This document shows, in pieces, positions 1 to 64,000 of a stretch of 64,000 nucleotides of DNA; position 1 is the stretch's first letter, and each line of letters opens with the position of its first letter. Position numbers and translations under genes: made by a program. The notes beneath the pieces are model-generated. The model had not been told where the DNA came from. It was given only the letters and a program-made list of their open reading frames with translations, and ran no database searches. The stretch is from Salinirubellus salinus (lineage in GTDB: Archaea > Halobacteriota > Halobacteria > Halobacteriales > Haloarculaceae): NCBI RefSeq assembly GCF_025231485.1, contig NZ_CP104004.1:124001-188000 (forward strand). The letters run 5' to 3'.

Positions 1-1
1 G

Positions 2-526
2 GAGGAGACGACACCTTACGAGCGTGTTCGCCACGTTATCGCCCACACGTATTCACCCGTGTCGGCAGACACCGTCGCCGAGGACGCTCTCACCTCGCCG
101 AAGACGGCTCGAAAGCACCTCAATGCACTCGCCGACGAGGGGTTTGTCGTGACGGCTACCGGCGAGCACGGTGGGACAACTTACCGCCGGTCCCCCGAAT
201 CGCTCGTCGTTGAGCAGGCGGCAGATATCCTCGAGCACGTCTCGACGGATGAACTCGTCACGCGTATCGGCGAGATGCGCGATCAGCTCAACGAGTATCG
301 CTCTGAATACGGCGTTGATTCGCCTGAAGAGCTAGCCGTCGAGCAGACGAACCAGACACTCGAGGATAGAGCATCGGACCAGCCGGAAATTGATTCGGAG
401 ACGATTCAAGAGTGGCAGACGCTCCGGCGCAACCTCGCGTTCGCAAACGCAGCCCTCTCGATCGCGAATGCCGAACGATTTGTCGATGGTGATCGTCGCT
501 CGACCGACCGCAGTATTTCGGCCTAG
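2..526 (+). CDS. HTH regulator, 5'-truncated, DUF7342-like
   Basis: The frame is open from base 2, so the N-terminus lies outside the window. A GTG at 59 is in frame but lies inside the winged-helix domain, because the upstream codons (ETTPYERVRHVIAHTYSPV) complete its first helix. The helix-turn-helix is visible as TSPKTARKHLNALADEGFV, followed by a helical, acidic tail. Haloarchaeal DUF7342-type proteins have this layout. The stop lies 3 nt before the start of the next gene, so the two form an operon, and the protein is probably the DNA-binding partner or antitoxin of that gene. The family call rests on memory of the motif. Confidence 0.75.
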   Translation, partial: EETTPYERVRHVIAHTYSPVSADTVAEDALTSPKTARKHLNALADEGFVVTATGEHGGTTYRRSPESLVVEQAADILEHVSTDELVTRIGEMRDQLNEYRSEYGVDSPEELAVEQTNQTLEDRASDQPEIDSETIQEWQTLRRNLAFANAALSIANAERFVDGDRRSTDRSISA

Positions 527-529
527 TCG

Positions 530-1012
530 ATGTCGAATCCAGCTGGAACGGAGGAGAGCCACTCACTCCGTGGGCCGATTGACCGGTCAGCCCTGATCAC
601 AATCCGCGATATTATCGACGAGACAGAGCCCCTCGCGACACCTTCACTCGACGACTATCTCAACCCGTCTGTACTTGAGATCAGCCTCAAGGATGGCCTT
701 TGTGGGGCCGATAATGGGCGAATTGACGTCCAGTGGACAGTCCGTGGAGACTACAAGTTTCACTATACCGACTCCAAGGGCGTGAACTTTCGGTGGGGAA
801 AGCATCCACACGATGGGGACTATATCCACGTGCCCGGTCTCGAGCATTATCACCCACCACCTAATGCGAGTTCAGACCCGGACGAGGTAGAGGAATCCTG
901 CATCAAGCAGTCACCGGAGGCACTGGTTACTCGTGCTGTGCTCAAACTCTGGCGTGTCGCCTACCACAGCCAGTCATATGACCCGCTGAACGCTGGAAGC
1001 AATCCTCCGTGA
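530..1012 (+). CDS. TumE-like (DUF6516-type) small protein, putative toxin
   Basis: This is a 160-residue protein starting with ATG 3 nt after the stop of the HTH gene. The centre has the pattern DYKFHYTD, then FRWGKHPH, then a histidine-rich GLEHYHPPP motif and a conserved EESCI/LVTRAVLKLWRVAY tail. This arrangement resembles haloarchaeal proteins annotated as TumE-family toxins, which are encoded next to an HTH antitoxin. Toxicity is an inference from pairing and motif. The protein could instead be a nucleotide- or RNA-binding partner of the regulator. There are no membrane segments. Confidence 0.6.
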   Translation: MSNPAGTEESHSLRGPIDRSALITIRDIIDETEPLATPSLDDYLNPSVLEISLKDGLCGADNGRIDVQWTVRGDYKFHYTDSKGVNFRWGKHPHDGDYIHVPGLEHYHPPPNASSDPDEVEESCIKQSPEALVTRAVLKLWRVAYHSQSYDPLNAGSNPP

Positions 1013-1393
1013 GACTCGACTACCAGCAGAGCTAGCGATGGATAGTTCCGTCTTCGAGGTCCCTCGACGATATCGTTATATCCAAGCGTGGAGTAGCTAT
1101 AGTGAGCCTTGAACGGCTCATCATATCAAAGTAGGAAGGGCCACTCGCCTTTCCATTCCACTAACGATGAGCTGTAGCGCCGTTACGTGAGCGAGTTTCT
1201 GTACTGACTGCTTCTGTTCGACGTGGTCGTTCGCGGTCTGTCGTCAAGGGCGCGCTGGAGCCACGTTGAATGTACGCGGGATTGTGGGAGGTTCCAACGA
1301 GAAACCGACAGACAGCGCAGGGATACCACGATACAGTTATCATCGCTGTCAGCCTCTCTGCGAGTGGAAAGCACGGCGCTTTCTTACTTTGAT
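1013..1393. other. Non-coding stretch before the OB-fold gene
   Basis: I find no convincing gene here. The frame of the downstream gene stays open back to 1223, but those residues are basic and atypical, so I place the start at 1394. The stretch contains one arm of an inverted repeat (1121-1137) whose other arm overlaps the start of the next gene. Confidence 0.6.
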
Positions 1394-1397
1394 ATGA
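1121..1397. repeat. 17-bp inverted repeat, arms 260 bp apart
   Basis: Bases 1121-1137 read TCATATCAAAGTAGGAA. The reverse complement of 1381-1397 reads TCATATCAAAGTAAGAA, so 16 of 17 positions match. The right arm overlaps the ATG at 1394. It could be a pair of regulator sites or the ends of a 277-bp non-autonomous insertion; no target duplication is evident. Confidence 0.6.
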
Positions 1398-3625
1398 GTG
1401 GATACACCGACAGGTCCGACCTCACTGAGGACGGACAACAGAACGGCAGTACCGAAATCGAACACAACACCGAACATGAGCACCCCACCCACACTGTTCG
1501 CCTGTTCTCACAGGCGGCAGACCACGGATTCCCGGCGACGGTTCGCCTCTCCACCGAGGAGATCCGCCGTCTCGACGATGGAGTGGAATCCCCGACGATT
1601 CGTCGGTGGCTCAACCTCGATGCAGACACGAACGCAGACGCGAGTTCCCACTCGCCGTCCGCACTCTCGACAGAGCGTGAGTTCCGTGGCACTGTGGATG
1701 GACAACACTCGACCACCGAATCTGACTCCGAATTCGACACCGATGTCGACGTCCTCGCCGATGTCGATGCCGGTGTCGACTTCGACCGTGAGTCCGAGCG
1801 TACTGGTGCGCACGAGTCCGGTTCTGAACTCGAACTCGAACGTGAATCCGAGGGCGTCTACGGCTGGTACGATGACCAACCGATGGTCGCGTCTCGGAGT
1901 GATGAGCGGAGGACTGAGATGAACGCTTGCGGACGACCCGCTGATGCGCTCTCTGAGTCCGATGTTCTCGCACGTGGGCAGTACATCTACATGGGCCACG
2001 ACCGCCTGACCGACCCGACTGGGGACCAGTTGACGGGCACGGCATCTGGCTTCGATGAGTACGACCCCATCAGTTCGACGGAGGTTCCGGTGCGCCTTGG
2101 ACGAACACTCGTCCCTGAAGACCAGCTGGATGCACACACTCGCCGGCTGCGTGCGCTGAAGGTCATCCCCGAGGATGAGCAGGCGCCACGCGAGGCAGAG
2201 GGTGTCGGAACGGACGATCTGGAAGTGACGCTTCCCTCTGGGGAGTTAGTCGCACTCCGGACTCTCGTTGCGAATCCAGCGGAGTACTCTCGATCGTCGA
2301 TTCCTGGTATCGAGCGCCGGCTGGCGTTGGATGCAGAGCTAAAGAGAGTCTCTGCGGGAATTGACGCTGCTGGACACCTGACTGGCCTGGCTGCGACGTT
2401 GGATGCACACACCGACTTGCTCGCTCGCTACCGGAGCGCGCGTGCTGGTGTTGCTCCTGCGCGTCGTGAACAGACCGTCGCCCAGCAACTCTACGACCTC
2501 GCCGAGCCCCTTCGGGAGCTCGACGCTGAGGATTCCGAACTTCGTGAGGAGGTCTTGACTGAAGCACGCAGATTGCTCCAGGCTGAGACCGTCCACGAGA
2601 TTCGTCGCCGACCCGTCGAAGTCGCGTCCGACCTTGCACAGCGTGTGCTGGATGGACAAGATGTGACGTCGGCATTCCTCAGACTCCTCGAAGACGAAGC
2701 AACGAACCCGAGAAACGTCCTGCGAATCAACGCGATTCTACAGGCGAACCTCTGGTCCTCGAAAGGCTATCTCACCACGCAAGGCGTCGTGAAGAAGGTC
2801 TACCATGCTGACGTCCCTGGATTGAAATTCGGGATGATCGTCAAGGATGGAGATCGCCGCGAGGATGAAGTTCGTGTCTCTGTCTGGGAGTCAAGCGAAG
2901 AGGAAATTACTGCATCAACGGCCGACCCGGATGACGCCGATGGAGAAGTAATCATCTCGAAGAAGATTCTCGCCGAGCCGAACGAAGGTGACGTGGTCCG
3001 CCTGGTTGACTTCAAGCTACCGTACAAGAAGTCCAACCAGACGTATCAAGGTCAACCGAAGCTCGACTCGCGTTGGGAATCCGAGATTCAGATTCTCGAG
3101 CGTGCACCGATCACCGCACCGACTCGCTCGACGCCTGCGACACCTCAGCGTGTTAGTCAGTCGTCGCGCTCGTCTGATGCTGGTGAGGCTGTTCCCCGGA
3201 GTTCCGCTGCGAAGTTCTCTGGTGACGTTTCGACAACCTGGCCTTCGCCAGTGCTGCTCGAGACGCTCATCGAAGACGAACTCGCTCGTGTCTCCGACCG
3301 CGTTCAAGCAATAGCCGAACGCAAACAGCTCGCACAGCAAGAGCGTCAGATGAAGCGAAACCGCCGATTCCTCACGGACCACCCTGAGGCACTCGGTCTC
3401 TTCAAGGCAAACGCGTTGATGAGATTCGTGAACGGCGACTCGCCTCGTGACCCCTCGTCGTGTTGGGTTTGTGGTGTCCGGAACGATGACATGAACTACG
3501 ATCCGGTCGTAGCGTCTCGATTCCACCCACTCTGCCTGGCACGCGCTGGTGTTGAGAGTTGTAAGGAATACACCGAACAGCGCCTCACCGAGTACACCGA
3601 GTCACTCGATGGAGGAGCTGCCTGA
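1394..3625 (+). CDS. Large OB-fold/zinc protein of the mobile element
   Basis: This is a 743-residue protein from the ATG at 1394. The N-terminal half is low-complexity and acidic, with Asp/Val and Glu/Leu repeats around residues 115-155. A middle helical part (about 330-450) precedes an OB-like segment (about 462-571) that begins TTQGVVKKVYHADVPGLKFG. Near the C-terminus CWVCGV (about 689) and HPLCLARAGVESC (about 712) supply a zinc-site pattern. The gene lies with an RPA homologue and a primase, so single-stranded DNA binding during element replication or transfer is the likely role. I do not recognise a named family, and the OB assignment is by eye. Confidence 0.7.
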   Translation: MSGYTDRSDLTEDGQQNGSTEIEHNTEHEHPTHTVRLFSQAADHGFPATVRLSTEEIRRLDDGVESPTIRRWLNLDADTNADASSHSPSALSTEREFRGTVDGQHSTTESDSEFDTDVDVLADVDAGVDFDRESERTGAHESGSELELERESEGVYGWYDDQPMVASRSDERRTEMNACGRPADALSESDVLARGQYIYMGHDRLTDPTGDQLTGTASGFDEYDPISSTEVPVRLGRTLVPEDQLDAHTRRLRALKVIPEDEQAPREAEGVGTDDLEVTLPSGELVALRTLVANPAEYSRSSIPGIERRLALDAELKRVSAGIDAAGHLTGLAATLDAHTDLLARYRSARAGVAPARREQTVAQQLYDLAEPLRELDAEDSELREEVLTEARRLLQAETVHEIRRRPVEVASDLAQRVLDGQDVTSAFLRLLEDEATNPRNVLRINAILQANLWSSKGYLTTQGVVKKVYHADVPGLKFGMIVKDGDRREDEVRVSVWESSEEEITASTADPDDADGEVIISKKILAEPNEGDVVRLVDFKLPYKKSNQTYQGQPKLDSRWESEIQILERAPITAPTRSTPATPQRVSQSSRSSDAGEAVPRSSAAKFSGDVSTTWPSPVLLETLIEDELARVSDRVQAIAERKQLAQQERQMKRNRRFLTDHPEALGLFKANALMRFVNGDSPRDPSSCWVCGVRNDDMNYDPVVASRFHPLCLARAGVESCKEYTEQRLTEYTESLDGGAA

Positions 3626-3978
3626 GTATGTGTATGAGCACAGTTGATACCCGTACTCAGGTTCGGATTCAGGCTCAGATTCGACAGACCTCGATAACGG
3701 TACTCCCCGATACCTGGTTGTGTCCTGAACTGTAACGAACCCTAGCACCCCCGAGTTCCCTACCGATCGAACTCAGAATTCCAACTAAATTCTCTTTCGA
3801 AAACCAAACCTGTAGCCGCCGAGCAGCGCCTCAGCCTCCCGAACCGCCGATCACGAACCCCCCAGAAGCAGCCTGTGCTACGGTCGATGTCGTGCGGACC
3901 AGAATGTGGTGGGTGTAGTTCCACATTCAATGTAGCCAACGAGTCCTCATACGGGTGAGACGCATATGGAACAACAGT
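3626..3978. other. Non-coding stretch with promoter of the DUF555 gene
   Basis: There is no supported gene. The notable content is the inverted repeat at 3903-3935 (AATGTGG facing CCACATT) and the near-palindrome CCACATTCAATGTAG at 3921-3935. These lie about 45 nt ahead of the DUF555 start. Confidence 0.5.
3921..3935. promoter_or_regulatory. Candidate operator CCACATNNNATGTRG
   Basis: CCACATTCAATGTAG is a near-perfect palindrome upstream of the gene at 3979. A sister site, CCACATTGGATGTGG, lies at 16109-16123, upstream of the TATA box of the pilin gene. The shared spacing and palindrome suggest one regulator for both. Confidence 0.45.
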
Positions 3979-4458
3979 ATGACGACGTCTGGGCACGGTG
4001 AGGAGGAGACATGGTTTGAGGTACAGCTGTCGGTTCCATGGGTGGTGGCGGGAACGACGGGCGTCCAGGACGTAATCAACATCGCGGTGTCGGAGGTGGG
4101 CAAGAGGGTGAATCAGACGTCGGCGCGGTACTCGGAGATCGTCGTTCAGGACGTCGCGTGTCCGTCCTGCGGGTATGAGTATGAGGCGGCGCTTTCGACG
4201 ACGGATTTCGCGTTGGTGGTCGTGACGGTGTTGGCGCAGTTCGAGGCGTCCTCAGCGGAGGAGAGTTCGCGCATCGCGAAGCGTGAGTTGGGTGTGCGAA
4301 TGAAGGATATTCCGTTGACTGTCCTTGGGGTTCGGCGGGCGTCGTCAGCAGTGGAGCCAGCGGTGGAAACGGCGTCGGAGCCGGACGCGGTGACAGATGC
4401 GCCCGCAGGGGACAGGCCGGAGAGTGACGCCTCGAGGTCAAGCTCCTCGGCGAGGTAG
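3979..4458 (+). CDS. DUF555 (UPF0212) protein
   Basis: This is a 159-residue protein. ATG 3979 is preferred over ATG 3955 because family homology begins with FEVQLSVPWVV just after it. The core matches DUF555/UPF0212: DVINIAVSEVGKRVN near residues 31-45, a CPSCG zinc knuckle at 61-65, the segment SSRIAKRELGVRMKDIPLTV, then a disordered Ser/Ala/Glu tail from about residue 125. Chromosomal DUF555 proteins are small zinc proteins of unknown function. This copy sits on a mobile element and has the extra tail. The molecular role is not known. Confidence 0.85.
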   Translation: MTTSGHGEEETWFEVQLSVPWVVAGTTGVQDVINIAVSEVGKRVNQTSARYSEIVVQDVACPSCGYEYEAALSTTDFALVVVTVLAQFEASSAEESSRIAKRELGVRMKDIPLTVLGVRRASSAVEPAVETASEPDAVTDAPAGDRPESDASRSSSSAR

Positions 4459-5099
4459 TCTTCCGTCTCTTCAAACTTCATAGTGAAACGAAGCCCTACA
4501 GGTGGTATAGCGCTAATACTGGCCCTTAGTACTCTACCTCAATCCAACTTCCTGGGTATTCGAACCCAGTATTCTGATTGTGACCCCGAAAGTCATAATA
4601 TTTATTATGTTAAGGAACCAACTGATGTCGTGCCCAAAACACCCTCCTACGACGGACGACACCCCTCCATGGATGGGCACACATCCACCGGGGATTAGGA
4701 CAGTTTCCTACGTCTCCTGCCACGAGCGAGCGAAGTTGCTCGACCAGTGCCGAGCGTAGGATCAGCGGAGCAGTCTCTAGCGGTGGATTAGCCGCGGATG
4801 ACTGTAACGTCGAAGCCGATAGCAAAGCCAGTTCCAATCCCACTGCCCGTACAAGCACGGGAACTCGGCCTCTCACGTAAGGATGGCCGGGGACACCCTC
4901 CTTTCGAGAAAGTACCAGAACGAACGGTGCGCGAGGTCGATGGCTTAGTGTCTGGTCGGGGAGTGGATTCAGCCAATTCGATTCGTAAAGAAGATTTCGA
5001 GTGTGGGGTCATGGCTGTCGAGGGACCGAAATCCGTGGTCCTCAGCACGCCCTCAACGACATGAGCAAAACTGGATATTCGATGCACAGCGACCGCCGG
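4459..5099. other. Long stretch without a supported gene
   Basis: Short open frames exist on both strands around 4788-5087 and at 4483-4698. None has a convincing start, codon bias or recognisable motif. The segment 4590-4640 is AT-rich compared with its surroundings. It may be a decayed gene or a long leader. Confidence 0.4.
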
Positions 5100-5327
5100 C
5101 TACCAGGACGGTCGGGTGAACGCGTGGAGGATGCGGCGGATCGTCGAGATGACGATGTATGCGGTCGAGACTGCGAAGCCACCGACACAGACGGTCCAGA
5201 GGCCGGTGGTAGCGAACTGCGGATCGACAGCGAGGAACATCATCCCGACGTAGGCGGTGATAAACATCGAAAAGACGGCGGTGGTCAGGAGCGGTACGTT
5301 GACCGGGGGTGCATATCGGATGGACAT
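5100..5327 (-). CDS. Small two-helix membrane protein
   Basis: This 75-residue protein starts at ATG 5327. It has two hydrophobic segments (about 13-33 and 41-62) separated by a short polar loop, and a basic C-terminal end (RRILHAFTRPSW). It lies on the same strand as the RPA and primase genes and downstream of one copy of their shared hairpin motif (5500-5525), so it is probably part of the same regulon. The function is unknown. A small helper of the transfer apparatus is possible but not shown. Confidence 0.55.
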   Translation of the reverse strand: MSIRYAPPVNVPLLTTAVFSMFITAYVGMMFLAVDPQFATTGLWTVCVGGFAVSTAYIVISTIRRILHAFTRPSW

Positions 5328-5730
5328 AATTCGTGGTCGGAGTCGAAGGTGAGTCGAGACTGATCGGTTCGGTCGGGTCGGCGGCGCACGGCCGCGCCGC
5401 GGACAAACTCGAGATCGAGCTGGAGCTGGAGCTCTGGCTCGGAATCGGAACGACGCGAGTGTCGTCGATGTCGCGGCGAGACGCCGCGCTGCTCGACTTC
5501 CTCACCCCTTTAGGGGACCAATACTCGGCCCGAGAGTGACCGTCCATCCGAGGGGGGTCGAACCGCATCGGTAACCGGCCGAGCGAAGCGAGGCCGGGAG
5601 CGGAGCGGGGCGGCGGAACGGGGCGGGGCGGAAGCGACAGGCCTCTCACAACCGGGGGAGCGCTAGCCGAGCCGGATCAGGGGATTCGAGCGTCAAAAAA
5701 CGCCTCCGGGAGGTGGGGACGGCTCGCCCC
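5328..5730. other. Non-coding GC-rich stretch with shared hairpin motif
   Basis: The segment 5570-5640 is a run of G-rich purine repeats. One copy of the shared module motif is at 5500-5525. An open frame on the plus strand (5333-5539) has no gene-like features. Confidence 0.5.
5500..5525 (-). promoter_or_regulatory. Shared hairpin motif, copy 1
   Basis: On the minus strand it reads AGTATTGG, one base, then CCCCTAAAGGGG, then TGAGG. The CCCC/GGGG arms form a hairpin or dyad. The same layout recurs at 7391-7426, 7541-7571 and 8239-8270. The GGGGTGAGG part resembles a Shine-Dalgarno sequence that the CCCC arm could mask in RNA. Confidence 0.6.
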
Positions 5731-7326
5731 TTATTGGGCTTGAGCGAGACTCGCTTCCGGCGCGATGTCCTTGATGGCCGCCTCGACTGCCGCTTCGATG
5801 TCGGAGACATCCGACTGGTACACCGACTGGACGGCGTCGGTGGCGTCGGAGTCGCGACTGGCGAGCGCGCCGAGGCGCTGCTGGGTCGCGTCGATGGTCT
5901 CGGCCACCCACGAGTCACGGGCCTCGCGGTCGACGACCGTGATGGACTCAGGTTGGATGGACACCTTCACGCCGTAGTCCGTCTCGTAGTGGTGGAGTTT
6001 GCCGACCACGGCCACGTACGAGGGCGTCTCGGCCGACCGGAGCACGTCCATTGCCTCTGCCTGGTACTGCCCGGCGTAGAGGTTGGCGGCCTCACCAGCG
6101 GCCATCACGCGCCCCTTCCAGAACTCGGAGTCACTGCCGACGTCAGCCGTCTCGATGAGCGTCCCGACGACGAACACGCGGTTGGCCGCCTCGCCACTCG
6201 GCAGGAGCGTGAACTTCGGCGCTCGGTCATCGCCCTCGTCTTCGGGGCGGGTGAACGAGTGGGTCGCCTGGTTGAGTTCTTCGGCAAACAGGCGCTTGGC
6301 CGGCTGGCGCTGAGTGACGGCCGGGGCGATGATCGCGTCGCTGAGGCCGGGGTTGTCAGCGGAGTAGCCCGTCTCGACCGCTTCGTCCACGAGGAAGTAC
6401 TCGCCGACGACCGGGCCACGCACATCGAACGTCTTCCCGATGAGCGAGGCGCGGAGTTCTGCGCCGACCACGCTGGCGTCGAGGGCATCAGCGGCCATTT
6501 CCTTCGCTCGCTCGAGTGTGATGCCACTGACAGCGGTGGTCATCTCGGCGTTGAACAGCGCTCGGACAGCGCGCTCACCGTCGTCGAGGATCGCTTTCAG
6601 CCGAAGGTCGAACACACCATCAACTTCGCCGTGCTCGGAGCAGCGGCCGTTCTGGACGACGCGGGTGCAGTCCTCGTGGGGACAGCGCTTGATCAGGCCA
6701 CTGCCGTCTTCGAGGGCGACGAGCGTGCCCGTTGCGCGCACTTTGCCGTCGGTGGATTCGACGGCGTCCTCGGCGGCGACCTCGGTGACCTCGCTGGCCT
6801 TGTTGAGCGAGATGGAGTACTTGCCTTCGTACTCGTTGGTGATGGCCGAGGCGATGTCGTAGGTGACGCCCTCCTCGAGGGCAGGCAGGCTCTCAGTGTT
6901 CTTCTGCCAGACGACGAACTTCATCTGGGCGCTCTCATCACCGATGAGGCCGACCTGCCGCATGGAGTCGTGCTTGGGCTCCCAGAGGTCGACGACCTGC
7001 ACTCGGACGTCCACCCATTCCTCCGGGCCGACATCTGCGATGTCGCCGAGCATGACGCGCTCGAAGGCGTGCGAGCCGCTCGCGTCGCCACCGAAGCCCG
7101 CCAGCGCCGAGATGTCCTCGGACAGGTCGCCGTCGTCGAGGTCGTACTCCGCTGCGAGGTTGCGAACCGTCGTCGTGGTCGCCTCCTCGAGAGGGACGCT
7201 GAACTCCTGCATCGCCGCGATTCGCTCCTGGACGGTCGAAGCGGGCACGTCCACGCCCATCTCGCCGAACTTGCCGCTGATGTCTGCCGCACGCTGCTCC
7301 ACGCTGAGGTTGGAGTTTGCACTCAT
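5731..7326 (-). CDS. RPA-like single-stranded DNA binding protein fused to an RPA-associated domain
   Basis: This is a 531-residue protein. I choose ATG 7326 (MSANSNLSVEQRAADIS) rather than the upstream ATG because replication factor A similarity starts there. After an N-terminal helical region comes an OB-fold (about 100-145: WVDVRVQVVDLWEPKHDS). A zinc-finger pattern CPHEDC...CSEH lies near residue 212. The C-terminal third (about 380-450, with EFWKGRVMAAGEAANLYAGQY) resembles the RPA-associated COG3390 protein, normally encoded by a separate gene. It should coat single-stranded DNA during element replication. It lies next to the primase and carries two shared motifs in its leader. Confidence 0.9.
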   Translation of the reverse strand: MSANSNLSVEQRAADISGKFGEMGVDVPASTVQERIAAMQEFSVPLEEATTTTVRNLAAEYDLDDGDLSEDISALAGFGGDASGSHAFERVMLGDIADVGPEEWVDVRVQVVDLWEPKHDSMRQVGLIGDESAQMKFVVWQKNTESLPALEEGVTYDIASAITNEYEGKYSISLNKASEVTEVAAEDAVESTDGKVRATGTLVALEDGSGLIKRCPHEDCTRVVQNGRCSEHGEVDGVFDLRLKAILDDGERAVRALFNAEMTTAVSGITLERAKEMAADALDASVVGAELRASLIGKTFDVRGPVVGEYFLVDEAVETGYSADNPGLSDAIIAPAVTQRQPAKRLFAEELNQATHSFTRPEDEGDDRAPKFTLLPSGEAANRVFVVGTLIETADVGSDSEFWKGRVMAAGEAANLYAGQYQAEAMDVLRSAETPSYVAVVGKLHHYETDYGVKVSIQPESITVVDREARDSWVAETIDATQQRLGALASRDSDATDAVQSVYQSDVSDIEAAVEAAIKDIAPEASLAQAQ

Positions 7327-7390
7327 AGTAGTCTCTCTGAGGGGGATTTCACGAGTCAAGACAGAACGAGGACGTGCCTCGCCCCACCCG

Positions 7391-7426
7391 CACTTCCCTC
7401 ACCCCCTTTGGGGGCCAATACTTTCG
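7391..7426 (-). promoter_or_regulatory. Shared hairpin motif, copy 2
   Basis: Minus-strand order is CGAAAGTATTGG, then CCCCCAAAGGGGG, then TGAGGGAAGTG. It lies about 70 nt upstream of the RPA start. Confidence 0.6.
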
Positions 7427-7540
7427 GGAATCGCAAGCAGGACAACCGCCAGTGGCGGAGTTTTAACAGATCGGCGTTGCTCGCATCGAGCCGCTCGTGA
7501 GGTCGAAGATCGAGAAAATGGACGTCGTCACGCCCTCTCT

Positions 7541-7571
7541 CACTTCCCTCACCCCCTTTGGGGGCCAATAC
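7541..7571 (-). promoter_or_regulatory. Shared hairpin motif, copy 3
   Basis: The 31 bases are identical to 7391-7421 and lie 150 bp further upstream of the RPA gene. Confidence 0.6.
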
Positions 7572-7925
7572 CCACGTCAAAGGGGAAAGCCGAACTTGTC
7601 TTCGTTGAAAGTCTCGCTCGATTCTGAATTCCAGTGACTGTAGTCGATGTCGGGAGCGTATTCGAGTTGTATTTCTCTCTGGTAGGCCCTAGGATTATAT
7701 GTTCCTAAGATAACCTGTTGATGCCGGGAGATGTCAGAGGCACTGGCTCCCCCACCCCCAATCCCCTTGCATACTGGTAGCCGCTACCCCGGAAGAGTGG
7801 TTGTCGAGATAGAGTCAAGGATTGTCCATTACTCCCTTTTAGCAGCACGCATACCGAATTGGTCATCCACTGTGGATTGCTCTGAAGCCTAAGCCTGGAA
7901 TCCTGCTCTTAGCACATGATGTGGA

Positions 7926-8231
7926 TTAGAACGTGTAGTCGTCACGAACGACCGCGTTCGCACAGGATTCACAGAGGACGTCGAAGGGCGGCCACCCGGT
8001 GAGGCCGTCGGCGTCCTCGAGGAGCGCGGTCGGGACCAGGCCGCTGGTCCCACAGCCACCGTCACACGAGGTGAACGAGTGGCTGACCGCGGCGAAGGTC
8101 TCGCCGTGCGGGTCGTGGTCGGGCTTGCGGAACTCGGGTTCCTCGCCCGTTTTGAAGGACACGCTGACCGGCTCGCGCTCGGCCGTGTGGTTGGTATCGG
8201 TGCGCCGCTCGTCGGACTGGATGTTGGTCAT
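7926..8231 (-). CDS. Small zinc-binding protein
   Basis: This is a 101-residue protein. ATG 8231 (MTNIQSDERR) is preferred over ATG 8261 because a GGGGTGAGGG ribosome-binding sequence sits about 8 nt ahead of it and the upstream ATG lies inside the shared hairpin. Two cysteine pairs, CDGGCG (around residue 55) and CESC (around 88), suggest a treble-clef or ribbon zinc site; the rest is acidic and polar. It sits between the RPA and primase genes, so a replication accessory or regulatory role is likely. No named family is recognised. Confidence 0.75.
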   Translation of the reverse strand: MTNIQSDERRTDTNHTAEREPVSVSFKTGEEPEFRKPDHDPHGETFAAVSHSFTSCDGGCGTSGLVPTALLEDADGLTGWPPFDVLCESCANAVVRDDYTF

Positions 8232-8238
8232 CTCAAAT

Positions 8239-8270
8239 CCCTCACCCCATTTGGGGTCCAATACTTTCGC
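8239..8270 (-). promoter_or_regulatory. Shared hairpin motif, copy 4, overlapping a ribosome-binding site
   Basis: Minus-strand order is GCGAAAGTATTGG, A, CCCCAAATGGGG, TGAGGG. Here the 3' arm is placed as the ribosome-binding site of the gene at 8231. Pairing of the CCCC arm with it would hide that site. Confidence 0.65.
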
Positions 8271-8361
8271 AGCGACGAGGAAGGGGACACCACGGGCCGT
8301 GCGGGAGCGACGCCGCCGAGACGCGCGGCGATCACCCTACCAGCAAAGCCGGGAAGCGGAG

Positions 8362-10569
8362 TTAGCCGAAGAAGCGGGAGAACATCCCTCGTTGTTTCCG
8401 GCGTTCACGTTCGTCGGCCTGGATCTGCTCGTTTGCCTCCTCGTACTCGCGGAGGACGGCGTCGAGGCCGGAGAGCGTCTCCTTGGCCGTCGCAACGTCT
8501 TCGCGACGGACCAGCGGGCGGAGAATCTGCTTGAGCCGCTTGACGGGGTCGTCCGGAAGGTCGGAATCCGCCGGCGACAACAAGCCGGCCCGCTTGAGCT
8601 GGGTCCGGTAGCGTTCGCGTTCGCCCATCAGCTCGTCCATCGCCTTCAGGTAGGTCTCGGCGGTGAACTTGTAGCGGTCACGTTCCGCCTCAACATCCGC
8701 GAGATCGCGGAGCCGCTCTTCGAGGCGGGTCTGATACCGCGCCAGCACGCGGTTGTCCTCGCGAGCGACCTTCATCGCCTGGGCTGTCGGCGTTCGACCC
8801 TCGATGGGACCAACGGTCCAATCCGTCGGATGTTTCTCGGAATCGTCGAGATGGGGATTGGTCCGCGACCAGTTGCCACCGGCTTTCGTGACGGATTCGG
8901 TCATCATCCGCTGCGTACTCTCATCGAGGTCGGAGTCGATGTCCGTCCCGTCGGGAGCAGCGGGCGAGACGCCCTCCGGAGTGACGCTCCCACCAGGGGT
9001 CGACTCGCCCCGGTCGTTCGAGGCGGGGGAAGCGTCGCGCATGGCCGTCGACGCTGACTGTCCAGTGGGGGCGTTCGCAGCCGCGTCCGCAGCAGCGGCC
9101 GGGTCCACACCCATATCCACACCCACACCTCCGTCGTCGGCCCCACTGTCGCTGTCGTTGTCGCCGTCGAGGTCGAGGAGTACGTCGGGGGGACTCTCGG
9201 CGGCAGTCGCGGCGTCATCCGTGTGCAGCGGACCTGGGGCGCTCGGAGCGGCCTCGGCCGATGCAGACGCGCCATCACTCACGAAAGAACCCCCGGCCGC
9301 ACCAGCGGAGTCCTGTGGCTTCTGAGCGGATGCTGAGGATGCCACGTCATTCGCGGGGATATCCAAGGCCGAGGTCGAGGGAGAAGACGATGCCGTTGGC
9401 CCGTCGGCCTTCGAGAACTTCACCCCATCGTCACTCGGGAGTTCGTAGTGGTCATCCACTCGGAGGAGCGCGCGGGCGAGAGTGACGCCGCCATAGGTCG
9501 CACCACTCGAGTAGTGTTGGCCGTCCCACTTGGGTCGCATCAACCCGGAGGTACGAAAGAGCGCGTCCATCCGATCGGGGTCTTTCCCCGTCCAGAACGC
9601 AAGCGTATGAGCGAACGCCATATCCGCTTCAGACTGACTCGGATAGTCGGCATCGTGAGACCCCCACATCGAGGAATCGCCTTCGTAGAGGCGGCGTTTT
9701 CGGTCGCCACCTTGCGAGTCGTACATCCGATTCAGAATCTCGCCATCTGATAGCTCGATACCGGGCCCTGCGAGGTCGGCAAACGTACTGGGGCACACCG
9801 GGGGAAGGTACTTCGTCTGGACCCGCTCGAGGGCTTCTCGGATGGCCGGGTCACGGATGTTTCTGAAGGCGTCACCGTAGCGCTCGACGAGTGCGCTTTC
9901 ACTCTGCCGACCAGGGACTTCGGTGGAACGCCGACCGCCACGATTACCTCCACTTTCTGAGGTATCGCTCGCGGCGGTATCGGCGAGACTCAACTGCCCA
10001 TCCGAGCTGGACTCACCACGAATGTACTCACCGTGAACGGCGTCTAACTCGTCCTGACATTTCCGAATCTCCGTGGGCGTGTCCTCGAGGTGGGCCCCAG
10101 TCACGGTGAAGTAGCGATCAGAGTCGTACATCTCGACGCGACCCCGGCGATTCCCGGCGGCGGTCAGTTCGCCCCCGACGAGGATATGCACACCCGTGCC
10201 GGAGGGAGACACTTCGGTGTATGAGTCGAGTCGGTCGATGATATCTTCGGCCCAGTCTTCGAGCTCGCCTGTATCAGGGTCACGACACTTATCGAGGTCG
10301 ACGCCGGTGATGGAGACGTTGTCGGTGAAGACGAAGCCAAGGCCATCGCCGGGCACGCGGGAGTCGTTGAGTGCCTCCCACGCAGTGTCGAAGTCGCGGC
10401 GCTGTTTGGGGTTGGTGACGTCGCAGTTGATATCACCGCTGGTTCGATACGGTTTAGTCGGGATTTTGGTAGCTTTCCCGTTGCGCTCTCCCTCACGCCA
10501 GAGAATCCAGTTCTCGATAGAGCGGATATTGGCCGGGATTGCGTCGTTTGTTACGTCTATATTCGTCAT
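8362..10569 (-). CDS. Primase-polymerase (phage NrS-1 polymerase-like)
   Basis: This is a 735-residue protein from ATG 10569 (MTNIDVTNDAIPANIRS). The N-terminal 190 residues match archaeo-eukaryotic primase-type polymerases: GVDLDK with Asp91 and Asp93 as metal ligands, SPSGTGVH at 121-128 and YFTVTG at 153-158. A middle domain (about 260-370: DGEILNRMY, DRMDALFRTSGLMR) matches the NrS-1 polymerase family helical domain. Then come a long low-complexity acidic linker (about 400-590) and a coiled coil (about 620-720) ending in a basic patch. There is no helicase motif, so unwinding must come from elsewhere. Priming or replication of the mobile element is the expected role. Confidence 0.85.
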   Translation of the reverse strand: MTNIDVTNDAIPANIRSIENWILWREGERNGKATKIPTKPYRTSGDINCDVTNPKQRRDFDTAWEALNDSRVPGDGLGFVFTDNVSITGVDLDKCRDPDTGELEDWAEDIIDRLDSYTEVSPSGTGVHILVGGELTAAGNRRGRVEMYDSDRYFTVTGAHLEDTPTEIRKCQDELDAVHGEYIRGESSSDGQLSLADTAASDTSESGGNRGGRRSTEVPGRQSESALVERYGDAFRNIRDPAIREALERVQTKYLPPVCPSTFADLAGPGIELSDGEILNRMYDSQGGDRKRRLYEGDSSMWGSHDADYPSQSEADMAFAHTLAFWTGKDPDRMDALFRTSGLMRPKWDGQHYSSGATYGGVTLARALLRVDDHYELPSDDGVKFSKADGPTASSSPSTSALDIPANDVASSASAQKPQDSAGAAGGSFVSDGASASAEAAPSAPGPLHTDDAATAAESPPDVLLDLDGDNDSDSGADDGGVGVDMGVDPAAAADAAANAPTGQSASTAMRDASPASNDRGESTPGGSVTPEGVSPAAPDGTDIDSDLDESTQRMMTESVTKAGGNWSRTNPHLDDSEKHPTDWTVGPIEGRTPTAQAMKVAREDNRVLARYQTRLEERLRDLADVEAERDRYKFTAETYLKAMDELMGERERYRTQLKRAGLLSPADSDLPDDPVKRLKQILRPLVRREDVATAKETLSGLDAVLREYEEANEQIQADERERRKQRGMFSRFFG

Positions 10570-10690
10570 AGATTCATCGTGATGTTCGGAAGGGTCGTCG
10601 CCACTCGACGGCGGGCGAAACAAACCCGGATTGTCGATATCGACCCGATTTCAGGGAAAATCGACACCCCGCGCGCGATTCGCGCAGAAC

Positions 10691-10715
10691 TGGTGACCCC
10701 CTCTAATCCAATACT
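10691..10715 (-). promoter_or_regulatory. Degenerate shared motif upstream of primase
   Basis: Minus strand AGTATTGG is intact and followed by GAGGGGGT, but the CCCC arm is missing. It lies about 140 nt ahead of the primase start. Confidence 0.4.
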
Positions 10716-10770
10716 ATGATATGTAGCATCGAAGGAGCCGAATGGGGCCACCAGATTGCTCGATAGAGCC

Positions 10771-10808
10771 TCTGGGCCGTTTTGCGCGCGTGCGCTAAGT
10801 CCCGACGG
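10771..10808. repeat. Direct repeat, copy 1
   Basis: These 38 bases are identical to 10960-10997, and weaker similarity continues for about 90 bases more. The core includes TTTTGCGCGCGTGCGC. Confidence 0.85.
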
Positions 10809-10959
10809 TTGGGGAGTCGTCGCAGACCCGGATTCTGGGGGTAGAAGGCTCTTACCTACTGAGCGCGGCGTGCGCGGATTTTGCGCGGATTTGCGCGCAC
10901 TCGAATCACCTTCAATTTGGCCGATTTTGATCGGAGCAACGAGCGCGCTTTTTAGACCT

Positions 10960-10997
10960 TCTGGGCCGTTTTGCGCGCGTGCGCTAAGTCCCGACGG
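10960..10997. repeat. Direct repeat, copy 2
   Basis: Second identical copy, 189 bp after the first. Downstream both copies keep a GTANAAGGC word and a GCGCGC-rich tail. Confidence 0.85.
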
Positions 10998-11091
10998 GTA
11001 GGAGGCGGTCTCAGACACGGGGTCTGGAGGTACAAGGCCCCTACATGCTGTGCGCGCCGTGCGCGTACTTTGCGCGCACCGCCGGAGAGGG

Positions 11092-14000
11092 TTATTCAAG
11101 GTCATCGAGTAGATTGGCCGCGCTGACGAACTCCCATTCTCCATCCGACCCCCAGATCGACTCGGTCAGTTCACCGTGTGACCGCCCCCGTCGTTTGGCA
11201 GGGAGCTCGTCGATTAAGCCGGCGTTCGCGAGAGCCCGCGCGATATTCCATGCTTCTGAGAGATTTGGGACGACCCAGATTTTCTTCTCGACGTCGAAGC
11301 AGTTGAAGTCCTCGTAGTGCTTGACGATGTGCTCGTGGCGTACGTTCCAGATCGCCTCTCCAATCACAGCTGGCTTGTCGTCTTTGTACGCGACGACATC
11401 TGGCTTCACGTCGGTCCCGAAGATCGGGGTGTATCGCTTGACGAAATAGTGAGAGGTATCATCGTTCGCGAGTGTGCGAGCGAGTGCCTCGACCATCACC
11501 TTGTGGTAGGTCTTCTCGTTGACGTCACCCTGGTCTTCACCAAAGGCGACGCGAGCGCCACACGCACGCTGACCGTCCTCGGTGACGGTGTAGTAGACAC
11601 GGAGATTCTCGATCACCTTCTCTAGGTAGCCGAGGTCGATGAGCCGGTCGGGGGATACCTCAGAGAAGTGACTATTTATCGGCTTCATCGTATCGAGCAT
11701 ATCGAACTTGGGATGTCGACCGTTCACAGTTGTCACGACGGCGGCGAGAAATTGGCGTTCCTGAACTGTCAGATTCTCGTCTATGTCTGAGCCAACGCCA
11801 CCGACCCAGGTATCGTGCCGGTCGGCGTGGTCAGCGTCCGAAGGGTTCTCCGTGGCCGCCCCCGCTCCATCGGCGCGGGTCGTATCTCCCTCCACGCCAC
11901 CCTGTGCAACGGCGGTAGCAGTCTCGTCCGTGGTGGTTGGGTCGGCCCCGTTGTAGAGGAAGTCGTTGATACGATCTTCCAGATTGCTTACCGAATCTTC
12001 ACCGCCACGTTCAGCGGGAGATTCGGCCTGAGCGCCACCGATTCCTTCGCTGGCTGCTCGGCGCGAACCAAAGTCGTCCGTGAGGTCGTCGGCGGGCCGG
12101 GTGACAGGCCTCGACGGGCCATTCTGATCGCCACCATTTGCGGGTTGCGTCCCGACCTGAGTTGCTACGTTCCGCCGACTCTCCCAGACGTCTTCTTCGG
12201 GCTCCGAGTCGGAGTCGGGGCCGGAGCCGGACACATCGTTGTGGTGTGCGTTCGGATCGGTGGCATCGACCCCAGAGCCGGTGTGGGATGCCGAGAGTTG
12301 CTCGGCGGAGGGGTCCGTGTTGCTTCCGGGGATGAGACAGTAGTCGTCCCGCGTTTGGCGTGTCTTCTTCGCGTCGATCCCTCCGAAGGAGTCACCGTAG
12401 GGTGAGACTGAATCCTCGTTCACGGGGTCGTCCGAGTCCCGGTGGCCGGCGGGGATGCCGACCGGCAGGAGCGTGACAAGTTCGGGAACGTCGGTCATGA
12501 AGCCCGTGTCGGGGAGTTGGGCGACCCATTCCCCACGAGGGAGTGACGTAATCCGGTCAACGAGTTCCTCGTCTTCGATGCCCTCGTGGAAGAGTGTCAT
12601 CACCAGCTCTTCGTCGACGGCGAGTTTGCCGATGAGTTTGGTGTTGATGTTCCGCAGAATCTCCTTGTAGGAGGAGACGTCGAGGGCGTCGGATTTCACC
12701 TGCTCGGCGAAGTGAACGATAACCTCGAGGGCGAGGCCGAACTCACGGCCGTCGGGGATCATGTCGTCGCGAACCAGTTCGGACTGGAGGAGCGGTGCAG
12801 CCTCGTCGATAATCAGGTTGATGACGTAGCCATCGCTGACAGGCGGTGTCTTGCCGAGGCGATGGCGGAGGCGAGCGCCGGACCAGATGTAATCGAGCAA
12901 CATGAACGTGAAGAGGTTGCTCGAGGCGGGCCGGAGGTCGCCGGTGTCGATGAGAACGACGCGCTTGCTGGCGAGGATGTCCTGGATGTCGAACATCGGC
13001 GATTGGTGGGCGTAGTGCCCGTTCTCCTCGTCCCATTCTGGGACGAAGTTGAGAATCCGCCAGATGAACGACCGCTCTGCTAGTTTCGTTATCCGATTCA
13101 TCACCGCGTCGATGGAGGTCATGAACCGCTGGCGGTCAGCATCGACGTGGCGCTGAAGGGTCCGGTGGAGCGTGGCATCGCTCACGGGTGGGAGCTTCCC
13201 CTGAGCCTTCGTTTCCTCGTTCATGCTCCCAAGTTTCTGCATGTCCATCGCCGCAGTCAGGAGGTCGCTGATGGGCCATGCATCCTGGCCGTGAACGGGG
13301 TCGAACATCGCCTTGATGAGGCTGTTGAGAATTTCCTGAGCGACGAATGCCTGGTCAGCCATTTCTCGACCGAGGACGTACACGAGCAGTTCGTTGTAGC
13401 GGTCGATTTTCTCTTGGACAGCGACGGTTCGACTGACGCCGGCGGCGAGTTGCGGGCGAATATCGAAGTAGGGGAACGCGAGGACCTCGTCATTCGGCCC
13501 AGGGACGGTGATATGGACGACGTCGTCGAGGTTCCCGAACTTCTTGAAGTGGGCGCGCTTGTACTGGTCGGCCATCGACCCGCCCTTCTTGTCGAAGACG
13601 AAGATGGGGCCGTCGAACGACTCGTAGGCGCTGAGGGTGTCGTTAATCATCGCGGTGGTCTTCCCGCCACCCGTCGTGGCTGCGCGCATCACGTGGTGGG
13701 TGAGTTGTTCGGCGCTCAGGCTGATCGGGATGTCCGGCCGGTTGTCGACGGCAGTCTCGGCGTACCCGATACACATCCCGTGGTTATACTGCGAGAGGAG
13801 GTCCTCGTCAGTCGCAGTGAGTGGCGAGCGAGCGTCGGGTGATCCGCCGGAGGATCCGCGACTCGCGCGGGGGAGTGCGTCCGTGTGGGGGACGACGACG
13901 AAGTTCGCGAGTTCGTCGGGCGAGGCACACAGGATGGGGTCGGCTTTGCTGAAGCGCCCGGAGAGCCCGCTCGAGGTCGCAAGCCGGGCGTGACAGAGCG

Positions 14001-15435
14001 CGGCGAACTCTTTGTCGCTGATGCCGAGGAGGTCGCCTTCGATGCCGTAGTAGGGGCCTGACAGCGAGGTGAAGGCGTTCGAGATGCTCTGGATGGTCTG
14101 TTCGTTACAGGCGGCCCGGAGCGTGAGGTCGAACGTCGTCGTGGGCTGTTTGTGGTCGATCTGGGCCATCCGCGAGCCGGTGATTTTGTTGCTGTCACCG
14201 GCGGTGACGGTCCCTCCGACCTGTTCTGAGATATCGCCTCGGTGGATGTTGCGGCGTTCCTGTTCTGAGGTACCGAACATCTGGCGGGCGAACTCGTTTT
14301 TGAACGCGCTGAACGTCCCGTGGTTGCCCATCTTGAGGTTGCGCTTGTGGACTTCGGCTTCACTCGTCCAGTCGGGTCGTGGTTTGAACACGGCCTGGAA
14401 CATGAACGGGTCGTCGGCGTGCACAGCCTGCTCAAGGAGGACGCTCAGGGGCGACCGATACTGGTCGTCGTTGTCCGTCGCGATGTCGCTGAACGGCCGC
14501 AGGAGCGTCATCCAGTCGTTCTTTTTCGACGAGATGCCTTTCCAGCGAACCAGCGAGGGGCGTTTCTCCTCGGGGACTTCCTCGGGACGGAGGGGGACGC
14601 CTTTCTTGATGAGTTGCTGCTCGGCTTCCTCTGGTGAGGGCCCGTCGCCACGGCCGATATCGTGGTCCTCGAACACGGCGGGATCCTCGAACCCGCTGAG
14701 GCGCTCGAGGTCGCCAATATCTTCGAGGGTCGCAATCCGCCGACCGCCCACCTGTGCGTTGCCGTTGTCGCTGGCGAACGCGGCCACGGGGTTGAACGGG
14801 ACGATCTCGAATTCAAAAGACTCGGGATACATCGCGGCGATGTTGGCAGCGAGTGTCTTGAACGCGGTTGCGTCGTAGGGCGTTACCGAGACGTAGAAGT
14901 CGAAGCGTTTGGTGTCTCGCGGCTTGTGAATGACGAACTCGAAAGATTTCTTCGTGTCTTTGAGTCCGAGGCGGCCCGCGAGGTTGAACCGCCCAGTGTC
15001 GGTGACGCCGGCTCGATAGAGGCCGAAGAGTCCGGCGATTATGTTACCGGGCGTGACCTGCTCCCGAGCGGGGGAGATGTGGATGTACGGGCGGGCTTCA
15101 ATAGGGTCGCCGAGTTTCTTTCCGGGCCCGGACCCCACTTCGACGTCCTCGTAGTCGGCGAGACGGTCCTCACGTGACGCATCCTGGTCGCCTGCGGTTG
15201 CTGGCGTCTTGACGCGGTCAAGGTCAGATGACTCTGTGCGAGTCTCTGCGGGGATTTCCTCCTCTGTACGGTCGTTCTGGTGCTCGCTCGCGTCCGTCGT
15301 GGAGTTCGGAGCGTCGGCCCGGAGACGCGAGAGGTCGAGGCCTTTCCGCTCAAAGACGCTCTTGGGGGGCTGTGAGCTCTCTTGAGCGTCGGCGTCCTGG
15401 TCGAGTGTTTCGCGGTCTGAGGGCGTTGCGGTCAT
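11092..15435 (-). CDS. Conjugation-type ATPase (VirB4/TraC/HerA-like) with C-terminal nuclease-like domain
   Basis: This 1447-residue protein starts at ATG 15435; the frame is open further upstream but the residues there are not protein-like. A disordered N-terminus is followed by a long domain with PYIHISPAREQVTPG. The P-loop ATTGGGKTT is near residue 583 and Walker B LIIDEA near 873, as in FtsK/HerA-type transfer ATPases. An acidic linker (about 990-1210) leads to a winged-helix-like segment (about 1230-1310). The last domain has KPDVVAYKDDKPAVIGEAIW (about 1342-1361), which resembles a PD-(D/E)XK nuclease strand pair, although the usual final Lys is not seen. It should power DNA export through the pilus encoded nearby. 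Confidence 0.85.
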   Translation of the reverse strand: MTATPSDRETLDQDADAQESSQPPKSVFERKGLDLSRLRADAPNSTTDASEHQNDRTEEEIPAETRTESSDLDRVKTPATAGDQDASREDRLADYEDVEVGSGPGKKLGDPIEARPYIHISPAREQVTPGNIIAGLFGLYRAGVTDTGRFNLAGRLGLKDTKKSFEFVIHKPRDTKRFDFYVSVTPYDATAFKTLAANIAAMYPESFEFEIVPFNPVAAFASDNGNAQVGGRRIATLEDIGDLERLSGFEDPAVFEDHDIGRGDGPSPEEAEQQLIKKGVPLRPEEVPEEKRPSLVRWKGISSKKNDWMTLLRPFSDIATDNDDQYRSPLSVLLEQAVHADDPFMFQAVFKPRPDWTSEAEVHKRNLKMGNHGTFSAFKNEFARQMFGTSEQERRNIHRGDISEQVGGTVTAGDSNKITGSRMAQIDHKQPTTTFDLTLRAACNEQTIQSISNAFTSLSGPYYGIEGDLLGISDKEFAALCHARLATSSGLSGRFSKADPILCASPDELANFVVVPHTDALPRASRGSSGGSPDARSPLTATDEDLLSQYNHGMCIGYAETAVDNRPDIPISLSAEQLTHHVMRAATTGGGKTTAMINDTLSAYESFDGPIFVFDKKGGSMADQYKRAHFKKFGNLDDVVHITVPGPNDEVLAFPYFDIRPQLAAGVSRTVAVQEKIDRYNELLVYVLGREMADQAFVAQEILNSLIKAMFDPVHGQDAWPISDLLTAAMDMQKLGSMNEETKAQGKLPPVSDATLHRTLQRHVDADRQRFMTSIDAVMNRITKLAERSFIWRILNFVPEWDEENGHYAHQSPMFDIQDILASKRVVLIDTGDLRPASSNLFTFMLLDYIWSGARLRHRLGKTPPVSDGYVINLIIDEAAPLLQSELVRDDMIPDGREFGLALEVIVHFAEQVKSDALDVSSYKEILRNINTKLIGKLAVDEELVMTLFHEGIEDEELVDRITSLPRGEWVAQLPDTGFMTDVPELVTLLPVGIPAGHRDSDDPVNEDSVSPYGDSFGGIDAKKTRQTRDDYCLIPGSNTDPSAEQLSASHTGSGVDATDPNAHHNDVSGSGPDSDSEPEEDVWESRRNVATQVGTQPANGGDQNGPSRPVTRPADDLTDDFGSRRAASEGIGGAQAESPAERGGEDSVSNLEDRINDFLYNGADPTTTDETATAVAQGGVEGDTTRADGAGAATENPSDADHADRHDTWVGGVGSDIDENLTVQERQFLAAVVTTVNGRHPKFDMLDTMKPINSHFSEVSPDRLIDLGYLEKVIENLRVYYTVTEDGQRACGARVAFGEDQGDVNEKTYHKVMVEALARTLANDDTSHYFVKRYTPIFGTDVKPDVVAYKDDKPAVIGEAIWNVRHEHIVKHYEDFNCFDVEKKIWVVPNLSEAWNIARALANAGLIDELPAKRRGRSHGELTESIWGSDGEWEFVSAANLLDDLE

Positions 15436-15542
15436 CGCATCACCTCTACGCGGCCGGGGAGAGGTCTCCCGGTGGGGCGTGCGATGGTCGCGAGAGTCCC
15501 GGTGGGCGGGACGATTCGATTGCTGTTGGTGTGCTCGGTCAT
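15432..15542 (-). CDS. Possible 36-residue peptide coupled to the ATPase gene
   Basis: ATG 15542 opens a frame of 36 residues (MTEHTNSNRIVPPTG...) whose TGA overlaps the ATPase start as ATGA, the usual coupling pattern. The same frame is open upstream to about 15700 without an ATG or GTG. A longer protein with an unusual start, or a start lost by mutation, is therefore possible. No homology is recognised. Confidence 0.35.
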   Translation of the reverse strand: MTEHTNSNRIVPPTGTLATIARPTGRPLPGRVEVMR

Positions 15543-15716
15543 TATCGTGATTGGCGGGTGAGCGTCTCGTCCGGGGACGCCGGTGTTCCACGGGGTAATG
15601 CCTCGGAAGCTGTCGCTCCCGAGCTGTGAAACGAGCCACTCGGAAAGGGCCCGGTTGGTTGTTCGGGCACGAGTGGGACGATGATTGAGGTGTGTTTCCT
15701 ATCCGTCCCTGCCGGG

Positions 15717-16058
15717 TCAGGGGGTGGCGATCCACTCGAGGAGCGTCACGAAGACGGTGACCCCGAAGTAGAAGATCGTCATGCTGGCTCCGCCGATCAT
15801 GAGCCACATCCCGTTTTCTGCACGGTCGGAGTTCTTGCGGGCGGTGAACCAGACGATTGCGCCTAGCGCGAGGCCGACGAGACCAGCGTACTTGAGGACG
15901 AGCAGGACGGTGTCGTACAGGTTGGTCATGATGCCTTCCAGACCACTCGTGCCGGTCTGTGCCGCGACAGGCTGCACGAAGAGGGTCAGTGCGATGAGGG
16001 CCATGAGGACGGTCATTCGGTGCTTCTTCAGGAGTTTCGTTACAGGGAGGGTGTTCAT
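15717..16058 (-). CDS. VirB2/TrbC-like pilin subunit
   Basis: This is a 113-residue protein from ATG 16058 (MNTLPVTKLLKKHRMTV). A basic N-terminus and hydrophobic stretch (15-33) end in VAAQTG, a plausible signal peptide cleavage site. Two further membrane helices (about 52-72 and 84-108) are separated by a short basic loop (ARKNSDRAENG). This is the size and layout of type IV secretion pilins. It lies 5' of the transfer ATPase on the same strand, so the two probably form one operon. A TATA-like TTTATTCTC lies at about 16089-16097. Confidence 0.75.
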   Translation of the reverse strand: MNTLPVTKLLKKHRMTVLMALIALTLFVQPVAAQTGTSGLEGIMTNLYDTVLLVLKYAGLVGLALGAIVWFTARKNSDRAENGMWLMIGGASMTIFYFGVTVFVTLLEWIATP

Positions 16059-16085
16059 GTGATTCCTCGAACACGAGTACGGCGA

Positions 16086-16148
16086 GAACGAGAATAAAGA
16101 AGCGCAGCCCACATTGGATGTGGTAATGTAGCGGATGTAGTGATGTGG
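16086..16148 (-). promoter_or_regulatory. Pilin promoter with palindromic site
   Basis: Minus-strand TTTATTCTC (about 16089-16097) serves as the TATA box. Directly upstream lie CCACATTGGATGTGG (16109-16123) and a second GATGTAG/GATGTGG pair (16134-16148). The palindrome matches the site ahead of the DUF555 gene. Confidence 0.5.
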
Positions 16149-16339
16149 TCAGAGCAATAGTCGAGGACCGCTTCGTGAACAGTCCATGCGGCTGATTTCG
16201 GCGTTTCGAAAATATACACGGGTTTGCGTGGGATTCGCGGAGGGGCGGGATTGTGGGGGTGACCGCTCAGTTTATTTTCATGCCATACGTAAGCGTCTCC
16301 GGATAAGGGAACACCCTCCTCGTAGACCCAGTCCATCGA

Positions 16340-16621
16340 GTGATTGAAGTGTCAGCCAAAAACACCACACCAACCACGGGTATTGCTACCGACTGTGACG
16401 AACCCCGGACGACGATCAACGTTTGTCTGCACCGGAATACGCACACGCGTTTGACGGCCTACAAGAATTACAACCCACTCGCGAACAAGACGTTCGACGA
16501 GGCGGTCAACGAGATTCTGGACTCGGTCGGATTCCCCGAGGCCGATGTCTTTGAGAACCCGGCGTTCCCAGTTCTCTCATACACGGGTGACCAGCCATTC
16601 TCGATGCCTGGTGACGACTGA
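16340..16621 (+). CDS. Small RHH-like protein (DUF7557-type)
   Basis: This is a 93-residue protein from GTG 16340. The middle reads TTINVCLHRNTHTRLTAYKNYN and TFDEAVNEILDSVGF. It thus has a beta strand followed by two helices, as in ribbon-helix-helix and DUF7557 proteins that often act as antitoxins or repressors. The N-terminal 25 residues are Thr-rich. It is divergent from the pilin gene and so placed to regulate the transfer operon. No toxin gene follows; an insertion sequence begins about 115 bp downstream. Confidence 0.55.
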   Translation: MIEVSAKNTTPTTGIATDCDEPRTTINVCLHRNTHTRLTAYKNYNPLANKTFDEAVNEILDSVGFPEADVFENPAFPVLSYTGDQPFSMPGDD

Positions 16622-16736
16622 GCAGAGCCACCCACGCGGTCTTTCCCGCCGGTCGCTCTCCACAATCAAATAGCTGGCTCTGTTGAAATTCTTATTCGTT
16701 GATAGTTCTCAGCAGCCGTGCTGAATATAGAGGGTG

Positions 16737-17715
16737 GGCCCTGTTTAGACGCTCCTGATCAACTGAGAGTGGTCGTGACTAGTAACTTCTAGCGTTCTAG
16801 CAATAATCGCTACTTGTCGAATCTACTAGGAAATGAAGCGGGACGGATTCGGTGTGCAAACCAAGACCGCCCGCTTCGCGAAGACAGTCGTAACGTTCGC
16901 TCAAAAAGCCGTCGCTGGCGAGCCAGCTCCGGCATACCGGCCCGGGAAAGAGGGGTATGCCGATTGGGTGATTCTGGCGATACAGGGGTTCAAAGAGTAT
17001 CTCGGCCACGATTACCGGAAGCTGATGGACGTGCTGCGAGAGATGCCGCGCGTCGCGGAATCACTCGATTTGACGGTGGAGACGCTGCCGCACTTCTCGA
17101 CGGTGTGTGCGCGCAAGCAAGCGATTCCGATGGCTCGGTGGCGAGCGATCCTCGACGCGTCGGTCGAACTGTACGAACTCGGTGATGTCCAAGCGATCGA
17201 CGCAACCGGCGTGGATCGTGTCCAAGCTAGTCAGCACTACGCAAAACGAACGGACTACACGTTCGAGGCGGTGAAGACCACGCTGCTCATCGATTGCGAA
17301 ACGAGTGCGATCCTAGATATACACTGTTCGATGAAACAACCTCACGATACCCAGATCGGCTGGCAAGTGCTGGTGCGGAATCTCGACGATTTGACGGCTG
17401 TGGCGGCTGATAAGGGATACGACTGGGAGCAGCTCCGCACGAGGTTACGCGCTGAACATATCACACCCTTGATTCCGAAGCGTGACCCAGGATTCCGGGG
17501 GTGGGCGAGGAATCTACTCATTCACGATCGGGGCTACAATCAACGCTCGAACGCTGAATCGGTGTTTTTCGGCTTGCGGCAGCGATACGGTGAGACGCTG
17601 TGGGCGAGAACCTGGTTCGGTCAATTCCGCGAACTTGTCATGAAATCGGCGGTGCGAAACATCGAACGCGCCTTAGAGGGTTCAACCCGATGAAATCAGG
17701 CGTCTAAACAACGCC
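16737..17715 (+). mobile_element. IS5-family insertion sequence, 979 bp, with 9-bp target duplication
   Basis: The left end GGCCCTGTTTAGACGC and the right end (reverse complement GGCGTTGTTTAGACGC) are inverted repeats. TAGAGGGTG is present on both flanks (16728-16736 and 17716-17724). Removing the element and one duplication restores a perfect 27-bp dyad, TGCTGAATA-TAGAGGGTG-TATTCAGCA. The single gene inside is intact. Confidence 0.9.
16833..17693 (+). CDS. IS5-family DDE transposase
   Basis: This 286-residue transposase fills the insertion sequence. The three catalytic acids are visible: Asp in VQAIDATGVDRVQ (about 128), Asp in AVAADKGYDWEQL (about 195) and Glu in SNAESVFFGLRQRYG (about 247), followed by the usual Y-R-E-K pattern to FRELVMK. 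The length is normal and there is no frameshift, so the element may be active. The 9-bp duplication and size fit the ISH1/IS903-like branches better than IS5 proper, but the subgroup is not certain. Confidence 0.93.
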   Translation: MKRDGFGVQTKTARFAKTVVTFAQKAVAGEPAPAYRPGKEGYADWVILAIQGFKEYLGHDYRKLMDVLREMPRVAESLDLTVETLPHFSTVCARKQAIPMARWRAILDASVELYELGDVQAIDATGVDRVQASQHYAKRTDYTFEAVKTTLLIDCETSAILDIHCSMKQPHDTQIGWQVLVRNLDDLTAVAADKGYDWEQLRTRLRAEHITPLIPKRDPGFRGWARNLLIHDRGYNQRSNAESVFFGLRQRYGETLWARTWFGQFRELVMKSAVRNIERALEGSTR

Positions 17716-17826
17716 TAGAGGGTGTATTCAGCAAGTTTCCGCTGAACAAACCGGCCCTCCGTTATTAGCGACCGTGGGACTGCCTCTGGCCGTCAAACTT
17801 TTTTCAGATGGCACGGTACCTGATAC

Positions 17827-19167
17827 ATGACTGACTTGCCCTCCCTCTCTCGTCGTCAACTTCTCGCAACACTCGGTGCTACTGCGACCGGTGTAAGCGG
17901 GTATGTTGCGGGCGTTCGCTCCGCTGACAGTGTACCCAACTGGCTCGCTGGGCGCGACTGCCCTTCGTTCCCGCTCGTTACGAGTCCGACAGACTGGTCG
18001 TTTCCCCAGCACGATAGCGCTAACACGGGCCACGCTCCGGCACGGGCCAGTCCAGACTGGCCACTCGACGAGATGTGGGAACTTGAATGGCCAGTCGGGG
18101 GACTGTACCGCCCAACCCCGCTCATCGTTGCCGACGGCACCGTAATTGCGTTTGTAGATGATGGGCAGCGAGGTCTTCTACTCGCTATCTCGCTCGCCGA
18201 CGGTCAGATACGCTGGCGTCGCCCGGCTCAAAACGCCGAATACGGATGGGCTGCTGCAGCGAACGGGACGGTGTTCGCTGACGTTGCCACTCCTGACTCG
18301 CCTGTGCAGTTCGCGGCTCGGTCACTCGGCGACGGCACGGCCTCGTGGACATCGAACGTGGGATTGGCTGGCTTGGCCACCCCTAAGTTCGCCGGAGGAC
18401 AGCTCCTTACCGTTGACCAGTCTCGTGACAGCACACGCAACGACGAGCAGTTTGCTCTCGTCGCACGCGATGCCCGTACCGGTCGAAAGTGCTGGCGAAC
18501 CGTCCACGATGGGAGGCGGCCTCTGGACATGGCGGTCGCCGACGGGCGAGCCGTTCTCCCGACGCGTGAATCCGGTATCATAGCACTCGACGCTGCCTCA
18601 GGTGAGCAACGCTGGCGGTCGGATGTTGGTGGGGACACCGCTGCAATCGTTGACGGACGGGTCGTCTCTACGCGATTCCCGGGGGAACTTCGGGTGTTGT
18701 CGCTTGCTGATGGGTCGGTAGAGTGGACTATCCAGAGCGAGTACTTCATCGAGAGCGTGGAGAGTGCCGAGGAGACGCAATATGCCCGGCCCGGGTTCGA
18801 TGTCGGTGCTGTTACTTCGGAGGCGATTGTGTACCACCTGAGCGTACCGAGTGATTACCCGGGACGATTGCAGGCCCGTGCGCTCGATACTGGTGACCTG
18901 CTGTGGGATGTCGGGCCAGAGCCGACACCGGTCGCGGCTCACAGTTACTCACGACCAGTTGTGGTTGGTGACGATGTCTTGTCCGTCCGGTCTGCCCGCC
19001 GTGGAGGCAGTGAAGACCCACCGAGAGCACTCTTACGACATGACATCGCGGACGGGACGGAACTCGACCGGATTAGTTACTCGGTCGGCGATATCGTCTA
19101 TCGTCCAGTAGTCGCTGATAACACTCTGCTCGTTCCGACGGGAGAGCGGTTGGTCGCGTATACCTGA
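17827..19167 (+). CDS. Secreted PQQ-type beta-propeller protein (Tat substrate)
   Basis: This 446-residue protein starts at ATG 17827. SRRQLLATLGATATGVSGYVAG at the N-terminus is a twin-arginine signal. The body contains repeated blades with motifs such as LLAISLADGQIRWRRP, ALDAASGEQRWRSDVGG and ALDTGDLLWDVG, typical of PQQ-binding-like (YVTN/PQQ) eight-bladed propellers. There is no membrane anchor at the C-terminus. No cofactor site is obvious, so it may be a binding or scaffold propeller on the cell surface. A second propeller gene lies at 19958-21709, but the two are not close copies. Confidence 0.85.
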   Translation: MTDLPSLSRRQLLATLGATATGVSGYVAGVRSADSVPNWLAGRDCPSFPLVTSPTDWSFPQHDSANTGHAPARASPDWPLDEMWELEWPVGGLYRPTPLIVADGTVIAFVDDGQRGLLLAISLADGQIRWRRPAQNAEYGWAAAANGTVFADVATPDSPVQFAARSLGDGTASWTSNVGLAGLATPKFAGGQLLTVDQSRDSTRNDEQFALVARDARTGRKCWRTVHDGRRPLDMAVADGRAVLPTRESGIIALDAASGEQRWRSDVGGDTAAIVDGRVVSTRFPGELRVLSLADGSVEWTIQSEYFIESVESAEETQYARPGFDVGAVTSEAIVYHLSVPSDYPGRLQARALDTGDLLWDVGPEPTPVAAHSYSRPVVVGDDVLSVRSARRGGSEDPPRALLRHDIADGTELDRISYSVGDIVYRPVVADNTLLVPTGERLVAYT

Positions 19168-19263
19168 GGGGGAGGGCGATTGGGTGACGGTCAGACAGAG
19201 GGACGGAGACATGGGCTGGGCCACGACTGAACTCGTATCCCCACTATCTGCTCTGCAAGATTC

Positions 19264-19346
19264 GCGCCCTCTATGCAGCACGTGCTGACCCGGCTACTCG
19301 TCTTCTGACAGTAGTGGTGTGCCCGATAGAGAGGGTGTATGCAGCA
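19264..19346. repeat. Pair of short repeats related to the split palindrome
   Basis: 19264-19287 contains CTATGCAGCACGTGCTG, and 19321-19346 contains GATAGAGAGGGTGTATGCAG. The pair has the same order as the pair at 21879-21956. It overlaps the start region of the next gene. Confidence 0.6.
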
Positions 19347-19793
19347 GGCGGCTTTGCGGTCACCGATATCGCACTTGAGTCCCTGCCGCTGTTCTCACTA
19401 GCCGCGGGGAGTGTATTGGGTGGAGTTCTCGGAATAATCGCTGGCTATGGGGGGTTCGCAGCGGCGTTCTTTATCATCGCCAACCGGATCTATTGTGACG
19501 TTTTACCAGGGGATATTCGCGGCCCTCGATTTGATTTTCTGTTCACCGCAGTTATAGTTTCGATTATGATGACCCAACGCTTCGTAACCACACAGACGCA
19601 GCTATCGGTGGTTTTCGGTATCCTCCCGATATTTGTGGGAGGCGCGGTGCTGTTGGCAGTATACGTGCGTGCAGTTGGTCCCCGGAGCCTCACCGACCCG
19701 ACATCGCCACTGGTTGCGCCCTATGAACAGGTCATAGTCTGGACTGAGGTTCGCGACAACGATCAACCTCAAACTACGGCGAAGAAAGTGTAG
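19314..19793 (+). CDS. Four-helix membrane protein, unknown
   Basis: This is a protein of about 159 residues from GTG 19314; GTG 19332 is an alternative, since the first codons lie inside a repeat. Hydrophobic segments are at about 25-55 (a Gly/Ala-rich pair), 75-93 and 101-120, followed by a soluble tail ending DNDQPQTTAKKV. The 5' end appears to have been supplied by the repeat, which may mean the gene was re-started by a repeat insertion. No family is recognised. Confidence 0.55.
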   Translation: MVCPIERVYAAGGFAVTDIALESLPLFSLAAGSVLGGVLGIIAGYGGFAAAFFIIANRIYCDVLPGDIRGPRFDFLFTAVIVSIMMTQRFVTTQTQLSVVFGILPIFVGGAVLLAVYVRAVGPRSLTDPTSPLVAPYEQVIVWTEVRDNDQPQTTAKKV

Positions 19794-19957
19794 CGGTCCT
19801 GTTCACTATGGACGATGAGTGCCGCACAATTTGAGTATAAGCTCAATCGCCAGGCGAGACGCTCGAAAACTGGATTGAAGAGGTGCCATCATCATACGGG
19901 AAACGGCCCATCAGTACTGATGATATGAGTTTGATCTTATCAAATGAGTCTGGTTGA

Positions 19958-21709
19958 TTAGGGCCCCTCGTTTTCGGCATCGTTACTTCTTGATCGAGAG
20001 TAGAGAATATAGCTTATACCCCCGAGAGCTGCGATTGCAGTGGGTACTCCAAACCCCGGCATTTGTCCGCTGGTGGTCTGTGTTGGACCAGTACCATCAT
20101 CACCCAGTTCATTATTTTGTTCGGTAACCGTAGTGTCAGAAGCATAGTTTGGAGTAGAAGTAGGGGTAGGGGTATCGCTCGGGGTAGGAGTAGCGGTAGG
20201 AGTCTCGGTTGGCGTAGGAGTGGGAGTAGCTGTCTCAGTTTTTGTGCTTGACTGATCATCACTGCTGGCGTCGGGGGTGCTATCTACGTCATTATCTGAT
20301 TCAAATGCGCTCAATGCTTTCTGACGAAGTTGCTCTAACGGGTTGGTTGACTCAACGGTCTTTCCCGGATATTGTCCAGTGAATCCCTCCCCAGTTCTAG
20401 CCCCTACACTGCTTCCGGACTGAGGGTTTGCCACAATTGTTGGTATTGACGATGAATAACTTTCCAACGATGGCTCGTATTCCCAGAGAATCCTTCCCCC
20501 TAAGTCTGACACGTCATCACCATCATCATTCGATTGTAGAGCTAAGCAGCATATGGACCCCCCACCGCTGCTGAAGATGAATCCATCCAGTATCGTTGCT
20601 AGACTCCCTAAGGTAGTACCTCCCTGATTTACTTTGCTCAGATTATACTCTATCTGCTCTGCAGTGTTTTGTGGGTTTATCCTTTTAATAGATGACTCTC
20701 CTAGTATGTACAGCTCATTATTTTCTAAGACGATGCGACTATCCTGACGTAGCGATAGCCTGTTGTGTAGAGTGCCATCTTTATTCAGAATATACACCTG
20801 TGGCCCCTCTGACGTAGTTATAAAGTAGTATATAAATTCCTCGTCGATTATTGGACTTTCTACACGGATAGCATCCTCAAGCACGTATCTCCAATTAATC
20901 TCCATACTGGGGACATCTACTGAGGCTATTTCATCAGTGTCTATCGGTGCAGTGTAGATATTATTAGAGGACTTTGTAATGAGGCTCATCTGCACATCCC
21001 CTTCATCAAAGTTGTCAATTCTCTCAATTATCTCTCCGCTCTCTCTGTTAATGACAAAAAGATTACCGAACACGCCTGCTACATATACCTCGCCATCTTC
21101 AACAAAAACTGGCGAAAAGGTCCAAACCCCACGTGTAGTATCCTCATCTACTCTGTATTTTTTACTCTTCCATACCACCGACTGTGTAGTTACGTCTAAT
21201 GCGAGTATATGGGCTCTATCAGAGAATTCAAATCCTCCCCGGTTTCCAAGGTACAATATATCATCAACCAAAGTAATAGCTAGTGAATCCAAGAATGGGT
21301 TCGGAATATCATTTTCAAACACCCATTCTCTCTCTCCAGAGACGGCATCAAATGCATATATAAAATTCTTGTGAGTTACGTAAACTGTTCCATTAACAAC
21401 CGTTGGTGTATTTATTCCTGTATCACCTGCCTCAATCTGTGCTTCCCAAACTTCATCTCCCGATATTGCATCAATAGCAACCAATCTATCGCCCAAGCTC
21501 ACGTAGACCGTGGGCCCGCTAGCGTCGTTATTCAATGTGGGTTGGCTTACGCTCCCCTCTGATGTTGTACGATTTCTTGATTTGGCGTTAACTGATTCCA
21601 CAACACCAACGGATGATAAAAGAGCCAACCCACCTGCTGATGTCACGATGTTCCGACGACTCACCGAATTCCACGAATTTGGTCTACCCCCACCCTGATT
21701 TTTGTCCAT
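19958..21709 (-). CDS. PQQ-type beta-propeller with PGF-CTERM anchor
   Basis: This 583-residue protein starts at ATG 21709. A Tat signal (SRRNIVTSAGGLALLSSVGV, about 17-36) is followed by propeller blades (for example VAIDAISGDEVWEAQIEAGD, FAFDAVSGEREWVFEN-like units). A Thr/Pro-rich stalk (about 490-530) leads to MPGFGVPTAIAALGGISYIL with a basic tail, the PGF-CTERM signal processed by archaeosortase A to a lipid anchor. It should be displayed on the cell surface. The coding sequence is clearly richer in A/T than its neighbours, suggesting recent transfer. Confidence 0.88.
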   Translation of the reverse strand: MDKNQGGGRPNSWNSVSRRNIVTSAGGLALLSSVGVVESVNAKSRNRTTSEGSVSQPTLNNDASGPTVYVSLGDRLVAIDAISGDEVWEAQIEAGDTGINTPTVVNGTVYVTHKNFIYAFDAVSGEREWVFENDIPNPFLDSLAITLVDDILYLGNRGGFEFSDRAHILALDVTTQSVVWKSKKYRVDEDTTRGVWTFSPVFVEDGEVYVAGVFGNLFVINRESGEIIERIDNFDEGDVQMSLITKSSNNIYTAPIDTDEIASVDVPSMEINWRYVLEDAIRVESPIIDEEFIYYFITTSEGPQVYILNKDGTLHNRLSLRQDSRIVLENNELYILGESSIKRINPQNTAEQIEYNLSKVNQGGTTLGSLATILDGFIFSSGGGSICCLALQSNDDGDDVSDLGGRILWEYEPSLESYSSSIPTIVANPQSGSSVGARTGEGFTGQYPGKTVESTNPLEQLRQKALSAFESDNDVDSTPDASSDDQSSTKTETATPTPTPTETPTATPTPSDTPTPTSTPNYASDTTVTEQNNELGDDGTGPTQTTSGQMPGFGVPTAIAALGGISYILYSRSRSNDAENEGP

Positions 21710-21878
21710 ATAATGTCAATAGGTTGAACTAATAAAAATGTTCTGGCAAACCTCGCTCTCCAACCCCTGTCACCATGTTAATCAGTTTAATATCGTTTCC
21801 CTACTCTTCCCCCGGCAACTGTTTGGGAGTGGCTGAATTAGTAGTATAATTCGCAGCGACTCATACCGGTGACCGGCA

Positions 21879-21956
21879 CGCGCCCTGTATGCAGCACGGC
21901 CTCAGAAACCTCCCCTGTTCCTGTCAGGAGTGCCGTGCCCGATACAGAGGGTGCAT
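21879..21956. repeat. Repeat pair, second copy
   Basis: CGCCCTGTATGCAGCACGG and, 40 bp on, GCCCGATACAGAGGGTGCAT match the pair at 19264-19346 in order and spacing. Confidence 0.6.
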
Positions 21957-22237
21957 CGTTCACTCAACAGCAAGGGGGTTCAGTCTCCGGAAGCAGCTTC
22001 CTGAACAAGGCATATGTATCGAACAGGGTAGTTCCATACGTGCACGATTGGGTCAGACTCGGATTGGTCGCCGTCGTCGTATTTATCGCTCTCGCAGGTG
22101 GTGGCGCACTGTTGTTGCCACCCGATGTGATTTCGACGTTTCCGCTGAGTGTTGTACCGCTGCTCATCTGCTGGCCTGTTGCATACTGGTTCGTCTATTA
22201 TCGAGAAGGAAAGACCCCGTTCCAGTCTGATGACTAA
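21935..22237 (+). CDS. Small two-helix membrane protein
   Basis: This is about 100 residues from GTG 21935; GTG 21869 would add 22 residues that come from a repeat. Two hydrophobic helices (VRLGLVAVVVFIALAGGGAL and a second near VVPLLICWPVAYWFVYY) are followed by a short charged tail, REGKTPFQSDD. The gene is flanked on both sides by copies of the short repeat. No family is recognised. Confidence 0.5.
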   Translation: MPDTEGASFTQQQGGSVSGSSFLNKAYVSNRVVPYVHDWVRLGLVAVVVFIALAGGGALLLPPDVISTFPLSVVPLLICWPVAYWFVYYREGKTPFQSDD

Positions 22238-22263
22238 GCGCCCTGTATCCAGCACGACTGCTG
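22238..22263. repeat. Short repeat, single half-site
   Basis: GCGCCCTGTATCCAGCACG matches the half-site at 21879-21899 with one change in the core. It lies right after a stop codon. Confidence 0.5.
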
Positions 22264-22382
22264 GGTAATGTCTCTGTTTGAGCGTTTTACTACAGCCCTT
22301 GAGTTCCGACTCTGCCTCCGAATATTTGACCACACTTCTATGAGCGGAAAGTTCTCTACACGATGACGAGTTGTCGGTAGTA

Positions 22383-24296
22383 ATGGGGTGTTGTGTCTCC
22401 GGTGAACTGGGGTTGACTTCGGCACGCAAGGCGTGCCGAGAGGCTATCGAACAGGCTGTACTCGAGTCGATGCGAGAGGACACGCCGGGGGTACTAGTCG
22501 ATGCACTCCCGACACTGGGGAAGTCGAGAACCGTCGCCACCATCGCGGGAGACCTTCTCGACACCGACGATGGGCCCCGGGGTGTCACGGTACTGACCCA
22601 CCGGAAGGAGACTCGCGACCAGCTAGAGGCCTGGGCCGACGAGGCGGGACTGGACGTTCTGCAACTCCCTCGACTCGACGACGACTGTCCAGCGGCTAGC
22701 GGTGAGTTCGGCGAGTCGTGGGTCGAACGCGTTCGGCAACTCCGTGCGAGGGGGCTGTCTCCTGGCCGACTCCACGGTAGTTCGGTGTACGATCTCCCCT
22801 GTTCCGGCGACGAGACGTGCCCCTACGTAGCCGGGTGGGAGGACTGCAGAGAACACACGGTCCTAATCGGACACCCCACCCACGCGTACGTGCCCGAGGT
22901 GACACGCAACCGAGTGGTGGTGTTCGACGAGGACCCTGGCGAGTCGTTTCGACTGGAGTTCGATGCGAACGCCGTCCAGCGTGTCGTCGGGGCGTACCTC
23001 GAGGAGAACCCGGACTTCGACGAGCCGTTGGGTGGCTCTGACGACCCGGTCCAGTCCGTCGGCGACCTCCGAGGGTACCGAAAGTACTCGCCGGACGAGG
23101 ACGTCGAAGCGCTGCTGCGAGTCGTGCGTACCGGTCAGCTGTTCGACGACCCAGTACTAGCCGACCGACCTCGCGGGCACGGGGCCGCACGAGCGGTGGT
23201 ACTCTCGCTCCTCGAGTCCCGGCGAGACGACCTGAACAACGGTGTCGAACGCGTGGCGCTCCCGGGGAACGCTGTCGCCGCGTACGACGACATCGACGGT
23301 GTGCTGTACATCCGACGCCCGCCGAACCTCTCGGCGGCAGCAGGGGTCGTCGGGCTGGACGGTACCCCCATCCACCGCATCTGGGAGGGGCGGCTAGGCT
23401 GTCCACCGGAGGCCGAGCTCCAGTACGAACGAGTCCTGTGTGACCGTTGCCGTCGCCAGTACCTGATGGAGGTGCTCGGCTACCGGGTGTACAACACCAC
23501 GCCGAACATCAAGCCGTATTCGAGACAACGGCACATCAGCAAGGGGAAGGACTTGGCGTTGATCGAGGCGGTGTACCTCGAGACAGGTGTCGAACCAGCC
23601 GTCATCACCACAAAGACCGCGGAGCGCTACCTCGGACGCGAGTGGACGCACGTCCAGGCCAGTTCTCACTACGGTGCAGTCAGAGGTAGCAACGCCTTCG
23701 CCGGAGACGAGATACAGGTTGGAATCGTCCTCGGGAGCCAGCATCCTGGTGACCGCGAGATCCTTCGGCTGGCTGCCTTGAGCGGGGATCGACTCGAGTT
23801 ATCGGAGCGCCACCTCAACCGTGGCCCAGACCTGTCGTACGGAGTTGCGGCTCGCCCGGAAGAGCCGGAGAACCCGTACCTGACGTACTTCCGCGAACAC
23901 GTGGTGGTGCAGTCGGTCTTGCGATTCGGTCGCAGTGCGGGCGCGACCGTGTACGTACACACGGGTGCGGTGCCGGACTGGATCCTCACCGATGGGCCGA
24001 TCGGGGCCGAGAAGTCGGTCATCCGCGAGCGCTGCGCCGGTGAGCGCGAGGTAATCAGTGCGCTCTCGGATGGTGCCGAACTCACTGCCAGCGAGATCGG
24101 TACTCGAGTCACCATCGCTGAGCGGACCGTCTACGACCGACTCGGACCTCTATCGGAGTGGTGCATCATTGAGCGAGTGACCGAGCGCCAGCCCCACCGG
24201 TGGCGCCTTCTCGATCCCGACCGACCCGGAGCTGGCTACGTCATCGACGATCAGTGGTACGTCCGTCTCCCCGGGACAGACGGTTTCGTCGACTGA
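22383..24296 (+). CDS. XPD/DinG-like helicase-type protein of haloarchaeal mobile elements
   Basis: This is a 637-residue protein from ATG 22383. The P-loop ALPTLGKSR (41-49, Lys47) is a shortened Walker A. Cysteines in LPCSGDETCPYVAGWEDC (about 139-155) and the following LIGHPTHAY mimic the iron-sulfur region and NH motif of XPD/DinG helicases. VVVFDEDP (about 177-184) replaces DEAH. A CDRC pair lies near 351. A winged helix near 556-600 (ASEIGTRVTIAERTVYDRL) ends the protein. It probably remodels DNA for the element with the integrase that follows. The Walker A lacks the second Gly, so ATPase activity needs testing. Confidence 0.75.
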   Translation: MGCCVSGELGLTSARKACREAIEQAVLESMREDTPGVLVDALPTLGKSRTVATIAGDLLDTDDGPRGVTVLTHRKETRDQLEAWADEAGLDVLQLPRLDDDCPAASGEFGESWVERVRQLRARGLSPGRLHGSSVYDLPCSGDETCPYVAGWEDCREHTVLIGHPTHAYVPEVTRNRVVVFDEDPGESFRLEFDANAVQRVVGAYLEENPDFDEPLGGSDDPVQSVGDLRGYRKYSPDEDVEALLRVVRTGQLFDDPVLADRPRGHGAARAVVLSLLESRRDDLNNGVERVALPGNAVAAYDDIDGVLYIRRPPNLSAAAGVVGLDGTPIHRIWEGRLGCPPEAELQYERVLCDRCRRQYLMEVLGYRVYNTTPNIKPYSRQRHISKGKDLALIEAVYLETGVEPAVITTKTAERYLGREWTHVQASSHYGAVRGSNAFAGDEIQVGIVLGSQHPGDREILRLAALSGDRLELSERHLNRGPDLSYGVAARPEEPENPYLTYFREHVVVQSVLRFGRSAGATVYVHTGAVPDWILTDGPIGAEKSVIRERCAGEREVISALSDGAELTASEIGTRVTIAERTVYDRLGPLSEWCIIERVTERQPHRWRLLDPDRPGAGYVIDDQWYVRLPGTDGFVD

Positions 24297-24531
24297 GGCA
24301 CGCTGTTTCGGCTGCTGGTCGTTTCGCGGTTCGACGTACGAGTAAATGTACGTGACTCCGCAAAGTTCGGTACCTGAATGGTTTAGACTGAATTGGTCGT
24401 CGAACCGCGCGGCGGAACGCGCCAACGTGGTGGGTTGAGCGCGTAATCCGCCGTCAGGAACTGCTGCACTGCGCAGTGGCAACGATGCAACGCCGGGCCC
24501 CGGCCCGGGCGGTTCGCGCTTGGACGCAACA
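24297..24531. other. Structured leader of integrase 1
   Basis: CGCGGTTCGACG (24325-24336) and CGTCGAACCGCG (24398-24409) are a perfect 12-bp inverted repeat. Between them CGTAC and GTACG form a smaller dyad. A GC-rich palindromic run (about 24492-24511) precedes the start. This is suitable for integrase binding or autoregulation; an attachment core is not proven. Confidence 0.5.
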
Positions 24532-25740
24532 ATGTCCAACAAAAACCCAAACAACGGAAACCAGAACCCGAACTCGCCCACTGACGACCCCGAGAATCCT
24601 TCGATCTCGTTCGAACAGCTCCGCGAGTTCAAGGAAGAAATGCTGTCACAACTCGATGGTCGCGCCTCCGCCCACGCGTCACTCACCCCCGTCTCACCCG
24701 AACAGGCGCTCAAGAAGTACCTCGAGACGAGAGCCGGTGACGTCCAAACCACGACGCTCCGGTCCCACGAATCACGACTCGGCAAGTTCGTGGACTGGTG
24801 TGGCGATCAGGGCATCGAGACCCTCGATGAGCTCGGTGGGAGTCACCTCGTCGACTTTCGCAACTGGCGCCGCGACGACGGCGACCTCGGGAGAGTCAGT
24901 CTGAAGACACAGATGGACACGCTTCGCGTGTTCGTCCGGTTCTGCGCCACCATCGATGCCGTCCCGGACGGACTCCACGAGAGCGTTCTCTCGCCGGTGC
25001 TGTCGCGCGACGAGGAGTCGCGAGACGTGTTGGTGTCACACGAGCAGGCGTCGCAAGTACTCGCGCACCTCCGCAAGTACCAGTACGCCTCTCGCGAACA
25101 CGTCGTGTGGATGCTCCTCGGGAGTACGGGGATGCGCACGGGTGCGCTCCGGTCGCTCGACCTCGACGACTACGACCCGGACGACCTCTCCCTCGACGTC
25201 AATCACCGCCCCGAGACTGACACACCACTCAAGAACGGGAAGGACGGCGAGCGACTCGTATCGATCGACGAGTCGGTCGCGGAGGTGCTGAACGACTACG
25301 TCGCCGACAAGCGCCCGGAGGTCGTCGACGACTACGGGCGCGACCCGCTGGTGGCCACGACTGCCGGGCGTATCGCGCCATCCACCATCCGCAAGTACGT
25401 GTACAAGTGGACTCGTCCGTGCGTGCTCTCGGGCGAGTGCCCGATCGACAACGACCCGGAGACGTGCCCGGCGGCCTGCTCCTCTGACAAGGCTAGCAAG
25501 TGCGACCTGAGTCGCTCGCCGCACACCGTCCGTCGCGGGTACATCACGCACCAACTCGACACGGGTGTCCCCCCGTTCGTGCTCTCGGGGCGGTGCGACG
25601 TCACGGAGGACGTGATGGACCAGCACTACGACGTACGGACGGAGGACCAGAAGATGCGCCAGCGGAGGGAGGTGCTGGAACGCCTCGCCGAGCTCGAGGA
25701 ACAGTACGGGCACCCGACCGAGGAGGAGGACGAGCGATGA
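24532..25740 (+). CDS. Tyrosine recombinase/integrase 1
   Basis: This 402-residue recombinase starts at ATG 24532 (MSNKNPNNGNQNPN). An Asn-rich leader and a SAM-like core-binding domain (about 55-155) precede the catalytic domain. Active residues are Arg in TGMRTGALRSLD (about 202), His-x-x-Arg in SPHTVRRGYITH (about 330) and the nucleophile Tyr in DQHYDV (about 366). A Cys-rich insert (CPIDNDPETCPAACSS, about 303-318) is shared in part with integrase 2. The stop overlaps the next start as ATGA. Site-specific integration or excision is expected. Confidence 0.92.
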   Translation: MSNKNPNNGNQNPNSPTDDPENPSISFEQLREFKEEMLSQLDGRASAHASLTPVSPEQALKKYLETRAGDVQTTTLRSHESRLGKFVDWCGDQGIETLDELGGSHLVDFRNWRRDDGDLGRVSLKTQMDTLRVFVRFCATIDAVPDGLHESVLSPVLSRDEESRDVLVSHEQASQVLAHLRKYQYASREHVVWMLLGSTGMRTGALRSLDLDDYDPDDLSLDVNHRPETDTPLKNGKDGERLVSIDESVAEVLNDYVADKRPEVVDDYGRDPLVATTAGRIAPSTIRKYVYKWTRPCVLSGECPIDNDPETCPAACSSDKASKCDLSRSPHTVRRGYITHQLDTGVPPFVLSGRCDVTEDVMDQHYDVRTEDQKMRQRREVLERLAELEEQYGHPTEEEDER

Positions 25741-26042
25741 CCGGGTTCGCGTTCGAGACACCCGACCGGTGTGTCGTCTGTGCTGGCTCGGCGGACATCC
25801 ATGCGGTCGTCACCTACCACCGCGCCGGTCTCTACGATTCGGAACTCCAGAGTGGTCACCTGTGCTCGTCCTGCGTGACCCGGGTCGAGACCATCCTGAA
25901 CTGGGCTCCGCCGTCCGAGTGCGACTTCTGTTCCGCGCCGTTCCCCGAGGCCGTTCGGCACGACGTGATGATGTACGACCCGGAGAACACGCTGTTCGAG
26001 ACCTGTTCGATCTGTAGCGACTGCTACGACAGACAGAGATAG
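25737..26042 (+). CDS. Zinc-ribbon protein coupled to integrase 1
   Basis: This 101-residue protein starts at ATG 25737 and overlaps the integrase stop by 4 nt. Four cysteine pairs, CVVC, CSSC, CDFC and CSIC..C, indicate two zinc sites. It is acidic and has no membrane segment. Translational coupling suggests a directionality factor or a regulator of the integrase, but this is inference. No named family is recognised. Confidence 0.75.
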   Translation: MTGFAFETPDRCVVCAGSADIHAVVTYHRAGLYDSELQSGHLCSSCVTRVETILNWAPPSECDFCSAPFPEAVRHDVMMYDPENTLFETCSICSDCYDRQR

Positions 26043-26072
26043 TCACCGGACCCGCCTACCGTTCACGGGGAC

Positions 26073-26201
26073 GGTGTTGTCGGAGGAGCGTGGTACCGTG
26101 TCCAGTCGACCGTGGCAGGTGTATCTTCTCACGCCGAGCGGTGGTGTTGTGGGAGGCGCGTGGTGCCGTATCCGACTAACCGTGGCAGGCGTATCTTCTC
26201 A
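26073..26201. repeat. Tandem 59-bp repeat with 70-bp period
   Basis: Copies 26073-26131 and 26143-26201 both start GGTGTTGT and end with CGTGGCAGG..GTATCTTCTCA. They lie between the integrase operon and the 3' end of the STAND gene. They could be integrase arm sites, a terminator region or a duplicated attachment site. Confidence 0.75.
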
Positions 26202-26270
26202 GTCCGGCTTGGATCCCAACGAGAGTGACGCGCCCGATAGTTCGGCCATCGCCTGTTCTCTCACCCTGTA

Positions 26271-29200
26271 CTACGTCTCGGTCGCTAGCCGGCTCTGAGA
26301 ACGCTGTTCGAGCCCCGTCGCTCCAACTTCCGCTGCGAGTCGCCGACCACGTTTCAGCGTCTGTTCAGCATCTCTGTCCTGTCCGTAGCCAGACTCCGCG
26401 AGACCGAGGTGAGTGTGAAGCCAGGCGACGACGTACATGTTTGCGAGTTCTCTGGACCGCTGTAGTGCGTCTTTCCGCTGTGCACGTGCCCTATTGAAGT
26501 CGCCAGACGCATACTCGACACACGCACGGAGACACGACAGTTTTGCCTCGTACGACTGGTCGGAGGAGTCCGCCTCTTCAAGAGCGCTCTCTGCGCGGTC
26601 GAGGTGTGGCTTCGCTTCGTCGGGCCGCCCCTCTTCGATGGCGACCTGCGCTATGGCTAACAGCACAGAAATGCTCGGCTCCCGAAGCTCCAGTTCGTCG
26701 AACGCTTCGAGTGCTTCCGTGAGGGTCGACTCTGCCTCCCCGTACCGTCCCTCGGCTAGGGCGACCCGACCCAGAACACCCTTCGAGAGCCCTCGGACCC
26801 GGTCGTCGCTCACCTCCTCTGCGCACTCCAGCGCCTCACCGGCCTCTTGGGCCGCGGTGTCGTACTTCCCTTGTTGCCTCCACACCTCCGCGAGGTTCCG
26901 CCTCAGTATCGCCTCGTCGCGGACATCGCCCATCGACTCGACCGTCCGTATCCCTCGTTCGAGGTACTCCTCGGCGGTCACCAAGTTACCCAATCCCGTG
27001 GCTACGTTTCCGAGGTTGATGTACCCGATCACCTGCCACTCCGGGTTACCGAGTTCTACTGCTCGCGCGAGCGTCTCGCGGTGGTGCTCCCGCGCCCGAT
27101 CCAAGTCGTTCTTCGCCTCGGCGACCCGACCCAGGACGTTGTGACATTGCGCGACCCCGAGGTCGAATCCGATTCTTTCACGCAGTTCGAGACTTCGCTC
27201 GGCGTGCTCGGTGGCTTCATCGTACGCCTCCATCGAGACGTAGACGGACGCCATGTTCCCCAGCGCGTTGCTCTGGCGGCGTAACTCGCCGAACTCCTCG
27301 AACAGTTCGAGTGCTGCCCGCTGGTACTCCAAGTCACGCCCGTACTCGGTCCGCCTGAAGTACACCATCCCCAGCCCCTGTAACGCGTCCGCCTCCCCCG
27401 TCCGGTCTCCAATCTCGCGGTGCGCTTCGAGCGCTCTCTCGAACGCTGCCTCTGCCTCGTCCAGACGCCCCAGACGCATGAGGACCGTCGCGGCACCTCC
27501 AACGCAGCGCGCCCTGACCTCTCGCACCTCGTCGGATCCCTCTCCCTCTGGTATCTCCCGTTCGACGGACCGATACTCTTCCAGCGCGGCCTCCAGTTGG
27601 CCACTCCCGGCGAGCATTTTCGCCCGGTCGCGGTGACAGTGGAGGGCACCGACAGTCGAACAACGAGCTTCGAGGGAGAACGGCTGTTCGTCGAACCGCC
27701 CGAAGTACGGAGCGAGTGCCGGTACGTCACAGCCGTACCTGAACAGTCGTCGGGTAAACTCGTCCGCCCACGTCTCCGGGTCAGGGGCGATACGTCTCGC
27801 CAGCCTACCTCTCCCGCCTGCCTCCGTGCGCGCCCCAGACTGCTCCTCAGCGAGTGCAAGTACCCGGTCTACCGCCCGCCCGAGCAGTCCCGGTGCGTCG
27901 TCGAACACCTCTAGTGCCTCCGTCAACATCCGCCTCGACCAGAGTTCGTGACCGATTCGAAGCCGACCCTGCTGGTCCGAGGTCCAGACGACTCCGAGGT
28001 CGTGGAGCCGTGCGAGCGGCCTGTCGGTCGCTTCCCCTCCCGGACCGCCTGCGTGGACGTCGACGAAATCAGCCGTCACTCGCTCGCCTGCCGCGTTCAG
28101 GAGGTGGACGAAGAGTGCTGCCTCCTTGGTCAGCGTCCCTTCATCGGCCAACTCAGCTAGCCGCCGCTGGACGTCTTCGACAAGTCGCGTCGGGGTGGTA
28201 CTGCTCGCGACCCCAACGGGGTCGGCGTAGAGGCTGACCCTGTGTGCGAGCAGGAACATCCCCCCGGAGTTTGCTTCGTCGTCCCAGACGCCGTCCAGTA
28301 GGTCCTGCGGTGAGAGGTTCGTCTCGACACCACTCAGCGAGTGGAATCGCCCGAGAAACCGCTCGCAGTCCCCGAATTCAGGGTCTCCCAACTCGATCAC
28401 CTCCGGAACCGCGTTCTTGTACTCTCTGACTGCGGCGTCTACCGGCAGCGAGCGCGTGTCCATCCACTCGCTCGAACGTGCGTCGAACAAGAAGTGGACG
28501 CTATCGTCCGCTCGGAACTCTTCGGCTAGTCGGAACACGTCGTTAGCACTCTCTCTGACGGCGTCTTCGACGACGACCAGCGTCTCTTCGTGAGTCGTTC
28601 TGAGGTAGTTCCGGAGGAGCGCTACCGACCCGAACGAGTCCCCCGTCCCCGACTCGCGGTACAGTACGGTACCGATATCTCGGTCGAACCACGCACAGGC
28701 CACTGCTTTAGCTACCGTGCTCTTCCCACTCCCGGGTTGGCCAACTATAGCACAGTCCTGTCCCCCCGAGAGTCTCTTGACAAGGTGTTGCGTGAGGGAC
28801 TGCGCCTCGTCTGAGGCCTCTCCTTCGAGCGTCCGTTCGACCGCGTAGCCCGCTTCGACCTCCGAGAGGGTCAATCCGGTCCGGAGTGCCACGGAGAAAT
28901 CCCGCGGTTCGTGCGCCTTGAAGTACTCCTCGGTGAGTCTGACGAAGCCCTCGTTTTCGAGCGCGAGAGGGTGCCAAACGTCTCTACTGGCCCGTTCCGG
29001 CACTTCGGCTCCGTGTGCGAGTTCGAGTTCGTTCGTCACGTCGGTCCCGTCCGCTCGGAGTTCCTCCACAATCTCTCGTGCCCAGTCTACAGCACGCCCC
29101 CTCTCGTTCTGGACGGCTCCGAACGCCCCCTCGTCTGAATCGTATATCAAGAGACGAGCGCTCCACTCGCCGGCAGCGCTGGCTGTCACCAGTCCGTACG

Positions 29201-29804
29201 GGGGTGTCTCAGCCGCTGTGACGTGACACCCTCCTCCGGCCATCTCTGGGAGTAACTGCCCCGCCCCGGTGAGTCCACGGTAAGCCTCGACTGGGACGAT
29301 CAACCGAACCGCCCCGTCAGTCTCGACCAACACGTTCCGGCACGCCTCCAAGACTGCCAGCGGACGAGTCGGGGGAAGGACTACTCCTACATCGTCTTTA
29401 CCTTCCAGCCAGTCTGCGAGGTCGTGTAGGTTCTCGTTAGTCTCTCGACCGCTCGATATCTGTGCCCCTCGTAAGAACTCTCGTGGCACGTTCGCACGGT
29501 GGTCAAGGTGATCAACGACCGGTTGTGCTCGCAGAATGTCGCGCTCCCGGACGAGGAAATCCCGGTACTCCTCGACCGCTAGGACCGCTACGAGGGTCGG
29601 TTCGTACCCCTCCCCGGTACGAGTCACCAGCCCAGAGCTTTCTAACTCGTTCACTACACGGTTGACTGTCGCACGCGAGTACTCCAGGACATCTACCATC
29701 TCGCGTTTCTCCAGTGGCCGTTCCCGGAGCGCCTCCAGGAAATCGGCCCGAGATGCGACCAACGACAACACCTCGTCTCCTCCATCGCCCACCAATCCAC
29801 TCAC
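26271..29804 (-). CDS. Winged-helix/STAND P-loop ATPase/TPR fusion protein
   Basis: This 1177-residue protein starts at GTG 29804. Residues 1-260 are a complete haloarchaeal HTH regulator: the winged helix MVDVLEYSRATVNRVVNELE, then the alpha/beta effector domain common to such regulators. The P-loop IVGQPGSGKST is near residue 352-362 and the acidic Walker B ETLVVVEDAV near 405-415. A helical linker follows. From about 720 to 1158 runs a TPR array with repeated A-x-Y-EEA-type helices (for example AEEYLERGIRTVESMGD, DTAAQEAGEALECAEE). This is the plan of STAND sensors such as MalT or Avs-type defence proteins. It lies between two integrases, so a cargo defence or stress role is likely but unproven. 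Confidence 0.85.
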   Translation of the reverse strand: MSGLVGDGGDEVLSLVASRADFLEALRERPLEKREMVDVLEYSRATVNRVVNELESSGLVTRTGEGYEPTLVAVLAVEEYRDFLVRERDILRAQPVVDHLDHRANVPREFLRGAQISSGRETNENLHDLADWLEGKDDVGVVLPPTRPLAVLEACRNVLVETDGAVRLIVPVEAYRGLTGAGQLLPEMAGGGCHVTAAETPPYGLVTASAAGEWSARLLIYDSDEGAFGAVQNERGRAVDWAREIVEELRADGTDVTNELELAHGAEVPERASRDVWHPLALENEGFVRLTEEYFKAHEPRDFSVALRTGLTLSEVEAGYAVERTLEGEASDEAQSLTQHLVKRLSGGQDCAIVGQPGSGKSTVAKAVACAWFDRDIGTVLYRESGTGDSFGSVALLRNYLRTTHEETLVVVEDAVRESANDVFRLAEEFRADDSVHFLFDARSSEWMDTRSLPVDAAVREYKNAVPEVIELGDPEFGDCERFLGRFHSLSGVETNLSPQDLLDGVWDDEANSGGMFLLAHRVSLYADPVGVASSTTPTRLVEDVQRRLAELADEGTLTKEAALFVHLLNAAGERVTADFVDVHAGGPGGEATDRPLARLHDLGVVWTSDQQGRLRIGHELWSRRMLTEALEVFDDAPGLLGRAVDRVLALAEEQSGARTEAGGRGRLARRIAPDPETWADEFTRRLFRYGCDVPALAPYFGRFDEQPFSLEARCSTVGALHCHRDRAKMLAGSGQLEAALEEYRSVEREIPEGEGSDEVREVRARCVGGAATVLMRLGRLDEAEAAFERALEAHREIGDRTGEADALQGLGMVYFRRTEYGRDLEYQRAALELFEEFGELRRQSNALGNMASVYVSMEAYDEATEHAERSLELRERIGFDLGVAQCHNVLGRVAEAKNDLDRAREHHRETLARAVELGNPEWQVIGYINLGNVATGLGNLVTAEEYLERGIRTVESMGDVRDEAILRRNLAEVWRQQGKYDTAAQEAGEALECAEEVSDDRVRGLSKGVLGRVALAEGRYGEAESTLTEALEAFDELELREPSISVLLAIAQVAIEEGRPDEAKPHLDRAESALEEADSSDQSYEAKLSCLRACVEYASGDFNRARAQRKDALQRSRELANMYVVAWLHTHLGLAESGYGQDRDAEQTLKRGRRLAAEVGATGLEQRSQSRLATET

Positions 29805-29870
29805 GATACGGATTCGTACGTATGATTGTGGTATGATACTTGCTCTCCTCTGCGGAGTACGGACGCTCGT

Positions 29871-29907
29871 TTCTCACCGGGTGAGAAGGCTACTCACCAG
29901 GTAAATA
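29871..29907. promoter_or_regulatory. Twin operators in the divergent promoter
   Basis: TTCTCACCGGGTGAGAA (29871-29887) is a perfect dyad. TACTCACCAGGTAAATA (29891-29907) is a weaker copy starting exactly 20 bp later, on the same DNA face. The second overlaps the TATA-like TAAATAAAT of the lipoprotein gene. The regulator encoded at 26271-29804 is the obvious candidate binder. Confidence 0.65.
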
Positions 29908-29927
29908 AATCACCACACGGAGTGCCG

Positions 29928-31097
29928 ATGCGGACGAACTCAATGAGAGGAAACAGACGACGAACCTTGCTGAGTGTCGCCGTGGTCGTGATCGTTCTGC
30001 TCGCTGGTTGTGGAGCGAATGCACCAGGGACACCCACTGCCGACGTGACTGAAACGTCAACACCCGAATCTACCCCTACTCCGACGCCGACGCCGACGCC
30101 GACGGTGACGCCGACGCCAACAGCGACACCGACACCGACGGCAACCCCCGAGCCGACACTGAGCGACGTATCGCTCCCCCCCGGAATGACCACGGACTCG
30201 GTTAACCGCCGGCTTGCACAGGCGCACGTCTTCGCTCTCGGTGAACAGTCACTGACGCTCAGTCGGACTACAGACTTTGATTTCCAACCCGCGATCACTA
30301 CCACCACTCGGATCGCGAACGACACCGCACTCTCGGTCAGGTCCGACTCGTTCTCGGAGACGACGACCTGGATAAACGACTCCGGCCAGTACTCCAGGAC
30401 CGAGTCCAGTAGCGGTGTGACGTATGGGACGACCGACCGACCGTTCCGCTTGGAGGGGGTCTTGGAGCAGTTCCGTTACCAGACGTACTTCGAGGCCGCG
30501 AACTTTGAGCCGACCGAGGTCGTTCAGCGAGACGGTGAACTACTGATCCGAATCGAAGCCGACGCGATTACGAGTCCGTCCACGTACCAGCAGACGTTCA
30601 GCATCGACAGCGTGGAGCGTTTCGAGGCGACTGGTCTCGTGACGCAGGACGGTGTGATTCGATCCCTGAGTGTCGAGCAAGAGTTCGTACGGGACGGGCG
30701 TACTGTCGAAGAGAGCGTCTCGCTACGTGTCACTGACGTCGGCAACACCACAGTTCAACGCCCATCTTGGATCTCGCAGGCTGTCGAACAGGCGGTTCAG
30801 GTCAGCTTCTCGTCGCCGAGCGATGGCCAGTACGTCGCAGTGACACACGAGGGCGGTGCGTCGGTCTCTGCCGGAGCCAACGTCTTCGTATTCGCGTCCG
30901 GTGACTACAACGGTCGACTCGCCGAACAGTTCTCTGAAGGGGACACTCTGTACCTCTACGTACAGAACGACCAACTCGTGGTGTCCCGCTCACAACCCGG
31001 CGAGAACGTCCAGACGCGCTCGTTCTCCGGGAGCGTCACCGTCGGGATGTTCAACGAAGGTTCCGAGGTGTTCCAGGAGTTCGTTAACGTCGGTTAA
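29928..31097 (+). CDS. Lipoprotein with Thr/Pro stalk
   Basis: This is 389 residues from ATG 29928; ATG 29943 is an alternative and would better suit a leaderless transcript. RRTLLSVAVVVIVLLAGCGAN is a signal peptide with a lipobox, so the Cys is lipidated. A (TP)n stalk (about 40-75) lifts the ectodomain off the membrane. The ectodomain (about 85-389) is beta-rich, with no Cys or catalytic motif seen. Haloarchaeal lipoproteins of this LolA/outer-membrane-type layout are common and mostly uncharacterised. It is divergent from the STAND protein and shares operators with it, so the two are likely to be functionally linked. Confidence 0.82.
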   Translation: MRTNSMRGNRRRTLLSVAVVVIVLLAGCGANAPGTPTADVTETSTPESTPTPTPTPTPTVTPTPTATPTPTATPEPTLSDVSLPPGMTTDSVNRRLAQAHVFALGEQSLTLSRTTDFDFQPAITTTTRIANDTALSVRSDSFSETTTWINDSGQYSRTESSSGVTYGTTDRPFRLEGVLEQFRYQTYFEAANFEPTEVVQRDGELLIRIEADAITSPSTYQQTFSIDSVERFEATGLVTQDGVIRSLSVEQEFVRDGRTVEESVSLRVTDVGNTTVQRPSWISQAVEQAVQVSFSSPSDGQYVAVTHEGGASVSAGANVFVFASGDYNGRLAEQFSEGDTLYLYVQNDQLVVSRSQPGENVQTRSFSGSVTVGMFNEGSEVFQEFVNVG

Positions 31098-31249
31098 CTC
31101 ACCGACTCAGACCCACTCCCGACCGTTCGCGAATCGTATTTGAGTCGACTGTCCGTGACGTCCGGTTTGGACAGTCACTCACCACACTACAACCGTTCTT
31201 TCGAGAGTACACCGAGGAAATCACTGACCGACAGAAGAGTAGCCCGTAG

Positions 31250-31486
31250 ACGAAGGAACACCTGACCGACGTCTGCTGTGTTGCCGGTGTTCTCAGTACC
31301 AGCCCCCTACTGTCTGGCCTGAAAGGCACGCTCCTGACCCGCGACCCTTCGTTCTACGACCGACACTCCATCCCCAGAGATCACGAAACACACCGGATCG
31401 AGAACTTCGACGTGTTCCTCGAGGGTCGGTCGATACTGATCCGGGACGAGTTACGCTCGGTCCTCGGTTCGTCGGCAGAGCGGTAA
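31250..31486 (+). pseudogene. Coding remnant, unknown family
   Basis: The frame is open for 78 codons with gene-like composition (LLTRDPSFYDRHSIPRDHE, then IENFDVFLEGRSILIRDEL) and ends at TAA 31484. An in-frame TAG sits at 31247 and there is no start codon close to it. It looks like the 3' part of a broken gene. I do not recognise the family. Confidence 0.4.
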
Positions 31487-31722
31487 CCGTGGACTGGTTC
31501 TCGTAGGAGTTGCCCGGACCTTATCTGGACGACCTGTGTCTCCCGTTCGATTAGGCGGCCCTCCGAACGAACGATTGATAACTCTCCACACACTATCTGG
31601 CTCCAGCGAATCGCACGACGTGACGGGGGTGGCGCACGGAACATGACGAACTCCAGAATCGTGACGGCGCAGGTGTTATGTACGACCCGCCGCCGTCTGT
31701 CGATTCCTAATCGTCATGAAGC

Positions 31723-31748
31723 GTAGCGAGCCCGGAGGGATTTGAACC
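31723..31748 (-). other. 3' fragment of a tRNA gene, candidate attachment site
   Basis: Read on the minus strand it contains GGTTCAAATCCC (T-arm and loop), followed by TCCGGGCTCGC (T-stem end and acceptor 3' strand). The 5' half of a tRNA is absent. Such fragments mark the distal end of elements integrated at tRNA 3' ends. The orientation implies the element lies to the right, toward integrase 2. Which tRNA it derives from cannot be told. Confidence 0.6.
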
Positions 31749-31937
31749 GTTGCGGGACGGACCGCACAGCACCGCTATCCGTCCCGCATGGTTCGCGCGC
31801 AAGCGCGCTCACCCCCGACAACCAGCCCGGTTCCGGGGCGGCAAACCGCGCCGCCCGGGCTTCCGGGTACAAGCACTCTTGCCGGCTCTGCCTCGGGCCC
31901 TTGCCCATACTCCCCGCCTTCTGTCGGTCACCGAATC

Positions 31938-32927
31938 ATGACTGTAGAAGACATGAAACCGACAGACGCAGTGGCATTGTATCTCGAAGACCGAGCCGCG
32001 GAGCTGGCTGACCTGACGCTTGCAGGGTATCGCTCCCGCCTCGGGACATTCACCGACTGGCTCGACGTCGACATGATGAGCGAGATTACCCCGCTCATTC
32101 TGAAACAGTACAAGGCCGAGAGAGCCCCTGAGCTGGCCGAAGACTCACTCAAGGGGCAACTGGATACGCTCCGGCACTTCATCCGATGGTCGGAGACACT
32201 CGGACTCGTCGAGAGCGGGATGCACAAGTCCGTGGTCTCCCCCGCCGGAGGAGAACAGCGAAGTACTACCCTCTCGGCAGAGCGAGCAGACGCCATCCTC
32301 GGCTATCTCGAACGGTATGAGCGGGCTTCGTTTGACCACACGCTGCTGACGACAATGTGGCACACGAGCCTCCGTACCGGCTCCCTACGAGCGCTGGACG
32401 TGGAAGACATCCATACCGGCGATGGATGGCTCGACGTACAACACCGTCCAGAAACGAATACTCCACTCAAAAACGGGAATGATGGCGAGCGACCAGTGAG
32501 CATCTCTCCCCGAGTAGCCGACTTGCTCTCAGAGCATCTCCACCACCGACGTATCGACAAAGACGACGACAGCGGTCGAACTCCGTTCTTCACGTCTCGT
32601 TACGGCCGCCGGAGCGCAACGAACATCCGGATGATCGTCTACCGATGGACCCGCCCTTGCGTGATCGGTCAAGAGTGTCCCGTCGGCCGTGATCCGGCCG
32701 AGTGTGAAGCCGCGGTCGACAATCGCCTCGCAGGCAAGTGTCCAGAAAGCGTCTCTCCACACGCTATCAGACGCGGGGCAATCACCCACTTCCTGAGTGA
32801 GGACGTGGAGCCGACCGATGTGAGTGCACGAGCAGACGTCTCAATGGGCGTCCTGCGGAAACATTACGACGTCCGAACCCCGCACGACAAGATGAACCAG
32901 CGGCGTGGGTCTTTCGACGCTCTGTAA
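31938..32927 (+). CDS. Tyrosine recombinase/integrase 2
   Basis: This is 329 residues from ATG 31938 (MTVEDMKPTDAVALYL); the frame is open upstream to 31788 but that part is a GC-rich non-coding leader. Catalytic residues are Arg in HTSLRTGSLRALD (about 145), His-x-x-Arg in SPHAIRRGAITH (about 273) and Tyr in RKHYDV (about 309). It shares the blocks HRPETNTPLKNGNDGER and CPVGRDPAECEAAV with integrase 1, so the two are paralogues in the same orientation 7 kb apart. The adjacent tRNA fragment fits its role at an attachment site. Confidence 0.92.
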   Translation: MTVEDMKPTDAVALYLEDRAAELADLTLAGYRSRLGTFTDWLDVDMMSEITPLILKQYKAERAPELAEDSLKGQLDTLRHFIRWSETLGLVESGMHKSVVSPAGGEQRSTTLSAERADAILGYLERYERASFDHTLLTTMWHTSLRTGSLRALDVEDIHTGDGWLDVQHRPETNTPLKNGNDGERPVSISPRVADLLSEHLHHRRIDKDDDSGRTPFFTSRYGRRSATNIRMIVYRWTRPCVIGQECPVGRDPAECEAAVDNRLAGKCPESVSPHAIRRGAITHFLSEDVEPTDVSARADVSMGVLRKHYDVRTPHDKMNQRRGSFDAL

Positions 32928-33245
32928 CCACCTCTCTCCTCATGTTTCCGTTGTAAGACTTCCGTAAACTGTGTTAAACTCCGATCTTCAGCACGCCAGT
33001 GTATCCGGCCCTGTAGGGTTCTGTTGAAACTCTCTGGAACTGATAGCACCAGTGTGCGACATGTAGAGGATGTGTACAACAATAGTACTGGTCTCAGTTC
33101 GGTCGTACTGGAACTGAGCGGGGCACGGAAGGCAACCGCAGTACGGTTGCTCCAGTACTCGTCGCATCACGGAGAATACGCCTTTGTTTGGAACTCTTCT
33201 TCAGATAATAACTGCTATTGTCGATGGCTTCTAGCGTTGTGTATA
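32928..33245. other. Non-coding stretch with degenerate repeat
   Basis: About 33019-33070 holds CTGTTGAAACTCTC...TGATAG...TGTAGAGG. It resembles 16678-16733 (CTGTTGAAATTCTT...TGATAG...TATAGAGG), the left side of the repeat split by the insertion sequence. No gene is supported here. Confidence 0.4.
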
Positions 33246-33455
33246 ATGTCGAAGAGTACGCTCTCGACTATAGAAGAGTTGCTCGAGGGGGTTCAGGTGG
33301 ATGTTGACGACCCAGACGCTATCTACAAACTCAGAAGTGCGAGGCAACTCCTCAGTGTCCTGAAACAGCGTCATAAAGACTTGGACGAGGCGGTCGACGA
33401 AGCGATTCCAGACGAGGATATCCTCGAGAATCTCAGAGAGCTAGGGTACCTGTAG
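33246..33455 (+). CDS. Small helical protein, unknown
   Basis: This is 69 residues from ATG 33246 (MSKSTLSTIEELLEGV); the frame is open further upstream, but the residues there are not protein-like. It is highly acidic and predicted all-helical, with heptad-like Leu spacing (KLRSARQLLSVLKQRHKDLDEAVDEA), so it could dimerise as a coiled coil. There is no zinc or DNA-binding motif. It follows integrase 2 on the same strand. Function unknown. Confidence 0.6.
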   Translation: MSKSTLSTIEELLEGVQVDVDDPDAIYKLRSARQLLSVLKQRHKDLDEAVDEAIPDEDILENLRELGYL

Positions 33456-33804
33456 ATACAGCACTCGGCATGTCGGTCGGGAACCGCTTGAGACGTTCGT
33501 ACTATTGCTGCCAACGAACGGCCGTTATTGCCACTCAACCGGCGCCTACCGACCGATTCGCGACTTGTATACCGCACGGTAGCGGGAACCTGCTCGGCGT
33601 CTGGCAGAACTGTGGCGCGAGATACAAGGGCGTATACAGCAGCGCGAAACGGGGGGAACCACAGCGATCGAGCCGCCTCTGTGCTGAAGCGATATAAACG
33701 CTCCACCCAGCTCTGTGCCATTCAACACGTTGCTACCATCACCAACAGTCCCTTATAGAGTCGATTGGAGTAACAGCTAATATCATCACACACAGACGAC
33801 GTCT
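33456..33804. other. Non-coding stretch
   Basis: Short open frames on both strands lack gene-like features. A weak relative of the short repeat (GGGCGTATACAGCAGCG, about 33627-33643) is present. Nothing else is recognised. Confidence 0.4.
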
Positions 33805-33978
33805 GTGAACGAGACGATTCGACGGCGGGTGAATGCTCGTTGGAAGAATGTCGTAATCTTCATCGCTGCCATGATTGTGGGAATAATGGCGTATACCGGT
33901 GAGCTCGTTTATACGCCCGTTGTGCTCGTACTGTTGCTGATTGCCGTGGGGATTGGTCGGTACGGTTCCGAGCAGTGA
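33805..33978 (+). CDS. 57-residue membrane protein
   Basis: GTG 33805 opens a 57-residue frame (VNETIRRRVNARWKNVV...) ending at TGA 33976. A basic N-terminus is followed by two hydrophobic helices, VVIFIAAMIVGIMAYTG and VVLVLLLIAVGIGRYG. This charge pattern is what a small two-span membrane protein should have. No family is recognised. Confidence 0.5.
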   Translation: MNETIRRRVNARWKNVVIFIAAMIVGIMAYTGELVYTPVVLVLLLIAVGIGRYGSEQ

Positions 33979-34294
33979 TCGGGGGTGCCTCGCAACGCCC
34001 CATGAGAGATACCTGCTCTTGACCTAGCAATGCCGTTCCAAACCACCCGATATCCACCAGTACCGGGCTGTGAGAGACGGAGGATGTAGCCAGCACCACG
34101 AAGGCAACCGCTCTGGTATAGACCGAGTACGCGTGGTGACAAAATCGCCCTACGGCTCGGTTACGTTCTCGGGCGCACGTCTAACTGAAGGGGATCGGCC
34201 AACCTGTGGGGTGAGGCGCATCATCTTGCGGTAGCGAGGAAACCCCGTCCTTTAGGACGGGGAGGAATCGCGTTCGTACACAGTACCCCTTGAC

Positions 34295-34429
34295 TTATAA
34301 TGGCCCCTCGGTGTCCAGTGCTTTCGAACCCTGAATGACGAGTCCTCGCCACGTCAGGCCGTGTGCTTCTTTCACTTCGCTCAGTTTCTCGTATTCTTCA
34401 TCGCTCACTTCGATGTTCAGGTTCGGCAT
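34295..34429 (-). CDS. 44-residue RHH-like protein divergent from tnpB
   Basis: ATG 34429 opens 44 residues: MPNLNIEVSDEEYEKLSEVK, then EAHGLTWRGLVIQGSKALD and a short end. A beta strand plus two helices fits a minimal ribbon-helix-helix protein. Genes of this kind commonly sit upstream of haloarchaeal tnpB genes. It may repress tnpB, since the shared promoter is between them. It is shorter than most annotation cut-offs. Confidence 0.7.
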   Translation of the reverse strand: MPNLNIEVSDEEYEKLSEVKEAHGLTWRGLVIQGSKALDTEGPL

Positions 34430-34487
34430 CTATGCTATAACTTAGTAATTCGTTAGTTTTAACTTTCATGGTTTCGAGTGTTCTACT

Positions 34488-35765
34488 GTGACCGCTACTG
34501 CCACCAAGACGTTGCAGGCCACGCTCGCGCCCCCAACGGCGCACAAAGAGCGTCGTCTTCAACGGACTGTGGCTACCTACCGTCGTGCCCTCTCCGAATC
34601 GTTCGAGAGTGGCGCTGACACGCAGACTGCGGTCAACGACGTTGTGACGCCGTACACGCTCACGTCCTACGCCAAAGACGCGCTCAAGAGCTATGTCCCG
34701 AAACTGCGGGACACGTACAACGCTTCTGAGTTGAAAGACGACCATCCCGTTCGGTTCACGAACCGTGGCTGGCGTCTCGACCACTCTGAGGAGCGACGAC
34801 ACGAGTTCTGCTGGCGCGTCCCACAGGCAGGACGTGGCAACGCATTCTGGATTCCACTTCGCATCAATCCCGCACAGCGAGAGTTGTGGGATAACCTCCT
34901 CGACGGCGACGTGACAGTCGGCGAGTTTCGACTCCAAGAACACCGCACCAACTGGGTGCTTCACGTCACTGTCGAGTACGAGGTCGCGGAGCCAACTGAA
35001 CCAGACGAACCGACGCACATTGGCTTCGATATTGGCGAATCCAAACTCCTGACGGGCTGTGCCCTTCGGGACGGTACTCCAACCCAACCATACATCTATA
35101 ACGGCAGTCGTGCCCGACACCTCCGCAAGGAGATGTTCACGACGCTCCGTCGCCTCCAAGAGCGAGACGCCGAGTGGCGTATTCAAGAACGATTCGACCA
35201 CTATCAAAACGCCCTCACAGATATTGTCGAGAAGGCGTCTCGTGAAGCCGTCGAGTACGCTCAACAGTTCGAGAACCCCGTTATCGTTCTCGAAGACCTG
35301 TCGTACATCCGTGAACATCTGGACTACGGCAAGTGGATGAACCGCCGTCTCCACAACTGGGCGTTCGCACGACTCACTGGTCGAATCGAGGACAAGGCCC
35401 GTGACGCGGGCATCTGTGTCCGATTCGTGAATCCTGCGTACACCAGTCAGACGTGCCATGAGTGTGGACACATCGGTTCTCGTAGTTCTCAAGCCATGTT
35501 CCGCTGCACGAACGACGAGTGTTGGGTGACGGAGTACCAAGCAGACATTAACGCGTGTGTGAACATCGCACGTCGCGTCAACCCGTGGGGAGAGAGGTGT
35601 GAGCTGAAACTTCACACCGATGACTCGCCACAGGATGGGAGTGCTTGTGACAGCACCACAGGACACCGCGAGCAGAGTCGGCAATCCCGACAGACGACGC
35701 TCGGGGACTTCAGTTCTGAAACCTCCGACGACGAGACTTCCCTTGTAGGAAGCCCCGCCCTTTAG
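34488..35765 (+). CDS. tnpB: TnpB, RNA-guided nuclease of IS1341-type element
   Basis: This is 425 residues from GTG 34488. The RuvC-type site is complete: Asp in GFDIGES (about 181), Glu in VLEDLSY (about 268) and Asp in YQADINAC (about 352). A four-Cys zinc ribbon lies between the last two (CHECG about 323-327; CTNDEC about 340-345). The N-terminal helical domain is present. TnpB proteins cut DNA using an omega-RNA from the element's right end, which here overlaps the stop codon hairpin. All key residues are intact, so it may be functional. The C-terminal tail (about 370-425) is Ser/Thr/Asp-rich. Confidence 0.93.
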   Translation: MTATATKTLQATLAPPTAHKERRLQRTVATYRRALSESFESGADTQTAVNDVVTPYTLTSYAKDALKSYVPKLRDTYNASELKDDHPVRFTNRGWRLDHSEERRHEFCWRVPQAGRGNAFWIPLRINPAQRELWDNLLDGDVTVGEFRLQEHRTNWVLHVTVEYEVAEPTEPDEPTHIGFDIGESKLLTGCALRDGTPTQPYIYNGSRARHLRKEMFTTLRRLQERDAEWRIQERFDHYQNALTDIVEKASREAVEYAQQFENPVIVLEDLSYIREHLDYGKWMNRRLHNWAFARLTGRIEDKARDAGICVRFVNPAYTSQTCHECGHIGSRSSQAMFRCTNDECWVTEYQADINACVNIARRVNPWGERCELKLHTDDSPQDGSACDSTTGHREQSRQSRQTTLGDFSSETSDDETSLVGSPAL

Positions 35766-35784
35766 GGCGGGCGAGGATGTCACG
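35754..35784 (+). ncRNA. Candidate omega-RNA 3' scaffold/right-end hairpin
   Basis: A 7-bp stem CCCGCCC/GGGCGGG with a TTTA loop overlaps the TnpB stop codon, followed by GCGAGGATGTCAC. In this transposon group the RNA extends past this end, and the flanking bases (from about 35784) act as guide. The 5' boundary within tnpB is not visible. Confidence 0.5.
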
Positions 35785-35809
35785 CGTGGATTAGACGCGT
35801 CAATCCGGT

Positions 35810-36340
35810 TTATTTCCCAACCCGCCCGATCCGCTCGATTGTTCGGACGAGTGCGGGAGGGTCGGTCGAGGTTACGACGAGCACACTGGCATCTGTTCGA
35901 GTGATTCGGACGGCCCGTTTTCCCTCGACGATGTATCCGACAGGCCCGTCAAGGCGGATACCCCAGCGGTAGAACGTGGGCTGAACCCGAACACCGAGGC
36001 CACCGAAGTCACCCATCGGTGAAATCTCCGTGGTGGTGATCGACTCTATTTCGGCATACGGGACCTTTCGCGCCCTGAGGTGGAACGGCCACAGGCGCAG
36101 TATCAGGGCGTCATCACGGGCTTCGATTCGAAGGTTCGCCCGATACAGTAGGACTAAGGGGCCGAACACGACCACGAGGACGACCGCAACCCACAGCAGG
36201 ACGTTCGTGCCCGGGCCGGCGTCAGCGATGACACCGACGATCCCCAGTAGTGCAGCGGGGACGCCGCTGATCACCAGCAGTGCCCACAGCCAAGTTTGTC
36301 GGAAGTACTGGGTTTCCTCGTAGTGCGCGGTCGATGCCAC
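35810..36340 (-). CDS. DUF6141-like membrane protein with PH-like domain
   Basis: This is 176 residues from GTG 36340. An upstream ATG (36397) is possible, but minus-strand TTTTATTC lies about 25-30 nt ahead of the GTG, which fits a leaderless transcript. YEETQYFRQTWLWALLV begins the family match, followed by two membrane helices (about 15-35 and 45-65). A beta-rich domain (VPYAEIESITTTEI, GWGIR-type strand, VRITRTDASVLVV) resembles bacterial PH-type domains. Role unknown. It lies outside the transposon. Confidence 0.7.
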   Translation of the reverse strand: MASTAHYEETQYFRQTWLWALLVISGVPAALLGIVGVIADAGPGTNVLLWVAVVLVVVFGPLVLLYRANLRIEARDDALILRLWPFHLRARKVPYAEIESITTTEISPMGDFGGLGVRVQPTFYRWGIRLDGPVGYIVEGKRAVRITRTDASVLVVTSTDPPALVRTIERIGRVGK

Positions 36341-36656
36341 GCCGTCAGTTAGACGGTGAGAATAAAAGACTGAATCGGCACGCTTGGGTATCGGCACTCG
36401 GCTTCCCGGCGATCCAGTATATCTGAGTTCTATGACCGAGGCACTCCGTGCCTACCGACCCAGCCAGAGCGCCACAGGTGCCGAACTGCTGTCCGGGCCA
36501 CAGCCTGTATTCAGTACAGCCTCAACAAACTATCCGCAATTGAGGATTTCAGCGAAGCCCCCTTGTAGCGAAACGTGAGTTTGACGGCATATACGGTATC
36601 GGTAGTGTCCCGGAGCTGTATGGTGATGTTCCTGTGGTTGGAGAACCGCAGGACTC
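36341..36656. other. Intergenic stretch with promoter and a repeat half-site
   Basis: 36501-36521 (CAGCCTGTATTCAGTACAGCC) is a further relative of the short repeat, and is partly self-complementary. The rest shows no gene. Confidence 0.5.
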
Positions 36657-37832
36657 TCAGTTCGCTTTTACCAGTTCCGTGCCGACACGAACAAACTGTC
36701 TCGCCGCGCGCTCCCATGTGTACCGTCGCACCTGCGTCCGGCCATCCGTGACCAGTCCCTCTGCTAGTCGCTCATCCGTCAGTACCTCCTCGATACCGTT
36801 CCGAATCGCTCCAACATCGTATGGATTCACCAGCACCGCGGCGTTCCCACACACCTCCGGTAGCGACGAAACGCTGCTCGTGACTACCGGCGTCCCCATC
36901 GCCATCGCCTCCAGCGGCGGCAGGCCGAACCCCTCGTACAACGACGGAAACGCGAAACAATCGGCTCCGCGATAGAGCCCACGCAACTCAGCATCGGAGA
37001 CGAACCCCACTGAGGTAATCGCCGCGTCGCGTTCGGTCGCAGCATCCACGTCGAGCTGCTGGAAAATACGCTTCGGGGACGGCCCGGCCATCACCAACTC
37101 GTGTGGCAGTCCCGTCTCTCGCTTCAGCCGGGCAAACGCCTCGACCAACCTCGCGACGTTCTTGCGTGGGTTGAGCGACCCGACGAACAACACGTATCGA
37201 TCCGGAAGCTCAGCAGCAACCCCGTCGTGTGACGGCTCCCCGCCGTCCGCGACCAGCGCCGACGCCGATTGCTGCGTGGCCGGCCCTGCTCGGGCCGCAT
37301 CGAGATACGGCTCGGCCAAGCCGTTGTGAATGACGTGTACGTCACTCTCCTCGACCGGGAGGTGCTTGATGATCTCTTCCTTCGAGAACTGCGAGATGGT
37401 CGTGACCGCATCCGCGGCCGCCACCGCCCGCGGCACCGTCGCCCGCCGATACAACCGGTGAACACCCGCCGAATGCCCCCGAATCGCATTCACGTCGTGT
37501 ACCCAGACGACAGTCGGGTACGGCGTCTCATGAATCGGCCCGTTCCCGTTCGGTGCAAGTAATAGGTCAACGTTGGCGAGCGAGGCCCGTCGCGGGAGAA
37601 TCGCTCGCTCCCACACTGCCCCGTAGAGCTGTGAATCGACCACGTAACCGGTCGAATCCAGCGGGAGGTCGGGGAAGTGCTGTTGTGTGTCGGGGTGTCC
37701 AAACAGGACGACCTCGGTATCGTCACGGGCGGCCAGCGCCCGCACCATCTGAACGGCCGCCTGCACCGCGCCGCCGGGTTCATCGACGGAGAACGTCCGG
37801 GCGTTCACACCGACACGGAGGGTATCTTCCAT
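36657..37832 (-). CDS. GT4 family glycosyltransferase
   Basis: This 391-residue protein starts at ATG 37832 ([16 protein letters not shown]). The N-terminal Rossmann domain is followed by the GT-B donor site: [18 protein letters not shown] (about 208-225) and the E-x7-E region [19 protein letters not shown] (about 303-320), then [19 protein letters not shown]. There are no membrane spans, so it acts on the cytosolic face. It transfers a sugar from a nucleotide donor to a lipid-linked or similar glycan. The acceptor cannot be told. It is separated from the other glycan genes by a Nudix gene. Confidence 0.92.
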
Positions 37833-37921
37833 GTATCATATACTGCCTCCCCCGTCTATACCCCGGGTTAACCCCGACGTACCACACATCGTCCACCCCG
37901 AGGTGTCCCGTCCACTCGTCG

Positions 37922-38383
37922 TCAGTCGCCCAGCACAGGCTCGACAGATGTCCAGACTGCACGCTGAACTGCCGTCCCCCTCTCAAGCCGACCCACCGCT
38001 TCTGCGAGCGGTTCGAGCATTGACTCCGGGAGCGCAGCCGGGTCGTGAAACGCCACTCCAACGATGCCCTCGCCCGGATCAGGTGTCGGCTCACCGTCTA
38101 AGGAGACGGCATACAGGTCGTACTCCGTCGTCGCGTCGATACTCCGATGCTGGTACGAACAAGAACCAACCTGTTCTCCGATTGCGGCCGTACAATCGAG
38201 TTCTTCCCGGAGTTCCCGACTCAGCGCCTCGTAGGGTGTCTCTCCCGGTTCGACACCGCCGCCGGGGAGTGAGTGGTATATCGTGCCGTCACTGCGTCGC
38301 TCGCGGGTGAGGAGTACCTGCTCGCCGCGTGTGATGAGGGCTTTCACGCCGACGCGTCGACGTGGCACAGTCGTCGGAGTCAT
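37922..38383 (-). CDS. Nudix hydrolase
   Basis: This is 153 residues from ATG 38383 (MTPTTVPRRRVGVK). The Nudix box is complete: GGGVEPGETPYEALSRELRE followed by ELD (about 41-63). Family members cleave nucleoside diphosphates linked to another group. The position among glycosyltransferase genes suggests nucleotide-sugar or nucleotide-pool housekeeping, but the substrate is not determined by the sequence. Confidence 0.92.
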   Translation of the reverse strand: MTPTTVPRRRVGVKALITRGEQVLLTRERRSDGTIYHSLPGGGVEPGETPYEALSRELREELDCTAAIGEQVGSCSYQHRSIDATTEYDLYAVSLDGEPTPDPGEGIVGVAFHDPAALPESMLEPLAEAVGRLERGTAVQRAVWTSVEPVLGD

Positions 38384-38448
38384 ACTCCACACACGCTCAC
38401 ACAGGATGAGTCAACACGTTAACCTCAGGCATACAATCGAGCGTGATC

Positions 38449-40278
38449 TCAGGGTGACCGGCTGACCGCGCCGAGGTCATACGCGACTAGTACCCGCCCG
38501 TCGGGGAGTTCGACTGCGACAGCGACGGCTGCCTCAGCCCCACCGGCAACCGCCGGGGGCGTCACCGTGTCTGGTGCCGGTTCGACGGCCACGAGGTATC
38601 CATCATCCGGTGGCGTCTCGGGGGTAGTTGCCAACGGCGCGTCGATGTAGAACCCGAAGGTAAACAACGCGAGTTGCTCGGTCGCCGTTGGGGTGAGATA
38701 CACCGGCTCGCCGGAATCGAGTTGCTCGTTCAGCGCGAGTGCGAACGCCCCCTGTTCGTTGTACGAGGCTCCCGCCGTGTTCGCGGACGTCCCGACGACT
38801 GCAACCCCCCCGACCACGAGAACGAGCCCAAGCAGTACCCTGCTTAACCGGCTGTTGAGAACTCCCTGTGCGGCAGCGGGGGCTGTGAGGACGCTATCGG
38901 TGTGTGTGTACGCTCCGTACAGACACACCGCGGCTGTCCCGAGGGCGGTCAGGACGACGAACGGAACGCCGTCTGTCACCGGTATCGCTGGCTTTGCACT
39001 CGCCACCGGCGAGATGCCGGCCAGTCTGAACGAATACAGCAACAGGAGTGTCGCACCCGCAGCGACACCAGCTAGTGCCCCGAGCCGCCCGGCAAGCGCA
39101 TCGTCGAACAGCCCGGCTACCAGCAACGCGCCGGGCACGAACGCTGGAAGCAGGTACCACCCGTGGTTTCCGGTCAGGACGAAGACACCGACGGTGCTGA
39201 CCCCCCACCAGAGCAACCACCCATCGGTCGTAACGCGGCTATCGTCCCCACGATACACTCCGTACCAGATGCTCCAGATGACCGCCGGAAACAGGAAGTA
39301 TATCCACGGATCGAACTGCGCCGGAAGTTCACGGAAGTACGGAAAGCGCATGAACGCAAACGTCGTCTCGAAACTCGTTTCCACGAGGTCTCCCGTCGCC
39401 CGCGCGAGTACCTGCTCACGGATCAGCTCATTGACGAGCGTCTCCCCGTAGCGGAGGTACGCGAGCAACACCCACGGCACCGCAATCGAGATCGTGATAC
39501 CGATGAGTTCGAGCGTCGCTTGCCAGTGCCGCGCGAAGACGTGCCAGCGGACGAGGGCGAGTGGGAGGACGGCGATGACGAAACTCCCGGCGGCGAACCC
39601 CTTGATGAGGAGCGTGATGCCGGCTGCCACTCCGACGGCCCAGAACGCAGCCCGTGGGCGATGGTGTGGACGGGACAGCCCCCCGTTTGCCTCTGTTACC
39701 GACTGCGTGCTGACCAACCGCCAGACCGTGAAGACGAACACCGTTCCGAAGAGGGTGTGGAGCGCGTCCGTCCCCCCGAAGCGGGCGGCGTTGTTCCCCG
39801 TCGCGACGAACGTCGTCGTCAGCCAGAGACCACCCGCTATCGTCGCCCGTCTCCGTCCCAGCAACGAGCGCGTCCCGAGGTACAACACCGGCGCGACGGC
39901 CGTCGCAGCGAGCGCCTGCGGGAGTCGGGCTGCGAACTCTGACGGCCCGAACACGCCCATACTCAGTGTCATCAGCCACATCGACAGCGGTGGCTTCTCC
40001 AAGAACGGCTCGTAGACGATCTCGCCGTTAGACGCAAGCCAGTAGAGGTGTGGAACGAGATAATCCCCCCGTTCGAGCGCGTAGCGGGCTGCAGTCGCGT
40101 AAATCGCCTCGTCCCACCCCCGAAGAGGGTACCCGCCGAGCCCCGGGAGATACAACAAAGACCCGAGCAGGGTGAGCCACGCGGCCGGTGAGCGGAGGCC
40201 CGCTCCGACCCACGTCAGCGCCCGACTGCCATGCGCTGTTGAGAGACGGCGTGTGACCGCTTTTTGAAGATCAGTCAC
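38449..40278 (-). CDS. Polytopic ArnT/PMT-like glycosyltransferase (GT-C)
   Basis: This is 609 residues from GTG 40278, which overlaps the stop of the upstream GT2 gene by 8 nt. Ten or more membrane helices follow the first lumenal loop, which carries the acidic GWDEAIYATAARYALERGD and YEPFLEKPPLSMWLM motifs of the ArnT/dolichyl-phosphate mannosyltransferase superfamily. The C-terminal 130 residues form an outside domain. It uses a polyprenyl-phosphate sugar as donor outside the membrane. The GT2 gene directly upstream probably makes that donor. Confidence 0.88.
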   Translation of the reverse strand: MTDLQKAVTRRLSTAHGSRALTWVGAGLRSPAAWLTLLGSLLYLPGLGGYPLRGWDEAIYATAARYALERGDYLVPHLYWLASNGEIVYEPFLEKPPLSMWLMTLSMGVFGPSEFAARLPQALAATAVAPVLYLGTRSLLGRRRATIAGGLWLTTTFVATGNNAARFGGTDALHTLFGTVFVFTVWRLVSTQSVTEANGGLSRPHHRPRAAFWAVGVAAGITLLIKGFAAGSFVIAVLPLALVRWHVFARHWQATLELIGITISIAVPWVLLAYLRYGETLVNELIREQVLARATGDLVETSFETTFAFMRFPYFRELPAQFDPWIYFLFPAVIWSIWYGVYRGDDSRVTTDGWLLWWGVSTVGVFVLTGNHGWYLLPAFVPGALLVAGLFDDALAGRLGALAGVAAGATLLLLYSFRLAGISPVASAKPAIPVTDGVPFVVLTALGTAAVCLYGAYTHTDSVLTAPAAAQGVLNSRLSRVLLGLVLVVGGVAVVGTSANTAGASYNEQGAFALALNEQLDSGEPVYLTPTATEQLALFTFGFYIDAPLATTPETPPDDGYLVAVEPAPDTVTPPAVAGGAEAAVAVAVELPDGRVLVAYDLGAVSRSP

Positions 40279-41041
40279 GGCCGGCGACCCGCAGCCTCGG
40301 CGTCTGCGAAGCCGGTGTTGGCTGGCGAGGTGGTGTCTTCGACGCCCGGCGGCGGGCACTGAACAACTGTCCGAGCATCCGAACGGGGTCGGTCACCCGG
40401 ACTGTCGTTCCGGGCTGGTCGACCCATTCGACCGGATGTTCGCTGACAGGTATCCCTGCGGCCGCCGCGATGGCCAACAGTTCGGTATCCCACCCGAAGC
40501 CGGTGTTGCGAAGCGTCGGGCGAAGTTGCCACCAGACACTCGCATCCATCGCCTTCGCACCGCACTGTGGGTCGCGAGCGTCGATACCGAGAACTGCGTG
40601 GGCGAGATGGCGATACCCACCGCTGAACACGCGACGATATCCAGTCCGGGTCTGTCTCTCGGCCTGTTGTGGCAGTTGACGGTAGCCGATTGCGAGCGTG
40701 GGGCTGCTGCCACTGACCTGTTCTGCGAGGTGGGCGGCGGACTCGACGCTGGTACTCCCGTCAGCATCGAGAAACAACAGGCGGTCGAAGGAGGTTGCGA
40801 GACGGTCGAACGCGCCGGAGAGCGCCGCTCCCTTCCCCTGTCGCTCAGGCGACCGTGAGACTGTCGCCCCGGCCCGTTCGAGCCGGCGAATCCGCGGGTC
40901 GGCATCTTTGACGCCGTCGAACGGGACATGTATTCGGCCGGGAGCGAGTCGCGTATCGAGGGCCTCAATATACTCGCTCAGTCGGTCGATTGGTGGGCGG
41001 TAGGCTGGCAGGACGATAGCGAGGTCTGTATTGTCTGGCAT
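40271..41041 (-). CDS. GT2 glycosyltransferase
   Basis: This is 256 residues from ATG 41041 (MPDNTDLAIVLPAYRPP); the upstream extension is unlikely. The GT-A fold is marked by IVLPAYRP, the metal-binding FLDADGS (about 92-98) and GAKAMD. The pattern and the lack of a membrane helix resemble polyprenyl-phosphate hexose synthases such as DPM1-type enzymes. Overlap with the ArnT-like gene supports a donor-making role. The sugar is not known. Confidence 0.88.
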   Translation of the reverse strand: MPDNTDLAIVLPAYRPPIDRLSEYIEALDTRLAPGRIHVPFDGVKDADPRIRRLERAGATVSRSPERQGKGAALSGAFDRLATSFDRLLFLDADGSTSVESAAHLAEQVSGSSPTLAIGYRQLPQQAERQTRTGYRRVFSGGYRHLAHAVLGIDARDPQCGAKAMDASVWWQLRPTLRNTGFGWDTELLAIAAAAGIPVSEHPVEWVDQPGTTVRVTDPVRMLGQLFSARRRASKTPPRQPTPASQTPRLRVAGRD

Positions 41042-41106
41042 CGGACTGTGAGGGGTGTAGACCCGGCGAGAGCCGGTGTGGGGTGGGTGGTCTGTCGTCA
41101 GTACGT

Positions 41107-41979
41107 TCAGGCGAACAGCCCAGCCAGTGCCCGCACGGCGGCGACGTTGCCGCCCCACTCACCGAGCATGTAGCGGACGTGCCGCCAGCCATCGCGGAAG
41201 CTCTCTAACTTCGCTTCTCCAACCCGCGGGTGGTAGGTGATCGGCACTTCCTCTACCGAGAGGTCTTCGCGGGCGGCACCGATCAGCATCTCCGAGGCGA
41301 ACTCCATCCCCGTCGTCTGCGGGTTGATTGCATCGAGCGCCTCGCGGGTGAACACGCGGAAGCCGGAGTGGGTGTCGGAGAACTCGGCGGAGAACAGTGC
41401 GTTTAGCATCCGCGTTAGCAGCGGATTGCCGACGTACTGGTGGAGCGGTGGCATCGCACCCGGGAGAATCTCACCATCGAGGCGGGAGCCAATCACCATG
41501 TCGGCATCCGTCTCCAGCATCGTCCGGATGAGCTTCGGCAGCTCGGTGAAGTCGTAAGTGGTGTCCGCATCGCCCATTGCGATGATGTCTCCGCGTGCTG
41601 TAGCGAAGCCATCGAGATACGCTGCACCGTAGCCCTTGCGCTCGGGCTCGGTGACGATGGCTCCGTGATTGCGGGCGATGTCGGGCGTCCGATCAGTCGA
41701 GGAGTCGGCCACGACGATCTCACCAGAGATATTGAGTTCGCGGAGCGCCGTGAGGACGGCCTGTATCACCTCTTCGATCCCCTCCTCTTCGTTGAGCGTC
41801 GGGATGACGACTGACACGACCGGGTCGACCGACGAGGCGGGGCCACAGAGGGTGAACCGACCGCTCTGTGACTCACGGATACTCGCGCCGGCACGCTCAT
41901 CGGGGACGGTCGGCGTCTCGGGCGTTGCGAGAGCCGCATCGATCTCCGACTGTGGGTCGGGGGTCTGCTGCTGTGACAT
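41107..41979 (-). CDS. GT2 dolichyl-phosphate sugar synthase-like (AglJ-type)
   Basis: This is 290 residues from ATG 41979. After a 50-residue disordered leader comes SVVIPTLNEEEGIEEVI, then VADSSTDRTPDIARNHGA and the metal site MGDADTTYDF (about 146-155), then SGFRVFTREALD. It matches family 2 enzymes loading the first sugar on dolichyl phosphate. The C-terminal two-helix anchor common in the family is missing: the protein stops after RALAGLFA, so it may be soluble or peripheral. Confidence 0.88.
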   Translation of the reverse strand: MSQQQTPDPQSEIDAALATPETPTVPDERAGASIRESQSGRFTLCGPASSVDPVVSVVIPTLNEEEGIEEVIQAVLTALRELNISGEIVVADSSTDRTPDIARNHGAIVTEPERKGYGAAYLDGFATARGDIIAMGDADTTYDFTELPKLIRTMLETDADMVIGSRLDGEILPGAMPPLHQYVGNPLLTRMLNALFSAEFSDTHSGFRVFTREALDAINPQTTGMEFASEMLIGAAREDLSVEEVPITYHPRVGEAKLESFRDGWRHVRYMLGEWGGNVAAVRALAGLFA

Positions 41980-42073
41980 ACCCGAGTAAAGGCAGGGGGT
42001 ATCTATCGGGAGACAGTAGCCTCGAACTCACTCGGGTACGTATGGTGGAAACCACCCGCCAGCCGGCGGGCGT

Positions 42074-44827
42074 TCAGGCAGAGGCAGCGGGGAGACAGAC
42101 GTGGACGACCGTGCCGTCACCGGGGGCAGACTCGATCCAGATGGCCCCGTTGTGGTACTCGACGATACGCTGACAGAGCGTCAGCCCCATGCCCGTTCCG
42201 TTCTGGCCGGTCTGTCCGAGCCGCTCGAATACGTCGAACGCTCGGTCGGCCACGTCGGCGTCCATTCCGATACCGTTGTCCTCGACGCGGATGTGATGCC
42301 ACGACGTACCCCCATCGAGTGCCACCGGCTCCGGCGGGTCGATACTGGTGACCGGCTCGCCGGGGGTGATGCCGATCCGGGGGTTCGCAGACTCGTTGTA
42401 TTTCAGGCCGTTGTCGATGAGGTTCTGGAACAGCTGGATGAGAAGTCGCTCGTCGCCGCTGACCGTCGGCAGTGGCTCGGTCGTGACCGTCGCCCCAACA
42501 TCATCGATCCGTACCGTGAGATTCAGTTCCGCCTTCTCCACGACCGCATCGAGCGCGGTCGGTTCGAGGTCGCCACCACGGGAATCCACCCGTGAATACT
42601 GGAGGAGTGCGTTGATCATCGACTGCATCCGTCCCGTCGCCCCGACGGCGTTCTGGATGAGCGTCTCGGCCTGTGCGTCGAAGGTTTGTCCCTCGTCGTA
42701 GAGATCGTCGAGGAGGGTGAGGTAGTTACTGACCGACCGGAGCGGCTCCTTCAGGTCGTGTGAGGCTGCATACGCGAACTGCTCCAGTTCCTCGTTCGAT
42801 TGTCGGAGTTGCCTGCGCGTCTCACGGAGGTCGGCCTCGCGTTGTGCCTGTTCGGTAATGTCGCGGTACATCCACAGACTCGCCTCACCGTCCGGCAACT
42901 CATACGGGACGTAATCGCGTTCTAACTTCCGCCCGTCTGCGAGCGTGAGTGGCTCCTTGGTGACTGGTGTTCGGGCCTCAATGAGGTGGTCGATACGACT
43001 GAGGAACTGCTCCGGTTCCGCGAAGGTGTGTTTGAGGTCTTCGGCCGCCGCTTCACAGTCCAGACCGACGAGTGCGTCCGTCGGTGTCTCCATCCCGAAC
43101 AGTTCGAGAAGACGCCGGTTGACCGTGAGGATGTCACGGTTCGGGTCTTCGACAAGGACGCCCGCCGGGAGGCTATCGAGAACTGTCTGAAGAACGGTAT
43201 TCGTGCGCTTGAGCCGGGTTTCACGCTCGATCCGCTCGCTGATGTCCCGGTCAAGAGCGATGAACCGCACCTCGCCATCGATCTCGGTTTTGCTGACCCA
43301 GACCTCGATTGGGTACGTCGTCCCGTCGGCCCGGCGGTGTTCACCCTCGGTCTTGAACATCCCACCGACTTCGATGCTGGCCCACATCTCGCGCAACTCA
43401 TCGAGTGTATGACCGACCTCGAACTCTGCGACGTTCATCCCGAGGAGTGTCTCACGGTCGTATCCAAGCGTGTCCAACTGCGCCTGATTCACGTCCAAGA
43501 CGTTTCCATCGGCATCGTGGACGACGATGCTGTCCGGTGATTCATCGAAGAGGATACGGAGCCGCTCACGCTGGCGTTCGAGTCGGCGCTGCTTTTCCTG
43601 CCGCTCGGTGATGTCGCGGTCGAGGGCGACGAACTGTGGGTCGCGCCCCTCGACTCCGACTTTGGCTACCCACACCTCGACCGGGAACGTCGTTCCGTCG
43701 GCCCGACGATGAGTAGCGATGGCTTCCACCGTCTCCCCCACCTCCATATCAGCAAAAATCTGCGTCAGCTCCTCTTTCGTAATGCCGACGGCGATCTCCG
43801 CTACATTCATGCCGATGAGCGTCTCTCTGTCGTATCCCAGCGCGTCGGCCTCCGTCTGATTGACCTCCAAGATGGTGCCCTCGGCGTCGTGGATGGTCAC
43901 CCCTTCGGGGGCGCTGTCGAATAACGTCTGGAGTCGTGCCCGCTCAGCTCTGAGTTCTGCCTGTGTCCGACGCAACTCCGCCTCGCGCTCGGTGCGTTCA
44001 GTCGTATCCGTCGCCACGACGAGTGCCCGCCGTTCCGCCCCGGAGAGTTCGAGCGGTACGATGTCGGTCGTAATCGTCCGTGTGCGTCCATCGGCATCGA
44101 CGATTTCCTCGTCCTCGATTCGTCGCGGTTCGCCGGACTCGATCACCTCCATGTCCGTGGCCCGAACGTCGCGGTCGGCGCTCGCTCTGGCGTACTCCTC
44201 GTCCGTCGCTCCCTCCAGTTCTTCGATACGAACGCCGTGGGCGGCGGCTGCCGATTCGTTGGCCAGCGTATACCGCCCGTCGCTATCCTTGACGGACACC
44301 TCCTGCGGAATCGTATCGAGGACGGTACGGAGCGTCTCGCGGGTCTGTGCTGCCTCCTGTTCGACCCGCCGGTTACAGCACGCATCCGCGAGCTTCTGGT
44401 TCAGCGGGTCGAGCGCGGCAATCGTCCCCGGGGCGAGCGGTGGCCCGTTCTTCACCATCACCAGCACCCCGAACTCAGGGAGGTCGAAGACGTAGTAGTG
44501 AGCCGCGCCGTGGCACACAGAAAGCGGGAGGCGCTCACGGAACGGGGCGACCTCGGCTTCGTCATCGTGGTCAAGATGCTGTGTCGCAGCCTCGAACGCT
44601 TCGTTGTATGCCGGTTGCGCAGGAATCCCCCCAACGAGCCGGTACGAAACGTCTCCATCCTCCTCATATCGCTCGAAGACACCGCCCGTCGAACAGTTGA
44701 GTCGGCGGAGATACGAAGAGAGCGCCGTCTTTGCGACTTCGGCAAGGGTCTCTCCACGACCGATGGAGAGGGCAATCTCGTAGAGGACTTGAAGTTGCTC
44801 GGGGGAGGTCGGTGACGAGCCACTCAT
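42074..44827 (-). CDS. Multi-PAS sensor histidine kinase
   Basis: This 917-residue kinase starts at ATG 44827, overlapping the FIST gene stop (ATGA). An N-terminal GAF-like domain (about 5-155) is followed by four PAS domains (about 165-285, 295-415, 420-540, 545-665). PAS2 and PAS3 share GYDRET, GMNVAE and the following text, so they are a recent duplication. HisKA has the phospho-acceptor in YAASHDLKEPLRS (about 698), and the ATPase part has LIDNGLKYNES and a GTGMGL loop. No membrane helix is present, so it senses cytosolic signals. Confidence 0.93.
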   Translation of the reverse strand: MSGSSPTSPEQLQVLYEIALSIGRGETLAEVAKTALSSYLRRLNCSTGGVFERYEEDGDVSYRLVGGIPAQPAYNEAFEAATQHLDHDDEAEVAPFRERLPLSVCHGAAHYYVFDLPEFGVLVMVKNGPPLAPGTIAALDPLNQKLADACCNRRVEQEAAQTRETLRTVLDTIPQEVSVKDSDGRYTLANESAAAAHGVRIEELEGATDEEYARASADRDVRATDMEVIESGEPRRIEDEEIVDADGRTRTITTDIVPLELSGAERRALVVATDTTERTEREAELRRTQAELRAERARLQTLFDSAPEGVTIHDAEGTILEVNQTEADALGYDRETLIGMNVAEIAVGITKEELTQIFADMEVGETVEAIATHRRADGTTFPVEVWVAKVGVEGRDPQFVALDRDITERQEKQRRLERQRERLRILFDESPDSIVVHDADGNVLDVNQAQLDTLGYDRETLLGMNVAEFEVGHTLDELREMWASIEVGGMFKTEGEHRRADGTTYPIEVWVSKTEIDGEVRFIALDRDISERIERETRLKRTNTVLQTVLDSLPAGVLVEDPNRDILTVNRRLLELFGMETPTDALVGLDCEAAAEDLKHTFAEPEQFLSRIDHLIEARTPVTKEPLTLADGRKLERDYVPYELPDGEASLWMYRDITEQAQREADLRETRRQLRQSNEELEQFAYAASHDLKEPLRSVSNYLTLLDDLYDEGQTFDAQAETLIQNAVGATGRMQSMINALLQYSRVDSRGGDLEPTALDAVVEKAELNLTVRIDDVGATVTTEPLPTVSGDERLLIQLFQNLIDNGLKYNESANPRIGITPGEPVTSIDPPEPVALDGGTSWHHIRVEDNGIGMDADVADRAFDVFERLGQTGQNGTGMGLTLCQRIVEYHNGAIWIESAPGDGTVVHVCLPAASA

Positions 44828-45939
44828 AAGGTGTCGACGACCCCGACGACCGCTGTCTTGTTGTATAGTTCGAGGAACTCACGCCCGGAGTTAGCTATCT
44901 CTCCGATGGTGAGCGCCCCGACGAGCGGGGCATCGCCATCGTCTGCGACGGTGGCGAGTTCCTGCTCGAACTCGGATTCGAGGTACAGCACCCGCGAGAT
45001 ACAGTCGAAAAACAGCGTCGACCGGGGGCCACCGCCGGGAAGCTCGATTGCCCGGGCCGCATCCGCAGCCTCGCCTGCCGCCTCGATGAGTGACGCCGGG
45101 TCGCCCCTCAGGATGTGGACGAACGACCCCTGTGGCACATCACCGAAACAGCGGAGCCCGCCATCGTCGGTCGGCTCGAACGGATCACGGACGATCTTCT
45201 CCGCGTCGAAACGACTCAACCCGAGCGGGTAGGACTTGGCCACCTCGAAGAAGTTGTCAGCATCGATCTCCACACCCGCGTCGGGTTCGACGACCTCACG
45301 ATACACGTCGTAGGCCGGTTCGTCACCGAGGAGGGTGACCACGTTCCCCTCGGCGCCGGTCACGCGGAACGGCCCGGCGAACTCCTGCCAGCCGTGTCGC
45401 ACACCGACGTTCCCGTTCGCCACCGTCGCGGCGATGAGCGCCCCGTCCTCGCGCCACCCTTCGTCGGTCAGCAGGCAGGGCTGTTGTTCCATCGAGAGTG
45501 ACCCTGCACCGCCACCGAGGACGTTCAGTTCGACGCCGTAGGTGTCGAACAGGGCGCGAATGAGGGCGTCCGTCCGGCTGGCGAACGCATCGACCAGCAC
45601 GAACGCCGTTTTGAATCCCCGCGTGAGCAGGTCGGGGAGTTGGTCGGTGTAATCCTGTTCGGCATCGCTCAGCCCGGTGATGTAGGTCACCTCAGGGGCC
45701 TGCGATAGGCCGAGCAGGAGTGTCCCCTCCTCGCGGGCGACGCCGTCGACGATGAGTTGCGGGAAGATGCCGCCGAACAGTGTGAGGTCAGTCTCGCTTC
45801 CGGCTGTGGCCAACTCCTCTCGATGCGCCGCGGCCGACTCCGCGACGAGAGCGAAGACTGCCGTGACGTTCTCCGTCTCCGCCAGCTCAGCGAGTGCTTT
45901 CTGTGTCGAGTCCCCTGTCGTGACGTATCTTCGTTCCAT
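44824..45939 (-). CDS. FIST-domain sensor protein
   Basis: This is 371 residues from ATG 45939 (MERRYVTTGDSTQKALAEL). The FIST_N core (residues 20-200: LTLFGGIFPQLIVDG, TYITGLSDAEQDY, GGGAGSLSMEQQPCLLTDE) and FIST_C (about 210-360: EVAKSYPLGLSR, VGALTIGEIANSGREFLELYNKT) are both complete. FIST domains bind small ligands in signal transduction. The stop overlaps the PAS-kinase start by 4 nt, so the pair is very likely one signalling unit. The ligand is unknown. Confidence 0.92.
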   Translation of the reverse strand: MERRYVTTGDSTQKALAELAETENVTAVFALVAESAAAHREELATAGSETDLTLFGGIFPQLIVDGVAREEGTLLLGLSQAPEVTYITGLSDAEQDYTDQLPDLLTRGFKTAFVLVDAFASRTDALIRALFDTYGVELNVLGGGAGSLSMEQQPCLLTDEGWREDGALIAATVANGNVGVRHGWQEFAGPFRVTGAEGNVVTLLGDEPAYDVYREVVEPDAGVEIDADNFFEVAKSYPLGLSRFDAEKIVRDPFEPTDDGGLRCFGDVPQGSFVHILRGDPASLIEAAGEAADAARAIELPGGGPRSTLFFDCISRVLYLESEFEQELATVADDGDAPLVGALTIGEIANSGREFLELYNKTAVVGVVDTL

Positions 45940-46010
45940 TGTCGTTGAGTATATATGCAAAGGGTCAAGCCGTATTTGAGCCCACCGGGGATTTGGGGTG
46001 GGGCCTCGAC

Positions 46011-47213
46011 TCAGTCCGATAGCACCGTGGACTCGACGCCCGTCCGCCTCGGCTCTGGTTGTCGGGCGGCCGGCGTTTCGTCCAGCACTGCCCGGTACAC
46101 GTCGAGTGTCTGTGCCGCGATTCGATCCCAGTCGAACTGTGCGGCCCGCCGCTCGGGGCGCGTCGTCGCCGCAACGCCGGACAGCGACCGCGAGAGGGCT
46201 TGTGTCACCGCCGCCGTCGTCGGCCGAACGGCCAGCCCGGCGTCTCCGATGACCTCCGAGGCCGCACTCCGGGGGTGGTCGGCGCCGATGACCGTACACC
46301 CTGCCGCGAGCGCCTCGATGTACGTGATGCCGAATCCCTCACGCTCGGAGGGGGAGCAGAACACGTCTGCGGCGTGCATGTGGCCCAACACGTCTTCGTA
46401 CTCCGGGAGGAACCCGAGGAAGTCGATGCGATCACGACAAGCCATTCCCGACGCGAGCCGTTCGAGCGCCTCGCGCTCGGGGCCGTCACCGATGATACCC
46501 AAGCGGATGTCGGGGTCGTTCTGTGCGGCGCGGGCGAACGCCTCGATGGTCACGTCCACGTTCTTCTCGGGGATGAGCCGACCAGCGTACAGCACGTCGT
46601 AGCCGTCGGCAGCCGGTGTCACCGTTTGGACGCCCTCCACGTCGATTCCGTTCGGGACGATATGTGTCTGCTCGCGTGGTCGACCGAGGTCTTTCAGCCG
46701 TCGTGCCGTCAGCTCGGAGATGGCGATGGGGTGTTGGCCGACCCGGGCAGTGTACCGTTCGACGAGTTTGCCGAACGGGGAAAGTCGCCCGAGATACTCC
46801 TCCCAGTAATCCAGCCAGACCTCGTGCCACGTCGTCACCAGTGGCGCGGCATCTCCCCGCACCGCGGCTTTGGCGACTGCGGCTCCGAGGACGGGAAAGT
46901 ACGGGAAGACCGACGCATGGACGATGTCGTGGTCGCGGAACGCACGAGCGAGCGCGGGGACGGTGCGCACACCGAAGTCGAGGGCCTCCGGAATCGAGCG
47001 CCGGTCACCAGCGTATAGTTCCTTCCCCGGCGCGATAGCCTGATAGATGACTCCCTCGCGCTCGATGCGCTCGGGGCCGTCCCAGTAGTGCCTACTGTAT
47101 TGAGTGACGGTGTGTCCCTTCGCGGCGAGGCGGCGGGCGATCTCGTAGATGCGCTTCTCCGCGCCGCCCGTCACGTCCGGATAGACCACGTTGGAGACGA
47201 ATGCGATGTCCAT
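46011..47213 (-). CDS. GT4 family glycosyltransferase
   Basis: This is 400 residues from ATG 47213 (MDIAFVSNVVYPDVTGGAEK); a GGAGTGA sequence 8 nt ahead supports this start. GGAEKRIYEIARRLAAKGH is the N-domain glycine loop, and YAGRLIPEKNVDVTIEAFA and SPSEREGFGITYIEALAAG with E-x7-E form the donor site. It belongs with the sulfatase gene upstream (stop within 6 nt), so both act in one surface-glycan pathway. Confidence 0.92.
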   Translation of the reverse strand: MDIAFVSNVVYPDVTGGAEKRIYEIARRLAAKGHTVTQYSRHYWDGPERIEREGVIYQAIAPGKELYAGDRRSIPEALDFGVRTVPALARAFRDHDIVHASVFPYFPVLGAAVAKAAVRGDAAPLVTTWHEVWLDYWEEYLGRLSPFGKLVERYTARVGQHPIAISELTARRLKDLGRPREQTHIVPNGIDVEGVQTVTPAADGYDVLYAGRLIPEKNVDVTIEAFARAAQNDPDIRLGIIGDGPEREALERLASGMACRDRIDFLGFLPEYEDVLGHMHAADVFCSPSEREGFGITYIEALAAGCTVIGADHPRSAASEVIGDAGLAVRPTTAAVTQALSRSLSGVAATTRPERRAAQFDWDRIAAQTLDVYRAVLDETPAARQPEPRRTGVESTVLSD

Positions 47214-47218
47214 CTGGA

Positions 47219-48652
47219 TCACTCCACGTACCCGAGCGCCCGCAGGCGGTGGGCCACGTCGTCTTCCGCGCCTTCGTTCTCCGTCTGCCCGACATCCCTC
47301 GCCTCTGACTGTCCAGCGTCGGTCGCGCCGATGTAGCCGTCGGTGTCGATGTGAGCATCGAGACGTGCCTTCAGCGTGAGTTGGACACCCGCATCGAACA
47401 CGCGCTCATCCGTCTCGGTATCGACTTCGGCGTAGGCGACGCCGCCAGCCCGGTAGCCGGCATACCGGTGGATGCCTGTATCTTCACCCTCACCGCGTGC
47501 CTGTGCGAACACGACACGGTAGGGGTCGGGCTGGTCGGTCGTCGCCGCGAGCGACTTCCCGGGGCCGTCGTACTCGACCCCGAACACGTCCGCGACCGTC
47601 GGGGCGACATCGAGCGTGCTGACGGGTGCCCGAATCGCCTCGCGTGAGTGGATGCCCGCGCCGGTGGCGATGAGCGGGACGTGCGTGAGTTCGTGTGGCA
47701 GGAAACGTGGGTGTTCGTAGTAGCCGCGCTCTCCGAAGGCTTCGCCGTGGTCTGCGGTCAGCAGGATGAGCGTCTCGTCTCTGATTCCGAGTCGGGAGAG
47801 TTCGTCCAACAGGCGGCCGATGTTCGCGTCTAGATACCTGATTTCGGCATCGTAAAGATCGACGAGGAGTTGCTGCTCACGCTCGGTGAGCGAGTCCGGC
47901 TCGGCAATCGCCCGCTTGTAGAGCCGCGCCGCCTCGGCATCGGTGACCCGATCCGCGACGTACCTGCGACGGAACTCGGCCGGCGGCTCGTAGGGGCCGT
48001 GAACGTCCATATAGTGTAGCCACGTAAACGTCGGTCGGCCTCCCTCGACGGCCTGTGATCGGAGGAACTCGATACCGCGGTCGGTGATGGTCTCCGCCCG
48101 TGCGTAGTGGCGGTTGCGGAGTTTGTCCACGGCCCGCTGTGCAAGCGCGGTCAGCCAGTGCCCGCCCACGAGCATGTCGTCGTCGAAGTGGTCGAACCCA
48201 TCACCGAAGCCGAACCCTTCCGAGACGAACGGGTTGGAGTGGATACCCGCAGAGCGGGCCGTTGTGCCCTGTAACAGGTGGCCAATCGTCTGTGTATTCC
48301 GTCGGAAGCGGTCGGTGGTGGCGGTACTCGGGTACTGCCCGGAGAGGAGGGCGGGGACGGCCTCCCGGGTGTGTGAACTCGGGCTGTAGGCTCGACTGAA
48401 TTGGATGCCGGCTGTTGCGAGGTGGTCGATGGTGGGTGACACGTCACGGTGGTAGCCGTGACAACCGAGGTGGTCGGCCCGGAGCGCGTCAACCGAGAGG
48501 AGAATGACGTGTTCCGGCTCGGCGGTGTCGAAGTCCGTTGCATCGGACTGTTCGTGGGCAAGAGACTTGATCGCGCTGAGAACAGTCGAGTCTGCGTTCT
48601 CGGCCTGCCGGTGGCCGTCATCCGCAGTCCCAGTGTCCGGGTGGCTGCTCAT
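47219..48652 (-). CDS. Sulfatase/alkaline phosphatase superfamily enzyme
   Basis: This is 477 residues from ATG 48652 (MSSHPDTGTADDGHRQ). ILLSVDALRADHLGCHGYHR supplies the first metal-binding Asp and SPSSHTREAVPALLSGQYP the nucleophile region; TADHGEAFGERGYYEHP the second metal site. The usual Cys/Ser-x-Pro-x-Arg sulfatase signature is replaced by SHTRE, so a phospho- or sulfo-transferase acting on glycans is as likely as a hydrolase. There is no signal peptide, so cytosolic action is expected. Confidence 0.88.
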   Translation of the reverse strand: MSSHPDTGTADDGHRQAENADSTVLSAIKSLAHEQSDATDFDTAEPEHVILLSVDALRADHLGCHGYHRDVSPTIDHLATAGIQFSRAYSPSSHTREAVPALLSGQYPSTATTDRFRRNTQTIGHLLQGTTARSAGIHSNPFVSEGFGFGDGFDHFDDDMLVGGHWLTALAQRAVDKLRNRHYARAETITDRGIEFLRSQAVEGGRPTFTWLHYMDVHGPYEPPAEFRRRYVADRVTDAEAARLYKRAIAEPDSLTEREQQLLVDLYDAEIRYLDANIGRLLDELSRLGIRDETLILLTADHGEAFGERGYYEHPRFLPHELTHVPLIATGAGIHSREAIRAPVSTLDVAPTVADVFGVEYDGPGKSLAATTDQPDPYRVVFAQARGEGEDTGIHRYAGYRAGGVAYAEVDTETDERVFDAGVQLTLKARLDAHIDTDGYIGATDAGQSEARDVGQTENEGAEDDVAHRLRALGYVE

Positions 48653-48717
48653 ACTGTATACGAGCAACCCTACACATAACGCCCGGTATGAGCCTCCGAG
48701 TAACGCGCCGGTGTAAC

Positions 48718-49803
48718 CTACGAGTCACCGGCCGTCGTCAGGAGTGCCTCGACCGTCTCGATACAGGTCATCGCCTCTGCTTCGGGGACGGGCTGTGGGC
48801 TGAACGTGGCCTGCTCGTAGTTGGTGGTGAGCTGATCGAGGGTGGTGGATAACTCGGGTATCTCAGCAGCGGTCGATTGCCACGAGGCGACTAGCGCCTC
48901 GTGATCGCCTCCTCGCTGCTCCTGTTCGCTCGCGTTGCCGAGTGCTTGTATGGCGAGCGTCACACTCCGGTCTGTCGCGCCGTCATCGAGCGCGGCTCTC
49001 GCGTCGGTGAGCCGAACCGGTGTCGGCCCGGGCGTGTCAGCCGCTCCGGGCGGATCGGTGTTCGCGCCACCGTCGGTGTAGGGTGCTTTCGAGTGGACGA
49101 CCCGGGGGCGAAGTGTCGCGGGGTACATCACCGGCTTTGGTTTGGCGTCCGTCTGCCCGAAGCGCCGGTATAGGGCGAGGCCGATGAGCGCGAGTGTCGC
49201 GAAGATGAATAGTGCGACGAGCAGGAGCCACCACCACGGGGCGGCCGTTGCTTCGCCTCCGGAGACGACTCGGACGATGCGGGGTGAATCGGCTGATTGC
49301 TGGCCACTAGCTCCAGCGGCCTCTCCTTCGACGGCGTCCGCGCCTCCACCAGCCGGCGTGTCGGAGACGACTTCACCGATGCTCCCATTCCCTCCTGCTA
49401 CAACGGTCGCATTCGTGGTCGCATTTGCCGCTGTATCAGCTGGCGCGTTCGTCTGTGTAAGCGATGACTCTGCCTGCCGAGTCGGGGCACCTTCTTCGAC
49501 GACGACGGTTTCTGATTGCGAGACGACGACCGGCTCCGAACAGCCGAACGCCCAGCACCAGACCCGATCCACAGCAGCCTTGAGACTGCCGAACAATCCG
49601 CCGCTGTTATCGCTACTCCCCGCAGCTTCTCCCTCGCCTCCATCGGTCTGTGCAGCCGAGACCGCGGTGAGAGGCAGACTGACCGTCCCGATGAGGAGGA
49701 CGGCAAGACAGACAACGGTGAGTGGTTTGAGCCACCCCGCGGCTCGCTGTCGCCACATCGTACTCGCTGTGCTAGCCCCGGCGTCTGTGTTGTTTCGTGT
49801 CAT
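48718..49803 (-). CDS. Membrane protein with DUF4129-like C-terminus
   Basis: This is 361 residues from ATG 49803, overlapping the flippase stop (ATGA). An N-terminal signal or helix (about 23-50) is followed by a long Ala/Gly/Thr-rich outside segment with a Cys pair (WCWAFGCSE), a second helix (WWWLLLVALFIFATLALIGL) and a cytosolic domain. The end has LTDARAALDDGATDRSVTLA and TTLDQLTTNYEQATFSPQPV, the pattern of DUF4129 tails. DUF4129 proteins usually sit beside MoxR genes; here the neighbour is a flippase. Confidence 0.7.
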   Translation of the reverse strand: MTRNNTDAGASTASTMWRQRAAGWLKPLTVVCLAVLLIGTVSLPLTAVSAAQTDGGEGEAAGSSDNSGGLFGSLKAAVDRVWCWAFGCSEPVVVSQSETVVVEEGAPTRQAESSLTQTNAPADTAANATTNATVVAGGNGSIGEVVSDTPAGGGADAVEGEAAGASGQQSADSPRIVRVVSGGEATAAPWWWLLLVALFIFATLALIGLALYRRFGQTDAKPKPVMYPATLRPRVVHSKAPYTDGGANTDPPGAADTPGPTPVRLTDARAALDDGATDRSVTLAIQALGNASEQEQRGGDHEALVASWQSTAAEIPELSTTLDQLTTNYEQATFSPQPVPEAEAMTCIETVEALLTTAGDS

Positions 49804-51344
49804 GGGTTCGTACCTGTTTGATTCCGGGTCGGGACGAGCCACAGGAGGCGCACCCCCGTCCGGCGTTCGAGCTGCGTGAGTGCCCCTATCTCCGCCTCGG
49901 ACAGATCACCGATCATCAACAGGGCGCCGACCGCACTCAGGCCGATAACACCACCGGCAGCGACCAACGTGACGACGCCGACGCTGCCACCAGTCACGGC
50001 CCGAACGGCGAGCGCCACCAGTACCGTCACGACGACAACACCCGTCGTCGCCTTAGAGAAGGGGTGGACGCCGACCGCCCGGTAGATGACGACCAGTTCG
50101 AGCGCGTTGTAGACGCCGTATCCGATTGCCGTCCCGATAGCCGCCCCGAGGATACCAAAGCGTGGAATCGCCCACAGATTCACCACCACGTTAACTCCGA
50201 CGCCGACAGCCGCCGTCCAGAGTTCGACCCGTGGGCGGTCGATAGCCTTCACCAGATCACCGTCCAATCCAGTCAGCGCCCGAACAAAGAGTCCGGCCGT
50301 GAGGACAGCCAGCGCGGGCGCAGCCGGGCTGTACGCGGCCCCAAACAGCAACAGCACGACCGACTCCGCATAGCAGACGAACAGCAGTGCGAGCGGCAGG
50401 GTAGCCGTCACGATCCACTTCGTCGAGACAGTGAACAACTCCCCGAGACTGTCAAGCCGCCCGTTACTGAACTGGCGAGTCGCAAGTGGGAGAAACGCGA
50501 AACTGGCCGCCGACAACACGAACGTCGTGGATTGTCGGAGCGGCTGAATCGCACGGTAGAACCCGACCTCACTGGACGTGGCGAACACGCCAATCATCAG
50601 CACGTCGAGTGTCGAGAGGAGCATAAACATCGACGCCGAGGCTGCAAGGGGCCACGCATGACTCCAGACCGTCCCCAGTGCGTCGGCATCCGGGTACGCC
50701 ATCAACGGTTCTGTGCGAGTCCGTTGTCGGACGAGAAGATACCCGAACCCGAACAGGAGGATACCGCTCGGGAACATCAACCAGTAGGCGACGGCTCCGA
50801 ACAGACTCGCCCCGAGCGCGGCAGTGACAGCGAGAACACCGATACCGAGGAGACGAGGGGCGAAATCCCGGACGAGGACGGCCGCCTTCGAGTTGGTGTC
50901 TGCACGGATCGTCCCGAAGGCCACCTGTCCGAGCGGATACAATACGCCGAACGGGAGGAGCCACGGTAAGTACGTGGCGAGGGCCGGTTCACCGAGTGCC
51001 TCGGCTAGCGGATGCCGGGCAGCATACCCGGCCATGACAAGTAAGCCCCCGATGGTGAGTGAAATGATGAGGCCACTCCCGACGACTGCCCCGGAGCCTT
51101 CGCCCCCCCGGCTATTCAGCGTTCGGGCAATTGCATCACCGATGCCGTTCCCGAGGAGCAAGCCGAGCGAATAGATGAGCGTATAGGCAAGCGCGATGGC
51201 GCCGTACACCTCCGGTGTGAGTGAGCGAGCGAGATACGTCTCGGCAGCGAGCGCGAGTGCGCTCCCGACGACGATACCGAGGAGGACGGTCGAAGCGCTG
51301 CTACCGAGAGACGCAGGCGAGTCCTCGTCCGGAGTAGTGCCCAT
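49800..51344 (-). CDS. Wzx-like polysaccharide flippase
   Basis: This is 514 residues from ATG 51344. There are twelve to fourteen membrane helices, with the first ones (SALALAAETYLARSLTPEVYG, YTLIYSLGLLLGNGIGDAIART) matching the MVF/oligosaccharide flippase family. A short charged C-terminus follows. It should flip lipid-linked oligosaccharide made by the nearby glycosyltransferases. The promoter region upstream (51345-51548) holds three dyad sites and is shared with the divergent HxlR-type regulator. Confidence 0.9.
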   Translation of the reverse strand: MGTTPDEDSPASLGSSASTVLLGIVVGSALALAAETYLARSLTPEVYGAIALAYTLIYSLGLLLGNGIGDAIARTLNSRGGEGSGAVVGSGLIISLTIGGLLVMAGYAARHPLAEALGEPALATYLPWLLPFGVLYPLGQVAFGTIRADTNSKAAVLVRDFAPRLLGIGVLAVTAALGASLFGAVAYWLMFPSGILLFGFGYLLVRQRTRTEPLMAYPDADALGTVWSHAWPLAASASMFMLLSTLDVLMIGVFATSSEVGFYRAIQPLRQSTTFVLSAASFAFLPLATRQFSNGRLDSLGELFTVSTKWIVTATLPLALLFVCYAESVVLLLFGAAYSPAAPALAVLTAGLFVRALTGLDGDLVKAIDRPRVELWTAAVGVGVNVVVNLWAIPRFGILGAAIGTAIGYGVYNALELVVIYRAVGVHPFSKATTGVVVVTVLVALAVRAVTGGSVGVVTLVAAGGVIGLSAVGALLMIGDLSEAEIGALTQLERRTGVRLLWLVPTRNQTGTNP

Positions 51345-51384
51345 TCACACACTACTACTGCCAAACGAGGCATACCCACCATCG

Positions 51385-51491
51385 AACCTCAAGGTTACAC
51401 GCGCATGTAGCGCATGGGTTACCGACCCCGCTGCGTTTTGTATTTAAATAGATTACCTCAAAGTAACGCATGAGGGTTACCTTGAAGTTAA
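51385..51491. promoter_or_regulatory. Divergent promoter with three TTACCTCAAGGTAA-type dyads
   Basis: Sites are AACCTCAAGGTT (51385-51396), TTACCTCAAAGTAA (51453-51466) and TTACCTTGAAGTTAA (51477-51491). The TATA-like TATTTAAATA (51441-51450) lies directly before the second site. The regulator at 51549 probably controls itself and the flippase operon through these sites. Confidence 0.7.
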
Positions 51492-51548
51492 TATCGTGAT
51501 AGCACCAACAGCCCCCATTCACAGACAAGCAAGCGGCCCGATCACATC

Positions 51549-52457
51549 ATGACTCTCCACCCGAACCAGAACCCGGCTGACTCCGTCGCGCTCGAACTGC
51601 TCGGTACGAAGTGGAAACCACAGATCATCGTCCAACTCCACGAACACGGGGCGACGGGATTCGGGGGGCTGAAAGACCGACTCGGCGGCATCTCGAACAA
51701 AGTCCTCTCGAACAACGTGGATGACCTCATCGAGCGTGACGTACTCCACAAAGAGGTGCTTCAGGAGTCCCCTCGCCGCGTCGAATACACATTGACGCCC
51801 GCCGGTGATGACCTCTACGCGCTCATCGCGGCGACGGCCGACTGGGATAACGAGTACGTCGAGAGCCGCGGGCTCCCGCGGGTACTCGTCGTTGACGACG
51901 ACCCGCGACAGGTCGAACTCCTCAGTTCGTGGCTCGGCACCGAGTACGAAGTCGTCACGGCAACCGATGGCGATAGCGCCCGGAAGGCACTCGACGACAG
52001 CATCGACGTGGCAATTATTGACCGGCACCTGCCCGACATGACCGGCGACCAAATCGTCGAGAACGCACGACGTGTTGGTATCTGCCCCCCGACGGCGTTT
52101 CTGAGTTCGGCGGACGTGTCGGTGGCCGCCACCGAACTCCCCGTCGACATGCTGCTCAGCAAGCCGGCAAAACACGACGAGTTGCTCGATGCGGTCAACC
52201 TGCTCTACCGAATGAACGAGCTGTCTGCGCTCGGGCGGAAGATTCAGGCGCGTGAACACCGCCACCAGTTCGTCAGGGAGACGCAGGGGCCAGCCGTCGT
52301 GACGACGCCGGAGTACGAGCAGGCAGAAGTAGAACTCGAAGCCCTCCGCGCGGAGTGGGAGGAGGAACTGGAAGACCGGGATGCATGGCGTTCGCTCTCC
52401 GATGCCGACTCGATAGATGAACTCCTTGCGGATGGGGCCACCGACACTGACGACTGA
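51549..52457 (+). CDS. HxlR-type HTH fused to receiver and HalX domains
   Basis: This is 302 residues from ATG 51549. Residues 1-100 are a complete HxlR winged helix (LLGTKWKPQIIVQLHEHG, FGGLKDRLGGISNKVLSNNV, YTLTPAGDDLYALI). Residues about 110-225 are a receiver: acidic pocket LVVDDDPRQ, phospho-Asp in IIDRHLPDMTG (about 158), Lys in LSKPAKHDE. The end (about 225-290) is HalX-like. DNA binding is thus placed N-terminal and controlled by phosphorylation. HalX receivers are haloarchaeal, but HxlR fusions to them are unusual. Confidence 0.9.
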   Translation: MTLHPNQNPADSVALELLGTKWKPQIIVQLHEHGATGFGGLKDRLGGISNKVLSNNVDDLIERDVLHKEVLQESPRRVEYTLTPAGDDLYALIAATADWDNEYVESRGLPRVLVVDDDPRQVELLSSWLGTEYEVVTATDGDSARKALDDSIDVAIIDRHLPDMTGDQIVENARRVGICPPTAFLSSADVSVAATELPVDMLLSKPAKHDELLDAVNLLYRMNELSALGRKIQAREHRHQFVRETQGPAVVTTPEYEQAEVELEALRAEWEEELEDRDAWRSLSDADSIDELLADGATDTDD

Positions 52458-52463
52458 ACATAC

Positions 52464-52928
52464 ATGAGCATAGACGGCTATCCCGATACTCGCGACGGGG
52501 GGGACTGCGGTAGCCTTGCTTACGTGGAGGACAACGATGCCGATGCGATGATGATCGAGACGGCGATCCAACAGAGCGGGTGCGTAGACGAGCCAACACG
52601 GTTCGCCTCCGTTCAGTCATTCCTCGCACATCTGGACGCGGTGGATGCCGGGGAGGCCGTCCGCCCCGGTGGGCTTCTTCTCGACATCAATCTTCCAGAT
52701 GGGTCTGGCTTCGAGATTTTAGTGGCCGTTCGTCGACGGTTCGGGTTGGACGAACTGCCAGTCGCCGTCTTCAGCGGCGGCGGGAGCGAAGAGGACATCT
52801 TACGGGCGTATGACCTCGGGGCGAACCTGTATCTCCACAAGCCAATGGAGTTTCCAGAATACCGTCGTCGTGTAGCTGGTGTGTGCGGATTTTTCAAAAG
52901 AGTGAGGCATGTTTCCGAGCGTTCGTGA
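52464..52928 (+). CDS. Single-domain response regulator
   Basis: This is 154 residues from ATG 52464, 6 nt after the HxlR fusion. The acidic pair in YVEDNDADAM, the phospho-Asp in LLLDINLPDGSGFE (about 74), and the Lys in LYLHKPMEF (about 128) make a complete receiver. There is no output domain, so it is likely a phosphate relay partner for the kinases nearby. It is co-transcribed with the fusion regulator. Confidence 0.9.
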   Translation: MSIDGYPDTRDGGDCGSLAYVEDNDADAMMIETAIQQSGCVDEPTRFASVQSFLAHLDAVDAGEAVRPGGLLLDINLPDGSGFEILVAVRRRFGLDELPVAVFSGGGSEEDILRAYDLGANLYLHKPMEFPEYRRRVAGVCGFFKRVRHVSERS

Positions 52929-52952
52929 GCAAACGAAACACCCGAAGTTTTC

Positions 52953-52960
52953 TATATTTA
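52953..52960 (+). promoter_or_regulatory. TATA box of the REC-kinase gene
   Basis: TATATTTA is centred about 23 nt before the GTG at 52979. This supports a leaderless transcript and that start. Confidence 0.6.
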
Positions 52961-52978
52961 TCTCCCCCCAATAGTAGT

Positions 52979-54124
52979 GTGAATACCTCGGGCACGAGAC
53001 GGGTCTTACTGGTCGAAGACAGCGACAGCGACGCACAATTATATGTGACGATGCTGCAGGAGCTTCAAGCAGACCCCGTCAACAATCCGACTGCGACCCC
53101 GATGGCAGTCGAACGGGTTGCTGCGCTCGAACCCGGGCTTGTGGAACTCACCGACGGAGAACAGGCATACGATGTCGTCCTGCTGGACTTGACTCTCCCC
53201 GACTCAGCCGGGCTGGAAACCGTCGAGCGGGTCGTGGCCGCCGACCCGGATGTGGCCGTCGTCGTCCTCACGAGCGTCGGTGACCAGCAACTCGGCGCTG
53301 AAGCCGTCGACACGGGCGCACAGGACTTCCTGATCAAGGATCACGTCACGCCGCGGGTACTGAACAAGACAGTCACCTACGCGCAGACCCGCAAGGCACA
53401 GACGAAGCAGATCGAACGCCAACGGAACGAGTTGAGCGTCCTCAACTGGCTCATCAGGCACGAAATCCGCAACGATGCCTCGATAATTCTCGGGTGGGCG
53501 AGTGGGCTGGAAGCGGACACCCCGAGTGAACAACGCTCGCTCGACCGCATCGAGGACGCTGGCGAACACATCGTATCGCTCACCAAATCCGTCGGGGAGC
53601 TGGTCAGCACGCTCGAAGACGAGACTGCAGACCTCACTGCCGTCGACCTCGGGGCGGTCTTAGACGCCGAGGTGACGCGCTTGCGCGAAAACCACGAATC
53701 CGTGTCCATCTCCTCCGCTGAGGAGCCTCCGGATGTGTCGGTGAAGGCCAACCAGTTCCTCGGGACGGTGTTGCGCAACGTCCTGCTGAACGCCATCGAT
53801 CACAACGATACCGATACCCCGACCCTCGAAATCAGTGTCCAGCTGCCCGGTGTTGCCGGTGCCGAACTGGACGCGACACCGGCGGATGGCGGGACTGAGC
53901 AGGAGTACGTCTGGGTGAGCGTCGCTGATAACGGCCCGGGGATTCCCGACGGGACGAAAGACAGTGTGATGGAGAAAGCCTACTCCAGTGATGCCGACGG
54001 CACGGGTATCGGGTTGTACCTCGTCAAGCAGTTCATGAACCAGTATGATGGTGTGGTTCGGATCGAGGACAACACACCGCGGGGAGCTGTCGTCAAACTC
54101 GGGTTCGTCCCGGCCTCGACGTAG
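52979..54124 (+). CDS. Receiver-histidine kinase (REC-HisKA-HATPase)
   Basis: This is 381 residues from GTG 52979; the TATA box spacing excludes the upstream open frame. The receiver has VLLVEDSDSDAQ and the phospho-Asp in VLLDLTLPDSAG (about 65). The kinase has the acceptor His in LIRHEIRNDASIIL (about 163) and the ATP lid VADNGPGIPDGTK and GTGIGLYLVKQ. The order is receiver first, so input to the kinase is itself phosphorylation-controlled. It may feed the nearby receiver and fusion regulator. Confidence 0.9.
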   Translation: MNTSGTRRVLLVEDSDSDAQLYVTMLQELQADPVNNPTATPMAVERVAALEPGLVELTDGEQAYDVVLLDLTLPDSAGLETVERVVAADPDVAVVVLTSVGDQQLGAEAVDTGAQDFLIKDHVTPRVLNKTVTYAQTRKAQTKQIERQRNELSVLNWLIRHEIRNDASIILGWASGLEADTPSEQRSLDRIEDAGEHIVSLTKSVGELVSTLEDETADLTAVDLGAVLDAEVTRLRENHESVSISSAEEPPDVSVKANQFLGTVLRNVLLNAIDHNDTDTPTLEISVQLPGVAGAELDATPADGGTEQEYVWVSVADNGPGIPDGTKDSVMEKAYSSDADGTGIGLYLVKQFMNQYDGVVRIEDNTPRGAVVKLGFVPAST

Positions 54125-54150
54125 CACCTGTTCTGTCCCGACGTGTCTCG

Positions 54151-54930
54151 TCACGAAGAGGGCGTTAGCTGTTCGCCTGACAGCACTCTCACCGTGACTG
54201 TCTGTGGTCGCCGCTCTGTCTCACCCGTTACCACCTGAACCGGACGCCCGGTTATTTCAGCCACCACAGTACCGAGTAGAGACATGGCGAAGCCGTCACT
54301 GCTGTCTTCGGGCCGTACAGCGGTGGATCGCACCCGGATATCGAACATCGCTTCGGCGTTCTCGTCGCCGCTGCGACGTTCGGCTTCCCATTCGGTCACG
54401 AGCCCAGTTCGTTGGCAAAGGCCAAGTGCCTCCTCGATTGCCTCGTCAGCGTCACCGGACGGGAGTGCCTCCTGTGTCTGTTCTACCAGCGCCCACCCGA
54501 CCGTAGGCACCGATACGCCGGCTATCTCGCCGTCGTGGAACGTTCCAGCAGGAATCGGAACAGGTGGAGGGGAGGCGTTCACCTCTGCGGAAGCGTACCA
54601 GCGCCGAACCTCGCCGGCTTCCGTCGGCACGTACCACCCATCATCATTGAGATGGAGTTCGCGCTCGATGTCGGCCATCAGTTCGGTGTGAGCGGTCAGC
54701 ATCGCTTCGTGAAGATCGTTTCCCGACCCGTCCATCGCGTAATCGAACGCGGCGAGCAACAGACAGACGGCTGCGACGGAGAGGAGAAGCGCCCGCTGGC
54801 CGGAAAGCGGCAGGGCAGCAAGCATCGAGAGTCCTGCAAGCAACCCGAGGGCGATCTGGAGCGTGGATGCCCGAGCGAACAGACGCCTCCAGCGAGCGAC
54901 CACCGTGCGGACTCCTCTCTCGGCGCTCAT
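54151..54930 (-). CDS. Two-helix membrane protein of the MoxR operon
   Basis: This is 259 residues from ATG 54930 (MSAERGVRTVVARWRRLF). Two adjacent membrane helices (about 24-60: LQIALGLLAGLSMLAAL, ALLLSVAAVCLLLAAF) precede a soluble domain with LMADIERELHLNDDGWYVPT and WALVEQTQEALPSGDA. Overlap with the upstream gene (ATGA) and the DUF58/MoxR neighbours place it in one operon. No named function is recognised. Confidence 0.75.
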   Translation of the reverse strand: MSAERGVRTVVARWRRLFARASTLQIALGLLAGLSMLAALPLSGQRALLLSVAAVCLLLAAFDYAMDGSGNDLHEAMLTAHTELMADIERELHLNDDGWYVPTEAGEVRRWYASAEVNASPPPVPIPAGTFHDGEIAGVSVPTVGWALVEQTQEALPSGDADEAIEEALGLCQRTGLVTEWEAERRSGDENAEAMFDIRVRSTAVRPEDSSDGFAMSLLGTVVAEITGRPVQVVTGETERRPQTVTVRVLSGEQLTPSS

Positions 54931-55373
54931 ATCGGTACCGTGTACCAGTAGACCGCGACACCGGCGGCCAGTAGCGTTGCGCTGACGACGATAGCAGCTG
55001 GCCAGATAACGCCTGCGGTCAGCACGATGAACAGCATCGGGAGGGCAATCATGACCGCTCCGACCAGTAGGTAGCGGTGGGTTCGAGAGAAGCCATCCTC
55101 CGTAGGTAACACGAGTGGCGAGAGAACGACCACGATACCTGTGGCCAGCGTAAGCGCCGAGACACCGGAGCCAGCGAGTAGTACCACCATTCCCGTCAAG
55201 AAACCGACCATCACCGGCGTCGGGGGATACCGATTCCCGACCAGCAGTACGACGCCCACGAGCAGGCCACCGATACCGAGGCCGAGGACTGCAAGGACAG
55301 TTACGAGCGCCACGCACAGGATGTACGGTGAGGGTCGTGTGGGTCTTCGACGCCGCTGGTGTGTTTCGTCCAT
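54927..55373 (-). CDS. Polytopic membrane protein (DUF7519-like)
   Basis: This is 148 residues from ATG 55373. Four or five hydrophobic helices (LCVALVTVLAVLGLGIGGLL, VGFLTGMVVLLAG, LATGIVVVLSPLVLP, MIALPMLFIVLTAG, AAIVVSATLLAAG) leave almost no soluble part. It begins 2 nt after the DUF58 gene ends and overlaps the next gene. The family name is a guess from context. Confidence 0.7.
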   Translation of the reverse strand: MDETHQRRRRPTRPSPYILCVALVTVLAVLGLGIGGLLVGVVLLVGNRYPPTPVMVGFLTGMVVLLAGSGVSALTLATGIVVVLSPLVLPTEDGFSRTHRYLLVGAVMIALPMLFIVLTAGVIWPAAIVVSATLLAAGVAVYWYTVPI

Positions 55374-55375
55374 GA

Positions 55376-56743
55376 TTATCGGCCTCCGATCTGACGGGTC
55401 AGTGCGTACTCCGCCGGGCGGTGGGTGTCGTGCCGGACGACACCACGTCGATACAACGGTCGCTCGGTGAGTGAAACGCCCGGTTCAGCAGTAAGCGTCG
55501 TCCCAAGCGACTCGCGTGGCTCATCTTGTTCGGGGAGAGATAACAGGTGAACTTCGACGGCCCCACGGCCGGTCGCTGACCGGACGCCAGCGAGCGTGCG
55601 GGTGGCTGTTCTTCCACCTGTGATGAGTGACACTGAGGGGGCGTCACCGACCTGCTGCTGTATCCGGTAGAGCGCCGTCGTGAGCGAGTTATCCGGCACG
55701 CCACCCCGGCGCTGGAAGGCGGCGACGGTCTTGCCGACCCGTGTCGCCTGCCGAAGCGGTTGTCTCGGCGCGTGGGTGGCCTCTACATCTGAGGGAACGC
55801 CATGTTCCTCGGACACGTCCTCGATAGTGCGCTCGATGTGTTCGATACCCGCCTCTGAGGTCTGATACCCGTCCGGGTCGAATGCCAACTCTCCTGACGG
55901 GCGGACGACGGCGGCAACGCTTCGCTTGGTGTCACCCCCCTGTCGGAGCTGTTCACGGCAGACGCGCGCCGCAGCCGTCCATGTCGGTTGAGTGAGACTC
56001 AGCAGGTCGAGGAGGATCACTCGCACTTTCGGGCGCTCACGCGCCCACTCCCGAACGTGGAGTGACTGCTGCCGTGCCGTTGCTTTCCAGTCGATATGCG
56101 AGAGCGGATCGCCAGCGACGTACTCTCTGAGGCCGGCGTATTCGTTGCCGGAGATACTCGATTCCGGTTCTGAATCGTGCTGTCCGAGAGCCGTGACAAC
56201 ATTGGCACTGCTCACACCGCCACCCGAGGCGTACAGTTCCTCCACTGGCACGTCAGCATCGACAACCGTGAGTTCAGCCATACCGACACGCCCGGGGCTG
56301 GCAACGCGGACTGCCAGCGTAACCTCGACTCGACTATCTTCGACTGAAACAGGTATATCGAGCGTTGGGAGGGACACCCCCTCTACGGATTCTCCGTTCT
56401 CTCCTACCCGTCCCGTGAGCGTGACGTTGTCTACATCTGGTGTCTCCGATGTGGAGGCGGATGCGACACGGACAGATACATCTCTCACCGGTCTTCCAGA
56501 CGCCCCCGGGGTGATAGTAACCTCGACCAGCTCGGTGAACTCACGCAACCGTAGGGTGACAGTGTAGAGTTCCCCGAGGAGGAACAGGCCAAGCGCCCCA
56601 CCGAACGCGAGGACGACTCCGCTGTTCGAGAGGACACTCAACAGGAGCGTCCCCCCCGCCGCTCCGAGGGTCAGATACCCGCTCCGAGAGACGCTCACTC
56701 TCAGCCACGAGGGGTACGCCGAAAGCACCACCTGCTCCGTCAT
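55376..56743 (-). CDS. DUF58 domain protein
   Basis: This is 455 residues from ATG 56743, which shares its A with the stop of the DUF1616 gene. Two membrane helices near the N-terminus (about 20-50) are followed by a beta domain and the DUF58 core (about 200-300: EYAGLREYVAGDPLSHIDWK, REWARERPKVRVILLDLL). DUF58 proteins partner with MoxR ATPases, possibly as vWA-type substrates or adaptors in envelope assembly. Confidence 0.9.
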   Translation of the reverse strand: MTEQVVLSAYPSWLRVSVSRSGYLTLGAAGGTLLLSVLSNSGVVLAFGGALGLFLLGELYTVTLRLREFTELVEVTITPGASGRPVRDVSVRVASASTSETPDVDNVTLTGRVGENGESVEGVSLPTLDIPVSVEDSRVEVTLAVRVASPGRVGMAELTVVDADVPVEELYASGGGVSSANVVTALGQHDSEPESSISGNEYAGLREYVAGDPLSHIDWKATARQQSLHVREWARERPKVRVILLDLLSLTQPTWTAAARVCREQLRQGGDTKRSVAAVVRPSGELAFDPDGYQTSEAGIEHIERTIEDVSEEHGVPSDVEATHAPRQPLRQATRVGKTVAAFQRRGGVPDNSLTTALYRIQQQVGDAPSVSLITGGRTATRTLAGVRSATGRGAVEVHLLSLPEQDEPRESLGTTLTAEPGVSLTERPLYRRGVVRHDTHRPAEYALTRQIGGR

Positions 56744-57696
56744 CAGGCGTCACCCTCTGGCGATGGCCGAACGGTCAGCAGCAACCGCGTCTCACGGTAC
56801 GGAGACGGGAGGTTCTCTACACTATCCACCGATGCGACCGTCTCCGTCCGATACAAGCGATAGGTGAACCGCACCTCACCGGGTGTCTCCGGGGCAACGA
56901 GCGCCGTCCGGAGTCGCCTCGTCTCACCGTCAGCGAGTTCGACCCGCTCTGCCGCCAGTATCACTCCTCCGCCGTCCGCCTGCTCTCGTGTGATTACGAG
57001 CGTGTAGTCCTGTGCTGTCTGTTCCTCGTTACGAACCGTCACCACTAGGTCGGCAGATGCCTCCGGAGCGAGCGTCTCTGGATAATCATCGGCGGTGAGT
57101 CGCCCCTGTTCTGTCTCCGTCAGCAGGCTCAATTCCGTGTACGTCTGCTGGGGGGCTGGTGCCGCCAGCAGGCCGACGAACAGTATCGTCGCCACACCGA
57201 CCAGTGCCCACTGCCGCCGCGACCCACCACCCAGAACGACCGAGAGTGTCGGCCGTGGCAGACGGTCGGTAACCTGCCGCCGCGGCGTCCACCCGCCGTC
57301 AGCCGTCGGCTGTGACGCACGTCGGCTCGTGCCGAGCGTCTGGAGTACCGACACCCCAAGCAGTCCTCCGGTTACCAGTACCAGTGCCGTGAGCAATCGG
57401 CCGAACGCGATCCGCCCTGTGAGTTCGTTCACTACGAGCGCCACCAGTGCGACGAGGGCTGGCGAACTCCCGATAGACACCGCGAGGCGCGTCCGGGAGG
57501 AGAGGCGCTCTTCGCCAGCTATCGGGAACAGTACCGTCTGGAGCGCGTAACCGGGCAGGAAGAACACCAGCAGGGTTCCCGCAACGAGGCGTAGCGACGA
57601 CCCGCGGAGATACGGTTGGAACGCCACCACCGCCGCGAGACTCAACAGCACCAAGCCAGCGGCCTGCCCAGAGCCCTTCGCCCGAGTCACGTCCAC
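56743..57696 (-). CDS. DUF1616 membrane protein
   Basis: This is 317 residues from GTG 57696, just 2 nt after the MoxR stop. N-terminal helices include LVLLSLAAVVAFQPYL, LVAGTLLVFFLPGYALQTV and LVALVALVVNEL, as in DUF1616. An outside domain with the NEE-x-x-A-x-DY pattern (VTVRNEEQTAQDYTLVIT) ends in a beta-sandwich-like part. This matches haloarchaeal DUF1616 proteins found with DUF58 and MoxR genes. Confidence 0.85.
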   Translation of the reverse strand: MDVTRAKGSGQAAGLVLLSLAAVVAFQPYLRGSSLRLVAGTLLVFFLPGYALQTVLFPIAGEERLSSRTRLAVSIGSSPALVALVALVVNELTGRIAFGRLLTALVLVTGGLLGVSVLQTLGTSRRASQPTADGGWTPRRQVTDRLPRPTLSVVLGGGSRRQWALVGVATILFVGLLAAPAPQQTYTELSLLTETEQGRLTADDYPETLAPEASADLVVTVRNEEQTAQDYTLVITREQADGGGVILAAERVELADGETRRLRTALVAPETPGEVRFTYRLYRTETVASVDSVENLPSPYRETRLLLTVRPSPEGDA

Positions 57697-57697
57697 T

Positions 57698-58738
57698 CTA
57701 CTCACCACCGTCGGTTGCGAGCGGCGTGTCGGATGCCGGTGCCGATACCATCGTGGGAACCGCTGTTGCATCCAACGTCTCTCCGAGCAGTTCCCGTGCG
57801 GCCTCTGTGTCCCCCCTCGGGGCCTGTTCGATGGTGAGCCGGTGACACAGCGCGTCGATAGCCACCCGCTTTATATCCTCGGGGATGACGTAGGCTCGTC
57901 GCTCGATAGCGGCCCGCGCCTTGGCGGCTCGCTGAACGCCGATGAGCGCACGCGGTGATGGTGCCGCGGCAGCGCGGCTGTCAGTCTCAAGTGACCGCAT
58001 GAGGGCGACGAGATACTGCTTGATCGGGGCCGAGACGTGAATCGCATTGACGAGTCCTCGTGCGCTGTGAATCGCCTCCGGCGTCAACGTGTACGGCGAT
58101 GCCTGCCGACGGCGCTTATCATCTCGCTCACGCTCGTCGGCGGTGGTCAGGATATCGACCAGCGCGTCGTCACTACTCGGCGCCGACACCGTGAGATGGA
58201 ACATGAACCGGTCGAGTTGCGACTCGGGTAACGGGTACGTCCCGGCCATGTCGAGTGGGTTCTGTGTCGCCACCACGAAGAACGGACTCGGGAGCGAGTG
58301 TGTTTCACCGTCGACCGAGACACGCCCCTCCTCCATCGCTTCGAGGAGGGCCGCCTGTGCCTTCGGCATCGCTCGGTTGATCTCGTCAGCGATGACGGCA
58401 TTGCTGAACACGGGGCCACGGCGGAACTCGAACGCGCCTTCTTGCTCGTTGTAGAGTTGCGTGCCAGTGATGTCTGCGGGCAGAACGTCCGGTGTGAGTT
58501 GGATGCGCTTCGCTGGGAGTCCAGCCGCGGCGGCAACCCGTGTGGCGATGGTGGTCTTTGCGACGCCGGGTGCCCCTTCGAGTAGCACATGCCCGCCAGC
58601 CAGAAGCGCCGTCGTCAGTTGCGTGACGACAGCCTCCTGTCCCACGACTGCCTCACCAACAGCTCGCTGGAGTCGCTCGTGGAGCGTGGCTGGTGCGAGG
58701 ACAGACGAGGTGGTCGAAGTGGAGGTGTCGTTGGACAT
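57698..58738 (-). CDS. MoxR-type AAA ATPase
   Basis: This is 346 residues from ATG 58738. The P-loop is LLEGAPGVAKTT (about 51-62), Walker B/DEIN is VIADEINRAMPKAQAALLEA (about 116-135), followed by sensor and MoxR insertions (VATQNPLDMAGTYPLPE). It is a chaperone-like ATPase that should act on the DUF58 partner. Its promoter overlaps a TTACCTCAAGGTAA site. Confidence 0.93.
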   Translation of the reverse strand: MSNDTSTSTTSSVLAPATLHERLQRAVGEAVVGQEAVVTQLTTALLAGGHVLLEGAPGVAKTTIATRVAAAAGLPAKRIQLTPDVLPADITGTQLYNEQEGAFEFRRGPVFSNAVIADEINRAMPKAQAALLEAMEEGRVSVDGETHSLPSPFFVVATQNPLDMAGTYPLPESQLDRFMFHLTVSAPSSDDALVDILTTADERERDDKRRRQASPYTLTPEAIHSARGLVNAIHVSAPIKQYLVALMRSLETDSRAAAAPSPRALIGVQRAAKARAAIERRAYVIPEDIKRVAIDALCHRLTIEQAPRGDTEAARELLGETLDATAVPTMVSAPASDTPLATDGGE

Positions 58739-58810
58739 CGGGTATGGGCACTCCCTTCTACACTGTTTGTAAGGGTGTATCCCGCGTCACCCGCGAGTAG
58801 ACGTGAAGAG

Positions 58811-58824
58811 TTACCTCAAGGTAA
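58811..58824. promoter_or_regulatory. TTACCTCAAGGTAA dyad ahead of the MoxR gene
   Basis: A near-perfect palindrome matches the sites at 51385-51491 and 60091-60105. It overlaps the last codons and stop of the DUF4350 gene and lies 73 nt before the MoxR start. Confidence 0.65.
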
Positions 58825-59746
58825 ACACGAGCCCCCTCCTGTCCGAGGGATTGCCGCCTCGGTGGGCCAACCAGACGCCGAGCCGGACGACTACCATCCC
58901 TCCGCACAGGAACGCCGGGAGTCCGAGTAGCGTCCCGAGCGGTGTGTTCAATCCGAGGCGGAGTCGTGTGACAGGTGGAAAGCCGGTCGTCTGCGGGTAG
59001 ACGAGCATCGCGCCGTCCTCGGTCAATGCGCGAGCTAGTTGTCGGTTGCCTTCGACCTGCCACTGGCCGTTGGTGAGCAGGCTCGCATCGCCCACGACGA
59101 TTACCTGCCCCGCTCCAACCGGCTCCGCGACCGCGACCGGGTAACTCCCCCGTGGTTCGGCCGCCCCGAGTTGCCCGTCGCCGTCGAGGTCACGCCCGGC
59201 CGGGGCCGACCACGCGAGAACCCGTCTCGTCGTGCCGTCGCTAGAGTCGGTGACGCCGAGCGGCTTCGCAGCGTTGACTTGGACACCGGTGAACCCAAGG
59301 GCGTCGTCACCCCCATCTGCCACGACAAACTGTGCGGGACTCACTGAGTCCTGCTCTGTCGTGAGGAGATACCCAGCCGCGAGTCGTGTCTCCACATCCA
59401 GCGCTGCGAGCAACTGGTTCGACCGTTCATCCTCGGTGAGTACCACGACTCGTCCCCCGCCGTCGAGATGACGGGTGAGCGCAGCCACGTCGGCGGTCGT
59501 CACGTCGCCACCGCCTCCGACTATGATTACCGTTTCCGGCGTCGCCTCGCCGTCTACACTGGTGTAGGATAGCACGAGGCCCTCACGGCTAGCATCGACG
59601 AGCCGACTCGTTCCCGCGTCACCGTGGTTGTACGGATCGAGGGGCGCATCCGTCGCGGTCAATGCTCCAACGAGCAACGCGAGTACGACGACGGCGAGTC
59701 CGGCGGCGAGCAGTGCAACCCACCGCTCGGTTCTGTACCGACTCAC
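58811..59746 (-). CDS. DUF4350 domain membrane protein
   Basis: This is 311 residues from GTG 59746, overlapping the upstream stop (GTGA). One N-terminal helix (WVALLAAGLAVVVLALLVGALTA), an outside alpha/beta domain (DAPLDPYNHGDAGTSRLVD, VIIVGGGGDVTTADVAALTRHLD, VVVLTEDERSNQLLAAL) and a second helix near the C-terminus (LLGLPAFLCGGMVVVRLG) make up the DUF4350 layout. It is another regular partner of MoxR/DUF58 genes. Confidence 0.85.
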   Translation of the reverse strand: MSRYRTERWVALLAAGLAVVVLALLVGALTATDAPLDPYNHGDAGTSRLVDASREGLVLSYTSVDGEATPETVIIVGGGGDVTTADVAALTRHLDGGGRVVVLTEDERSNQLLAALDVETRLAAGYLLTTEQDSVSPAQFVVADGGDDALGFTGVQVNAAKPLGVTDSSDGTTRRVLAWSAPAGRDLDGDGQLGAAEPRGSYPVAVAEPVGAGQVIVVGDASLLTNGQWQVEGNRQLARALTEDGAMLVYPQTTGFPPVTRLRLGLNTPLGTLLGLPAFLCGGMVVVRLGVWLAHRGGNPSDRRGLVFTLR

Positions 59747-60051
59747 CCGAATACCCCGGACTCTCGAACGAGCCGCACTACCTCACTCGCCAACACGAGG
59801 GCGACAACAATACCTGCGCCCTGTACCACGCGCCGGACGCGCTGTTCCCACCCGCTTGCTGTTTCCGTCGGGAGCTGTAACTCCGCTACCACCGCACTCA
59901 GCACGTACACGACGATGAGATACGCCGGGAGAGACTCGACGCCCACCGCAGCCAGCCCGAGCAGTGCGCACCCGGACACGAGGAACTGAGCGAACAGGAA
60001 CGACTCCTGTGATCTCGTGTAGCCGCCCGGGCTCCGCACTCGACTCAGCAT
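59743..60051 (-). CDS. Small polytopic membrane protein
   Basis: This is 102 residues from ATG 60051, first gene of the minus-strand MoxR operon. Three helices (FAQFLVSGCALLGLAAVGV, YLIVVYVLSAVVAEL, GAGIVVALVLASEVVRLV) and a basic middle loop are visible. It overlaps the DUF4350 gene by 4 nt. The family is not certain. Confidence 0.7.
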   Translation of the reverse strand: MLSRVRSPGGYTRSQESFLFAQFLVSGCALLGLAAVGVESLPAYLIVVYVLSAVVAELQLPTETASGWEQRVRRVVQGAGIVVALVLASEVVRLVRESGVFG

Positions 60052-60090
60052 CTATCACCAGCGACACCGCCCTCTATAGCAACGAGCGGG

Positions 60091-60105
60091 TATCCTCAAG
60101 GTAAC
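60091..60105. promoter_or_regulatory. Dyad in the 60.1-kb divergent promoter
   Basis: TATCCTCAAGGTAAC is one more member of the TTACCTCAAGGTAA group. It lies between the minus-strand MoxR operon and the plus-strand glycan genes. Confidence 0.6.
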
Positions 60106-60164
60106 ACATCCGGATAGGGTTGAGCCGACTCCTTGGCTACTAATACCCCTCTCCATCGGGATGT

Positions 60165-61154
60165 ATGAACAGGTCGAAACGCCGACTCCCCGATGTTGGT
60201 GGATTCATCCGCGAAACGGCTACCGCGATTCGTCGGGAGGGGGTGGCCGGACTCTCAGGGCCAGCCCGTACAGTCTATCACAAACTCCTCCAGCAGGGCT
60301 CTCGAATCACCCCTCCCGGTCGCTCGATATATGAGGCAGATTGGGACGTACTCGTCGTCCTCGATGCCTGTCGGTACGACCTGTTCGCCGCCGCCGTGTC
60401 GTCACCCGGCACCGACTTTGCGTTCATCGACCGTGGCTCACTCACGGCGACCCGTTCGGTGGAGAGTGCGACTCGCCTCTGGATGCGCCGCACGTTCGGC
60501 CCCGAGGTCGAGGGGGTCGAACAGACTCACTACGTCGTCGGGAGCCCGTGGTCGTCACAGCAACTCGATGAGTCGTGGTTCGCCTCGCTCGACCCCGTCT
60601 GGCAGGATGCGTGGGACGACGACCACGGGACGCTCCTGCCCGAAACAGTGACCGACCGGGCACTCGTCGCCAGCCGCGAGGTGGACTTCGACGCCGGAGA
60701 GCGACTCCTCGTCCACTACATGCAGCCACACTGCCCGTTCATCGACAGTCCAGATATTGCCACGCCCAAGGCGGCCGAGGGCTTTACTGACGCTGCCGAG
60801 CGTGACATCTGGACGCGACTACAGGCCGCCGAGGTAAGCCTCGAATCGGTTTGGAACGGCTACCGGGCCAACCTCGACCTCGCGCTGGCGGAGGTCGAGA
60901 GACTACTGCACGGCATCGACAGCGAGCGGGTGATCATCACCTCCGACCACGGCAACGCAATCGGGGAGTACGGCCTGTACGGTCACCCTGAGTCGATGCC
61001 GTTCGACTGCCTACGGGAGGTTCCGTGGTTCGAGACGACCGCCATCGACACGGGAGAACGCGCATCGAGCGAGCGTGTGCGCTCGGAACCCACGTCGGAG
61101 GAGCCGACCGATGATGACATCGAGGCCCGACTGCGGGCACTCGGCTACCGGTGA
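60165..61154 (+). CDS. Sulfatase-superfamily-like protein
   Basis: This is 329 residues from ATG 60165. VLVVLDACRYDLFAAAVS (about 65-82) holds a metal-binding Asp, VIITSDHGNAIGEYGLYGHPE (about 258-278) the second metal site, and LVHYMQPHCPFIDS a further conserved His pair. It is shorter than classic sulfatases and has no signal peptide. Similar genes lie in haloarchaeal glycan clusters. The end, DDIEARLRALGYR, is like the end of the enzyme at 47219-48652 (RLRALGYVE), so the two are paralogous. Confidence 0.85.
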   Translation: MNRSKRRLPDVGGFIRETATAIRREGVAGLSGPARTVYHKLLQQGSRITPPGRSIYEADWDVLVVLDACRYDLFAAAVSSPGTDFAFIDRGSLTATRSVESATRLWMRRTFGPEVEGVEQTHYVVGSPWSSQQLDESWFASLDPVWQDAWDDDHGTLLPETVTDRALVASREVDFDAGERLLVHYMQPHCPFIDSPDIATPKAAEGFTDAAERDIWTRLQAAEVSLESVWNGYRANLDLALAEVERLLHGIDSERVIITSDHGNAIGEYGLYGHPESMPFDCLREVPWFETTAIDTGERASSERVRSEPTSEEPTDDDIEARLRALGYR

Positions 61155-61160
61155 TTCCTC

Positions 61161-62498
61161 ATGAGCGAACACTTCCCCCACACCGACGCGGCGACGTTCG
61201 ACGGCCAACACATCTGCTTCATCACCAACCTCTATCCACCGGAGACGATTGGTGGCGCCGAAACCTCCGTCCGAACGGTAGCAGAAGCACTCGTCGAACG
61301 TGACTACGAGGTGTCGGTCATCACGACGGCCACCAGCGACGATGCTCGGGCCGGCGATGGGTCGTTCTGCGAGCGACAGAACGGCGTCTCTGTCCACCGG
61401 TTCACACCGTGGAATCTCTACACGCCCTTCGAGTACCGCGAGCAACCCGGCTGGAAGAAGCCATTGATGCACCTGATCGACCTCTGGAATCCACAGGCCG
61501 GTCGGACGGTGGATCGCCTGCTCGGCACTCTCGCTCCCGACATCATCCACGTCCACAACTTCGGTGGGCTCTCACCGGCCGTCTTCCGCGCAGCGGCCGG
61601 CCACGCACCGGTCGTCCAGACGCTCCACGACTACCGTCTGCTCCACATCGACCCCGGGATGTTCGTCGCCGGGGCACAGCGGGAACTCGGCGGGTTGATG
61701 CGCCCGTTCCGTGCGTACAACCGGCGGACGGTCGAACCCTACCTCGACCGCGTGCTGGCCCCCTCACAGTTCATGATTGACCGGCACGAGCGGGCGGGGT
61801 TCTTCGAGGACACCCCGACGGCCGTGCTTCGCCTCGGGGTGTCCCGTGACGACCGTGCAACGCCCGGAGCTGTGGCCGACACACCGCGGATTCTCTTCGT
61901 CGGCCAACTCGCTCGCCCCAAAGGTGTGGACGTGCTACTCAATGGGCTTGCACACCTTGACTCGGACATCCGGGTGGACATCGTGGGGCGAGGAGAGGCC
62001 CGAGAGCAACTCGAAGTGCAGGCGGCTGGCGATGACCGGGTGACATTCCACGGCTTCGTGAGCGAGGCCGACCTCGCGGCGTTCTACCGGGAGGCGACCG
62101 TCACCGTCGTCCCGTCTCGCTGGAACGACAACTCTCCGATGGTGATTTACGAGTCACTGGCCCGGGCCACGCCCGTCGTCGGGAGCGACATGGGTGGGAT
62201 TCCCGAACTCATCGACACGCCAGACGATGACGCACCAACGACGGGACGTGTCGTTCCGTCCGAAGACCCGGTCGCGTTGGCTACCGCTATCGAATCGGTC
62301 TGCCAGACGGCGCCGCACGTCGAGAGTCAGGCGGCATATGCACGGGCCGACGACTACACGCTTAGTACCCACCTCGACCGCCTGCTTGCCCACTACGCGG
62401 CCTGTTTCGATGAGCCTAGGGTCGGGGTGCCCGACACAGCGGACGGCAGGAGCGAGCGCACAGTACCGCAGAACGGGTCACCAGCGTCGATCCGCTGA
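61161..62498 (+). CDS. GT4 family glycosyltransferase
   Basis: This is 445 residues from ATG 61161, 6 nt after the previous stop. HICFITNLYPPETIGGAETS marks the N-domain. LFVGQLARPKGVDVLLNGLAH and VVPSRWNDNSPMVIYESLARA (with the catalytic Glu pattern) mark the donor domain, followed by TPVVGSDMGGIPELID. It transfers a sugar in the cytosol as part of the surface-glycan set. The last 40 residues are disordered. Confidence 0.92.
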   Translation: MSEHFPHTDAATFDGQHICFITNLYPPETIGGAETSVRTVAEALVERDYEVSVITTATSDDARAGDGSFCERQNGVSVHRFTPWNLYTPFEYREQPGWKKPLMHLIDLWNPQAGRTVDRLLGTLAPDIIHVHNFGGLSPAVFRAAAGHAPVVQTLHDYRLLHIDPGMFVAGAQRELGGLMRPFRAYNRRTVEPYLDRVLAPSQFMIDRHERAGFFEDTPTAVLRLGVSRDDRATPGAVADTPRILFVGQLARPKGVDVLLNGLAHLDSDIRVDIVGRGEAREQLEVQAAGDDRVTFHGFVSEADLAAFYREATVTVVPSRWNDNSPMVIYESLARATPVVGSDMGGIPELIDTPDDDAPTTGRVVPSEDPVALATAIESVCQTAPHVESQAAYARADDYTLSTHLDRLLAHYAACFDEPRVGVPDTADGRSERTVPQNGSPASIR

Positions 62499-64000
62499 TG
62501 ACGAGCGAGCGACCGCCCGAGGCAGAGACGGTATCCCCCTCACTCGGAGCAGTCGCGCTGTACCTCGGGCTGTATCTGCTCACCACCGTCATCGTCTTTC
62601 GCGCCGGCTCGCTCGTCCCCGAAATCGCCGGGTACATCTTGCTACTGGCGCTGTTCGTCATCCCCCTCGGACTGGCCGAACGAGGCCGCCTCGCGCCAGC
62701 GTGGGAGGTGTTCTTCCTGTTTGCGACGCCCTTGCTCCCTATCCTCATCGTCATCGACCCGTTCGAGACGGGGCTGTTCGGCTACGATGCCTATTCGTTC
62801 ACCATCCCGGCGCTCGATTACCTCCGGAACGGTGCCTCGGTCGGCGCGTTCGTCAACGCCGATGGCGACTGGCCGGCCTTCTACGCCGTCGCCCTCGCGT
62901 TCCAGCAACTCTCCGGCGTCGATACCGGATTTCTGTCAAAGTATTTCCCGCTATTCGTCGTCGCCATCCCGTTCGTCGTCTACGCCGGGGTCGAACTCCT
63001 CGCCACTAGACGCATCGCGTTCTACACCGGGATGGCCGTCGCCTCGACCCGCACGCTCGTCCTGTTCGAGGTGAAGTTCGTCGACGAGACGATTGCGGTG
63101 TTGTTGTTCTTCACCGCCATCATCTATCTTGCACTTACAACACGCGAGCGTCGAGCAGTCGTCGGGCTCGCAGTCGTAATCGCCGGGTTGGCGCTGACAC
63201 ACCACGCCACCTCTGTCTTCTTCGGTATCCTGCTGGCGTGTATGCTCGGTGCGAGTCTCATCGAGCGAGTGCCACTTACGGGCGTGCTTGCCCGTCGCCT
63301 CCCCCCACAGCGGGGGACACCAATCGGTGTCGGTATGACCGGCACCGTCGTCGTGGTGTTCGGTGTCGGGGCCGTGTTCTTTTTTTTGGCCCCACAGGTG
63401 ACGACGGAGCTGGTGAACACGGCTTACGGGGCACTGTTCGAGGGGCAACAGACCGCAGCCCCCGTCCAGTCCGGCGGAGGTGGCGGTATCTTCTCTGTGA
63501 GCGGGGTTCCACCCCGACAGCTCGTCTCCCGGGCGGCGATTCTGGTGTTCGCACTAATGGCCGCCGTGACGGCGCTCGGCGTCCTGACCCGGTACGATGC
63601 AGCCTACTGGGAGGTCGGGTGGGTCGGAGCGGCTGGTATCTTCGCGGTGCTGTATTTCGCCTCACTCGTCGGCGGCCGAGTCGTCCCTCTCGACCCGATT
63701 CGGATTCTGTTGTTCCTCGTGGCGACGATTACGCCACCGACGCTGAGTGTCATCTCGCGGTTTTACCTCCCGGCTCAACTGTCCCGGCTGGTGTCCAAAC
63801 GACGCGGCGCCCACGTCATCCGGGGTACCGTTGCGGCCCTGATCGTGACTGCACTAATACTGACACAGGTGGCCGCGTTCGACCCGCACGTCCTCTATAC
63901 GAACCCTGACGAGACGGTGATCGGAGAAGGCCACCACACGAGCGCCCAGTTCGGAGCGAGTCAGTGGACGGAGCGCCACTACTCGGGTGCGGTTCTCGGT
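62498..64000 (+). CDS. Polytopic membrane protein, GT-C-like, 3'-truncated
   Basis: ATG 62498 shares its A with the previous stop, and the frame stays open for 501 codons to the window end. MTSERPPEAETVSPSLGAVA starts it. Twelve or so membrane helices follow, for example ALYLGLYLLTTVIVFRAG, VFFLFATPLLPILIVI and LVVAIPFVVYAGVELL. The loop FETGLFGYDAYSFTIPALDYL has the acidic first-loop pattern of GT-C enzymes, and ALTHHATSVFFGILLA is another marker. A lipid-linked sugar transferase or polymerase is likely, but the family is not fixed. Confidence 0.8.
   Translation, partial: MTSERPPEAETVSPSLGAVALYLGLYLLTTVIVFRAGSLVPEIAGYILLLALFVIPLGLAERGRLAPAWEVFFLFATPLLPILIVIDPFETGLFGYDAYSFTIPALDYLRNGASVGAFVNADGDWPAFYAVALAFQQLSGVDTGFLSKYFPLFVVAIPFVVYAGVELLATRRIAFYTGMAVASTRTLVLFEVKFVDETIAVLLFFTAIIYLALTTRERRAVVGLAVVIAGLALTHHATSVFFGILLACMLGASLIERVPLTGVLARRLPPQRGTPIGVGMTGTVVVVFGVGAVFFFLAPQVTTELVNTAYGALFEGQQTAAPVQSGGGGGIFSVSGVPPRQLVSRAAILVFALMAAVTALGVLTRYDAAYWEVGWVGAAGIFAVLYFASLVGGRVVPLDPIRILLFLVATITPPTLSVISRFYLPAQLSRLVSKRRGAHVIRGTVAALIVTALILTQVAAFDPHVLYTNPDETVIGEGHHTSAQFGASQWTERHYSGAVLG

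Follow-up and report, generated by a model that had tools for sequence, protein, structure and literature searches.

A short composite sequence that recurs on a large plasmid of Salinirubellus salinus, ahead of genes for RPA-type single-strand DNA binding proteins and several other genes, most likely acts as a promoter switch common to these genes, not as an RNA hairpin. The best explanation, which we regard as probable, is a plasmid-specific composite core promoter combined with a dyad that is bound by a plasmid-encoded trans-acting factor. We infer that the motif is a promoter, that the transcript starts after it, and that the dyad is an operator.

Distribution of the motif on the Salinirubellus salinus plasmid

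The window, that is, the whole stretch of 64,000 nucleotides that was analyzed, is part of a replicon of 249,332 bases (C2:124001-188000); the other contig of the genome is 4.13 Mb. Four copies of the arrangement AGTATTGG-N-CCCC-NAAN-GGGG-TGAGG, all on the minus strand, were located in the window (Table 1), far above the chance level (0.00 expected; 0 in 100 dinucleotide shuffles). The four-fold repeat reported in the first-pass annotation is thus real, although three of its four positions were off by 1-6 bases. Within the whole genome, the motif is restricted to plasmid C2, with up to three mismatches allowed. A weight-matrix scan of C2 detected six strong sites, all scoring 34 or more (C2:132265, 131572, 131422, 129525, 123737 and 121569). 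A weaker site (score 20.2) lies at C2:108715, before the plasmid PCNA gene; the best score in eight simulated copies of C2 was 16.5. The PCNA unit is headed by a small ORF of 49 aa, the ATG of which lies 34 nt after the box, and a long-loop variant of the motif precedes the plasmid TFB gene. The scan found the divergent plus-strand genes of the plasmid to be without a motif copy.

The copies had been described as always lying in leaders of an RPA, zinc protein and primase set. This holds for the RPA and zinc copies, but the copy at 5500 precedes a small ORF of 75 aa, and outside the window copies are also found before two more RPA-type genes (C2:123737 and C2:121569) and PCNA. The zinc-ribbon-like gene is present in only 11 plasmid records. 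A viral origin of the motif was rejected given that the pattern was not found in viral contigs and RPA is missing from phage records. A search of the literature did not yield a description of the motif.

Table 1. Motif copies and genes discussed in the text. Coordinates are positions in the window unless prefixed by C2 (the plasmid) or L006.
Feature	Coordinates	Strand	Evidence and remarks
Motif copy AGTATTGG-T-CCCC-TAAA-GGGG-TGAGG	5500-5525	-	Candidate promoter of the 75-aa small ORF; orthologous copies in relatives
Motif copy, RPA-proximal	7397-7422	-	Promoter candidate; box start 96 nt before RPA ATG (95-108 in relatives)
Motif copy with one mismatch (GGTATTGG...), distal in RPA tandem pair	7547-7572	-	Pattern match
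Motif copy before zinc-protein gene	8240-8265	-	ATG 34 nt after the box start; 34-35 nt in nine relatives
CATAGTATTGG box, primase leader	10708-10718	-	Alignment; contains perfect AGTATTGG at 10708-10715
p125, 800-aa protein	1223-3625	+	OB-fold-like stretch (by reading); conserved in ten of ten relatives
DUF555 protein with CxxC	about 3955-4458	+	Conserved in ten of ten relatives
75-aa ORF	5100-5327	-	Membrane-protein-like by reading; behind the 5500 copy; annotated orthologue in Salinigranum rubrum
RPA-type single-strand DNA binding protein	5731-7326	-	NCBIfam PRK07217, E 4e-93 (under that model's cut-off); PDB 2kbn
Small zinc-ribbon-like protein (CxxxC/CxxC)	7926-8231	-	Cysteines read from sequence
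NrS-1-type primase-polymerase	8362-10569	-	PF22763, E 6e-26
Large ORF, weak VirB4/HerA-like ATPase matches	11092-16074	-	Conserved neighbour; recognised motif copy not found
RPA-type protein with TFIIS zinc ribbon	C2:121910-123808		Motif copy ahead; zinc ribbon matched on orthologue
Gene annotated 'replication factor A' in relatives	C2:120446-121543		Motif copy ahead
p118, protein of unknown function	C2:118146-118868		Common to the plasmids
Conserved 175-aa protein of unknown function	C2:118143-118670 (L006:14143-14670)		Adjoins TFB in tier-2 plasmids
Plasmid TFB	C2:109245-110339		Outside the window; plasmid-specific clade; TATA-plus-dyad promoter type
Plasmid PCNA	L006:3516-4535		PF00705

Conservation in related and more distant plasmids

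The motif is present at orthologous places in ten related plasmids (tier-1: Salinigranum, three from Haloplanus, Halarchaeum, Haloglomus, Halorientalis, Halorarius, Halobellus and Haloarcula), with 3-10 matches each, some of them counted in two registers. Essentially all these matches lie on the strand of the genes that they precede, compared to four matches in the reversed-pattern controls, and the motif is retained while the flanks diverge. In Halorarius, the tandem RPA copies have merged into one via a deletion between them, so that a single RPA copy appears to suffice. All 11 of the 11 more distant plasmids (tier-2, including Natrinema and Halococcus) carry the layout TTTATC-NN-CCC-NAAN-GGG-N-TGAGG, with 48 matches, among them RPA upstream regions, confined to one strand per plasmid, and none in the controls. 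The check proposed in the first-pass annotation, a search for the motif in other haloarchaeal plasmids, thus revealed conservation in 21 plasmids, and the characterization of the motif as module-specific and regulatory is borne out by its placement on one strand and before genes. The tier-1 pattern is rare among the sampled genomes (7 of 146 in the family, 8 of 391 in the class); a pattern scan of genome contigs returned haloarchaeal matches mixed with unrelated bacterial ones. The zinc protein was considered as the regulator of the motif and rejected because Haloarcula pelagica and most tier-2 plasmids bear the motif, with no zinc homologue detected.

The primase leader, where a degenerate copy had been noticed near 10691, retains one part of the motif only. 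The AGTATTGG box is perfect and conserved, being part of CATAGTATTGG, which is kept in 10 of 10 aligned plasmid primase leaders (in a single plasmid, AGTGTTGG / CATAGTGTTGG) and is preceded in relatives by the TATA-like TACATAT, TTTTA or TTTAT. The GGGG dyad, on the other hand, was not found to be conserved across the aligned plasmids, and the hairpin folding test detected no folding of this copy.

Two other features were observed around the primase gene. The minus strand of the primase leader contains a small inverted repeat, TCGCC-N11-GGCGA (10598-10618), and the aligned place in Haloarcula pelagica reads ACGCCT..AGGCGT, a two-sided change. The gap separating the ATPase gene from the primase gene holds a pair of imperfect ~130-bp direct repeats (GGGCCGTTTTGCGCGCGTGCGCTAAGTCCCGACGG...), at about 10757-10905 and 10950-11095; one edge of these repeats is conserved in relatives, and they are possible iterons or a possible origin.

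A predicted composite promoter

In an alignment of 41 sites, the only AT-rich element is the box (0.70 A+T compared to at most 0.48 from -100 to -6), in which T3, T5 and T6 vary little or not at all. The distant plasmids hold TTTATC at the box position, and the TFB genes have TTTATT, TTTGTC or TTTATC. The distance from the box to the ATG is 34-36 nt for the zinc genes (34-35), the small ORF of the PCNA unit, a leading gene of tier-2 and one TFB gene, which fits the spacing of leaderless or near-leaderless haloarchaeal genes. Haloarchaeal TATA boxes have been described as TTWT, 72% of the coding transcripts of Haloferax volcanii are leaderless (PMC4983044), and the TATA motif of halovirus HF2 begins at -26 (PMC8707807). 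Because the box starts 34 nt before the ATG of the zinc gene, a near-leaderless transcript is predicted for this gene. With the box standing in for TATA, transcription should begin downstream of the hairpin. Given that the 100 bp upstream offer no other AT-rich element and that start codons follow the box by 34-36 nt, the dyad probably lies outside the transcript.

Under the composite promoter model, the AT box (AGTATTGG, or TTTATC in the wider plasmid family) would sit in place of the TATA element, and the GC dyad together with TGAGG would extend from about -22 to -5, between TATA and the start site of the transcript. The promoter copies would drive the genes for the RPA types, the zinc protein, PCNA and the TFB that the plasmid itself encodes, and a variant would serve the primase. 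The dyad would most likely be the binding site of a plasmid-encoded trans-acting factor (a repressor or autoregulator) that may set the genes behind all copies together, for example, linking replisome output to copy number. Several observations do not sit easily with this model: AGTATTGG is no textbook haloarchaeal TATA box (TTWT), the primase has the box without the dyad, and the arms of the dyad show weak complementarity apart from their shared CCCC/GGGG. Furthermore, no CGAAA BRE was found before the box in the 41 aligned sites, where upstream conservation is weak.

Dyads in such a position usually bind a repressor or autoregulator, and the dyad overlaps the predicted promoter (columns 10-21 after the box start). 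The earlier proposal of an operator for an element-encoded repressor is compatible with these data and remains the likeliest role of the dyad, although comparison of the conserved proteins detected no HTH protein common to all plasmids as a candidate repressor. The proteins of unknown function common to the plasmids are p118, p125 and the DUF555 protein; TFB is also common. The genes for p125 and the DUF555 protein are divergent from the regulon and have no motif copy. In the TFB promoters, the arms of the dyad are 9-12 nt apart, compared to 3-4 nt elsewhere, so that one dimer would not easily span them.

Alternative explanations

The plasmid TFB itself might recognize these promoters. Under this scenario, which we consider attractive but on balance unlikely, the plasmid TFB together with host TBP would preferentially read this promoter class and run the replication regulon, including the TFB gene; the box, dyad and TGAGG would be the recognition sequence and a repressor would be unneeded, much as with a bacterial alternative sigma factor. 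Indeed, a TFB is encoded on 21 of the 21 plasmids, no plasmid TBP was found, and the TFB genes carry the promoter type, with a TTTATT or TTTGTC box followed by the long-loop dyad. The TFB of this plasmid groups with those of the tier-1 plasmids, Halarchaeum alone excluded (nine of ten), in a single long-stem clade (100/100 support). In PLSDB, exactly nine records contain a TFB of this clade (at least 52% identity, whereas the next match has 47%), and each of them carries the motif. Among the genomes compared, the clade is represented in 11 of 14 with the motif and in 0 of 12 without it. However, co-inheritance on one backbone yields such a correlation anyway, and the association is incomplete: Halarchaeum pCBA1220-03 has retained the AGTATTGG motif but has no TFB of this clade, and the same applies to three genomes with a motif match (G089, G395 and G445). 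Moreover, haloarchaeal plasmids often carry a TFB (matches in 255 PLSDB records), the BRE, which is the classical target of TFB, is not conserved here, and the dyad is common to plasmids whose TFBs belong to different clades. An archaeal sigma-like regulon, in which the plasmid family's own TFB reads a private promoter and activates both a private replisome (primase-polymerase, RPA types and PCNA) and itself, appears slightly more doubtful still. One TFB orthologue (G090:C49:128179-129105) contains an in-frame TAA.

A hairpin in the 5' leader that hides or presents the ribosome-binding site, the RNA reading of the first-pass annotation, is improbable. The motif is strand-specific and invariably has the orientation of the gene, a GC stem of 4-6 bp can form, the long-loop variants in the TFB leaders look hairpin-like, and the SD-like GGGGTGAGG lies 8 nt before the zinc ATG. 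Nevertheless, GGGGTGAGG is kept also where the ATG is ~93-211 nt from the box and, being retained with the start codon either 8 nt or more than 170 nt onward, it is no ribosome-binding site in general. Arm changes (C->T 9, G->A 11) are without G-U bias, arm complementarity beyond the shared CCCC/GGGG is weak (99/2000 permutations), with weak compensation, the folding is no better than that of shuffles at one copy and modestly better at two, and no Rfam match was found. An upstream AT-rich promoter element from which the hairpin would be transcribed was not found within 100 bases, which is an indirect argument; together with the location of the box in the place of TATA, these findings disfavour the RNA switch, and a dyad that is probably untranscribed argues against it as well.

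It is highly improbable that the copies are iterons or single-strand priming hairpins for the NrS-1-type primase that fell into intergenic gaps by chance because, although they are one-stranded, dyad-shaped and located within ~24 kb of the replication region, their orientation tracks the genes, their spacing to some start codons is fixed, the divergent plus-strand genes lack them, the AT box is a normal TATA box in relatives, and some copies precede genes, those for PCNA and TFB, that lie a long way from the primase.

Relation to known systems and implications

The closest known kind of element is the class I/II intergenic repeats of halovirus HF2 (PMC8707807). Like these repeats, the plasmid motif is intergenic and element-specific, follows the orientation of the genes and keeps its position in relatives; the HF2 repeats contain the TATA element and the start region, are proven promoters and, in the case of class I, are found among replication genes. 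However, sequence similarity between the two was not recognised: HF2 has AT/gamma motifs rather than the CCCC-NAA-GGGG dyad, whereas the plasmid motif belongs to large plasmids with RPA, PCNA, primase and TFB. The motif also resembles the haloarchaeal basal promoter (BRE CGAAA, TATA TTWT, -10 WW; PMC4983044) in having a single AT box ~34 nt before the start codons of genes predicted to be near-leaderless. The TTTATC and TTTATT boxes of the plasmids match TTWT, whereas AGTATTGG deviates from it, the BRE is missing, and the GC-rich dyad with TGAGG takes the place of the WW element.

In the multiple-TFB regulation of haloarchaea, a divergent TFB goes with a set of genes that has a distinct promoter; here, by contrast, the plasmid TFB, its promoter and its presumed targets travel on one plasmid.

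Little is understood of the way in which large archaeal plasmids time and balance the replication machinery that they encode. The motif described here defines a putative regulon that comprises the RPA types, PCNA, TFB and the zinc protein and extends, through a variant, to the primase. The regulon is carried by at least 21 plasmids from different haloarchaeal families, and the motif gives its candidate promoters base by base. This plasmid family provides a setting in which to ask whether the extra TFB of a mobile element acts as a dedicated initiation factor.
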